Source of the DNA: a virus
Strand: one strand, 5' to 3'
Length of the DNA: 38,522 nucleotides
IMG/VR virus record: IMGVR_UViG_3300046511_000282
Coordinates: 1-38,522 of that record
Position 1 is the stretch's first letter; every line of letters starts with the position of its first letter. Position numbers and translations under genes: made by a program. The notes under the pieces are model-generated. The model had not been told where the DNA came from, searched no databases, and saw only the letters and a program-made list of their open reading frames with translations. Shown here piece after piece: positions 1 through 38,522 of this stretch.

Positions 1-153
1 GGTGTCGCCAAGCAGGCCGCCCACCAACGCTCACACCTCACGCCACGACCACCCGCTAGGCTATCCCCCCAGCAGCTCGCAGCCGCCTATCGTCGCGAGC
101 ATCTACGCAATCCGCACCGAGCAACGCTCCGGGTCGTGCCACGACATGCTTGA
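1..153 (+). CDS. C-terminal end of an unidentified upstream gene (partial)
   Basis: Frame 1 is open from the left edge to a TGA at 151-153 and gives a 50-residue tail rich in Arg, Ala and Gln (for example LSPQQLAAAYRREHLRNP). The TGA overlaps the ATG of the NusG-like gene by 8 bases, the coupling style used throughout this phage. That favours this frame over the rival reading, in which the NusG-like frame simply extends to the edge. The family cannot be recognised from this tail. Confidence 0.45.
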   Translation, partial: GVAKQAAHQRSHLTPRPPARLSPQQLAAAYRREHLRNPHRATLRVVPRHA

Positions 154-733
154 CACCACCACCAATGCGGCAGCATCGTTGCCACAACACCCGCCAGACC
201 ACCGCGGGTGCTACGGCAATTCCCCGCGCATCGGCTGGATCGTCGCCGCTACTCACTCACAAGCCGAGCTTCACGCCGACGCAAACCTTCGACACCGTGG
301 ATACCGAACCTATCTTCCCCTGGTTCTTCGCTCTCGGCGCGATCGCGTCCTGCCAACGCTTGTCCATCGCACCCTCGTCCCCCTCTTCCGCGGCTACCTC
401 TTCGTCCACTACGACAGCCGCGACCCGAGACGCCCAATCCGTGAGACACCAGGCGTCCGCGACCTCATCCGATGCGGCTCCGAAGTTCAGTTCGCCCCAG
501 AAGCCGCTGTGAGCGCGCTACAGGCGTCCGAGGCCGTCCGCCGCTCTCTGCCACCACCCAACAGCCAATGGGCGTCAGGAGCCGCGGTACGCGTCGGAAT
601 GGGCATATTCGCCGGCCACCCAGGCGTCGTCACCGAAGTCGGAGCCGACATGGCACTCGTCAGCCTCATGTTCCTCGGACACCTACGCGAAATCTCGCTA
701 CCCCTCGACTGTCTCTCCGCACGTGATGATTAG
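146..733 (+). CDS. NusG/RfaH-like transcription antitermination factor
   Basis: The protein has 195 residues from this start. It shows a NusG N-terminal (NGN) domain: GWIVAATHSQAELHADANL, then RGYRTYLPL, the RGYLFVHYD strand and a TPGVRDLI helix. A C-terminal KOW domain follows (VRVGMGIFAGHPGVVTEVG...GHLREISLP). NusG-family proteins bind RNA polymerase beside the transcription bubble and change pausing and termination. RfaH-type paralogues do this only on chosen operons. The gene lies 19 bases before the small terminase gene, so I infer a late-gene antitermination role similar in position to lambda Q. The same frame stays open to a GTG at base 2. I prefer the ATG at 146 because it overlaps the preceding stop codon and gives a near-normal length for the family. 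The family call is firm; the role is inferred. Confidence 0.85.
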   Translation: MLDTTTNAAASLPQHPPDHRGCYGNSPRIGWIVAATHSQAELHADANLRHRGYRTYLPLVLRSRRDRVLPTLVHRTLVPLFRGYLFVHYDSRDPRRPIRETPGVRDLIRCGSEVQFAPEAAVSALQASEAVRRSLPPPNSQWASGAAVRVGMGIFAGHPGVVTEVGADMALVSLMFLGHLREISLPLDCLSARDD

Positions 734-752
734 GCACAAATAGCGCCGATCT

Positions 753-1127
753 ATGCCTAAAACGCGCACATCCGGCCAAGGACGCCCTGTCGGCTCGCAA
801 AACAAGGCCACGCGCGACATCAAGGCGCTCGCCCAGGTGCAAGGACCGGCCGCCATTGCGCGCCTCGTCACGCTCGGCGGCCTCCTGCCAGGCGGCATGC
901 ACAAAGCTGAGAGCGAGGGCGCCCAGATCGCAGCCATCAAGGAGTTGCTCGATCGCGGCTACGGCAAAGCCACGCAGCCGCTCAGCGGCGATCCAGATGG
1001 ACCACCGCTCGCCGTAGACTTCCGCTGGGCTGATGCGCTGTCGGCGCCGATGCGTGGTGATGATGTGATCGAAAGCGACGATCCTGTGTTGGTTACATTC
1101 GCAACCACTGATGACAGCCACTGCTAA
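753..1127 (+). CDS. Terminase small subunit-like protein
   Basis: This is a 124-residue protein directly before, and overlapping by 17 bases, the large terminase gene. The N-terminus has the GRPVGSQNKATRDIK type of basic start that is common in phage small terminases and DUF5681-like proteins. A helical segment follows (AAIARLVTLGG...GAQIAAIKELLDRGYGKA). Small terminase subunits bind the packaging site on the phage DNA and regulate the motor. The C-terminal part is acidic and looks disordered. The call rests on the N-terminal motif and on position; it is too divergent to name a specific family with certainty. Confidence 0.7.
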   Translation: MPKTRTSGQGRPVGSQNKATRDIKALAQVQGPAAIARLVTLGGLLPGGMHKAESEGAQIAAIKELLDRGYGKATQPLSGDPDGPPLAVDFRWADALSAPMRGDDVIESDDPVLVTFATTDDSHC

Positions 1128-2442
1128 ACGCCAGACGGTGACGCTGCCATTTGCACCTCGCGATTGGCAAAAGCCTCTCATCGATGACCGCGCCAAGCGC
1201 ATCGTTGCCGTCGTTCATCGCCGCGCCGGTAAATCCACAGCACTGCTCTGGCGCGGCCTCAAAGTCGCCATCACCAGCAAGAAGCCGCTCCCGCGTGTCG
1301 TGCATATACTTCCCTATGGCGTCATGTGGACCCGCACCGGCTTATGGGATCAGGCGGTGCGCGCCGCCGAAGCAATCCCCGGCACGCAAGTTCGCCGCTC
1401 AGAGATGGCGATACGGCTGCCGAACGGTGGCGTATGGCAGGCTGGCGGTGCGGATAATCCCGATAGCTGGCGCGGCGGCTATGCGGATGAGTGCATCATA
1501 GACGAATTCGATGATACGCCGCAGACGATGGTTGCATTGGTAATTGAGCCAATGCTGGCGGATCGGGATGGCACGCTGGTACGCAGCGGCACGCCGAAAG
1601 GTCGTGGGTTGCTTCAGGCTGCGTATGATCGCGCACGCATCTCGCCGGGGTATTCGTCTTATTTGCTTGATTACACGAAGACGCACGCGCTTCCTGTAGA
1701 GGCTATCGAGCGACTGCGTCAGGAAATGAGCGAAGAAGAGTTTGCGCAGGAGATGTGCTGCTCGTTCAGTGCGCCAAACTCCGGAAGCTATTATGGGAAG
1801 CTTATCGATCAGGCGGAGCGCGATGGCCGGATCGGTTCCGTGCCGCACGATCCAGCTCTCAAAGTATGGACCGCGTTCGATCTTGGAATAGACGACTCGA
1901 CGGCGATCTGGTTCTGCCAGATCACCCGTGGCGGCGAGTGGCGAATGATAGACTACATCGAGGACAGTGGTGCCGGGCTGGATCATTACGTGCGCCTCCT
2001 CCAACAGCGTCCCTACGTCTACGAGCGGCACCTTCTGCCACATGACGCAGAGGTCCGCGAGTTGGGCAGCGGAAAGTCGCGGACTGAGACGTTGCATAGC
2101 CTTGGCGTGAAGCCGACCCGTGGCGTCCGTCAGCACAGCGTTGCCGATGGTATCAACGCGGTGCGTATGATCCTGCCGCGGTGCTGGTTCGATGCCGAGC
2201 GCTGCGCCAAGGGCATCCACGCGCTGCGACACTACCGGCGTGAGTGGAACGAGGCAGCGCAGACTTGGCGCTCGGCGCCGGTGCATGACCACGCGAGCCA
2301 CGGCGCCGATGCGGCGCGCTATCTGGCGTTGGGCGTGCGGGAGAGCGAAGTGAAGCCGCTGGACACCATCATCGAGCAGCAGTTCCCGACGCACCGCACC
2401 CTCTACGAGGGCAGCCACAACACCGGCTGGATGAGCGTGTGA
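1111..2442 (+). CDS. terL: Terminase large subunit (DNA packaging ATPase/nuclease)
   Basis: This 443-residue protein is the motor that pumps DNA into the prohead and cuts the concatemer. Visible motifs include an adenine-binding segment (RDWQKPLID), Walker A HRRAGKST (residues 36-43, Lys41) and Walker B CIIDE (residues 128-132, with the catalytic Glu). The nuclease domain begins with AFDLGIDDSTAIW (about 254), giving the first acidic metal ligand, and ends with HGADAARYLALG (about 399). The length fits short podovirus and siphovirus terminases. The start overlaps the small subunit gene by 17 bases, which suggests translational coupling. No missing catalytic residue was noticed. Confidence 0.95.
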   Translation: MTATAKRQTVTLPFAPRDWQKPLIDDRAKRIVAVVHRRAGKSTALLWRGLKVAITSKKPLPRVVHILPYGVMWTRTGLWDQAVRAAEAIPGTQVRRSEMAIRLPNGGVWQAGGADNPDSWRGGYADECIIDEFDDTPQTMVALVIEPMLADRDGTLVRSGTPKGRGLLQAAYDRARISPGYSSYLLDYTKTHALPVEAIERLRQEMSEEEFAQEMCCSFSAPNSGSYYGKLIDQAERDGRIGSVPHDPALKVWTAFDLGIDDSTAIWFCQITRGGEWRMIDYIEDSGAGLDHYVRLLQQRPYVYERHLLPHDAEVRELGSGKSRTETLHSLGVKPTRGVRQHSVADGINAVRMILPRCWFDAERCAKGIHALRHYRREWNEAAQTWRSAPVHDHASHGADAARYLALGVRESEVKPLDTIIEQQFPTHRTLYEGSHNTGWMSV

Positions 2443-2468
2443 CACTACACCTTCAGGGAGCCACGGAC

Positions 2469-2951
2469 ATGAGCGAGACCAAGAGCGACCACGGCACGCG
2501 CAGCAGCCACGATACCCACGGCACCCACAGCGGCACACCGGCCCGTGCCAATGCCAGGGCCGCCGCACCACGCGACGCCGCCGCCGACGCGCAGAAGCTG
2601 CTCCTCCTGCTCGTGGCCGACTGGCTCAACAACGACCGCACGCACAGCGCGGAGATCGCTGCACTCGCCGCCGCTATGACCGCTGCGGCAGGACCGCCTG
2701 TGAACGTCGACGTGCCATACGCCAGCCTGACCGGGGCGACGGCCTCATGCACGATGGGCAACTGGCAGGGCGAGCCCACCAGCTACGCCTACGCTTGGCA
2801 CAGCGATGGCGTGGCGATCGATGGCGCCACCAGCGCCACCTATGCCGTGCAGCCGGACGACAGCGGGCACAGCCTGGCCTGCGTGGTGACCGCGACCAAC
2901 GCGCTGGGATCGACCGTGGCGCCGATGAGCAACGCCATCGCCATTGCATGA
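2469..2951 (+). CDS. Ig-like domain protein, probable virion accessory protein
   Basis: From the ATG at 2469 the product has 160 residues; AGGGA at about 2455 serves as ribosome binding site. The N-terminal third is hydrophilic (His, Ser, Thr, Arg), followed by a helix (DAQKLLLLLVADWLNN). The C-terminal ~85 residues form an Ig-like fold: a strand with Cys (TASCTMGNW), the Trp-containing core YAYAWHSDG, then GATSATYAVQPDDSGHSLACVV with a second Cys. Ig-like domains of this type occur on phage capsids and tails, where they are thought to aid adsorption to surfaces. An alternative start at 2439 overlaps terL but adds only ten unremarkable residues. Confidence 0.7.
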   Translation: MSETKSDHGTRSSHDTHGTHSGTPARANARAAAPRDAAADAQKLLLLLVADWLNNDRTHSAEIAALAAAMTAAAGPPVNVDVPYASLTGATASCTMGNWQGEPTSYAYAWHSDGVAIDGATSATYAVQPDDSGHSLACVVTATNALGSTVAPMSNAIAIA

Positions 2952-3082
2952 GCATCCGCCCGATATTCGCGTGGTATGACTTATGGGTTGGTGCCTTTTG
3001 GGATCAGCGCAAGCGGTGCCTCTATCTGCTCCCGATCCCATGCTGCGGCTTCGTCATAAGGTTTGGCCCGGCGCCGGCCTGA
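2948..3082 (+). CDS. Small conserved-looking phage protein of 44 residues
   Basis: The ATG overlaps the TGA of the Ig-like gene (ATGA). The protein is rich in aromatic and hydrophobic residues: IFAWYDLWVGAFWDQRKR, then LYLLPIPCCGFVIRFG. This resembles a small phage protein type that I recall with an FAWYD-WIG-FWD pattern ending in a short hydrophobic tail; I cannot name a function. The tight coupling and unusual Trp/Phe content support a real gene. Confidence 0.65.
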   Translation: MSIRPIFAWYDLWVGAFWDQRKRCLYLLPIPCCGFVIRFGPAPA

Positions 3083-3233
3083 TGTCCGAATAGCCTCTGA
3101 GACGTGCGGTGTTAGCGACGGCGTTAGCGAAAAGCCCAGCAAATGGCGCCCCTCGGGACTGCCGAACGGACGTCCGACTGGGGCAGGATTAAACGGGGCC
3201 AGAATGATTTCCCACTACTAGGACAACAGACTG

Positions 3234-3476
3234 ATGGGCTGCTTCTCGCTGCTGTGGTTGATTCAGCTCCTGGTGTGGCTGGTCGTCGTCGGCGCGGTCG
3301 TCGCCATCCTGATGCTGCTGCTGCCGATTGTGCTGGGGTGGCTCGGCTGGGCTGGCGGCATCGCCATGCAGATTATCCGCATTGTCGTGGCGGCGATCGT
3401 CATCATCGCGGTGCTGTGGTTCTGCTACGATCTCATAACATGCGCGGGGCTGGGTATGCCGAGGATGCGGCCATGA
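3234..3476 (+). CDS. Small membrane protein with two to three TM helices, possible holin
   Basis: The product has 80 residues and is almost entirely hydrophobic. Residues 5-35 form one or two membrane spans (LLWLIQLLVWLVVVGAVVAI, then LMLLLPIVLGWLGWAGG). Residues 44-66 form another (IIRIVVAAIVIIAVLWFCYD). The C-terminus is short and basic. AGGA sits about 10 bases before the ATG. Holin is possible from size and topology, but no endolysin lies beside it and no holin family is recognisable. It overlaps the next gene by ATGA. The membrane location is well supported; the function is open. Confidence 0.7.
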   Translation: MGCFSLLWLIQLLVWLVVVGAVVAILMLLLPIVLGWLGWAGGIAMQIIRIVVAAIVIIAVLWFCYDLITCAGLGMPRMRP

Positions 3477-3712
3477 GCGAGGCCGCCCCGGCCCTTGAGG
3501 CGCCGGCAGAGCTGTGGGTGTCGCCGGGTGAGGGGGAATATGCGGGGCTGTGGGTGCAGGACGGCCCCGGCGTGGACGATGAGGTGCGGTATGTGCGGGC
3601 GGACCTGTACGAGGCGCTGATGGCGCGGCTGGCGGTGGTGCGGAGTTGGAACGAGGCGCCGTGCCTGGAACCGCTAGAGGCCATCCAGCAGTGGCAACGG
3701 CTCCAGCGGTGA
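3473..3712 (+). CDS. Hypothetical acidic protein of 79 residues
   Basis: It begins at an ATG that overlaps the TGA of the membrane protein gene. The sequence is acidic and Pro/Ala-rich at first, then has AGLWVQDGPGVDDEVRYVRA and DLYEALMARLAVVRSWNEA. The 'VRYVRADLYEAL' pattern is seen in many small phage proteins of unknown function. The last 39 bases overlap, tail to tail, the endonuclease VII gene on the opposite strand. That overlap suggests the endonuclease gene arrived later and uses this gene's end. Confidence 0.65.
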   Translation: MSEAAPALEAPAELWVSPGEGEYAGLWVQDGPGVDDEVRYVRADLYEALMARLAVVRSWNEAPCLEPLEAIQQWQRLQR

Positions 3713-4135
3713 GTGCTTCTGCTCCGTGCGCTTCGCCTGCGTCACGTATTCGCCGTCAGGTCTTGGGAAGCGGTCCAGATACTCGGCTAGTTTTCGCAGG
3801 ATGTTCGGATCATCTTCGACTGCGCCCAACGTGACATTGCAGGAGTGGCATAACCACCCCCTGAACGCCTTGGTTGCATGGCAATGGTCCAGGTGTAAGG
3901 CGCCCATCCCATTCGGAGGGCGTCCGCAGGCTTCACACAGATCAGGTCTAGGATGGGACGCAAGAGCCTCACGGCGAGCGCGATATCTAGCAGCGGCCCA
4001 AGCCTTGTATTCGGGGGTCTGCTGACGGGCTTTGTCGCGAGCGCGCTGCTCAGCCTTCTGTGTTGCTGTGAGCGGGTGCTTGGCTCTGTATTCTCGTGAG
4101 TATCGGTTGTATGTCTCTCGATCCGTCCAGCGCAT
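3674..4135 (-). CDS. Recombination endonuclease VII-type HNH nuclease
   Basis: The 153-residue product has an N-terminal basic helix-rich half (residues 1-60, many Arg and Lys). A zinc/HNH core follows: CEACG (about 68), LHLDHCHATKAFRGWLC, then HSCNVTLG with a downstream NILRKLAEYL helix. The CxxC...DHxH...CxxC pattern is that of the endonuclease VII family (T4 gp49 type), which includes resolvases and free-standing homing-like nucleases. It is the only leftward gene between 1 and 30 kb, so it is probably a mobile intruder rather than the phage resolvase. A hairpin covers its ribosome binding site (see 4147-4170). Confidence 0.88.
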   Translation of the reverse strand: MRWTDRETYNRYSREYRAKHPLTATQKAEQRARDKARQQTPEYKAWAAARYRARREALASHPRPDLCEACGRPPNGMGALHLDHCHATKAFRGWLCHSCNVTLGAVEDDPNILRKLAEYLDRFPRPDGEYVTQAKRTEQKHSPLEPLPLLDGL

Positions 4136-4146
4136 GTGCCTGATAT

Positions 4147-4170
4147 TCCTAGCTAATCTCGTTGCTAGGA
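4147..4170 (-). promoter_or_regulatory. Hairpin covering the ribosome binding site of the endonuclease VII gene
   Basis: Read on the minus strand, TCCTAGC is followed by a 10-base loop and GCTAGGA. The AGGA of the right arm lies 11 bases before the ATG at 4135 and is the only Shine-Dalgarno-like sequence present. A folded transcript would therefore hide it. The sequence pairing is exact over 7 bp; regulation is inferred. Confidence 0.45.
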
Positions 4171-4217
4171 TAGGCGTGTTCTCTCGCGTAATGCAATAGC
4201 GTATCGCGCATAAGGCC

Positions 4218-4243
4218 TGATAACGGGGCTTATCACGTATAAT
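4218..4243 (+). promoter_or_regulatory. Candidate rightward promoter with operator-like palindrome
   Basis: A perfect TATAAT lies at 4238-4243. Directly upstream, in the spacer and -35 area, is TGATAA-N6-TTATCA (4218-4235), a perfect 6+6 palindrome. The -35 hexamer itself is poor, as expected of a promoter needing or blocked by a regulator. It would serve the 60-residue gene at 4270. It also sits back to back with the endonuclease VII gene. Confidence 0.4.
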
Positions 4244-4269
4244 AGAATTGTCAGGGGTGGCTTTCGCCC

Positions 4270-4452
4270 ATGCACGCTGAACTAGCCGACCACATCTGCC
4301 TGATAGCGGCGCCGATCTACGCGGCGCTGCTGACCCGCGCGTTGGCGACAGGGGCAGAGATCCCTGCTGACGTTCTGAGCGATCTGCGGCGACATGCGAT
4401 CACTCAAGCGCTGGCGCTGCGGCTGGACGCGCTTGAGATGCCGGCGAGCTAA
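4270..4452 (+). CDS. Hypothetical protein of 60 residues
   Basis: This is a small Ala/Leu-rich, probably all-helical protein (ELADHICLIAAPIYAALLTR, then IPADVLSDLRRHAITQALAL). It has no transmembrane segment strong enough to call and no recognisable family. It begins 27 bases after a TATAAT box, and a GGGGTGG stretch lies before the start. The codon pattern matches the neighbours. Confidence 0.5.
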   Translation: MHAELADHICLIAAPIYAALLTRALATGAEIPADVLSDLRRHAITQALALRLDALEMPAS

Positions 4453-4454
4453 TA

Positions 4455-4519
4455 CCTGACAAAGTGTCGGTCAAAGTGTCCCGACAGAATGTCAGGCCAG
4501 AATGTCGGACATATTGTCA
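4455..4519. repeat. Iterated TGTC array with nested inverted repeats
   Basis: Five TGTC motifs, each preceded by a purine/T-rich stretch, occur at 4465, 4477, 4490, 4503 and 4516, spaced 12-13 bases apart. They also form nested palindromes: CCTGACA (4455-4461) with TGTCAGG (4490-4496), enclosing TGTCGG (4465-4470) with CCGACA (4481-4486), and then GACA-N3-TGTC further right. This is a compact iteron- or operator-like array in an otherwise untranslated gap. Confidence 0.45.
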
Positions 4520-4608
4520 TGTGGTTCGCCATCGGCCTCGTCCTCGGCCTGCTGATCGGCCACTTCGGCACGTTCCTGTGGATCGCCTGGCCGCGGCGGC
4601 CGTGGTGA
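4489..4608 (+). CDS. Small single-span membrane protein of 39 residues
   Basis: The start at 4489 gives 39 residues; a second in-frame ATG at 4519 gives 29. Residues 11-34 form one hydrophobic span (MWFAIGLVLGLLIGHFGTFLW) ending in the basic tail PRRPW. In the next frame, directly after the stop, lies another hydrophobic stretch (LAAIAACWLVLILAALFMEQ) that ends at 4702 but has no start codon. A frameshift or a decayed second gene is possible. Function unknown. Confidence 0.35.
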   Translation: MSGQNVGHIVMWFAIGLVLGLLIGHFGTFLWIAWPRRPW

Positions 4609-4738
4609 GGCGCTGGCCGCCATAGCCGCCTGCTGGCTGGTCCTGATCCTCGCCGCACTGTTCATGGAACAGCCACAGCCTCTGAGCGACGACGACCTGT
4701 AAACGCACGCCGCGTGCCTGCAACCCATAGGAGATACC

Positions 4739-5320
4739 ATGGCCACGTTTCGCATTACGGGAGGCGCCCTGACCGGCGTCCTGATGAGCAGCAACTATCC
4801 CGACAACACGCTGCCCGGCGACCAGCCAGGGATCGATAATGCCCTGCCGGGCAGCCAGCCAGGGATCGACAACTCGTTGCCGCGCCCGCCGCCTGGCGTG
4901 TTCCCGCCGCCGACCATTGCCAACCCGATCGTGCCGATCCCGCCGGGGACCAGTGTGCCGCCTGGCACGATCTGGCCGAGCCCGAACCCGCCGTATCCTG
5001 ACGCGGGCTTGCCGCCGTTCCAGGGCAGGCCTGATCAGGGGCTGCCAGGCGACCAGCCGGGCATCGATAACACGCTGCCAGGGTCACAGCCGCGGCCCGA
5101 TCAGGGACTGCCCGGTGCGCAGCCTGGGATCGATAATACGCTGCCGCAGCCGCCGCCGCAGATCAGCAATCCGATCTACGACACGTATTGGATGCTTTGC
5201 TACACGCCGAACCACGGATGGAAGTATGTGGCGGTCGATCCGAGCCTGACGGTCGGCTACCCGCTGCCTGACACCGAGCCGACCCCGACGCCGCATCGGC
5301 GCCGGCAACACGCTCGGTGA
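4739..5320 (+). CDS. Proline-rich repeat protein with LPGxQPGIDN repeats
   Basis: The 193-residue protein is built around at least five copies of a repeat, LPG(D/S/A)QPGIDN(T/A/S)LP, with variants such as PDQGLPG. The repeats occur near residues 23-50 and 95-135, separated by a Pro-rich linker (IPPGTSVPPGTIWPSPNP). The C-terminal part (TYWMLCYTPNHGWKYVAVDP) looks like a short folded segment. AGGAGA lies 8 bases before the ATG. The repeats suggest an extended, flexible structural or surface protein. It heads a run of three genes coupled by GTGA and ATGA overlaps, two of which encode exported products. No known enzyme domain is visible. Confidence 0.7.
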   Translation: MATFRITGGALTGVLMSSNYPDNTLPGDQPGIDNALPGSQPGIDNSLPRPPPGVFPPPTIANPIVPIPPGTSVPPGTIWPSPNPPYPDAGLPPFQGRPDQGLPGDQPGIDNTLPGSQPRPDQGLPGAQPGIDNTLPQPPPQISNPIYDTYWMLCYTPNHGWKYVAVDPSLTVGYPLPDTEPTPTPHRRRQHAR

Positions 5321-5514
5321 TCCTGCTGGCGCCAGCCTGTGCTGTGCTGGCGCTGCTGGTAGTGCTGACGGGCTGTGGTCGCAGCTTCAGGAGCTGCGCG
5401 GCCTACATCGCGATCCTGGGCCCCACGACGCTGACGATCACATGCCCGCCGCCCGGCTTCCAAGGCACCGAGACCCTGCCGACCGACATCACCACGGAAA
5501 GAACCGCACCATGA
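5317..5514 (+). CDS. Small phage lipoprotein
   Basis: It begins at a GTG overlapping the preceding TGA. The 65-residue product starts with a hydrophobic signal (LLAPACAVLALLVVLTGC) whose lipobox LTGC puts the lipidated Cys at residue 20. The mature part is about 45 residues and Thr/Pro-rich (TLTITCPPPGFQGTETLP). Outer-membrane lipoproteins of this size include o-spanins and superinfection-exclusion proteins. There is no i-spanin partner next door, so no function is assigned. It overlaps the PEP-CTERM gene by ATGA. Confidence 0.65.
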   Translation: MILLAPACAVLALLVVLTGCGRSFRSCAAYIAILGPTTLTITCPPPGFQGTETLPTDITTERTAP

Positions 5515-6221
5515 GACACGCCCTGTTCGCTGCTACTGCGCTGCTCGGCTTCAGCGTCCCTTATGCCGCCAATGCCACGCTGATCCTCGATGAGAGCGTC
5601 AACGGCGGCGCGTTCACCACGATCTGCAGCGGCGGGCCGAGCTGCACGCCAGGTGTCGTGTTCACCGATAGCGCCGGCATGCAGTTCACCATCCTCGGCG
5701 CCACATCCAACAGCCCCGGCACGCCGACATCCGCCAGCGTCCTTCAGGCGACAGTGGATCTGATCAACACCAGCAGCGCGACCCAGAGCATCGTGCTGCG
5801 CGTCGGCGACACCGACTACAGCGCGCCGACCGGCAGCGTCACGTTGCTGAACAACATCAGCGGCACAGTGCTGGTGGGCGGGGCACAGAACGTGTTCGAC
5901 AGCACGGCCTGCGTGAACGGTGCCAATGTTCAGAGCACTTGCGGTGCGTTCACGACGCCGACGATCGCCGCGAACATCACGCTGCCGGGTTCCGGTGCCA
6001 ACAGTGACAGCCTGGCGATTGCCGCGCTGGGCGGGCTGTTCTCGCTGACGCAGGAACTCGACATCACGCTGAACGCGGGCGCGCAGATCAACTTCAGCGC
6101 CAGTGCCGACGTGGTGCCGGCCGGTGAGCCGGCGTCGTTGGCGCTGATGGGGGTCGGTCTGGTCGGGTTAGGCTGGATCGTCAGCCGGCGCAGGAATGTT
6201 TCCTCCCAGTTGCCGGCTTAA
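5511..6221 (+). CDS. PEP-CTERM sorting-signal protein
   Basis: The 236-residue protein has a Sec signal peptide (residues 1-22, MRHALFAATALLGFSVPYAA). The mature part is Ser/Thr/Gly-rich, beta-type, with paired Cys (CSGGPSC and two more near 128-138). The C-terminal tail from residue 202 reads VPAGEPASLALMGVGLVGLG, then WIVSRRR. That is the PEP-CTERM pattern of a PEP-like motif, a transmembrane helix and an Arg cluster, which exosortase/EpsH-type transpeptidases recognise in bacteria that make exopolysaccharide. Here the usual PEP reads GEP, which is within the known variation. Finding it in a phage structural region is odd; see findings. Confidence 0.85.
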   Translation: MRHALFAATALLGFSVPYAANATLILDESVNGGAFTTICSGGPSCTPGVVFTDSAGMQFTILGATSNSPGTPTSASVLQATVDLINTSSATQSIVLRVGDTDYSAPTGSVTLLNNISGTVLVGGAQNVFDSTACVNGANVQSTCGAFTTPTIAANITLPGSGANSDSLAIAALGGLFSLTQELDITLNAGAQINFSASADVVPAGEPASLALMGVGLVGLGWIVSRRRNVSSQLPA

Positions 6222-6227
6222 CTTGCG

Positions 6228-6262
6228 GCGGCGGGTCGGGCTTGGCGCTTTATGCCCGCCGC
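6228..6262 (+). terminator. Hairpin after the PEP-CTERM gene, possible terminator
   Basis: GCGGCGGG (6228-6235) pairs with CCCGCCGC (6255-6262) across a 19-base loop, starting 6 bases after the stop codon. The following sequence (TGCCTTTCC) is only weakly T-rich, so intrinsic termination is not certain. Confidence 0.4.
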
Positions 6263-6363
6263 TGCCTTTCCGCTGACGGGCAAGACCCCCCACAGGTGAG
6301 CCCAGACGGCGGCCCCTCCCGTTATCCCGGCGAATGGTGCGGGAGGGGACTGCCGACACGACA

Positions 6364-6612
6364 ATGAACGACATCCCCCACATCCCCTGGTCGGACGAGG
6401 AGCGCGACACGCTGCGGCGGCTGCGCGAGAACGGCGTGAGCGTCAGGCAGTGCGCCGAGATGCTCGGGCGCTCGTTCCACAGCGTGCAGCGGGCCATCCG
6501 CCGTGTCGGCATCGAGAGGCCGGCGCAGCAGCCACAGGAGCCGCGACCAGAGCCACCACGCCGTGTGGGGTTGGTGTCGCTGCCGCCACTGCCGTCGCTG
6601 AGGCATGAGTGA
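6364..6612 (+). CDS. Small SANT/Myb-type helix-turn-helix protein
   Basis: From the ATG at 6364 the product has 82 residues. Residues 8-50 form a compact three-helix DNA-binding unit: IPWSDEERDTLRRLRENGVS, then VRQCAEMLGRSFHSVQRAIR. This pattern (W-T/S-x-E-E...L...G.S..QIA..LGRS...V..R) is seen in GcrA-like and Myb/SANT phage regulators. The rest is a Pro-rich tail. GGGAGGGG precedes it by about 17 bases. An upstream in-frame ATG at 6334 is possible. It lies just before the portal gene and may regulate late genes. Confidence 0.6.
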   Translation: MNDIPHIPWSDEERDTLRRLRENGVSVRQCAEMLGRSFHSVQRAIRRVGIERPAQQPQEPRPEPPRRVGLVSLPPLPSLRHE

Positions 6613-8858
6613 TGGCACGCACACGCGTCCGCGCCGGCGATGCCGAAATCCTACGCGAAGCCAAAGAACGCTTTGAGTTCTGTAAAACGTGGGAAACCGC
6701 ATGGCGGGGACGTGCGCTTTTCGACACTCGGTTCGCCAACGGCGATGCATTGAATGGCTGGCAGTGGTTCACCAACGGCGGCACCGCGATTGACCGCGGC
6801 GATAGACCTAGCCTCACGTACAACCAAGTGAGGCAACACAACCTCCAGGTCATCAACGACGCGAGACAAAACAAAACCCAAATCAAGGTGACGCCGACTG
6901 GTGGTAGGGCCACATACGAGGCAGCGCAGGTGTTCAGCGGTATCATCCGCGGGATTGAGTACCGCTCTAAGGCTGTCGATGCTTATAGCACCGCGACATA
7001 TCATCAGGTTGAGAGCGGCATAGGCTATGTCCGCGTCGAGACCGACTACGTGGATGAGAACTCGTTCGACCTCGACCTCTGGATACGCCGGGTTCCCGAC
7101 CCTCGTGCGGTGTATATGGACCCAGACTGTAAGTTGTACGACAAGTCGGACGCTAATTTCGCGTTCATCTTCGATGATTGCCCGCGGGACAGATACGAGG
7201 AGGAATACGGTAAGGAGGACAATCCGGCCCCCGCCACGCTCGACCATACGGACGGCTGGAATGACCGAGATCATGTGCGCATCGCGGAGTATTGGCGGCG
7301 CAATGTGAACAACGCCAAGCTGCACCAGCTACGCGATGGCACCGTGGTGCGCGACGAGGATATCGAGGCGGCCCCGGAGGAAATACAGGACCAGATCCGG
7401 TCTATGATCGAGAAGACGCGCGAGGTCGCCGAGCCCGAGATAGAGTGGTTTAAGCTGGCCGGCGACAAAGTCATCGATCGCAGGGAGTGGCCGGGGAAAT
7501 ACATTCCGATCGTGCCGTTTCTTGGCGAGGAGACGGTGATCAACGGCGAGATGGATCGCAAGGGACACACGCGGTCGCAGATCGATGCACAGCGTATATA
7601 CAACTACTGGGCATCCGCTGCGGTCGAGCAGGTCGCGTTGCAGACCAAGACGCCATACATCGCTCGTATCGATGCCATTCAGGGTCGTGAGAACCAGTGG
7701 AAAACCGCGAACACGCAAAACTGGAGCGTCTTGGTTTACAACGCTCTGGACGAGCAAAACCAGCCAATCCCGCCGCCAACGCGTATCGATCCGCCGCAAA
7801 TGGCCCAGGCTTACATCACTGGGATGACGATCGCGCGCCAGGATCTGATGTCGGTCACCGGTCAGTATCAGGCCGAGCTGGGCATGCCGAGCAACGAACG
7901 CAGCGGCATCGCCATTCAGCAGCGGCAGAGGCAGGGTGATACGGCGACGTATCATTATATCGATAACCAAGCGAAGGGCATCCGCCAGATCGGCCGCATT
8001 CTCATCGACCTCATTCCTAAGATTTACGACACGCGCAGGGTCGTCATGACCTTGGCCGAGGACGGCGACGAGAACCGCGTCATGGTCGCGCCGGAAAGTC
8101 CGGAAGCACATCAGTTCGTCGGGCCTGGGCCAGATGGCCAGCCGCAGGCGCTCTCCCCCGGCGATGCGCAGAAGATGCAGGAGGATCCACAGAAGCCCGA
8201 TCCATCGGTGATATTCAACCCGAACGTCGGGGCATACGATGTCGAGGCCGATGTCGGGCCGGCCTATGGCACGCAGCGCCAGGAGGCCGCGAATGCGTTC
8301 AGCCAGATCATGGCGCAGAACCCGGCGGCGTTTCAGGTCGTGGGCGACTTCTGGGCTGCGAACTCTGATTTCCCCGGTGCAGACGAACTAGCCGACCGGC
8401 TGAAGCGCGGCCTGCCGCCGCAATACCGCGCCGGTCCCGATCCACAGGTGCAGGCCATCTCGCAGCAAGCCCAGCAGATGCAGCAGCAGGCCCAGCAGTT
8501 ACTTCAGAAGGCCGACGCGGAGATCGCGACATTGAAGGCGCAGGTCGTGCATCAGCAGGAGTTGCTGAAGGACAAGAGCCAGGATCTGGCCATCAAGGCC
8601 CACGGCACCGCCATTGATGATTACGACGCGGAGACCCGGAGGTTGTCGGCGGTCGGCAGTATCGACCCGATGGCGTTGCAACTCGTGGTGCGGCAAATGG
8701 TCTCTGACATGCTGGCGACCGAGCTGCACCCGATGCTACAGCAGCACGCGGCGCAGGAGAGCGAGCTACAGGCCACCGTGGCGCCACCCATGCAGCCCAA
8801 CGGTGGCAACGGCTCGGCGCCGCCAGCGGCCTCCACAGGGGCGTCAGCAGGGCCATGA
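6612..8858 (+). CDS. P22-type portal protein
   Basis: The 748-residue product matches P22-like portals in size and sequence. It has an N-terminal ALNGWQWF...PSLTYNQVRQHNLQVINDAR segment, RGIEYRSKAVDAYSTATYHQ, GIGYVRVETDYVDENSFDLD and a middle region with PDPRAVYMDPDCK. Portals form the 12-subunit ring at the capsid vertex for DNA entry and exit. The C-terminal ~130 residues are Gln/Ala-rich and coiled-coil-like (QAQQMQQQAQQLLQKADAEI), matching the helical barrel that reaches into the head. The ATG overlaps the preceding TGA. Downstream coat, gp4- and gp10-like genes confirm a P22-type head. Confidence 0.92.
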   Translation: MARTRVRAGDAEILREAKERFEFCKTWETAWRGRALFDTRFANGDALNGWQWFTNGGTAIDRGDRPSLTYNQVRQHNLQVINDARQNKTQIKVTPTGGRATYEAAQVFSGIIRGIEYRSKAVDAYSTATYHQVESGIGYVRVETDYVDENSFDLDLWIRRVPDPRAVYMDPDCKLYDKSDANFAFIFDDCPRDRYEEEYGKEDNPAPATLDHTDGWNDRDHVRIAEYWRRNVNNAKLHQLRDGTVVRDEDIEAAPEEIQDQIRSMIEKTREVAEPEIEWFKLAGDKVIDRREWPGKYIPIVPFLGEETVINGEMDRKGHTRSQIDAQRIYNYWASAAVEQVALQTKTPYIARIDAIQGRENQWKTANTQNWSVLVYNALDEQNQPIPPPTRIDPPQMAQAYITGMTIARQDLMSVTGQYQAELGMPSNERSGIAIQQRQRQGDTATYHYIDNQAKGIRQIGRILIDLIPKIYDTRRVVMTLAEDGDENRVMVAPESPEAHQFVGPGPDGQPQALSPGDAQKMQEDPQKPDPSVIFNPNVGAYDVEADVGPAYGTQRQEAANAFSQIMAQNPAAFQVVGDFWAANSDFPGADELADRLKRGLPPQYRAGPDPQVQAISQQAQQMQQQAQQLLQKADAEIATLKAQVVHQQELLKDKSQDLAIKAHGTAIDDYDAETRRLSAVGSIDPMALQLVVRQMVSDMLATELHPMLQQHAAQESELQATVAPPMQPNGGNGSAPPAASTGASAGP

Positions 8859-9055
8859 TGGGCGACGTCAGCTTGGACGCGTTGATAGCCGAGGCGCTCG
8901 CAGCGAACCCCGCCAACCCATTCACGACGAGCCTCATCAAAATACACCGGTTGCTGGTCAGCATGGGGCGGCACGACGAGGCGGGGCGGCTTGCGAGAAT
9001 ATTCCCCGACAATGACCGCGCTCGAGAGTGGTTGATTGAGATGCGGGGCCAATAA
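8855..9055 (+). CDS. Hypothetical helical protein of 66 residues
   Basis: It begins with ATGATG overlapping the portal stop codon and ends immediately before the GTG of the next gene. The sequence (SLDALIAEALAANPANPFTT, then LIKIHRLLVSMGRHDEAGRL) suggests two or three helices of a TPR-like type. No family was recognised. The gap-free placement in the head operon supports expression. Confidence 0.6.
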   Translation: MMGDVSLDALIAEALAANPANPFTTSLIKIHRLLVSMGRHDEAGRLARIFPDNDRAREWLIEMRGQ

Positions 9056-10147
9056 GTGCCGAACGCGCTGCAGATCGCCGACCCGAACGCCGACAACCCG
9101 CTGGCGCAGGCGCCGTCATGGGCTGATGCGGCGCAATCGGTGGCCGGCACGGTCAGCAGCGGTGTGGACGCGCTGGGGCAGTGGCTCGCAGCACAGCGGG
9201 CCAAGAGCGCCAAGATGGGGCTGTGGGATGACCGCACGGGGCTGCCGACCGGCAAGGGCCTCGTGAGCGCCGCGCAGCAGACCGGCAACGCGCTGCTCAT
9301 GGGCACCACGGCGCCGGGCATCCGCGCATTTCATGGTAGCCCATACGATTTCGAGCGGTTCGATACCTCCAAGATCGGCACCGGCGAGGGTGCGCAGGCT
9401 TACGGCCATGGGCTGTATTTCGCAGAGGGCGAGGGCACCGCGCGGAGTTACCGGGACAAGCTCGCATTGCAGGGGGATAGCAGGTTCATCGACACACCAC
9501 AGGGCCGCGTTACCCAAGACGCGGACATAGAAGACCTCACACCGCACCAACGGGCGCTTTTACTAACGGCGAATAGCGGAGGCGATCCGGCCCTTGCCCT
9601 GCATACAGCGCAATCGTTCGCACAGAACCCTTACAGCGGTCACTTATGGCCGGATGTTGTCGATCAACTACATAAATCCCCCGATACTTATAGCGGCACG
9701 CTGTGGCAGATGCCCGGCCGCATGTACGAAGTGAACATTGGCGCCGACCCGGAGCAGTTCCTGCACTGGGATAAGCCGCTCAGCGAGCAGTCGCCGCAGG
9801 TGCAGCAGGCTCTGGAAAACACCGGGCAGATGGACGCCGCGCGCAAGTATTTCCAGGTGAACGCGCGAAGGTTCCCGGACGGGCCGACCGGCGAGGACTT
9901 GCATGAATACCTTAGGTTGGCACAGGGGGGTGTCTCGGATCGGGCGCCTGCGGAAATAATGCAGCAGGCCGGCATCCCCGGCATTCGCTATCTCGACCAG
10001 GGCAGCCGCGGCGCTGGCGAGGGAACCCACAACTACGTCGTGTTCGACGCCAACACCATCGACATCCTGCGCAAGTACGGCCTCGCCGGGCTGGGCATCG
10101 GCCTAAGTGGCGCAGCAGCGGGAACGCAGGGACAGCCGCAGCAATGA
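9056..10147 (+). CDS. ADP-ribosyltransferase-like (ART-PolyVal type) virion-associated protein
   Basis: The 363-residue protein starts at a GTG directly after the preceding TAA. Residues 1-85 are a hydrophilic, Ala-rich lead. From residue 89 it has IRAFHGSPYDFERFDTSKIG, then GTGEGAQAYGHGLYFAEGEG and ARSYRDKL, which is the start of the ADP-ribosyltransferase-like domain found in phage polyvalent proteins. His93 matches the first catalytic-site residue of the H-Y type and GLYF supplies the Tyr. Near the C-terminus, IRYLDQGSRG and NYVVFDANTIDILRKYG close the domain. It lies between portal and scaffold genes, a good place for a protein packaged into the head and delivered with the DNA. Catalytic activity is inferred from motifs only. 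Confidence 0.78.
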   Translation: MPNALQIADPNADNPLAQAPSWADAAQSVAGTVSSGVDALGQWLAAQRAKSAKMGLWDDRTGLPTGKGLVSAAQQTGNALLMGTTAPGIRAFHGSPYDFERFDTSKIGTGEGAQAYGHGLYFAEGEGTARSYRDKLALQGDSRFIDTPQGRVTQDADIEDLTPHQRALLLTANSGGDPALALHTAQSFAQNPYSGHLWPDVVDQLHKSPDTYSGTLWQMPGRMYEVNIGADPEQFLHWDKPLSEQSPQVQQALENTGQMDAARKYFQVNARRFPDGPTGEDLHEYLRLAQGGVSDRAPAEIMQQAGIPGIRYLDQGSRGAGEGTHNYVVFDANTIDILRKYGLAGLGIGLSGAAAGTQGQPQQ

Positions 10148-10323
10148 CCTCCACCGACCGCCTCGCCGAGATGGCCGCCGAGATCGAGCGCCTGCGCGCA
10201 CGCGTCGCGGAACTTGAGGCCATCGTTGCAGTCGGCCGCGGCACCATGGGCATGCTTATGCCCGACGAGCCAGCCACCATCACCCACGATCATCCACCCT
10301 CAGCCCCACCACACGACGAGTAA
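10144..10323 (+). CDS. Short coiled-coil protein of 59 residues
   Basis: The ATG overlaps the preceding TGA (ATGA) and the frame ends with TAA four bases before the scaffold gene. Residues 4-27 form an amphipathic coiled coil (RLAEMAAEIERLRARVAELE). The rest is a short hydrophobic patch (GRGTMGMLM) and a His/Pro-rich acidic tail. Function unknown. The overlap style and strong coiled coil support it as a real gene. Confidence 0.6.
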   Translation: MTSTDRLAEMAAEIERLRARVAELEAIVAVGRGTMGMLMPDEPATITHDHPPSAPPHDE

Positions 10324-10327
10324 CGCC

Positions 10328-11083
10328 ATGAGCGAAACCACCGAACCCGATGGCAAGCCGGCCCCCGAGCCGGAACCCACACCAACCCCCGCACCAGAGT
10401 CCACACCGCCCGAGACCGACGAGCCGGCGCCGGCAAAGGAGGCCGAGGAGGAGCGCCAGTCCCGCGGCGACCGACGCTTCGCCGAACTCACCGCACGCCT
10501 GTCAGCCGCCGAGCGCCGCGAGCAACAGCGTGAGCAGGAACTAGAGTTCTACCGTCGCCAGGCTCAGCAGCAGCCCCCTGCCGATGAAACGCCGGAGCAG
10601 CGCTATCACCGCGAGCGGGCGGTGATCAGGGCTGAGGTGGAAACCCAGATCCGCACCGAGACATTCCACAACCAGGGACAGGCCGCGTTCCCTGACTGGA
10701 AGCAGCGCTGCGACGACTTGGTGAAGATGGGTGCCGACGCAAACTTCGCGCAGCTCCTCGTCGAGATGCCCGAGGGCGTGAAGGTGGCAGCAGCCCTCGC
10801 CGCCGATCCCGCTGAAGTCGAGCGCATCGCCAACCTCCGCAGCGAGCGGGCGCGGGCGGTAGCCTTGGGTAAGTACGCCGCCACCATCGAGGACGCGCCG
10901 CCGGCTCGTGGTAACGGGCACACCACGCCACCGCCACAGGTGACACGCGCACCGGCGCCGATCCGCCCGGTGACCGGACGCGCCAACCCGCAGTTCAACG
11001 AATACACCGCACCACCCGAGCAGCTCGTGGACGTGTACCTGAAGCGAGACCTCGAGCGGGCGCGCGGAGGCTCGCGGCGCTGA
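10328..11083 (+). CDS. Scaffolding protein of the head
   Basis: The product has 251 residues. Residues 1-45 are an acidic, Pro/Glu-rich disordered lead (EPEPTPTPAPESTPPETDEP). A long helical, highly charged middle follows (RRFAELTARLSAAERREQQR, EQELEFYRRQAQ), then FPDWKQRCDDLVKMGADANF and LLVEMPEGVKVAAALAADPA. The C-terminus is basic (VDVYLKRDLERARGGSRR). P22-type scaffolds end in a basic helix-turn-helix that binds the coat protein, which fits this tail. Its position upstream of the coat gene and the overall composition match the role of shaping the procapsid. The start at 10328 follows the preceding stop by four bases. Confidence 0.75.
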   Translation: MSETTEPDGKPAPEPEPTPTPAPESTPPETDEPAPAKEAEEERQSRGDRRFAELTARLSAAERREQQREQELEFYRRQAQQQPPADETPEQRYHRERAVIRAEVETQIRTETFHNQGQAAFPDWKQRCDDLVKMGADANFAQLLVEMPEGVKVAAALAADPAEVERIANLRSERARAVALGKYAATIEDAPPARGNGHTTPPPQVTRAPAPIRPVTGRANPQFNEYTAPPEQLVDVYLKRDLERARGGSRR

Positions 11084-12756
11084 TGGCCGCATCCGACCCA
11101 ACCCCCGACGTTGCGACGCCCACGGGCGTGCTACAGGGCGTTGCGGCGTTCTCCTGGGATGGCAGCGCCTGGCAGCCCGCCGGCCGCGCAGGCCCCGGCG
11201 TGGCGACCCCCACGGGTGTGCTCCAGGGCGTCGCGCCGTTCTCATGGAGCGGGAGTGCGTGGACGCCAGCCGGGCGGTCTCAGCCTGGCGTCGCAACACC
11301 CACCGGCGTGCTCGACGGCGTCGCGGTCTACACCTGGTCGGGGTCCGCCTGGACGCCGGCGAGCGGCACGGCCACACCTGCGACACCGAGTGGGGCACTT
11401 CGGGGTGTCGCGGCGTTCTCTTGGGACGGGGCCGCATGGCAGCCTGCGGCGCAGGCGCGACCGAGCGTGCCGACCCCCTATGGCGTGCTCGACGGCGTGG
11501 CGATATTTGAATGGGGCGGGAGTTCATGGCAGGCCGGCGCAGCGGTTCCGGCCGGGGCGACGCTGGATCTATCTTTTATGTCTGGCACACTCAATCCGCT
11601 GCTCACGTTCACTCGCGCGAGCACAGCGACGTATTTCGATGCAACGGGCACCATGCGTACGGCGGCCACCAACGCGCCGCGTTTCGACTACGATCCGGTG
11701 ACGCATGCGGCGCTGGGATTGTTGATCGAGGAGCAGCGGACGAACGGCATCATCAACTCGGGTGCGATCAACCTGTCGTGGGCGCCTGCGGCGGCGACGT
11801 TGGTTGGTGCGGCGGGGGTTGCGCCTGATGGCACCAACTCTGCGACCTTAGTGAGAGAGAACGCGGCCAACGCGGTGCATAACATGGCCTGCCCGATGGC
11901 GATCGTGGCGGCCACTGCGTATGCGTTCAGTGTTTATGCGAAGCCGGCCGGTCGCTCGATAATCTATGCAACCGGCATGGGCCTGGGTGGTGCGGGGCTG
12001 AATCCGCAATGGGACGTTGCGGCGGGCGCTGACGTTTCCACGGGAGCGGCGGCAGGATTTACCCACGGCATACAGAACGTCGGTAACGGCTGGTATCGCT
12101 GCTGGTTCACGTTCACCACGACCAACACCGGCGGGCTTGGCTATAACATGGCGACGGTAGCGGGTGGTACTGCCTATCAGGGCGACAACGTCAGCGGCAT
12201 ATATTTCTGGGGAGCGCAAGGCGAGGCCAGCGCCGCGTTCCCGACGAGCTACATCCCGACGACTGCTGCGGCTGTGACGCGGAGTGCGGATCAGTGCAGC
12301 ATCCAGCCTGCGCAGATGGGATTTGCCACCAGCACCTCCGCTGCTGGGTCATGGATGGCAGAGTTTGTCTGCAACGCCTTCACTGCAGGCAACTTCCAGC
12401 GCGTCGTTTATTCGCCGCCGATCAGCACAGCGACGCTTGTGGGCAAGGATGCCACTAACCATGCGTTTCAGTACGATATTGCCATCGTGCTCTCTACGGT
12501 TAACACGATAACAGCCGGTGCTGTGACGAAGGTTGCGTCAACGTGGACAGCAGCCACCGGGCAGATATGTCTGAATGGCGGCGCCGTCGCTTCCGCTGGT
12601 GGTATGACAAACGGATATGCCCCGGTATACCCGAATGGTATCGGGTTCATGGTAGCGGCTGGTGCGGCCGTCGAGAACATGACCGGCTACATCCGTCGTG
12701 TGCGTTATTGGCCTCGTGTGTTGAGCAACGCCGAGCTGCAGTCGGTGACTACCTGA
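11083..12756 (+). CDS. Repeat-bearing virion surface protein with a LamG-like C-terminal half
   Basis: The 557-residue protein starts in a TGATG overlap with the scaffold gene. Residues 10-155 hold five tandem repeats of about 30 residues, each with ATPTGVLxGVAxFSWxGSAW and an aromatic/Pro end. Residue ~165 onward has LDLSFMSGTLNPLLTFTRAS and ATYFDATGTMRTA, then GLLIEEQRTNGI, a module known from phage head-spike and fibre proteins. It continues with WYRCWFTFTTT-type strands and ends with a GYIRRVRYWPRVLSNAELQS segment typical of concanavalin/LamG-like carbohydrate-binding domains. Its place between scaffold and coat genes suggests a capsid-displayed adhesin or decoration; this is inference. 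Confidence 0.7.
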   Translation: MAASDPTPDVATPTGVLQGVAAFSWDGSAWQPAGRAGPGVATPTGVLQGVAPFSWSGSAWTPAGRSQPGVATPTGVLDGVAVYTWSGSAWTPASGTATPATPSGALRGVAAFSWDGAAWQPAAQARPSVPTPYGVLDGVAIFEWGGSSWQAGAAVPAGATLDLSFMSGTLNPLLTFTRASTATYFDATGTMRTAATNAPRFDYDPVTHAALGLLIEEQRTNGIINSGAINLSWAPAAATLVGAAGVAPDGTNSATLVRENAANAVHNMACPMAIVAATAYAFSVYAKPAGRSIIYATGMGLGGAGLNPQWDVAAGADVSTGAAAGFTHGIQNVGNGWYRCWFTFTTTNTGGLGYNMATVAGGTAYQGDNVSGIYFWGAQGEASAAFPTSYIPTTAAAVTRSADQCSIQPAQMGFATSTSAAGSWMAEFVCNAFTAGNFQRVVYSPPISTATLVGKDATNHAFQYDIAIVLSTVNTITAGAVTKVASTWTAATGQICLNGGAVASAGGMTNGYAPVYPNGIGFMVAAGAAVENMTGYIRRVRYWPRVLSNAELQSVTT

Positions 12757-12890
12757 TGCCGCTCAAGACCAGCACATCACCGAAGGCGTTCACATCGAAC
12801 GTCAAGGCTGAGGTGAAAGCGGGCAAGCCTGTGAAGCAGGCAGTCGCGATCGCATACAGCAAGAAGCGCGAGGCGCAGCGCAAGAAGTAG
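12756..12890 (+). CDS. DUF6496-like basic protein of 44 residues
   Basis: The ATG overlaps the preceding TGA. The whole protein is Lys-rich with SPKAFTSNVKAEVKAGKPVK and QAVAIAYSKKREAQRKK. This pattern (S...N...E..AGKP.KQAVAIA.S) is typical of the small DUF6496 phage family of unknown function. The charge suggests DNA or RNA contact. Confidence 0.75.
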   Translation: MPLKTSTSPKAFTSNVKAEVKAGKPVKQAVAIAYSKKREAQRKK

Positions 12891-13087
12891 CGCCCAACCA
12901 GTCGCGGTCTGGTCAACACCCGCTGCATCTCCCCGAGGCCGTCGCGTAAGGCCCTAAACACGCTGCGTCGTGCCGATCCGTCTGCGGCTGTGGCTTCCGA
13001 CTTTCGTCGCAACGGGCAATCGAGGCTCCAAGAACCGCGTCGCGGTGAGGAGCCCTTTTCCCCGCACTTGCGATGAAAGGGCACACC
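12891..13087 (+). other. Gap before the coat gene; open frame without a start codon
   Basis: The region before the coat gene has no recognised gene. In the same frame as the preceding 44-residue protein, the sequence after its TAG stays open for 61 codons to a TGA at 13074. That TGA overlaps an alternative coat start (ATG at 13073). Readthrough of the TAG would add a basic segment (SRKALNTLRRADPSAAVASD). High GC makes such open frames common, so this is only noted. Confidence 0.25.
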
Positions 13088-14290
13088 ATGCCCGCGACCA
13101 ATACCTTATTGACGATTTCGATGATCACCGCGAAGGCGCTGGCCATCCTCCATCAGCGCTGCAACATCATCGGCGCCGTGAACAGGCAGTACGATGATTC
13201 GTTCGCCAACTCCGGCGCCAAGATCGGCACCACACTCCGCATCCGTCTGCCGGTGCAATACACGGTCAGCACGACGCCAGCGCTCAGCCTCCAGAACACC
13301 GTGGAGAACTACGTCTCCCTGCCGATCACCAACCAGTACCACACCGACTTCAGCTTCAGCAGCAGCGAACTCACACTGAGCATTGATGACTTCTCGGCCC
13401 GCTACATCGAGCCGGCAATCGCGGTGCTCGCAGCGAAGCTCGAGTCCGACTTCGTCAACCAAATGTGGCCCACGGTGTGGAACCAGGTCGGCACCGCAGG
13501 CGCAGCACAGACCTTCAAGACCGTGCTGCAGTCCCGCAAGCTGCTGCTCGACAACCTGACGCCACAGTCGAAGCAGTGGCTGTTGCGCATAAATACGCAG
13601 GACAACGTCGATATGGTGGACAGCCTCAAGGGCCTGTTCCAGTCCTCGACCGAAATCCGCACGCAATACACCGACGGCGTGATGGGCCTCTCAGCCGGCT
13701 TCGAGTGGGCCGAAAACACGCACCTGACCACACAGACACGCGGCGCCGAAAGCGGCGCCTACACAACGGCCGTCGTCGCCAATCAGAACACCGGCAGCAC
13801 ACTCGCTGTGGTGACCGGCACCGGGGCAGGCAACGCGGGCGATGTGTTTACGATTGCGGGCGTCTACCGCGTGCATCCCGAGACCAAGATCAGCTCGGGC
13901 ATCCTGCAGCAGTTCGTGCTGACCAGCGCCTACGCAGGCGGCGCCGGCAACATGGCGATCGCACCGGCGATCAATGGCGTGAGCGGCAGCCCGCAGCAGA
14001 ACGTCGCCACCACGGCGAACGCAACCGCGGCGCTCACGTTCGCCAATACCGCATCCACCGCGACCGGGCTTTCGTTAGCCTTTCATCCCGATGCTTTTAC
14101 CTTCGCCACAGCCGATCTTGTCATGCCGGGCGGGGTTGACATGGCTTCGCGCGTGGTGAAAGACGGTATCTCGATGAGGGCTGTTCGTCAATACTCAATC
14201 TCCGACGACACCTTTCCTATAAGGATTGACGTCTTGTGGGGCTCCGCATCGCTTCGGCCCCAACTCGCGTGCAGATTGGTTGCCAATTAG
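13088..14290 (+). CDS. Major capsid protein, P22 coat type
   Basis: The 400-residue product resembles the P22 gp5 coat family. It starts ATNTLLTISMITAKALAILH, followed by VNRQYDDSFANSGAKIGTTL and LRIRLPVQYTVSTTPALSLQ, the opening seen in this family. The middle has TDFSFSSSELTLSIDDFSAR and IEPAIAVLAAKLESDF. A telokin-like inserted domain is plausible in the Ala/Thr-rich part at about 225-330. The end reads SMRAVRQYSISDDTFPIRID, then VLWGSASLRPQLACRL. AAAGGG sits 7 bases before the ATG; an in-frame ATG at 13073 would add five residues. The adjacent scaffold, portal, gp4- and gp10-like genes support the call. Confidence 0.92.
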   Translation: MPATNTLLTISMITAKALAILHQRCNIIGAVNRQYDDSFANSGAKIGTTLRIRLPVQYTVSTTPALSLQNTVENYVSLPITNQYHTDFSFSSSELTLSIDDFSARYIEPAIAVLAAKLESDFVNQMWPTVWNQVGTAGAAQTFKTVLQSRKLLLDNLTPQSKQWLLRINTQDNVDMVDSLKGLFQSSTEIRTQYTDGVMGLSAGFEWAENTHLTTQTRGAESGAYTTAVVANQNTGSTLAVVTGTGAGNAGDVFTIAGVYRVHPETKISSGILQQFVLTSAYAGGAGNMAIAPAINGVSGSPQQNVATTANATAALTFANTASTATGLSLAFHPDAFTFATADLVMPGGVDMASRVVKDGISMRAVRQYSISDDTFPIRIDVLWGSASLRPQLACRLVAN

Positions 14291-14318
14291 GTTTGCTGTT
14301 TGCTACGAGGATAGTTAT

Positions 14319-14350
14319 CATGCTCCTTCCTTGAAACAGGAGGGAGCATG
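14319..14350 (+). promoter_or_regulatory. Hairpin covering the ribosome binding site and ATG of the HNH gene
   Basis: CATGCTCCTTCCT (14319-14331) pairs with AGGAGGGAGCATG (14338-14350) over 13 bp with one G-T wobble and a 6-base loop. The right arm contains the Shine-Dalgarno AGGAGG and the start ATG itself, so both are buried when the RNA folds. It could also end coat transcripts, but there is no T-tract. Confidence 0.7.
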
Positions 14351-14935
14351 ACCTGCATAGTCGAAGGGTGCGGTGGAAGCGCGAGAGGGCACGGCTATTG
14401 CTCGCGGCACTACACACAGTGGCGTCGGCATGGTGACCCGCTTCATCAGGAGCGGCGCTATCACAAGGGGATGCCGGCAGAAGAGCGCTTCGAAGCCTAT
14501 GTCGAGAAAGGGTCTGGGCCGAAAGCCTGCTGGGAATGGACGGGCGGGAAAATCTCCACTGGCTATGGGATGTTTCACCCCGCGCCTAAGCAATCGGTCC
14601 TTGCGCACCGCTATGCCTGGGAACAGGACCGGGGACCAATTCCGGTAGGCCAGTTCATCCTGCACCACTGCGACAACAGATCATGCGTCAATCCGAGACA
14701 TCTGTTCTGCGGCGACCAGCAGGCGAACGTCGATGACATGATCAATAAGGGCCGTAATCGCACCCCTGGTCCGCCACCGGGAACCCAAAACCACCAGGCG
14801 AAACTTACTGAGGAAATTGTGCGGAAAATCCGCGCATCTTCGATGGCGGCTCGGATCCTCGCGAAACGGCATGGCGTGTCGCTGTCTCTGATTTACGCCG
14901 TCAAGCAGCGCCGCCTCTGGGCACACATCGAATAG
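14348..14935 (+). CDS. Free-standing HNH homing endonuclease
   Basis: The 195-residue product has an N-terminal zinc-like CIVEGCGG...GHGYCSRHY segment with WRRHGDP. The HNH_3-type core follows: CWEWTGGKISTGYGMF, AHRYAWEQDRGPIP, ILHHCDNRSCVNPRHLFCG and NVDDMINKGR. The HHCDNRSCVNPRHL string holds the catalytic His and metal ligands. The C-terminus has a helix-turn-helix-like unit (LTEEIVRKIRAS...ILAKRHGVSLSLIYAVKQRR) of the kind these enzymes use for site binding. It sits directly after the coat gene, breaking the normal head-gene order, so it is most likely a mobile homing gene. Translation is probably held back by the hairpin over its start. Confidence 0.92.
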   Translation: MTCIVEGCGGSARGHGYCSRHYTQWRRHGDPLHQERRYHKGMPAEERFEAYVEKGSGPKACWEWTGGKISTGYGMFHPAPKQSVLAHRYAWEQDRGPIPVGQFILHHCDNRSCVNPRHLFCGDQQANVDDMINKGRNRTPGPPPGTQNHQAKLTEEIVRKIRASSMAARILAKRHGVSLSLIYAVKQRRLWAHIE

Positions 14936-14947
14936 GAGCACCATCAC

Positions 14948-15352
14948 ATGCCAACCGCTGTCTCGTATCCAACAGGCCGCACCGTCAACTTCAACGTCGG
15001 TCAGGGTTTGCACGACATCTCGCTGCTGGCGAGTGGCAACGGCTGGTCTGCTGCCACCATCACGGCCCACGCCGGAGGAACGCAGGCCGCAGCCACGCCG
15101 GTCCGCAGCGCCTGCACATTGATTGCCGTCTGTGCCACCGCTGCCGATAGCGTCGTGCTGCCGCCCGCTGTGGGTGGGCAGTTGCTGTGGATCACCAACG
15201 CTGGGGCAGCGTCCTCGCAGATATTTGCCGCTCCCGGTGCTGACACGATCAACGGCGTGGCGAACGGCACCGGCATCGCGCTGGCGAACGGCAAGTCGGT
15301 CACGCTGATGTCTCCGCTGGCCGGCGCCTGGTTCAGCATCCTGTCGGCGTAA
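14948..15352 (+). CDS. Probable head decoration or minor structural protein
   Basis: The 134-residue protein is rich in Ala, Gly, Thr and Val with no charged clusters, typical of an all-beta virion protein. It starts PTAVSYPTGRTVNFNVGQGL and has CTLIAVCATAADSVVLPPAV, then LLWITNAGAASSQIFAAPGA. The last part (TINGVANGTGIALANGKSVT, then LAGAWFSILSA) is like the ends of fibre or decoration trimers. AGGAG lies about 9 bases before the ATG. Its place between coat and gp4-like genes suggests capsid decoration; no family could be named. Confidence 0.6.
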   Translation: MPTAVSYPTGRTVNFNVGQGLHDISLLASGNGWSAATITAHAGGTQAAATPVRSACTLIAVCATAADSVVLPPAVGGQLLWITNAGAASSQIFAAPGADTINGVANGTGIALANGKSVTLMSPLAGAWFSILSA

Positions 15353-15356
15353 CGCC

Positions 15357-16565
15357 ATGACGATCGCTAACGACCTGATATTCCTATCGCTGCGCAATGC
15401 CGGTGTGAACGGAGTCGGCCAGACCCCGATGGCTGACGACGTCAACGACAGCTTCAAGGTTCTCAACGCCTGGATCAACGAGCTGAACCTAGAGCGTCGG
15501 GTAAAGGCTAACCGCATTATGCTGCCGACGTTCCCCGACCTCGCCCATGACGTGGTCTTCTGGACGCCCTACGAGCACGTCCTGCTTACCAGCATGGCGG
15601 TGCGGCTGCGGCAAATCTACGCGCTACCTCCCATAGACCTCGACGTTAAGCTCGCTGTGAGCGCGCTACAGGCGTTCAACGCCATCAATCAGCAACAGGT
15701 CGCCCCGATCATCTGGGGAGTGCCTGAGACCGTCGAGCAGGCTGTCTTCCTCGCACTTCGCATGGCCGGGCGCATCACAGACGAGCAGTCCGTCGCGGAC
15801 GGCTCCAAGGATGTCAGCGACGCATTCGCGCTGTTGGTGATGATGCTGCACCAGTGGCAGCGCAAGCGATGGCTGATCTGGAACGAGCAGGAGGTGTCGG
15901 TCGTCTCGACTGGCGCCAACTGGTACACCATCGGCCCAGGCCAGAACATCGACGTGGCACGCCCCGACAAGGTTCACGCTGCGTGGGTGCGACTCGCGCC
16001 GTTCGTCTACAACGTGCCGAGCGACACCCCGCTGCCGGAGGCGCTGCCATTCCGCCTCGGTGCCAACCCAGCGACGGCAACGCATAACCCAGTGGATATA
16101 CCGCTCGCTATCATCGAGTCGAAAGAGGACTGGTCCGGCATCGCCATCAAGGATCTGAAGTCAATCCCGGCTGCCGTGTTCTATGACAGCAGCTTTCCGG
16201 TCGGGCGCGTCTACTTCTGGCCGGTGCCACCGAATGCGACCTATGAGATGCACCTCGTCATCAAGGCGTCCCTGCCGGTGTATCAGGGCCTCGATGACGA
16301 CCTCGGCCTGCCGCCTGAATACCTCGACGCGGTGGTCAACAATCTGGCGGTGCGAATTGCCACGGCATCCGGCGGGCAGGTTAGCCCCCTGCTGTTGGCC
16401 GAGGCACGCGCCAGTCTCAACACCATCAGGATGGCCAACAGCCAGATCCCGCTCCTAAGCATGCCGGCCGCATTGAGCGGCCACCGCGGCGGCGACGTGT
16501 CTAGCTGGGCCGGGCGCGGGCTCAATCAGGCTTGGACTGTGGGCGGCACCAGCGTCCTAGGTTAG
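15357..16565 (+). CDS. P22 gp4-like head-completion protein with an extra N-terminal copy
   Basis: The C-terminal part carries the gp4-like features: ANWYTIGPGQNIDVARPDK, IPLAIIESKEDWSGIAIKD and VFYDSSFPVGRVYFWPVPPN. It goes on with LGLPPEYLDAVVNNLAVRIA. P22 gp4 sits under the portal and prevents loss of packaged DNA. The protein has 402 residues, longer than expected for one such unit. Residues 3-110 (IANDLIFLSLRNAGVNGVGQ...DDVNDSFKVLNAWINELNLE) look like a second copy of the helical start at about 125-170 (VEQAVFLALRMAGRITDEQS...DVSDAFALLVMMLHQW). The gene starts four bases after the preceding stop. Confidence 0.8.
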   Translation: MTIANDLIFLSLRNAGVNGVGQTPMADDVNDSFKVLNAWINELNLERRVKANRIMLPTFPDLAHDVVFWTPYEHVLLTSMAVRLRQIYALPPIDLDVKLAVSALQAFNAINQQQVAPIIWGVPETVEQAVFLALRMAGRITDEQSVADGSKDVSDAFALLVMMLHQWQRKRWLIWNEQEVSVVSTGANWYTIGPGQNIDVARPDKVHAAWVRLAPFVYNVPSDTPLPEALPFRLGANPATATHNPVDIPLAIIESKEDWSGIAIKDLKSIPAAVFYDSSFPVGRVYFWPVPPNATYEMHLVIKASLPVYQGLDDDLGLPPEYLDAVVNNLAVRIATASGGQVSPLLLAEARASLNTIRMANSQIPLLSMPAALSGHRGGDVSSWAGRGLNQAWTVGGTSVLG

Positions 16566-16580
16566 CAAGGAGCTATTTCC

Positions 16581-18137
16581 ATGAGCATGAGCAGGCAGCA
16601 GCGTGGCCTCGCGCGCCTTGGCGGGACGCCGACGACGATGACCACCACGCCGCCCCCAACCACCTCCACCACCGGATACCCGTGGGCCGATGGCGACATC
16701 CTCTATGCTGCCGATCTCAACGCAGCCATCGCTTCGCAGGTCTATCAGTCCCCCGCAATCGTAACCGCTCCGCTAACCGTGACGACCGGCAGCGGTGACT
16801 TTGTTATCAGTGATGCCTATTCCGTCCCCTCGCCGAACAGCGGCATTTATATGACGCCCAACGGGACTAATGTTGCATTATGTCCCGGCGGTGATTTTGG
16901 CTGTGCGCCGCCGGCCACGTTCAACGCGCAGTCAGCATGGTTTCTGAAGACCCAGGGTGTGGCGAACCAGCAGGAAAGCGGCCTATTCGTTCTGGTCGAT
17001 TCCAGCACCGGAGAGGATACGTTATGGCTGCCGAACACCGGTTACGTGCTCGGTGTCTTCGTGGAGGCCAACGGCAATCTCTATAATTGCACGACGGCCG
17101 GGCACAGCGCCGTCAGTGGCACGGGACCAAGCGGCACCGGAACCGGCATTGCCGATGGTACCTGCGTTTGGAACTATGGCGGGCCGAGCTACGCTAATGG
17201 CAAGAACGGCGTCGCCGTCAGTATGATAATGCGCCCCGGCTCAGGACAGGCGTTTGCTCTGCCAGTCTCATTGCAACTGGAGCCAGGATGGAAGGGGCGA
17301 TTTGGCTGCGCCATGGAACTCGATACAGCCAATTTCAGCGGCAACGATACGCAGCTCGGTTCCGCCACTATAATCTATGACCTGTATCTAAGTGGCTCTG
17401 TCGGCAGTGAGCCGATCACCGCCTATCTGGCGATCGGGCCGGGCGCGATCGTAGCGGGAAGCGGCGGCACATTCGCGGGATATTATGGCATCTATATAGG
17501 CGGCAACAACGCCTATAAGAACAGCGAGATCGCCTTGCATGGCACCGGCTCACAAGCCGGTTATTTTGACGGCGGGGCGCATGCTGTGGCTGGCATTAAT
17601 GAGGGATCAACCTCCCCCACTGGACTGCTGCTTACCGGCACATATAGCGGTAATGCGATATATGCTTGCAGCGGGAAGTTTATTCTTGCGCCGTCCGGCC
17701 TGCTTGGCCTCGGCAACGGTATGTCGGTTGCGATACCGGCGTCCGGCGTGCTGGAGACTTTCTTGTCCGGCGCCACGGTGACCGGCAATATCTCCACCAA
17801 CGGGACAACGACCTCCTACAACACGTCATCGGATTACCGGCTGAAGACGCTGAGTAGTGCGACAGCGGACGGCGCGCTGATCGATCGGCTACAGGTTCAT
17901 ATGGGCACCTTCAAGGCTGAGCCTGGCGCGGCGCCGCGCTCGATGCTGATTGCGCACGAGGTACAGCAGCACATGCCGCAGGTGGTGCAGGGTAAGAAAG
18001 ATGCCGTTGATGAAGACGGCAAGCCCGTCATGCAGATGATCGACCATTCCGCACTGATCCCCGAGCTGATCGCCAAGTGTCAGGCGCTATCGCGGGAGGT
18101 CGCGGAGTTGCGTGCGGCGATCGGGCGTGGCGTATGA
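16581..18137 (+). CDS. Tail spike or fibre with C-terminal S74 intramolecular chaperone
   Basis: The 518-residue product has a basic, then Thr/Pro-rich N-terminus and the motif [20 protein letters not shown] (about residues 32-51), shared with the next gene. The middle is Gly-rich and beta-type, suiting a trimeric shaft. From residue 415 is an S74 intramolecular chaperone: [11 protein letters not shown] with the cleavage-site Ser, then [20 protein letters not shown] and [19 protein letters not shown], ending in a coiled coil. These domains fold endosialidase-type trimers and then cut themselves off at the Ser. AAGGAG lies 9 bases before the ATG. No catalytic depolymerase motif was identified. 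Confidence 0.85.
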
Positions 18138-19039
18138 CCGGCGGTTATCCATGGGCTACCGGCGATGCGCTGCTGGCGGCGGACCTCAATGCGGCCATTG
18201 CGGGCGCCGGGACGGGCGCACAGGGGCCTCCCGGCAAGGATGGGGGAGTAGGCCCCGCTGGACCGGCTGGCGCCCCAGGCCCCGCTGGACCGGCCGGCGC
18301 ACCGGGAGGCGGCGTGTCCTCCGTTGCCACGTCAGGCAGCGGCATCGCTGGAGGCCCCATCACCACCAGCGGCGTACTCACCGTGGCGTGGAACGGCCCG
18401 GCAGTCAGCGCGCTCGGCACCGGCCTCTCAGCAGCCGGCGGCACGCTGGTGGTCACAGGCGTTCCCGCTACTGGCACTGCGGGCGGCGACCTTACCGGCG
18501 TCTACCCGAACCCGACGCTGGTCACCACCGGCGTGTCAGCCGCCACCTATGGCGACGCAACACACGTTGCCACATTCACGGTCGACGCGAAGGGACGGAT
18601 CACCACCGCCTCCAGCGTCGCGCTCACTGCACCGCCGGTGTCGTTCACCAGCGTTACCGGGACAGCCACGTATTCACAACTCCCGACCGAAGTCGCACAG
18701 GTTCCGATCGCCTTCCCGTTCAGTGGCAAGCCGGCCGCGGGCGCCATTATCAATGTGCCGATGGCCATGGCACTGACCGTGCCGGCGAGCCTGGCGGGGA
18801 CGGTCGTATATGATAGCACGAAAACCACGAGCAGCGCGGTGTTCACCGTCAACCGCATCTCCTCCGGGACCACGACGGCGCTCGGCACCGTCACTGTCAC
18901 AAGCACCTCCAACACCAGCGCCACGCTGAGCGGGGCCGGCGGCAGCCTCGCAATTGGGGATGTTCTCCAGATCGTAGCGCCCACTCAGGACGCGACGCTC
19001 GCCGACATCGGCGTTACTGTGCTGTGCGCTAGGATATAG
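18134..19039 (+). CDS. Tail fibre protein with collagen-like repeats
   Basis: The ATG overlaps the preceding TGA. The product has 301 residues. Residues 3-22 ([20 protein letters not shown]) repeat the N-terminal motif of the preceding spike. Residues 29-58 are a run of about ten Gly-X-Y triplets ([19 protein letters not shown]...), giving a short collagen-like trimer. After that come beta-type repeats with [39 protein letters not shown] and a C-terminal head with [20 protein letters not shown]. That arrangement is common in phage fibres. It is probably attached at the same point as the neighbouring spike. Confidence 0.8.
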
Positions 19040-19042
19040 GCG

Positions 19043-20572
19043 GTGGCTGACTGGTACGTCTCGTCTGCCTCATACGCCGCCATCGCAGCGTTCGTGCCGA
19101 GCGCTGTCTACAGCATCGGAAATATCGTGAAACCTACCGCGCCGGCCCTCAAAGCGCAGTGGGCGTTCCGTTGCACCACCGCCGGGACCGCCAGCACCGA
19201 GCCAGCGTGGCCCACGGCTAACAATAGCACCGTCACCACAGGGGGCGCGACGTTCACCAACGTTACCGGGCAATCGACGTTTGGCTGGAGCGCTGCTGCG
19301 GGCGACATCCCGACGCTGATCGGCGCCGTCGGCACGTTCCGGTTCGCGGCCGGCGACCGCATGTTCGTCAGCAGCGACCACAGTGAGACACAGACCGCAA
19401 CCGTCACTTATGGCTCCGGGACAGCTTCTGTAGCGTTTGGCGTGGGCCAAGTTCTGAGCGTCAATCGCGCCGGCAGCACGCCTCCCGTCGCGGCTGACCT
19501 GACGGCAGGAGCGACCGTCACGGTTACGACCGGGGTGATGACATTGGAGGCCACGTTTCCCGTCTACCATTATGGGATGCACTACACGTATACTGGGGCG
19601 ACCGCCAATGCCATCCTGTTCAACTCAAGCGGACTGAAGACCCACTGGTTAGATACCTGCCAGTTATATCTGAATACTGCCACTGCCGGATGTCATTACG
19701 CTAGCGGTGGTGGGGTCACGGTCGTGCTGAATAACTCCACCGTGCAATTCGGGGCCACCGGCCAGACGATCCTTGCCACGACGGGACCGTTTGAGATCGT
19801 CTGGCTGAATACGACGAGCGCGATAGCGGGAGCGACACTCCCGACAAACCTGTTCGCCGTGAGCACGGCGTCCCAAGCGATGACAGTGACGGCACGCGGT
19901 GTCGATCTTAGTGCTGTTACCAACACCCTCGTGCTTGGCACGTCAGGCGCCGGTAGCAAGTTTCTGTTCGACAGTTGCCGCATCGCCTCCGGCGTTACTC
20001 GCTACAACGGTACGGGTGTCCTCAACACCCGCGACTTGGTGGAACTGGTTAACTGCTATGATGGCACGAACTTCGTCTCCGAGAGCTACCAGCCGTCCGG
20101 CGCGGTCACTACCGAGTTCACCATCACGCTAAGTGGTGGCGCTGCCGACAATGTCGGAACCTACAGCCACAAGATGGTGTCGAATACGAACGTCGATAAA
20201 TACGCCAACCCGCTCGTGGGCTTCTGGATGGACGCGAACTATGCGACGACCGGCAGCAGCAAGACCGCCACGGTGGAGATTATCAGCAGCGGCACGCTGA
20301 ACAACGACGAGATCAGCCTTATTGTGGAATACCTCGGCACCGCCGGCTCCTCACTCGCCAGCATAGCGACCAGCCTGCCCGCCAACGTGCTGACGACAGC
20401 CGGCGCCGTGACAACCTCCACAGCCACTTGGAACAGCAGCCCGGCCACGCCGGTCAAACAACATCTTCAGGTGACGTTCACCCCACAGACAGCCGGTCGC
20501 GTGCGCGCACAGGTGCGGCTCGGGAAGGCGTCCACTACGGTCTACGTCAATCCACAGGTGACCATCACATGA
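19043..20572 (+). CDS. Large beta-rich virion protein, probable fibre or adhesin
   Basis: The 509-residue product begins at a GTG with AGGATATAGG upstream. The opening ADWYVSSASYAAIAAFVPSA, YSIGNIVKPTAPALK and AFRCTTAGTASTEPAW is a module seen at the start of phage particle proteins. The rest is rich in Thr, Ser, Val and Gly. The part from about 180 to 320 (short, regular strands: NAILFNSSGLKTHWLDTCQL, TVVLNNSTVQFGA, LGTSGAGSKFLFDSCRI) resembles a parallel beta-helix. The C-terminal domain (FTITLSGGAADNVGTYSHKM ... VRAQVRLGKASTTVYVNPQV) may be a carbohydrate-binding sandwich. No enzyme motif was seen. Confidence 0.65.
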   Translation: MADWYVSSASYAAIAAFVPSAVYSIGNIVKPTAPALKAQWAFRCTTAGTASTEPAWPTANNSTVTTGGATFTNVTGQSTFGWSAAAGDIPTLIGAVGTFRFAAGDRMFVSSDHSETQTATVTYGSGTASVAFGVGQVLSVNRAGSTPPVAADLTAGATVTVTTGVMTLEATFPVYHYGMHYTYTGATANAILFNSSGLKTHWLDTCQLYLNTATAGCHYASGGGVTVVLNNSTVQFGATGQTILATTGPFEIVWLNTTSAIAGATLPTNLFAVSTASQAMTVTARGVDLSAVTNTLVLGTSGAGSKFLFDSCRIASGVTRYNGTGVLNTRDLVELVNCYDGTNFVSESYQPSGAVTTEFTITLSGGAADNVGTYSHKMVSNTNVDKYANPLVGFWMDANYATTGSSKTATVEIISSGTLNNDEISLIVEYLGTAGSSLASIATSLPANVLTTAGAVTTSTATWNSSPATPVKQHLQVTFTPQTAGRVRAQVRLGKASTTVYVNPQVTIT

Positions 20573-20742
20573 GCACACAAACGCTCAGCGCGGGGCGGCC
20601 CGGCGCCGGCTCTGCTGTGGTTACTGATGCCGCCGCGCCGCTTACCGTCAACGTCTGTGGCGTGGGTGTGGTGCAGACCGGCACCAGCGGTGGCGGCGGT
20701 GGCGGCACGACGCAGACCGCGCGCGTCATGGTACTCGCCTGA
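20569..20742 (+). CDS. Small structural-type protein of 57 residues
   Basis: The ATG overlaps the preceding TGA, and the stop overlaps the ATG of the duplicated gp10-type start at 20742. The sequence is STQTLSAGRPGAGSAVVTDA, then APLTVNVCGVGVVQTG, a run of six Gly and TTQTARVMVLA. Low complexity and beta-type. Function unknown; it is probably a virion component because it lies inside the tail gene run. Confidence 0.55.
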   Translation: MSTQTLSAGRPGAGSAVVTDAAAPLTVNVCGVGVVQTGTSGGGGGGTTQTARVMVLA

Positions 20743-20807
20743 TGGTCAAGGTCGCGCTCACCGGCGGGGCATACACCGCGCACAGCGTTATCGCGGCGGC
20801 GCAGCGT
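20742..20807 (+). pseudogene. Stranded original 5' end of the gp10-like gene
   Basis: Twenty-two codons (MVKVALTGGAYTAHSVIAAA, QR) match the start of the intact gp10-like gene at 20966 in 16 of 20 aligned residues. The ATG still overlaps the preceding stop in the usual TGATG style. After the QR codons the match ends and the frame runs into the HNH remnant (it stays open to 20969). The codons here are GC-ending in 18 of 21 cases, as in the rest of the phage, so this is probably the native start. Confidence 0.7.
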
Positions 20808-20823
20808 ATTGCTTGCGTTATGA

Positions 20824-21006
20824 ATGGTGCGGCATACCTACGTTCCCGGGCTAACAATCGAACGCATCAACGTGAACGGCAACTATTGCCTAGGCAACTG
20901 CATGTGGATACCGCGGTCCATGCAATCAGGGAATCGACGCCCTTATTCCGAGTGGAAGCGCCGCGATGAAGATAGCTCTAACAGGAGGTGCGTATCAGGC
21001 TCATAG
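20824..21006 (+). pseudogene. HNH homing endonuclease remnant
   Basis: A 60-codon frame starts right after an in-frame TGA. It holds PGLTIERINVNGNYCLGNCM, then WIPRSMQSGNRRPYSEWK. This matches the C-terminal half of a common phage HNH family (pattern ...DRIDNDGNYEPGNCRWAT...QxxNRR). The N-terminal half, with the first zinc/HNH residues, is missing. The end of the frame overlaps the start of the gp10-like gene. It is therefore a broken homing gene lying between the two copies of the gp10-type start. Confidence 0.75.
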
Positions 21007-22432
21007 TGTAATAAGTTCAGCGCAGAGATGCCTAAATCTCGTCCAGGAGCCGATGCCGGAGCATCAGGGCGAGCCAATGCCGGCAGCGCATTACCCCACG
21101 CCAGGGCTGCGCCTGCTCGGCACCATCGGCACCGGGCCGATCCGCGGCGTCCGGCAGTGTACCACGGGCGGGGTCTACGTCGTCTCCGGCAGCGGCGTCT
21201 ATAGCGTGGACCCGCTCTCCTGGGTTGCCACGCATCTAGGCGACATCACGCCAGGACTGACAACGCCTGTCAGCATGCAGGACAACGGACTGGACCTCGT
21301 GATCGTGGACGGAAGCGCGAACGGCTGGGACGTGACGCTCGCGACCGACGCCTTCGCGCAGATCACCGACCCAACCGGCTTTTTCCCCGGCGCGGATAGG
21401 GTGGACTATCTCGACACATATCTCGTGTTCAATAAACCCGGCACGCCGCAGTTCTACATCAGCGGCAGCCTGGCGGTGACATTCGACCCGCTCGATTTCG
21501 CCAACAAGGAAAGCTATTCCGACCTGCTCGTGACGCTCGCCGTCGCCAAGCGCGAGGTGTGGCTTCTCGGTGAGCGCACGACCGAGATCTGGTATAACGC
21601 CGGAGCAACCGATATCGGCGCCGGTTCCTTCCCGTTTGCCGAGGTGCAGTCAGTCTTCGTGGATCATGGCTGCGCCGCGAAGTATTCGCCCGCAGTCTAC
21701 GACAATGGTATCTTCTGGTTGACCCGCGACCGCCAGGGCCAGGGATTCGTCATGCAGGGCACCGGGTATCAGACGAAACGCGTTTCTACTTACGCCATCG
21801 AGGCCGAACTAGCGGGCTATGCGCGTATCGATGACGCTATCGGCTTCTGCTATCAACTCGCGGGCCATACGTTCTATGTGCTCACTTTTCCGCACGCCGA
21901 CCATACCTGGTCGTATGACATCACCACTGGCCATTGGCATGAGTGGCTGTGGATCGACAGCAACGGCAGCGAGCACCGGCACCGCGCGAATTGCTACTGG
22001 CCGTGCAGCGGCACGCCGGTGATCGGCGACTGGCAGAATGGCAATCTGTATGCACTCGATCTCGACGTCTTCACCGACAACGGCCAGCCGATCAAGCGGG
22101 CGCGCTCGTTCCCCCACCTCCTGGCGGACGGAAGGCGTGTATTCTATCGGGAACTCGTCGCCGACCTTGAAACCGGTACGTCGGCCGCCATCGCGCCGAA
22201 CATCAATAACCTGATCTCGCTGCGCTGGTCCGACGATCGCGGACACAGCTACGGTAGCCCCGTGGCGCAGTCCATCGGCGAGGTGGGCGAGTATTATACG
22301 TCGTTGCAGTGGCAGCGGATGGGCATGGCCAGAGATCGCGTGTTTGAGCTTAGCTGGTCGGTGCCGACGCGGACGGCTCTGCAAGGCGCCTGGATTACCG
22401 CTGAGACGGCCGACGCCGACACACCGCAGTAG
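20966..22432 (+). CDS. P22 gp10-like packaged-DNA stabilisation / tail hub protein
   Basis: The 488-residue product fits the Phage_stabilise (P22 gp10) family. It starts KIALTGGAYQAHSVISSAQR, CLNLVQEPMP and continues LRLLGTIGTGPIRGVRQCTT, GVYVVSGSGVYSVD. Later come KREVWLLGERTTEIWYNAGA, QSVFVDHGCAAKYSPAVYDN, GIFWLTRDRQGQGFVM and HTWSYDITTGHWHEW, a beta-propeller-like pattern. In P22 gp10 joins gp4 to the needle and spikes and closes the portal. The first ~24 codons are AT-ending (7 of 24 end in G or C), while the rest use normal high-GC codons from about 21040. This marks a replaced 5' end. Confidence 0.88.
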   Translation: MKIALTGGAYQAHSVISSAQRCLNLVQEPMPEHQGEPMPAAHYPTPGLRLLGTIGTGPIRGVRQCTTGGVYVVSGSGVYSVDPLSWVATHLGDITPGLTTPVSMQDNGLDLVIVDGSANGWDVTLATDAFAQITDPTGFFPGADRVDYLDTYLVFNKPGTPQFYISGSLAVTFDPLDFANKESYSDLLVTLAVAKREVWLLGERTTEIWYNAGATDIGAGSFPFAEVQSVFVDHGCAAKYSPAVYDNGIFWLTRDRQGQGFVMQGTGYQTKRVSTYAIEAELAGYARIDDAIGFCYQLAGHTFYVLTFPHADHTWSYDITTGHWHEWLWIDSNGSEHRHRANCYWPCSGTPVIGDWQNGNLYALDLDVFTDNGQPIKRARSFPHLLADGRRVFYRELVADLETGTSAAIAPNINNLISLRWSDDRGHSYGSPVAQSIGEVGEYYTSLQWQRMGMARDRVFELSWSVPTRTALQGAWITAETADADTPQ

Positions 22433-22440
22433 AAATCCTG

Positions 22441-23190
22441 ATGGCCGCGCTCCTTCCTAATCCAGAGCCACAGTTCGTTGACGCCGCCGGCACGCCTTAC
22501 GCCGGGGGCACGATTGCCACCTATGCGCCAGGCACGTCCGTTCCTAAGGCGACTTGGCGCGACCCGGGGCAGGCCGTGCTCAACACCAACCCGATCCAAC
22601 TCGATGCCGCGGGCCGGTGTGTCATGTATGGCGATGGGGATTACCGCTTGATCCTGCGCGATGCGGCCGGCAACCAGGTGTGGGATCAGCCGTCATCCAC
22701 CATCGTCAGCGCCGCGATGCAGCCCGTGGTGTCGGCGCCGGATCTGGCCACTGCACGCAACCTGCTCGGGGTTGATGACGCCATTGCGGCCGAGGCCGCG
22801 GCACGTTCGTCAGCGGATACTGCGGAGCAGACGGCGCGCATTGCCGCCGACACCGCCGAGACCAATGCGCGGACTGCGGCCGATGCCAACCTACAGAGCC
22901 AGATCGATGCCATCAACGCGACGATCGCCGGACTGCCGGCCCCTACTATCACCGCGACGCAGCATGGCGACGTTACGGTCGATCCGTCAGGCCACACCCG
23001 TGTGACATTTACGACGCCCTACACGTCACTGCCGAATGTCGTCTGCCAGTGCCTGGCGCTCAACTTCGATGTGAACATTGCCAGCATCAGGCCAGACCTG
23101 AACGGCTTTGATATCTGGATCGCCTACGGCATTCCGTCCGTCGTGCCGGCGCCGAACATCCGGTTCCACTGGATCGCGGTGGGCTCCTGA
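22441..23190 (+). CDS. Tail fibre protein, first of two paralogues
   Basis: The 249-residue protein has an N-terminal attachment module (residues 1-95): PQFVDAAGTPYAGGTIATYA, PGTSVPKATWRDPGQAVLNT, NPIQLDAAGRCVMYGDGDYR and LILRDAAGNQVWDQ. This start is common on phage fibres. A heptad region follows (AIAAEAAARSSADTAEQTAR, IAADTAETNARTAADANLQS). The C-terminal ~75 residues form a small beta domain (TATQHGDVTVDPSGHTRVTF ... IWIAYGIPSV). It is directly followed, with a TGATGG overlap, by a paralogue sharing the first two parts. Confidence 0.78.
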   Translation: MAALLPNPEPQFVDAAGTPYAGGTIATYAPGTSVPKATWRDPGQAVLNTNPIQLDAAGRCVMYGDGDYRLILRDAAGNQVWDQPSSTIVSAAMQPVVSAPDLATARNLLGVDDAIAAEAAARSSADTAEQTARIAADTAETNARTAADANLQSQIDAINATIAGLPAPTITATQHGDVTVDPSGHTRVTFTTPYTSLPNVVCQCLALNFDVNIASIRPDLNGFDIWIAYGIPSVVPAPNIRFHWIAVGS

Positions 23191-23999
23191 TGGCTTCCTT
23201 GCTGTTCTCCCCGGTCGTCCAGTTCATCGACGCCAACGGCATGCCCTACGCCGGGGGCACTCTCAACACCTATGCGGCGGGCACCTCGTCCCCCAAGCAA
23301 ACCTGGAGCGAACACACCGGGACCGCTCTCAACACCAATCCGATCCAGCTTGATTCCGCCGGACGCTGCCAGATGTTCGGGGACGGGGAATATCGCCTCG
23401 TGCTGCGAGATGCGGCAGGCAACCAGGTCTGGGACCAGTATTCCACAACCATTGTATCGGCGGCGATGCAGCCAGTTGTCGTGGCGCCGACATTGGTCGA
23501 CGCGCGCCAGGCTATGGGCATCACCGACGCGATCAATGTGGAGGCTACGGCGCGAGCCGTTGCGGACACAGCGGAGGCCAATGCACGAGCTGCCGCTGAT
23601 ACTGCCGAGACGAATGCCCGCATCGACGCGGTCAATCTGCTTACGACGAACCTCAACAGCGAGATTACGCGAGCGCAGGCGGCCGAGGCTAACCTGCAAA
23701 GCCAGATTTCCGGCATCGTGGTGGCGCCGCCGACGTTTGCTTACACCACGCATACCGGCTCATCGACCACCGATGGCAGCGGCGCTTTCACCGCGACATG
23801 GCCGGCTTTCTCCAAGATGTACATAGGGCTGCAGATTGCGCAGTCTGACCCGCTATTCGTAGGGGGATACTTCCAGCCGACAACCATCACGCTCAACAGC
23901 TACAATGGGACACTCAACACGACCGACAACCTCTACCCGACGCCTACAACGAGCGTACAGGCCGGTAAGACGTTTAACTGGACTGTGCAGGGGTACTGA
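23190..23999 (+). CDS. Tail fibre protein, second paralogue
   Basis: The 269-residue product repeats the attachment module of the preceding gene (VQFIDANGMPYAGGTLNTYA, GTSSPKQTWSEHTGTALNTN, PIQLDSAGRCQMFGDGEYR). It also repeats the Ala-rich coiled coil (VEATARAVADTAEANARAAA, DTAETNARIDAVNLL). Its C-terminal head (TFAYTTHTGSSTTDGSGAFT ... YIGLQIAQSDPLFVGGYFQP) is unrelated to that of its neighbour. This is the usual fibre design of a conserved base with an exchangeable tip, here as tandem duplicates. The start overlaps the preceding stop. Confidence 0.78.
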   Translation: MASLLFSPVVQFIDANGMPYAGGTLNTYAAGTSSPKQTWSEHTGTALNTNPIQLDSAGRCQMFGDGEYRLVLRDAAGNQVWDQYSTTIVSAAMQPVVVAPTLVDARQAMGITDAINVEATARAVADTAEANARAAADTAETNARIDAVNLLTTNLNSEITRAQAAEANLQSQISGIVVAPPTFAYTTHTGSSTTDGSGAFTATWPAFSKMYIGLQIAQSDPLFVGGYFQPTTITLNSYNGTLNTTDNLYPTPTTSVQAGKTFNWTVQGY

Positions 24000-24460
24000 T
24001 GGCGCAGAGCCCGCACGCCCAGGCGGTGCCGTCCTCGCCGCTGGTCGATCCCAACACCGGGGAGGTGGACTCGGCATGGCGGGCGTTCCTGGTCGGCCTC
24101 TACAATCGCAGCGGCGGCGCGACCGGACAGGTGTCGGCCAGCGCGGCAGACCTAGCGGCCGAGACGAAGGCCCGCTCCGATGCAGATGCTGCGCTCTCGG
24201 CATCGCTCACAGCCGAGATTGCGGCACGCACGGCGGCCGATGCCGGGCATGACACACAAATTGCCGCCGAGCAGGCGGGGCGCCGGGCGGGGGATATTGC
24301 GGTGAGTTCCGCGGTCACCTCGCTGCATACGTCGGGCACCGGGGCGCCGACCAGCACGCAGGCTGTTGGCTCGCTCTACAGCCGGACGGACGGCACGGTG
24401 GGCGCGACGCTCTACGTGAGCCGTGGCGGCGGCGTCTGGAACGCTGTGGCGGGGGTGTGA
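23999..24460 (+). CDS. Coiled-coil fibre protein of 153 residues
   Basis: The ATG overlaps the preceding TGA. The N-terminus has VPSSPLVDPNTGEVDSAWRA, FLVGLYNRSGG, a short module seen at the start of many phage particle proteins. Residues 45-110 are an Ala-rich heptad region (AADLAAETKARSDADAALSA, LTAEIAARTAADAGHDTQIA) like those of the two fibres upstream. The end (GSLYSRTDGTVGATLYVSRG, GGVWNAVAGV) is a small domain common at fibre tips. It probably forms a trimer with, or beside, the preceding fibres. Confidence 0.72.
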   Translation: MAQSPHAQAVPSSPLVDPNTGEVDSAWRAFLVGLYNRSGGATGQVSASAADLAAETKARSDADAALSASLTAEIAARTAADAGHDTQIAAEQAGRRAGDIAVSSAVTSLHTSGTGAPTSTQAVGSLYSRTDGTVGATLYVSRGGGVWNAVAGV

Positions 24461-24495
24461 CCTTGCGGTGCGATCACGAGATAGCGGATAACGAA

Positions 24496-24524
24496 ACGCC
24501 GGTCAGGATGGGCCTGGCCGGCGT
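24496..24524 (+). terminator. Strong hairpin after the fibre genes, possible terminator
   Basis: ACGCCGGTCAGG (24496-24507) pairs with CCTGGCCGGCGT (24513-24524): 12 bp with one G-T wobble and a 5-base loop. It lies 36 bases after the last fibre gene. Only CTCAAT follows, so termination without Rho is uncertain. Confidence 0.45.
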
Positions 24525-24541
24525 CTCAATGGAGGCGAAAC

Positions 24542-24628
24542 ATGGGTATGATCCATGTAGGTCTCCTGGTGCTTATCATCGTGCTCGTCTGCCGCATCGT
24601 CAAGGCGGTGAAGATCACGTTGAAGTAG
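24542..24628 (+). CDS. Membrane miniprotein of 28 residues
   Basis: GGAGG lies 7 bases before the ATG. The product is one hydrophobic span followed by a basic tail: MGMIHVGLLVLIIVLVCRIV, KAVKITLK. It lies between two similar hairpins. Such small spans can be holin partners, pinholins or lysis regulators. The strong ribosome binding site is the main reason to accept it. Confidence 0.5.
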   Translation: MGMIHVGLLVLIIVLVCRIVKAVKITLK

Positions 24629-24636
24629 CAGGAGCG

Positions 24637-24662
24637 CCCCGGTCACTGCAAGGTGGCCGGGG
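24637..24662 (+). terminator. Second GC hairpin, possible terminator with an alternative pairing
   Basis: CCCCGGTCAC (24637-24646) pairs with GTGGCCGGGG (24653-24662), 10 bp with one wobble. The same left arm can pair instead with CCGGGGCG a few bases further on, giving two competing structures. It has the same CCGGTCA/GGCCGG core as the hairpin at 24496. No clear T-tract. Confidence 0.4.
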
Positions 24663-24707
24663 TTCCTCCGGGGCGGGCGACTAATATCCCCCTTCGTCAT
24701 CTTTGCT

Positions 24708-25715
24708 TTGCCCCGCTGCAGAACCAAGTGGCTCTCGGTCTTCCTGCAATACGGCGACTGGCAGGTGGGTCACGACGAGCTGCGGCATGCACGCTCGCTG
24801 GACGACGTCACCTCGTGGCTGGCCCAGCCATGCACCGGCACGGTTGAAACAAGTGCTGCCCCCTTCTGGCGCCTCCTCCCGGCCGGTGTGCGGGTCGTCA
24901 CGGTGCGCCGCCCGGTGCCCGACGTCGTGGCGTCGATCGCGCGTGCTGGCATCGTGTTCGATGCTGCGGTGATGACGCGGGTCATCGAGCACCACGAGCG
25001 CAAGCTGGATCAGATCGAGGCGCGGCTGCCGGATGTGGTGGCGGTGCGGTTCGAGGATCTGGCGGTCGAGGCAACATGCGCGCGGGTGTTCGAGCACTGT
25101 ATAGGACTGCCGCACGATCCGGCATGGTGGCGGGCAGTGTCCGCGGTCAACATCCAGGCCAGCATACCGCTCATGCTGCGCTACCTCGCGGCACACGCGC
25201 CGCAGGTGGAGAAAATGCGGCGGCTGGCACGGCACGAGACGCTGCGTAGGTTCAGGCGGCCGGTGGAGTTGAACGGCGTCACGTTCCAGCAGGAGCCGCT
25301 AGGGGTGGCGTTGCGGGATGCAGGGCTTCTGATGTCGGATGAGTGCGTGATGCTCGGCGAGTTTCCCGAGGCGTGGCGGGGCATGAACGTGCCTCTGCTG
25401 GAGCGCCTCGACGCGAATGGCGTGCTGTATGTCTATACCGCCCGCAGCAATGGAAAAATGTTCGGCTGTCTCGTCAGTGCCATCGGCGAGTCGTTCTATG
25501 CACGCGATCAGTTAGAGGCTGAGCAAGTGTGGTTCTTTGCCGACCCGTCCTGGCCGGGGCTCGGGCGCAAGCTGCAGCACGCGGCGTGCGATGACCTGCG
25601 GGCTCGAGGCGTGACGAGGGTTCTGATGTTCCAGCCGGATGAGACACGGGTCGGGTTGGTATATCGCCGCCTCGGCGCGCGACAGACCGGGCAGCGTTGG
25701 GTTAAGGAGTTGTAG
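24708..25715 (+). CDS. Sulfotransferase-like / GNAT acetyltransferase fusion
   Basis: From the TTG at 24708 the product has 335 residues. The N-terminal ~190 residues resemble phage sulfotransferases: RCRTKWLSVFLQYGDWQVGH, VVTVRRPVPDVVASI (the 3'-phosphate-binding RDP-type loop, here RRP, residues 67-69) and VAVRFEDLAVEATCARVFEH with the VRYEDL-like strand. From about 215 a GNAT-like fold follows: PEAWRGMNVPLLERLDANGV, YVYTARSNGKMFGCLVSAIG, WFFADPSWPGLGRKLQHAAC, DDLRARGVTRVLMFQPDETR, YRRLGARQ. No ATG or GTG exists upstream, yet the same frame codes PFVIFALPRCRTKW, the usual P-loop-like start of this family, beginning just after an ATA at 24684. The true start is therefore in doubt. Target unknown. 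Confidence 0.7.
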   Translation: MPRCRTKWLSVFLQYGDWQVGHDELRHARSLDDVTSWLAQPCTGTVETSAAPFWRLLPAGVRVVTVRRPVPDVVASIARAGIVFDAAVMTRVIEHHERKLDQIEARLPDVVAVRFEDLAVEATCARVFEHCIGLPHDPAWWRAVSAVNIQASIPLMLRYLAAHAPQVEKMRRLARHETLRRFRRPVELNGVTFQQEPLGVALRDAGLLMSDECVMLGEFPEAWRGMNVPLLERLDANGVLYVYTARSNGKMFGCLVSAIGESFYARDQLEAEQVWFFADPSWPGLGRKLQHAACDDLRARGVTRVLMFQPDETRVGLVYRRLGARQTGQRWVKEL

Positions 25716-25717
25716 TA

Positions 25718-26554
25718 ATGCCTATCGGAACCGGCGCAGCAATCATTGGGTCCAGCATACTGGGCGCTGGCTCAAGCCTGTTGGGTTCCGGCAAGGCCAG
25801 CTCGGCAGCGAAGGACGCGGCGGCACAGGCGCAGGCGCGATACCTGCAGACGCGGGCGGACCTCTCGCCGTTCACCGGGATCGGGAGCACCGCAGGAGCC
25901 AACGCGTTGTCGTTGGCGCAGGGCAGCCCGACCGGCGGCGGGCCGGACTACGTGTCGCTCGCTGCCGGCGAGCGCCCTGGGCAAATGACGCAGGCTGAGC
26001 TGGAGCAAACGCCAGGCTATCAATTCACGCGCGACCAGGGCCTGAAGATGGTGCAGAGTGCCGCCGCAGCTCGCGGGCTTGGTGTGAGCGGTGCGAGCCT
26101 CAAGGGCGCGGCGACATACGCGACCGGCCTCGCGAACACCACCTACAAAGACCAATTCAATCTGCAGCAGCAGCGCTTCAACGACCTGCTGGCGCTGAAC
26201 ACCGGGCAGCAGGGGAACCTGACCAACCAGTTCAACCGCTTCAATGCGCTGGCCGGGATTGGCGAGAGCGCCGCGGCGGGCACCGGCACGATCGGCGCAT
26301 CGCTGGCGAACACCTCAGCCAACGCCACGCAGCAGGCCGGACTGGACCAGGCGGCGGGCACGACGGGTGCAACGAACGCGCTGACCGGCGGCGTCAACAG
26401 CTACCTCGGATACCAGAATTTCCAGGATCTGATGAAGCGGTTCGGGCCGGCAACCTCGGGCGGCGGGACGACCGGCTATACCGGTGGCGCGGCTGCGGGC
26501 AGTGCAACGCCGCTCGGATATCAGGCGTCTACGGGCAACACTTGGTACAGCTGA
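25718..26554 (+). CDS. Ejection protein, P22 gp7-like
   Basis: The 278-residue protein starts two bases after the preceding stop. It has a hydrophobic Gly/Ser-rich N-terminus (GTGAAIIGSSILGAGSSLLG), then helices with AAAQAQARYLQTRADLSPFT, ELEQTPGYQFTRDQGLKMVQ, SAAAARGLGVSGASLKGAAT and YKDQFNLQQQRFNDLLALNT. This TPGYQFxxxQGLK...ARG...SG.A.K pattern is widespread in phage DNA-transfer/ejection proteins packaged in the head of short-tailed phages. The C-terminal part is Gly/Thr-rich and flexible. It is followed by two more ejection-type proteins. Confidence 0.78.
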   Translation: MPIGTGAAIIGSSILGAGSSLLGSGKASSAAKDAAAQAQARYLQTRADLSPFTGIGSTAGANALSLAQGSPTGGGPDYVSLAAGERPGQMTQAELEQTPGYQFTRDQGLKMVQSAAAARGLGVSGASLKGAATYATGLANTTYKDQFNLQQQRFNDLLALNTGQQGNLTNQFNRFNALAGIGESAAAGTGTIGASLANTSANATQQAGLDQAAGTTGATNALTGGVNSYLGYQNFQDLMKRFGPATSGGGTTGYTGGAAAGSATPLGYQASTGNTWYS

Positions 26555-26563
26555 GGACGCACC

Positions 26564-28153
26564 ATGTCTGACACCCTGACGAACGCGCTGTCGCAGAGCG
26601 CGCACACCGGCTCCGTGCTGCAGGGGATCATGAACCCGGCGACGGTCAACCCGCTGGCGGGGTATGGCTCCGCTATCACCGCCGTGACCGGTATGCAGGG
26701 ATTGGCGAAGACGCAGGGCGAGCAGCTCGTTGGGCAGGCGCTGCAACAGGCCACCGATGAGCAGGGGAACGTAGACATCGGGAAAGCTCGCTCGATTGCC
26801 GCTGGTATGGGGCCGAACGCAGCCTATGCGATGCAGGACTTTCTAAAGACCGCTTCGCAGTTGCGTGGTCAGGGCATCGAGCAGAACCTGAAGATCAATA
26901 GTGCGGTCAACGCCGCCGTCACAGCGGCCCTTGCGTCGGATGATGCCAACCTGAAGCAGACCGTGATCCAGCAGGCGCAGCGGCTTCGCGGCATTCTTCC
27001 ACCCGATGTGGTGGACCATTCCTTGCTGAACCTGTCATCGGACCCGGCGCAGCTACGGCAACAACTGGAGACGTTGCGCGTGCAGTCGCTGCCGCCGCAG
27101 CAGCAGCAGAATGTGATCTACGGCGAGCCGTTCCGACAGACCCTCCCCGGTGGTGCCACGGGTGGCGGCGTGCAATATCCGACGAGGCCAGGGGCGCCGG
27201 TCACCGGGCCGCCTGGGGGTCAGCCGGGGTTGCCACTGGGTATGGACCCAGGTCAAACCGCAGCCTACCAGCAATGGTTGAAGCAGGCACGCGATTATCC
27301 TGACCCGGCCAATCCGACCGTGCAGAAGCACGGCACCAACGAGACATTTCTTAGAGACACCGGCGTGCCGGACAAGTACATCTATCCCGGCGGGGCTCCT
27401 GCAACGCCAGGCACACAACCGGCCGCATCGCCGCTTGGAACCGGGCGGCCACCGTCGGCGCTGTTGAACCCAAACAAGCCACAGGCCGCACCTTCAGCCG
27501 CGGCATCGCCGGCGGGAACCGGGATCAGCGGCCCGACCCCAGCACAGGCAGCGGGAGCGGAGGCAACCAAGAAACAAGGCGAACTTGGGCCGCCGAAGTT
27601 CCAGGCAGAAAGCGACGCGGACACCCTCGCGCAGAATCAGCAGGCGGTCCTCGGCAATATGCTGGCCGACACAGCACAATTCACCACCGGCCCGCTCGCC
27701 GGCATCGTCGGCAAGGTTCGCAACCTAGCAGGCAATCTCGGGCTCAACATCAACGCTGAGGCCCAGTCATCGAAGGAGAGCTTCAACAAGCTCGCGGCTG
27801 GCCTGGCAAATGCGCAAGGCGCCGGCAGCGATGCACGCATGAACGTCAACATTTCGGCCAATCCACATGAGGAACTGTCACCAGCGGGTGTCGATATGAT
27901 CCTGCGTCAATTACAAGGAAATGCAGACTACATCCGCGCTCGCGCGAGCCTCGCTGCTAAATATCCCGACAAACAAAATTACCCCGCTTTCCAGCAGAGC
28001 ATCAAAGACCTCGACCCGCGGGTGTTTCAGTTGACGCGAATGACCGGGGACCAGCGGACGACCTATTGGAAGAGCCTGGACGACCAGACGCAGAAGCAAC
28101 TCGATGCGGCCGGCAAGAAGGCCAAGGACATGGGCGTGCTCGGCGGTGGCTGA
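26564..28153 (+). CDS. Internal virion (ejection) protein of 529 residues
   Basis: It is helix-rich at both ends with a long Pro/Gly/Ala-rich middle. The N-terminus is TLTNALSQSAHTGSVLQGIM, followed by AAYAMQDFLKTASQLRGQGI. The middle (about 190-335) has APVTGPPGGQPGLPLGMDPG and GISGPTPAQAAGAEATKKQG. The C-terminus is AESDADTLAQNQQAVLGNML and RARASLAAKYPDKQNYPAF. No enzyme motif was seen. Position between the gp7-like and transglycosylase-bearing proteins suggests it is the second of three ejected proteins, comparable in place to P22 gp20. Confidence 0.65.
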   Translation: MSDTLTNALSQSAHTGSVLQGIMNPATVNPLAGYGSAITAVTGMQGLAKTQGEQLVGQALQQATDEQGNVDIGKARSIAAGMGPNAAYAMQDFLKTASQLRGQGIEQNLKINSAVNAAVTAALASDDANLKQTVIQQAQRLRGILPPDVVDHSLLNLSSDPAQLRQQLETLRVQSLPPQQQQNVIYGEPFRQTLPGGATGGGVQYPTRPGAPVTGPPGGQPGLPLGMDPGQTAAYQQWLKQARDYPDPANPTVQKHGTNETFLRDTGVPDKYIYPGGAPATPGTQPAASPLGTGRPPSALLNPNKPQAAPSAAASPAGTGISGPTPAQAAGAEATKKQGELGPPKFQAESDADTLAQNQQAVLGNMLADTAQFTTGPLAGIVGKVRNLAGNLGLNINAEAQSSKESFNKLAAGLANAQGAGSDARMNVNISANPHEELSPAGVDMILRQLQGNADYIRARASLAAKYPDKQNYPAFQQSIKDLDPRVFQLTRMTGDQRTTYWKSLDDQTQKQLDAAGKKAKDMGVLGGG

Positions 28154-30338
28154 CGTCACGGCATACGACCCGGTCTTCGAGGCGGCAGGCAACGAGTGGA
28201 ACGTTGACCCGCAGCTACTGAAGGCGATGGCGATACAGGAGAGCGGCGGCAGGACGAATGCCGTCAGCAAGGCGGGCGCGCTCGGCGTGATGCAGATCAT
28301 GCCGGATACGGCCAAGATCCTCGGCATCACCGACCCGACCGACCCGGTGCAGTCGATCTATGGCGCCGCCAAGTACATGAACCGGGCGCTGGACAAGGAG
28401 GGGTCGGTCGAGGACGCGCTGAGGAATTACCACGGCGGAGATGGTTGGCGGCAGGCATACGGCGACGAGAGCCGCAACTACGTGCCGGCGGTGACGAAGC
28501 ACTATCAGATGCTCGGGCAGTTCAAGGCGGCGTTGGCGGACCCGAACCCTTCCTTGACTACCGATGCCGCGGCTGCAGCCGCACCGGCTCCAGCGACGCC
28601 CACAGGGGCGGGAAAGGCCATGGCAAGTGATGATCTCCCATCGTGGCTGCCGCCGGCTCCTACCAATGCTGCACCAGCGGCAAAGGACGCCTCTGACGGG
28701 TTCCCGTCGTGGCTTCCGCCGGCACCGAAGCCGAGCGGGACGGCGGCTACGCCGGAGCCGGACCGGTCGATCCTGTCCCGCATCGGATCTGCCGCCTCGG
28801 ATGTCGCTGGCTATGGCGCTGGATTGATCGGCGCCGCCACGAAGGGACTGAGCTTCGGCCTCTCCAATCCGCTGGACCAAGCCACGGCAGCGCTATTTCC
28901 CGGCAGCGGCTTCGCTAAGTTACAGCCCCAGCGTGAGCAGGCGCAGCAGGCGTTCGAGACGGCAAATCCACTTGCTGCCGGCGCAGCGCAGGTTGCTGGC
29001 TCGCTGCCAACGTACATGATGGGCGAGGGTGCCTTGCGCGCCGTCGTGCCTGTGGCACAGGCTCCAGGCGTTGTTTCTACTGGCGCGAACCTTCTTGGAT
29101 CAGCGGCGCGCAATGCGCTGGTGAGCGGCGCTGAAGCGGCGGGCACAGCCGATGGCTCTGTGGCGGATCGGTTAGAGGCAGCGAAGCGTGGAGCGGTTGT
29201 TGGAGCTGTGGCGGGGCCAGCGGGCGACGTTGCCGGTGCCGGCGTCCAGAGACTATTAGGAGGCGGCGTTTCGGCGGCTGACGCCACACTTGGTCAATTG
29301 GCGCGGCAGAAATATGGCATACCGATCACTGCCGCCGATATGTCGGGCAATCAGTTCTACCGCACCGCAACCGATCAGATGTCCAAGCTACCATTCAGCG
29401 GCGCGGGGGCGGCTGACGCCGCTAAGCGGCTTTCGTGGCAATCTGCCATTGCCAAGCAAATGGGCGAAGATGCTTCACAGTTCACAGACGATGTTATGAG
29501 CCGTGCGAAAACACGTATTGGCAAAGAGTTCGACGGTGTCGCTCAAAGGACCACAATCGACAGTTTGAGCGTTGATGCGTTGCAGAACGACCTAGCGAAA
29601 ATAGAGACCGATTTGCCCGGCGTGCCAATGGGCGAGGGTGAACGAAACGCACTTAAAGCTAATATGGAGAACATCACCAAAGCAGCAGCAAAGGGCGATG
29701 GCACGATAAGCGGTGATGACTACCAAGCGCTTACCCGTGCAAAAACACCACTCGATCTCGCGGAGAGCAGTCAAGATCCTAATGTTCGCCATGTCGCCGG
29801 GCAGATCAGAGATACGCTGGATGATGCGTTCGCCCGCTCAGCATCGCCCCAGGATCAGGCGGCGCTTCAGCAGGCCCGCTATCAGTACCGAGTGATGAGG
29901 ACGGTTCAGGATCTGGCGGCGGGTTCCAGGGACGGGAACATCTCGCCAGACGCCTTCATGCAAAAGGTGCTGGCGGCCTCACGCCGTTTCGATGCGCCGA
30001 CCGGCGGTATGGCCTATACAGGAGGCGGCGACATCGGCGAGTTGGCTCGGATTGGGAAACTGATGCGAGCCGCGCCAGACAGCGGCACAGCGGACCGGGC
30101 GCTCATCAATGCTCTGGCCTTAGGCGCCGGCGGTATCGTGCCAACGCTCGCTGCGCATCCTCTTTACGGAGTGGCGGCGCCTGCGGCTGTTGTCGCGAAC
30201 AACTTGGCTGGTCGCGCCTTACGGAGTGGCTGGGCTGCCAAGCAAGCCATCCAGAATACCCTCAATCCAGGCTACTTCCCGCCCGCAGCAACCGTTGCCG
30301 GCACGGCGGCGGGTGTTAATGCGCTCAATCGTCCATAG
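28146..30338 (+). CDS. Ejection protein with N-terminal lytic transglycosylase domain
   Basis: The 730-residue product starts at a GTG that overlaps the previous gene by 8 bases. Residues 8-140 are an SLT-type lytic transglycosylase: YDPVFEAAGNEWNVDPQLLK, AMAIQESGGRTNAVSKAGAL with catalytic Glu32, GVMQIMPDTAKILGI and ALRNYHGG. It would open the peptidoglycan during DNA entry. A Pro-rich linker with two copies of PSWLPPAP (about 158-200) follows. The remaining ~530 residues are a helix-rich ejection-protein body with Ala/Gly-rich stretches, like P22 gp16 or T7 gp16 in layout. It ends the rightward late operon and meets a leftward gene tail to tail. Confidence 0.82.
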   Translation: MADVTAYDPVFEAAGNEWNVDPQLLKAMAIQESGGRTNAVSKAGALGVMQIMPDTAKILGITDPTDPVQSIYGAAKYMNRALDKEGSVEDALRNYHGGDGWRQAYGDESRNYVPAVTKHYQMLGQFKAALADPNPSLTTDAAAAAAPAPATPTGAGKAMASDDLPSWLPPAPTNAAPAAKDASDGFPSWLPPAPKPSGTAATPEPDRSILSRIGSAASDVAGYGAGLIGAATKGLSFGLSNPLDQATAALFPGSGFAKLQPQREQAQQAFETANPLAAGAAQVAGSLPTYMMGEGALRAVVPVAQAPGVVSTGANLLGSAARNALVSGAEAAGTADGSVADRLEAAKRGAVVGAVAGPAGDVAGAGVQRLLGGGVSAADATLGQLARQKYGIPITAADMSGNQFYRTATDQMSKLPFSGAGAADAAKRLSWQSAIAKQMGEDASQFTDDVMSRAKTRIGKEFDGVAQRTTIDSLSVDALQNDLAKIETDLPGVPMGEGERNALKANMENITKAAAKGDGTISGDDYQALTRAKTPLDLAESSQDPNVRHVAGQIRDTLDDAFARSASPQDQAALQQARYQYRVMRTVQDLAAGSRDGNISPDAFMQKVLAASRRFDAPTGGMAYTGGGDIGELARIGKLMRAAPDSGTADRALINALALGAGGIVPTLAAHPLYGVAAPAAVVANNLAGRALRSGWAAKQAIQNTLNPGYFPPAATVAGTAAGVNALNRP

Positions 30339-30549
30339 AAAAACCACCAGGCTCGTAAACTGGCGATGCTCTGGCTTGGCGCTCTTTTTCGAACCAAGCA
30401 AGCCGATCGCGCTCCAGCCAAGCTAGGCGCTTCTCCTCCGACAGGGTGGACACCCGGCGCGGCTTCGTAGCAAGAGGCCGTCGCGCCATATGAGTAAGAC
30501 CGCCAACAAACCACAGCAGGCCGATGGTGATGACGATAAGTGTCAGCAT
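30325..30549 (-). CDS. Small inner-membrane protein with charged repeat
   Basis: The 74-residue product has one N-terminal span (MLTLIVITIGLLWFVGGLTH) followed by a basic cytoplasmic tail. The tail contains a short repeat (RLAWLERDRLAWFEKERQA) that would form an amphipathic helix. It overlaps the end of the transglycosylase-bearing gene by 14 bases in convergent orientation. Function unknown; an N-anchored protein with a helical tail could be an i-spanin-like or exclusion protein, but this is weak. Confidence 0.5.
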   Translation of the reverse strand: MLTLIVITIGLLWFVGGLTHMARRPLATKPRRVSTLSEEKRLAWLERDRLAWFEKERQARASPVYEPGGFSMDD

Positions 30550-30609
30550 ACCGTTGCTAGAATCAGCACATTGTGCGTCAATGCGCGTTGGAGATGAACC
30601 AATGACCTA

Positions 30610-30641
30610 GAAAAAGCAAAGGGACGCCGGAAAGGCGCCCC
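30610..30641 (-). terminator. Intrinsic terminator for leftward transcripts
   Basis: On the minus strand GGGGCGCC, loop TTTCC and GGCGTCCC form an 8-bp stem with one G-U pair, followed by TTTGCTTTTT. On the plus strand the same position gives an A-C mismatch and no T-tract, so it acts leftward. It would end the early operon that starts at 35618. Confidence 0.65.
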
Positions 30642-30759
30642 CAAGCGGTAGATGAAACTCGCAATTCCATTTACCGCACAATCCGAGCCTCCGAGTCAAG
30701 CCCCTTCGGGTTGGTGGGTTTCTGCGCCCTGACGGCTGCCCTCTGCGGAGGGGAGACCG

Positions 30760-31239
30760 ATGCTCACGAACCAGGAAGCCTTCCTGTGGCGTCAGCGGCT
30801 GCTCAAGGAGCGGTCCCTGCGCAACATCACCGACATGCACGCCCGCATCCTGCTCTACACCCTGGGCGCCATCGAGGACGGGGACGACCGGCTCAGCCAC
30901 GCTGCCGTCGCCGAGGCGCTGGACGTGGCCGTGCGGACCGTAGGAGACGCCTACAGGCGTGCGAAGGGCATCGGGCTGCTGGAGTGGGATGCGCAGTTCC
31001 GCGACGCTGGGGGCGTCCGCAGGCGCACCACGAACCGCTACCGGCTGGCAATGCCGCTCGCTGAGCCGGAAGCCCGGCCAGATTTGCGCCGTCATCGCAA
31101 GCCGCCTCTTGTTCCTAAGCTACTTCCTTCTTGCTCGGCACACTCCACCGATCGGCTATCCGGCCCGCTACCCGGCTTCTTGGCGCGGTTCGCAGCGAAG
31201 ATCGCGGAGGAGAAGCGCGTCAGGGCCGCGAGGCGCTGA
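30760..31239 (+). CDS. Winged helix-turn-helix protein
   Basis: The 159-residue product has GGAGGGGA 7 bases before its ATG. Residues 20-95 form a wHTH: NITDMHARILLYTLGAIEDG, RLSHAAVAEALDVAVRTVGD, AYRRAKGIGLLEWDAQ and RRTTNRYRLAMP. The pattern (helix, AVAEAL..AVRTVG recognition pair, wing ending TNRYRL) is that of replication or plasmid-type HTH_36 proteins. The C-terminal 55 residues are basic and probably disordered. It is the only rightward gene within the leftward early region, so it may be a separately expressed regulator. Confidence 0.6.
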   Translation: MLTNQEAFLWRQRLLKERSLRNITDMHARILLYTLGAIEDGDDRLSHAAVAEALDVAVRTVGDAYRRAKGIGLLEWDAQFRDAGGVRRRTTNRYRLAMPLAEPEARPDLRRHRKPPLVPKLLPSCSAHSTDRLSGPLPGFLARFAAKIAEEKRVRAARR

Positions 31240-31252
31240 CGGTCAGCGTCGG

Positions 31253-31501
31253 TCATCCGTGTGGCGGCCACATATGCAGGGCTGCGAACAGGATGCCGCT
31301 AGCCGCAATCAGGCCGGCAATGCCGCGCATCGTCAGGTCGTGCTTCACCTCGGCAATCGTCGTGCGCACGGCTTCTATATCTGCCTTCGTCGCGACGTTG
31401 TCGTGGATGGCGTCGATGATGACCGACGCGACGCGCTCGGCCTTGGCGCGTTCGATGCCGGCATCCTCGATGGCGTTCGCCAGCGCGAGGCGGTCGCTCA
31501 T
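31253..31501 (-). CDS. DUF1640-like coiled-coil membrane protein
   Basis: The 82-residue product has a helix (RLALANAIEDAGIERAKAER, VASVIIDAIHDNVATKADIE), a short coiled coil (AVRTTIAEVKHDLTMRG) and a C-terminal membrane span (GIAGLIAASGILFAALHMW). This order of coiled coil with T/LKADIE...L/IRxDLxxR, then one span, is typical of the DUF1640/CCDC90-like family, often found in phages. Role unknown. The ATG overlaps a tiny upstream frame. Confidence 0.7.
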   Translation of the reverse strand: MSDRLALANAIEDAGIERAKAERVASVIIDAIHDNVATKADIEAVRTTIAEVKHDLTMRGIAGLIAASGILFAALHMWPPHG

Positions 31502-31554
31502 GGCCGCTCGCCGATGAAGATGCAGAGGGCGAGGCCCAAAAGAAAATGCAACAT
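31498..31554 (-). CDS. Possible 18-residue membrane leader peptide
   Basis: The frame reads MLHFLLGLALCIFIGERP. GGAG lies 8 bases before its ATG and its TGA overlaps the ATG of the DUF1640-like gene. It could be a true miniprotein or serve only for coupled translation. Confidence 0.35.
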   Translation of the reverse strand: MLHFLLGLALCIFIGERP

Positions 31555-31571
31555 CTCAGATACTCCGAATT

Positions 31572-31597
31572 GGGGCGCCGATTCGTACTGGCGCCCC
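31572..31597 (-). promoter_or_regulatory. Perfect GC hairpin in the leftward operon
   Basis: GGGGCGCC (31572-31579) pairs exactly with GGCGCCCC (31590-31597) across a 10-base loop. It lies between the acidic Cys-rich gene and the 18-residue leader. No T-tract follows on the minus strand, so an RNA-processing or stabilising role is as likely as termination. Confidence 0.4.
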
Positions 31598-31643
31598 TTG
31601 CCACGGTCAAACGGCAGCGGTCTGGCGCCGTCCTTTGGGTTGC

Positions 31644-31829
31644 TTATGCTGGTGCCTTTGGATGCTTGCGGCACCACGCCGCGCTGCCGGCGAACAGATC
31701 GCTGTCTCGATAGATGCACTCAAAGTCGCAGTGCTCTGTGCCCGCCAGTGCGCACTGGCCATCGTCGCCCAGGCCACACTCGTCCTCGAAATCATCATCT
31801 GGCCATGGCGGCTCATCATGGTCACTCAA
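31644..31829 (-). CDS. Small acidic Cys-rich protein of 61 residues
   Basis: The sequence SDHDEPPWPDDDFEDECGLG, DDGQCALAGTEHCDFECIYR and DSDLFAGSAAWCRKHPKAPA has five Cys and many acidic residues. Four of the Cys (positions 18-37) are placed as for one metal site. The pattern resembles a small conserved phage protein type of unknown function. It lies in the leftward early operon. Confidence 0.65.
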   Translation of the reverse strand: MSDHDEPPWPDDDFEDECGLGDDGQCALAGTEHCDFECIYRDSDLFAGSAAWCRKHPKAPA

Positions 31830-31846
31830 GAGTGGTCACCGGAAGC

Positions 31847-31924
31847 TCACCACCGCATCCGCCACACCGCGAGCAGCACCCAGCCGCACAGAGCCAGCGC
31901 CAGCAGGAGCTGCAGCGCGGTCAA
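31847..31924 (-). CDS. Possible 25-residue membrane peptide
   Basis: A TTG overlaps the TGA of the GIY-YIG-type gene (TTGA). The frame reads TALQLLLALALCGWVLLAVW followed by RMRW, one clear membrane span with a basic end. It fits the gap between its neighbours, but such short hydrophobic frames arise easily in GC-rich DNA. Confidence 0.3.
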   Translation of the reverse strand: MTALQLLLALALCGWVLLAVWRMRW

Positions 31925-32841
31925 CCGGCAGCCAACTTGTCGGCATATTCCTGTTTCTTAGCAATGTACCTGGCCATTCCTTCACGGTATTTGCGTTGCC
32001 ATTCAGGATTCGCACGCAGTCGGGCATTTGTCTCGCGCACCTTCTGCCGATATTCGGGATTGGCCTCGCGGCGAGCTATTCCTTCGCGGTACTTCCGCTG
32101 AAATTCCGGATCCGAGCGAAGTTGTGCTATTTTTGCAGCATCCCAGGCTGTTGTCTCACGGTTCTTGCGCCGCCATTCAGGGTTGGCACTCCGGCGGATG
32201 TTGGCTGCACGGATCATTTGTCGCCACTCTGGATCGGCAGAACGCTTAGCTGCTGCTTCACGGATTTTGCGTAACCATTCCGGATTAGTGGCGAGAAGAG
32301 CCATTCTCTCACGGTTCTTCTGCTGAAACTCCTGATCGGCGCCTTTCAGAACATTCGCCAGACGCACTCTCTCTTGCCACTCTGGGTCGGCGTGGAGCCG
32401 GGCTAAGTGTTCGCGATTCTTCCGGCGCCATTGAGGGTTGGCCGAGCGCCGGATCTTCCCTTCATGATTTTTACGGTAGTATTCTGGTTCGGCATTGCGT
32501 CGTGCGGCGGCTTCGCGTGAAGCTCCGAACCCGCCTTCCGTCTTATTGCGGCAGAGTGGGTCAGCATCTATGATCGCAAAATCCACCAGCGCAGCTTCAG
32601 CAGCATAGGCGTGCTCCTCGCTGTAGAAGAACTCAGCGATTTCGATGACGAGTTCATCACGCGCAGCATGATTGAGCACCCAATTCCCCGACCCCAAGTA
32701 TCCGTCGTTTAGGTTGTTGGTGGAGTGCTTTCCGCCATACCATTCACCAGTGTCTGGATGATAGGTGATGTATGTATAGTGCCAGTAGCCGTTATCATCC
32801 GGCGGTGGGATGGCGCGTTCGGTGGGATCAGCCCGCTGCAA
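31921..32841 (-). CDS. GIY-YIG-like homing endonuclease with ten 17-residue repeats
   Basis: The 306-residue product starts at a TTG with GAGGA five bases upstream, overlapping the end of the RecT-like gene. Residues 17-110 hold HYTYITYHPDTGEWYGGKHS, NNLNDGYLGSGNWVLNH, ELVIEIAEFFYSEEHAYAAE and ALVDFAIIDADPLCRNKTEG. This matches a free-standing phage nuclease family with a GIY-YIG-like core. From residue 116 come ten copies of a repeat of the form (A/S)(N/D)PEWRxKxREaxArRx, mostly exactly 17 residues, one longer. Similar repeated modules in homing enzymes bind DNA as a chain of small helices. The repeats are unusually many. It is very likely a mobile gene inserted after the RecT-like gene. Confidence 0.75.
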   Translation of the reverse strand: MQRADPTERAIPPPDDNGYWHYTYITYHPDTGEWYGGKHSTNNLNDGYLGSGNWVLNHAARDELVIEIAEFFYSEEHAYAAEAALVDFAIIDADPLCRNKTEGGFGASREAAARRNAEPEYYRKNHEGKIRRSANPQWRRKNREHLARLHADPEWQERVRLANVLKGADQEFQQKNRERMALLATNPEWLRKIREAAAKRSADPEWRQMIRAANIRRSANPEWRRKNRETTAWDAAKIAQLRSDPEFQRKYREGIARREANPEYRQKVRETNARLRANPEWQRKYREGMARYIAKKQEYADKLAAG

Positions 32842-33715
32842 GATTTTCCTCGCCTTTGATATGCACTTCGTCGTCCTCTGATGGCTCTACATACCATTTC
32901 GACAAGGCACCGGCAATCAGCTTGTTCAACTCATCGAGGTGACCGTTGCGGAAGCTCTCCTTCGCCCGCATGGTTTCTTCACCGCATAGCAGGCGATCGA
33001 CTTCCTCGGCGCTCTGGGCGTCGCGCAGGGCAATCGCCAGGCCGTCGAGGAAATCACGGCGCGTCCGCTGCCGCGGTGCATCAGGTAGGGATGCTTCATA
33101 CATAGGTGCCTGTGCGGAAATCTTCGCGCCGCGCTGCATCGGGGCAGCGGCGGCCTTCAGCGGCACGTCTCGGTTCATCTGCTCGCGGGCGTCGGTGGCC
33201 GTGCTCTCGATCGTCGGGCCGTTGTGCTCGACTGGAGGGATGTCCGCCGCCTCGCCCGGTTCGTACATCCCCGACGTCGCCAATGGCCAGAGCGTGCGCA
33301 CACCCTCGGACACAACGCGGCTGCGCAGCATCTGCCTCGGGAATTTGCTGTACATGTCCTTTTTGCCGAAGGCTGTCTGTGCCCGCTTCATGTCCCAGTC
33401 GATCCGCACCTCGCCGGTCTGCGGGTGCGTGAACGTGGCGTCGGCCAGCTCGTCGGTCAGGCTGTGCCACTGGACTTTGCCGCCGGCCAGGATGAAATCG
33501 CGCAGCATCGCCTCGGCCTTTTTGGCAGGGCGGTTGTTGATGATGTCGTAATCACGCGCCGCCTCGACCGGATGCCGGCCCTCGGCTTGGGCGATCGCCA
33601 TGAGGACGAGAGCCTGGTCTGGCGTCTTAATGCCAAACAAGGCGCTCTTGGCGATGGCGACGGCGAGCGTCTGCATGTCCTGCAGTGGCATCGCGACGGG
33701 GACAAGAGCGTTCAT
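32828..33715 (-). CDS. RecT-like single-strand annealing protein
   Basis: The 295-residue product has PLQDMQTLAVAIAKSALFGI, QALVLMAIAQAEGRHPVEAA, DYDIINNRPAKKAEAMLRDF and GGKVQWHSLTDELADATFTH. It continues PQTGEVRIDWDMKRAQTAFG and MYSKFPRQMLRSRVVSEGVR, TLWPLATSGMYEPGE. The run 'Y.II.GRP..KA.AML..F..AGG...W' and 'K.D.....P..MLR.R..SEG.R...P....G.Y.PEE' is shared with RecT/Red-beta-type recombinases of phages. These pair complementary DNA strands during recombination. The C-terminal ~110 residues look like a charged tail that may bind a partner. No exonuclease gene was seen next to it. Confidence 0.6.
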   Translation of the reverse strand: MNALVPVAMPLQDMQTLAVAIAKSALFGIKTPDQALVLMAIAQAEGRHPVEAARDYDIINNRPAKKAEAMLRDFILAGGKVQWHSLTDELADATFTHPQTGEVRIDWDMKRAQTAFGKKDMYSKFPRQMLRSRVVSEGVRTLWPLATSGMYEPGEAADIPPVEHNGPTIESTATDAREQMNRDVPLKAAAAPMQRGAKISAQAPMYEASLPDAPRQRTRRDFLDGLAIALRDAQSAEEVDRLLCGEETMRAKESFRNGHLDELNKLIAGALSKWYVEPSEDDEVHIKGEENLAAG

Positions 33716-34038
33716 TGTGGGTCTCCAGATTTCTCAGCGCTCCGCAGCTTGCGGATGCTGACCAGCTCACCGTCATCGGTCAGTCCGCGCAGCTCGACGC
33801 GTTGTTCAGTCAGCTTGAACGTGAACTCATCGACCAGGGCGGGATGGTTCGCGCGAAGTTCCTTGATGTCGGTGCGGGTCGTCTCCACGTCGCGGATTTC
33901 GACGGCATAGCGGTTGCCGGTACGCGCTGACGGATCGGATAGCATGAGGCTCCGCAGATCGCGCTCGCGGGACGATAGCGCCTTTAGTTGCTCGCGTACG
34001 TCGAAAAGCTCGTCGGCGGGCGGCAGGTTATCAGTCAT
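33712..34038 (-). CDS. Hypothetical coiled-coil protein of 108 residues
   Basis: It lies directly upstream of the RecT-like gene with ATGA overlap. The sequence has a helical first half (ADELFDVREQLKALSSRERD, LRSLMLSDPSARTGNRYAVE) and a charged second half ending RSAEKSGDPQ. Conserved neighbours of RecT genes are often exonuclease accessory or anti-nuclease proteins, but no motif was found here. I chose the ATG at 34038; one at 34050 adds four residues. Confidence 0.6.
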   Translation of the reverse strand: MTDNLPPADELFDVREQLKALSSRERDLRSLMLSDPSARTGNRYAVEIRDVETTRTDIKELRANHPALVDEFTFKLTEQRVELRGLTDDGELVSIRKLRSAEKSGDPQ

Positions 34039-34261
34039 TGCACACGTCATTCAGAATTTCGGCAGCGCGCTTCCTGGCGTCGATCTCGTGCAGCGCCTCG
34101 ATGCTGCATGGCCGCAGCACGCCGTTGTCGATATCGGCCAGCAGTTGCTGGGCTTCCCGGCGCCAATGCGCGTCCCCTGCGACCGCGTGGCGCAGCGTCG
34201 TCACCAGATCCGCCGCACGCATTTCGGCCACCACGGCGCGCACCATCTCCTGCTCGGTCAT
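34031..34261 (-). CDS. Hypothetical helical protein of 76 residues
   Basis: The sequence TEQEMVRAVVAEMRAADLVT, TLRHAVAGDAHWRREAQQLL and ADIDNGVLRPCSIEALHEID is all-helical and Ala/Arg/Glu-rich. No family was recognised. It overlaps both neighbours by a few bases, as part of the leftward early operon. Confidence 0.6.
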   Translation of the reverse strand: MTEQEMVRAVVAEMRAADLVTTLRHAVAGDAHWRREAQQLLADIDNGVLRPCSIEALHEIDARKRAAEILNDVCND

Positions 34262-34488
34262 GCTGCGCTATCCTCTGTGTCCGCATCTGTCTCGGGCTCA
34301 GCGCTTCCGCCCGCCACGCGCTGCGGCACGATGGCGATGGCTGCGCCCTTGCGCGGGCGACCGCCGCGGCGGCGCTGCAGCTCCTCGATCATGTTGCGGA
34401 TCTCGAGGACACGCCCGCGGATCAGAACGGCATCGAGTTCCAGCTCGCGCTCGCGCAACTTCAGAGCCTCCAGGGTGATGTCGGTCAT
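34258..34488 (-). CDS. Hypothetical coiled-coil protein with AT-hook-like segment
   Basis: From the ATG at 34488 (ATGA overlap with the preceding gene) the product has 76 residues. TDITLEALKLRERELELDAV and LIRGRVLEIRNMIEELQRRR form a coiled coil. Then RRRGGRPRKGAAIA contains GRPRKG, an AT-hook-like GRP motif that could touch the DNA minor groove. An acidic tail follows. Function unknown. Confidence 0.6.
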   Translation of the reverse strand: MTDITLEALKLRERELELDAVLIRGRVLEIRNMIEELQRRRGGRPRKGAAIAIVPQRVAGGSAEPETDADTEDSAA

Positions 34489-34688
34489 GGCGTCCTGCTC
34501 CACATCGGGAAGTGGCCGGGGTATTTGCGATCCAGTGCTTCGAGGTAGTGGTGGAGCGCGGTCATCACTCCCGGCTCTAGGGCAACGACGTGATCACCGT
34601 TCTCGCGCGGTGCCCGTAGGATCACCTGCCAGCCATCGAAGCTCGCGTAGAGGCCGTCGCCGAGATATGTCTCGGGGCACTCGCTCAC
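34485..34688 (-). CDS. Hypothetical protein of 67 residues
   Basis: The sequence YLGDGLYASFDGWQVILRAP, RENGDHVVALEPGVMTALHH, YLEALDRKYPGH suggests a small alpha/beta fold. The opening YLGDGLYASFDGW is a motif known to me from many small phage proteins of unknown role. It is coupled to both neighbours by ATGA overlaps. Confidence 0.65.
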   Translation of the reverse strand: MSECPETYLGDGLYASFDGWQVILRAPRENGDHVVALEPGVMTALHHYLEALDRKYPGHFPMWSRTP

Positions 34689-34906
34689 GCGGCGCTCCTC
34701 TCGCGCAGCCAGTCGGTGTCGATGCTGAGTTCGTCCGCTAGCAGTGCCATGAGGTCGGCGATGGCGGCCGCAGGCGTCGCGCCGTAGCCGATCGTGGAGC
34801 GGTTGCGGCTGTCCGCGGCACCGTCATACGTATCCGAGTCAATGGCGCTGTAGCGGCAGTCACGCGGCGCGTGGCCCGTGGTATCGGGCTCGACCTGGAT
34901 GTTCAT
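34685..34906 (-). CDS. Hypothetical protein of 73 residues
   Basis: The sequence has IDSDTYDGAADSRNRSTIGY, GATPAAAIADLMALLADELS. The pattern 'Y-D-G-A-x-D...x-x-G-Y-G-x-T-x-x-x-A-I-A-D-L' is typical of small phage proteins with a strand-strand-helix fold. No function is known to me. ATGA overlaps on both sides. Confidence 0.62.
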   Translation of the reverse strand: MNIQVEPDTTGHAPRDCRYSAIDSDTYDGAADSRNRSTIGYGATPAAAIADLMALLADELSIDTDWLRERSAA

Positions 34907-35100
34907 GCGGCGGTCCTCTTGTGCTGCGCTGCGCCCTCGATGAGCATTGCGTCCAGCGCCTCTGCCAAGCTGTCTACGTCGTCCGTCCGCATCGTCGCGT
35001 TGTCGCGGTAGCCAGACAGATCGGCGAGGATGAAATCGGCCAGCGGCCTGGTGCCGCGTTTCTCATGGAACAGTTCGCGCCACTGTTTCGCGGACCTCAT
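34903..35100 (-). CDS. Hypothetical protein of 65 residues
   Basis: The sequence is RSAKQWRELFHEKRGTRPLA, DFILADLSGYRDNATMRTDD, VDSLAEALDAMLIEGAAQ. It is small, helical and charged, with no recognised family. The tight overlaps with both neighbours and phage-like codon use support it. Confidence 0.58.
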   Translation of the reverse strand: MRSAKQWRELFHEKRGTRPLADFILADLSGYRDNATMRTDDVDSLAEALDAMLIEGAAQHKRTAA

Positions 35101-35618
35101 GGCGAGGCCCCCTTGTGCAGAGGGATGTGCATCTGCGATTTCAATGAGTTAGCCACCGCGGCCTGGAACGCGGCGCGCTCGGGGATGGCGTAGAGGCGTC
35201 GCCACTCGGCCAGCCGGTGGCGGGCGTCGCGGCGCCAGTACGTGCGGTCGGGGCCGGAGGCGCGGCGGTATTCCTCCACGGCAGCCAGGAGGTCCCGGAG
35301 GCGCTGGTCCCGCAGAATTCTCTTTGCCGACAACAGGCTGTCGGGCGGTGCCGATGTATTCGCGGGTGCAGCGGCGGCACTGTCACACGTTGCAGTTGGG
35401 GACAGAGGTTTTTTGACACTTGCGTGGCGGCAGGGTGTCCGTTCTATGCTCGCGCTGCCGGCGACTACCTCCGGCCATTCGCCACGGTTCGGCCCCCTCA
35501 GCAGGGACACCGACGCGGGCGTCGTGCCGTTCCGGTGCCAGCCGTTCTGAACAGGGAAGGACGAGCCGTCGTGCCGCTCTTTATCCGCCTGCCAGACGCC
35601 GCCTCGGTTCATATCCAT
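35097..35618 (-). CDS. First gene of the leftward early operon, function unknown
   Basis: The 173-residue frame begins at the ATG at 35618. The N-terminal half is irregular and Ser/Pro/Thr-rich (KERHDGSSFPVQNGWHRNGT, TPASVSLLRGPNRGEWPEVV). The C-terminal 80 residues (LLSAKRILRDQRLRDLLAAV, EEYRRASGPDRTYWRRDARH, RLAEWRRLYAIPERAAFQAA) form basic helices, probably nucleic-acid-binding. The ATG lies where a transcript from the leftward promoter would begin, so the message may be leaderless. A later start that gives only the helical part is possible. The position is that of lambda N, but no N-like arginine-rich motif at the N-terminus was seen. Confidence 0.5.
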   Translation of the reverse strand: MDMNRGGVWQADKERHDGSSFPVQNGWHRNGTTPASVSLLRGPNRGEWPEVVAGSASIERTPCRHASVKKPLSPTATCDSAAAAPANTSAPPDSLLSAKRILRDQRLRDLLAAVEEYRRASGPDRTYWRRDARHRLAEWRRLYAIPERAAFQAAVANSLKSQMHIPLHKGASP

Positions 35619-35624
35619 GGCGGC

Positions 35625-35653
35625 AAACTAGGGGTTAATAACCCCTCCGTCAA
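35625..35653 (-). promoter_or_regulatory. Leftward early promoter (PL-like)
   Basis: On the minus strand TTGACG (35653-35648) and TAGTTT (35630-35625) are separated by exactly 17 bp. Operator 1 (35631-35645) fills 15 of those 17 bases, so repressor binding would block polymerase. The expected start of transcription falls at about 35618, the A of the first gene's ATG. Confidence 0.65.
35631..35645. promoter_or_regulatory. Repressor operator 1 (left)
   Basis: GGGGTTAATAACCCC is perfectly symmetric about 35638, and symmetry extends one base further on each side (A/T). It shares the GGGG-N7-CCCC form with sites at 35663 and 36120. It lies inside the spacer of the leftward promoter. Confidence 0.7.
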
Positions 35654-35662
35654 GAATTATCG

Positions 35663-35677
35663 GGGGCGTTTAGCCCC
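35663..35677. promoter_or_regulatory. Repressor operator 2 (left)
   Basis: GGGGCGTTTAGCCCC is the second copy of the 15-bp palindrome. Its centre is 32 bp from that of operator 1, about three helical turns, so both sites face the same side of the DNA. It ends at the first base of the repressor gene's stop codon. Minus-strand sequence ACTAGGGGCTAA is close to ACTAGGGGTTAA of operator 1. Confidence 0.6.
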
Positions 35678-36102
35678 TAGTTGTGTAAATACAAGCCCTC
35701 AGATGCTTCAGATGTGTTGGGGGGAGAACCCGTGCCAGGAGTGTCGAGCTTGTGGGGTTCTAGCCGACGGATCGCCAATTCCGGATGGTCCCGCGCCAGT
35801 ATTCCAGCCAACTCCGGATCAAGCCCAGTGAGCCTGCCGCCAACCACGTAGTCCAACGAGATTCCGAGAGCATGGAACATGCGCCAAGCCAGTCGGAGGC
35901 CGGGATCGGATTTGCCGTTCTCTATATTGCGTAGCGTCGTCATATCTACGCCCAATCTGCGGGAAAATTCGATGCGGCTGACCCCGTGCGCCTCTCGCGC
36001 CCACATGATGCGGCGTCCGCGTGCTTCGCGTTGCTCGGGGCTATCTCCGGGCGCTCGTGTCTTTTGAGGCCGTGCTGCCATACCGTCTAAAACGCTCACC
36101 AT
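35677..36102 (-). CDS. XRE-family CI-type repressor
   Basis: The 141-residue product has an N-terminal basic arm (AARPQKTRAPGDSPEQREA). An XRE helix-turn-helix lies at about 27-88: RGRRIMWAREAHGVSRIEFS, RRLGVDMTTLRNIENGKSDP, GLRLAWRMFHALGISLDYVV. The C-terminal ~50 residues are short and have no LexA-type peptidase domain, so SOS self-cleavage is unlikely. The gene is bracketed by GGGG-N7-CCCC palindromes at 35631, 35663 and 36120, the expected operators. It faces a Cro-like gene across a 118-bp gap, as in lambda. An ATG at 36081 is an alternative start. Confidence 0.85.
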   Translation of the reverse strand: MVSVLDGMAARPQKTRAPGDSPEQREARGRRIMWAREAHGVSRIEFSRRLGVDMTTLRNIENGKSDPGLRLAWRMFHALGISLDYVVGGRLTGLDPELAGILARDHPELAIRRLEPHKLDTPGTGSPPNTSEASEGLYLHN

Positions 36103-36119
36103 TATGGTTATCTAGTTAT

Positions 36120-36134
36120 GGGGCATTAAGCCCC
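36120..36134. promoter_or_regulatory. Repressor operator 3 (right)
   Basis: GGGGCATTAAGCCCC lies 18 bases upstream of the repressor ATG, between it and the Cro-like gene. It has the same length, ends and symmetry as the two left sites. No convincing -10/-35 pair could be fixed around it on either strand. Confidence 0.6.
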
Positions 36135-36175
36135 GCTTCGTCACCACATCTCTGGCAAATATTTTAGCAGGCAGT

Positions 36176-36195
36176 CTAGGGCTTGACGCTAGGGC
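36176..36195 (+). repeat. CTAGGGC direct repeat in the right control region
   Basis: CTAGGGC occurs at 36176-36182 and 36189-36195, 13 bp apart, just before the Cro-like gene. It resembles the CTAGGGG half-site in operators 1 and 2 and may be a weaker repressor or Cro half-site array. Confidence 0.35.
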
Positions 36196-36220
36196 CGGGA
36201 ATCCCCCACCATGGCCGACC

Positions 36221-36433
36221 ATGACCCGGCATAGGGCCATCATCAGAAAGCTGGGGGGCCACGTGGCGCTTGCCGACCATCTGGGCCTGGACGCGGAGAC
36301 GGTGAAGTCCTGGAACAAGGCGGACCGGGGCATTCCGGCGCGCTACTGGCTGGACGTGGCCAAGCTGGCCAGGACGACCCCCGAATACCTCCAGCGCACC
36401 AGCCCGAAGCCCTACCCGGCGGCCCGCAAGTGA
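36221..36433 (+). CDS. Cro-like YdaS-type helix-turn-helix protein
   Basis: The 70-residue product is almost entirely a helix-turn-helix: HRAIIRKLGGHVALADHLGL, DAETVKSWNKADRGIPARYW, LDVAKLARTTPEYLQRTSP. The pattern 'I.KLGG...LA..LG....TV..WN...RGIPAR' is that of YdaS/Cro-type early regulators. It lies opposite the repressor gene and starts the rightward early operon. It is expected to bind the same operators in the lytic direction. Confidence 0.75.
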   Translation: MTRHRAIIRKLGGHVALADHLGLDAETVKSWNKADRGIPARYWLDVAKLARTTPEYLQRTSPKPYPAARK

Positions 36434-36630
36434 GTGCCCGTCAGGCCGCCACGGATGAGGCAATCATGGTGCTTCTCGCGGCCGGCTGGGACCCTGACGG
36501 GATTGCGCTGCTGTTCCGCATTCCATGGGCCAAGGTCGAACAGGCCGTTCGGTCGGACTTTCGCGCGTATCTCGATGATGGATCACAGGTTCGCAGGGAT
36601 CGACTAGCCAGATGGATCGCTGTGGCATGA
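36430..36630 (+). CDS. Small HTH-like protein of 66 residues
   Basis: It begins at a GTG overlapping the previous TGA. The sequence SARQAATDEAIMVLLAAGWD, PDGIALLFRIPWAKVEQAVR, SDFRAYLDDGSQVRRDRLAR has a helix-turn-helix-like centre (GWDPDGIALLFRIPWAKVEQAV). It may be a second early regulator. It overlaps the nuclease gene by ATGA. Confidence 0.55.
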   Translation: MSARQAATDEAIMVLLAAGWDPDGIALLFRIPWAKVEQAVRSDFRAYLDDGSQVRRDRLARWIAVA

Positions 36631-37082
36631 GCTCCGTCGCCACCGCCACGCTGCTGCCCGAGCCCGCGCCGCGGCGGCGGCCTTACCGGCTGACCCAGCC
36701 GGTCGTCCGCGAGCATCCCCTCCAGAAGCAGATCTGCGACACGCTGCGGCTCGAGGTGGCGCCGCCCGGCAAGGTCTCGCGCTTCGGCGTCGTCTGGTGG
36801 GCGATCGATCACGCCAACTATGCCGGCGAGGTGCCGGGCGTTCGCGTCGGCCGCGGCATCATCGCTGGCATGCAGGATCTGTTCATCCTCTACCGCGGCC
36901 GCGCCCACCATCCCGAGATCAAGGCGGCTGACGGCGCGTTGTCGGAGGCGCAGCAGAGCGTCTGCGCGGCTGTGCTCGCCGCCGGTGGCAGGGTGGCGGT
37001 GGTGCGGGATGCGGACGAGCTGCTGGCGTGCCTCGATGAGTGGGGCATCCCGCGAAACCACCGGGTGAGGGTGGCGGCATGA
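36627..37082 (+). CDS. VRR-NUC domain nuclease
   Basis: The 151-residue product (ATGA overlap with the preceding gene) contains a VRR-NUC domain: EHPLQKQICDTLRLEVAPPG, FGVVWWAIDHANYAGEVPGV, GIIAGMQDLFILYRGRAHHP, EIKAADGALSEAQQSVCAAV and GGRVAVVRDADELLACLDEW. D in GMQDLF and EIK form the PD-(D/E)XK catalytic set. Phage VRR-NUC proteins are stand-alone and probably act on branched DNA. In this early operon it may serve recombination or replication. Confidence 0.88.
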   Translation: MSSVATATLLPEPAPRRRPYRLTQPVVREHPLQKQICDTLRLEVAPPGKVSRFGVVWWAIDHANYAGEVPGVRVGRGIIAGMQDLFILYRGRAHHPEIKAADGALSEAQQSVCAAVLAAGGRVAVVRDADELLACLDEWGIPRNHRVRVAA

Positions 37083-37312
37083 AGGCCGGGCGCCCCTGCG
37101 AGCATTGTGGGCAGGCGTTCCTGCCGCGGAAGGCCACGAGCCGGTTCTGCTCGCGCATCTGCGACGCCAATCGTCGGCGGCTGGCGCGGATCCCGGAGCG
37201 TCCGCAGTACGCCTACACCGGCCGGCTGTCGGATGCGCTGCAGCGCGAGGTGGACGCCGCGCGGGCCGAGGCGCCGACGGCGCCGCTGTATCGGCCGGGC
37301 GCGACGCTGTGA
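37079..37312 (+). CDS. Zinc-finger protein of 77 residues
   Basis: The sequence KAGRPCEHCGQAFLPRKATS, RFCSRICDANRRRLARIPER has the CxxC...FCSxxC zinc pattern (Cys7, Cys10, Cys24, Cys28) of MYM/FCS-like fingers. A basic helix follows. The C-terminal half is Ala-rich. It is tightly coupled to genes on both sides (ATGA and GTGA overlaps). Confidence 0.68.
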   Translation: MKAGRPCEHCGQAFLPRKATSRFCSRICDANRRRLARIPERPQYAYTGRLSDALQREVDAARAEAPTAPLYRPGATL

Positions 37313-38022
37313 TCACCTACCCGTCCGACCGCATCCGCGCATTGGTGGATAAGAAGATCCTGAAGCTCTCCACTGCGAAGTTCGCGGTTGATCCCGTGCT
37401 CGGATCACATTCGTTATTGGCCAGCATCTACAGTTCTGTGCCTAAGCGCCACGGCGAGATCATCGAGAACGCCATCTCTGATGCGCTGCTGGAGAGTGGC
37501 GAATATCTGGTGCTCACCAAGGTCCGTTATGTCGTCTCGCAGGCTGCGGACCAGGTCTATGGTGCGCAGCGCATGACGAGCAGCCTGCAGACGAGACTGC
37601 CATACGGCGACGTTGGTGGTCGTAGCATGCAGCTTGATCTTGTGGCGTATCACCGGCCATCGTGCCGCATCGGTGCCTATGAGATTAAGCGCGGCAATGG
37701 CGCGCATGATGCGGGCAAGGTCAGATCGCTTACGCGCGATATCGTTGCCATACAGACAACGCTTGCCAGCTTCGGTGAAGGCCGCGGGCTTGCCGTCACT
37801 CAGCCGATCTCCCGGGCCATCTTCTATTATGGTGCGCGCGGCTCGATGCCTAAGGAACTATCGCTGAACGGCGCCCAGCTCGATGACCATTTCGGCTGCC
37901 AAGTCCGCGAGACTGTTGAGATAGCGACTGCATATTATCGAGCACGATGGATCGAGATGTTGGAGGGATTGGGAGAGCACAGGCCAGAAATCCGGCAGAC
38001 TGAGTTGGAGCTTCGGCTATGA
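37309..38022 (+). CDS. PD-(D/E)XK-like nuclease protein
   Basis: The 237-residue product starts at a GTG overlapping the previous TGA. It has PKRHGEIIENAISDALLESG, EYLVLTKVRYVVSQAADQVY and a core MQLDLVAYHRPSCRIGAYEI, KRGNGAHDAGKVRSLTRDIV. Asp in QLDLV and E-I-K match the D...ExK catalytic pattern, with an upstream Glu (HGEIIENAI). It continues to an RETVEIATAYYRARW helix. It lies directly before an MT-A70 methyltransferase, so a restriction-like pair is possible, though a role in phage DNA metabolism is equally likely. Confidence 0.6.
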   Translation: MITYPSDRIRALVDKKILKLSTAKFAVDPVLGSHSLLASIYSSVPKRHGEIIENAISDALLESGEYLVLTKVRYVVSQAADQVYGAQRMTSSLQTRLPYGDVGGRSMQLDLVAYHRPSCRIGAYEIKRGNGAHDAGKVRSLTRDIVAIQTTLASFGEGRGLAVTQPISRAIFYYGARGSMPKELSLNGAQLDDHFGCQVRETVEIATAYYRARWIEMLEGLGEHRPEIRQTELELRL

Positions 38023-38522
38023 GTGACGCGGCGCGGATTATCCCGTTTGTTTCCTGTGACGAGTGGCGCAACGAGGGCTTGCGGCTCGGTGAACGTGAGC
38101 GGTCGGCACGATCTCTGATGTGGGACATCGGCGACTGGTGGAACCGCGGAGCGGCTTATGGCGAGCGAGCGCAGATTGTTACTGCGGGCGATTGGACTGG
38201 GCCGGCGCACGGGACGTGTCGCTATGCTGGTTCAGTGGCTGAACGGTGGCCGGTGTTATGTCGACATAACACTTTGAGTTTTGAGCATCATCGCGCTGTG
38301 GCGCCGTTGCGGGACGAGCAGGCAGTCCCGCTGCTGGAGGTAGCCGATAACCAGGATCTGTCGGTGGCCGATCTGCGGGCCTTAATCAAGCGAGACAAGC
38401 GGGCTGCCAAAGAAACCGAGTTAGGCGCCAGGCAGCGTGCATTACCGAACCGACGGTATGGCGTGCTGTACGCTGACCCGCCGTGGCGCTTCGAGCCGTG
38501 GTCGCGCGAAACCGGCATGGAT
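38019..38522 (+). CDS. MT-A70 family N6-adenine DNA methyltransferase (partial, runs off the edge)
   Basis: The ATG overlaps the preceding TGA and the frame stays open for 168 codons to the right edge. Residues 40-130 form an uncharacterised N-terminal region (DWWNRGAAYGERAQIVTAGD, LSFEHHRAVAPLRDEQAVPL, SVADLRALIKRDKRAAKE). At residues 147-160 is YGVLYADPPWRFEP with the DPPW catalytic motif of MT-A70 enzymes. These transfer a methyl group to adenine N6; phage members may protect the phage DNA from restriction. The C-terminal part lies outside the window. Confidence 0.85.
   Translation, partial: MSDAARIIPFVSCDEWRNEGLRLGERERSARSLMWDIGDWWNRGAAYGERAQIVTAGDWTGPAHGTCRYAGSVAERWPVLCRHNTLSFEHHRAVAPLRDEQAVPLLEVADNQDLSVADLRALIKRDKRAAKETELGARQRALPNRRYGVLYADPPWRFEPWSRETGMD

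Follow-up and report, generated by a model that had tools for sequence, protein, structure and literature searches.

In phage T4, a hairpin hides the ribosome-binding site (RBS) of the homing endonuclease genes I-TevI, I-TevII and I-TevIII on mRNA initiated upstream, and mRNA from a promoter a short way upstream is too short to form it (PMC2988022, PMC3014915). Likewise, the free-standing homing genes mobE of Aeromonas phage Aeh1, which encodes an HNH protein, and segB of T4 have RBS-hiding hairpins, together with promoters that give transcripts missing the 5' arm (PMC2988022). The start regions of T4 genes e and soc are hidden in long transcripts; for gene e, promoters within the structure's 5' strand yield transcripts in which the start region is free (PMC3014915). 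Among homing genes, control by a hairpin plus an internal promoter is on record for a small number of T4-type cases.

Here we describe a comparable arrangement in the window, the whole stretch of 38,522 nucleotides that was analysed (IMG/VR virus record IMGVR_UViG_3300046511_000282). Its HNH gene shares with the three I-Tev genes an RBS-hiding hairpin, and a predicted promoter may likewise yield transcripts that lack the 5' arm. The I-Tev genes are intron-encoded, lie inside early or middle units and use T4 middle and late promoters, whereas the window gene is free-standing, follows the coat gene in a phage of P22 type and has a predicted sigma70-like promoter. We treat the T4 late promoter as a feature of several T4 examples that stands outside the control logic proper. 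The likeness to mobE and segB, both single cases in T4-type phages, lies in the free-standing homing gene and its RBS-hiding hairpin, and with mobE also in the HNH type; e and soc differ in being ordinary, non-homing phage genes. On the best reading, the I-TevI/mobE logic would here operate outside T4, with host-type promoters, and would have been assembled repeatedly in one capsid slot.

A hairpin buries the start of an HNH gene behind the coat gene

The coat and HNH genes of this soil phage belong to an extended run of late genes on the plus strand (terminase, portal, scaffold, coat, tail). The features around the hairpin are as follows.

13073 to 14290, plus strand: P22-type coat (major head) gene, directly upstream (PF11651 P22_CoatProtein, 9.6e-33; phrog_283, 2e-62)
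14318 to 14331, plus strand: 5' arm of the hairpin, the putative silencing arm (inverted-repeat and fold analysis)
14338 to 14351, plus strand: 3' arm of the hairpin, with the Shine-Dalgarno sequence (SD) at 14338-14343 and the ATG at 14348-14350 (inverted-repeat and fold analysis)
14348 to 14935, plus strand: HNH_3 endonuclease gene, 195 aa, a probable free-standing homing endonuclease (PF13392, 3.1e-12; phrog_3593 HNH endonuclease, 2e-29)
14948 to 15352, plus strand: 134-aa gene with no function assigned, found directly behind the coat gene in some HNH-less relatives

The PF13392 match scores 46.3 bits against a gathering score of 24.8, placing the protein in the HNH_3 family. Its gene begins 57 nt after the coat gene. 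No start codon precedes the ATG at 14348 within the 195-aa ORF, and this is the sole usable ATG of the HNH_3 gene. The sequence-only reading had described a 13-bp hairpin at 14319-14350, directly behind the coat gene, with a single wobble and with both the SD and the ATG buried. The hairpin is real, follows a coat gene that ends at 14290, has one G-U pair and holds both AGGAGG and the ATG in its 3' arm; its extent has to be corrected to 14 bp at 14318-14351, with a 6-nt loop. Folding of the coat-HNH junction (14290-14380) gave a minimum free energy of -36.7 kcal/mol (z = -3.65), which none of 200 dinucleotide shuffles equalled. The 38.5-kb window has six short-range inverted repeats measuring 12 nt or more; this one has the highest complementarity (93%), with a short loop. 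The Rfam 15 covariance models, applied at gathering score, matched no family in the window. Terminator prediction found no site between the coat and HNH genes, so the HNH start should be present on coat read-through mRNA. A NusG-like antiterminator gene, a possible regulator of the late operon, lies at 2-733 on the plus strand, directly before the terminase gene.

Burial of the SD is conserved among homologues

Relatives of the HNH protein at 74-100% identity yielded eight distinct leaders, the window counted in. All eight bury the SD in a stable stem, with opening costs of 18.6-24.3 kcal/mol. Compensatory changes in related phages, which had been proposed as a check, were found at two stem pairs: pair 5, G-C in the window, reads A-U in L007 and L009, and pair 7, which the window has as U-A, reads C-G in L009 (U-G in the HNH-less locus L058). 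No homologue whose leader was compared keeps the gene and loses the pairing, the case named beforehand as refuting. Two basal pairs are broken in L008, L011 and L013, and in these and L009 the ATG lies at the foot of the stem or just beyond it, the SD still being buried. Thus burial of the SD is conserved among homologues and that of the ATG only partly: an ATG within the stem holds for the window and fails in these four.

The HNH-less loci L058/L059 and L086 retain the upstream block and the hairpin, with TGTCAT as the -10 box. We count this against a role in locking the HNH gene; it fits decay after loss of that gene, and may represent a single event. In many other HNH-less loci the SD of the next gene stands immediately 3' of the coat stop codon, so that the HNH gene probably brings the leader with it.

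Unrelated HNH genes in the same slot also have buried starts

Coat searches of viral and bacterial genome collections, plus other loci, gave 141 distinct post-coat sequences, of which 29 have an HNH gene directly behind the coat, a patchy presence. Sorted by 7-mer overlap, the 29 leaders form 19 groups that have no sequence in common. Start codons were chosen from the protein motif and the SD, independently of the hairpin; opening costs refer to the region from -14 to +3, and 157 SD-bearing genes of the same loci served as controls. The median opening cost was 20.6 kcal/mol for the HNH leaders versus 7.1 kcal/mol for the controls, with 26 of the 29 above the control 95th percentile, and a hairpin covers the SD and/or the start in nearly every one of the 19 groups. 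HNH relatives in other contexts exceeded that percentile in only 7 of 72 cases (Fisher 1.2e-14 by leader, 6.9e-10 by group), and burial as a general rule of all HNH_3 genes was therefore rejected. In phiGT1 the HNH gene stands behind a capsid gene and has a hairpin; burial of its start is weak.

The window and L031 have coats that are 93% identical, HNH proteins that are 47% identical and unrelated leaders, indicating that different HNH genes filled the slot and that the pairing is not merely inherited sequence. Furthermore, the stems contain 51 G-U pairs versus 6 A-C mismatches, a tally partly biased by the folding program, which points to pairing at the RNA level. The arrangement of hairpin and probable promoter, mostly alike in about 19 unrelated leaders, seems to have been repeatedly selected.

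A hairpin just behind the coat gene could instead terminate the coat mRNA or stabilise its 3' end and have nothing to do with HNH control, and some HNH-less loci (L039, L066, L040) do have hairpins at this place. We regard this explanation as very improbable. By intrinsic-terminator criteria (a GC-rich stem followed by a T run) the hairpin has no T run and is not called a terminator, and the tail genes downstream run in the same direction. Moreover, the position of the stem follows the HNH start rather than the coat stop, and the first genes of HNH-less loci lack buried starts (26 first post-coat genes, opening cost at most 14.6 kcal/mol).

A predicted promoter lies where the 5' arm would be clipped

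Promoters were scored with a hand-written sigma70-type matrix, and the host's own sigma preference may differ from it. The best sigma70-like match in the window leader consists of these elements.

14293 to 14298, plus strand: predicted -35 box TTGCTG (10.2 bits for the match, equalled in 0 of 100 shuffles)
14316 to 14321, plus strand: predicted -10 box TATCAT, 17 nt from the -35 box and overlapping the foot of the 5' arm (sigma70-type matrix)
14328, plus strand: predicted transcription start, 7 nt past the -10 box; the 5' arm would lose 10 of its 14 nt in this transcript

Opening the start region in the window would cost 21.6 kcal/mol on the read-through RNA versus 5.9 kcal/mol on the short transcript. 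Both boxes are invariant in all eight distinct homologous leaders, while their flanks drift. The sequence-only reading had pointed to a promoter within the loop or stem, by analogy with T4. A predicted promoter does overlap the 5' arm, but it is of host type: the T4 late promoter TATAAATA is absent from the window leader, which has TTGCTG-17-TATCAT.

Across the slot, the best promoter score averaged 9.8 in HNH leaders versus 1.9 in 499 control leaders. Stricter tests were run because the HNH leaders are AT-rich. Scores restricted to starts between -40 and -15 beat dinucleotide shuffles (Fisher combined 2.7e-9, 19 groups) as well as the opposite strand of the same DNA (Wilcoxon p = 1e-4); p-values of single leaders against shuffles were modest (0.002 to 0.66). 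In 13 of the 19 groups the unrestricted best match predicts a start at -20 to -26 from the start codon, a place within the 5' arm or beyond it. Median opening cost was 20.3 kcal/mol on read-through RNA; the predicted short transcripts, which lack the 5' arm, resemble ordinary genes in their folding, with a median of 7.0 kcal/mol. In 22 of 27 the cost falls by more than 5 kcal/mol. Cutting a stem brings such a fall by itself, and the informative part is that promoter-like sequence is placed at the cut. L031, L041 and L102 show weak promoter matches where the arm would be clipped, and for L007, L055 and L073 the best-scoring match stands further 5', before the hairpin or its arm.

A hairpin might silence the HNH gene on capsid mRNA with no promoter involved, the promoter signal being a by-product of AT-rich leaders and expression coming from breathing of the hairpin, RNA processing or coupling to coat translation. 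Shuffled versions of these leaders do reach about 4-8 bits, and the stem in L103 begins about 9 nt past the coat stop, so that a terminating ribosome could open it. The position-restricted scores, which beat both shuffles and opposite strand, and the invariant boxes of the window family tell against this explanation, which we consider unlikely while giving it more weight than any other alternative.

The inverted repeat overlaps the -10 box, and I-TevI is a proven autorepressor (PMC2988022). The repeat might thus be a DNA operator, bound by the HNH protein or another dimer and repressing the promoter, as I-TevI does at its operator. We think this improbable as the whole explanation, since the 3' arm is tied to the SD or start in 26 of 29 leaders and G-U pairs far outnumber A-C mismatches in the stems. 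Nor do the leaders show any similarity above shuffles to the coat 3' end, the closest candidate for a homing site that an operator might resemble (Fisher p = 0.89). An operator role in addition to a translational lock is possible.

A repeated phage-specific promoter was also considered and rejected, the upstream block TTTGCTGTTTGCTACGAG occurring once in the window. Searches with a 29-nt leader motif found only contigs already known to carry the window-type HNH gene, and those with the 14-mer CTGTTTGCTACGAG returned 71 stretches, probably by chance.

A proposed lock on the HNH gene

We consider it likely that the hairpin acts in cis to lock the translation of a free-standing HNH homing gene inserted in the late operon, and that a sigma70-like promoter clipping its arm bypasses this lock. 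On coat read-through mRNA, pairing of the 5' arm to SD and start codon would keep the endonuclease from being made. The sigma70-like promoter, overlapping the 5' arm with its -10 box, would start a short mRNA inside the arm; this mRNA could not form the hairpin, so that dedicated transcripts alone would be translated. Comparative support for this mechanism, all of it drawn from sequence, is strong. Computation shows the hairpin, conserved among homologues and recurring in unrelated leaders, and an excess of promoter-like signal at the clipping point; an active promoter, a block to translation and homing by the protein are what we infer. Expression would probably be early or constitutive, with silence on late capsid mRNA. 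The T4 lock delays expression to late times, whereas the sigma70-like promoter predicted here, if active, would reverse that order.

Silencing of the I-TevI kind, as first suggested for this gene, gains support from the conservation of the hairpin with compensatory changes and from the unrelated HNH genes of the same slot with RBS-hiding hairpins of their own, the function itself being presumed. A wider proposal is more tentative, and we give it somewhat less than even weight: the capsid slot may have been colonised repeatedly by different HNH genes, each carrying a host-type promoter fused with a hairpin over its RBS or AUG; expression would be early or in the lysogen, with silence on the abundant late capsid mRNA, in reverse of T4, and with L100 and L241, and perhaps L212 and L185, leaderless at a buried AUG.

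Recurrence in about 19 unrelated leaders at one non-T4 slot suggests selection on the wiring of selfish genes in a highly transcribed operon. The same-slot leaders are natural replicates for asking whether silence on capsid mRNA makes insertions tolerable, and a promoter clipping an RBS hairpin is a simple signature for searching other phages.

Exceptions and variant arrangements

L212 and L185 have no SD and no strong burial of the start. In L202 the HNH gene stands behind an intron-bearing coat gene, a nearby hairpin misses the SD and there is no good promoter. A group I intron (RF00028, 63 bits) at 2561-2842 splits the L202 coat gene near codon 377.

The HNH genes of L100 and L241 have no SD and lie about 500-560 nt past the coat stop. 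A stem holds the start codon, its loop contains a -10-like box, and transcription is predicted to begin at the ATG itself, which suggests a leaderless-mRNA variant. In another HNH group (L309, L317, L322, L330, L342, L356) the promoter straddles the hairpin, with the -35 box near the 5' arm, the -10 box TAAAAT in the loop and the SD just outside the stem. The seg43 gene of Aeromonas phage 25, whose hairpin lies just upstream of the SD and not over it (PMC2988022), resembles the group of L317 and L356 and also L202; in the window, by contrast, SD and ATG are inside the stem.

In L051, L053, L056, L105 and L106 the intact coat gene is closely preceded by a partial, diverged coat-like fragment (residues ~13-65, ~47% identical). 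Elsewhere in the window, a minus-strand gene at 31921-32841 matches phrog_314 'homing endonuclease' (1.8e-18), has no Pfam match and adjoins a RecT-like gene. The longest inverted repeat of the window, AACTAGGGGTTAATAACCCC, at 35626-35682, has 20-nt arms that are 80% complementary and lies near an HTH_3 repressor-like gene (35677-36102, minus strand).
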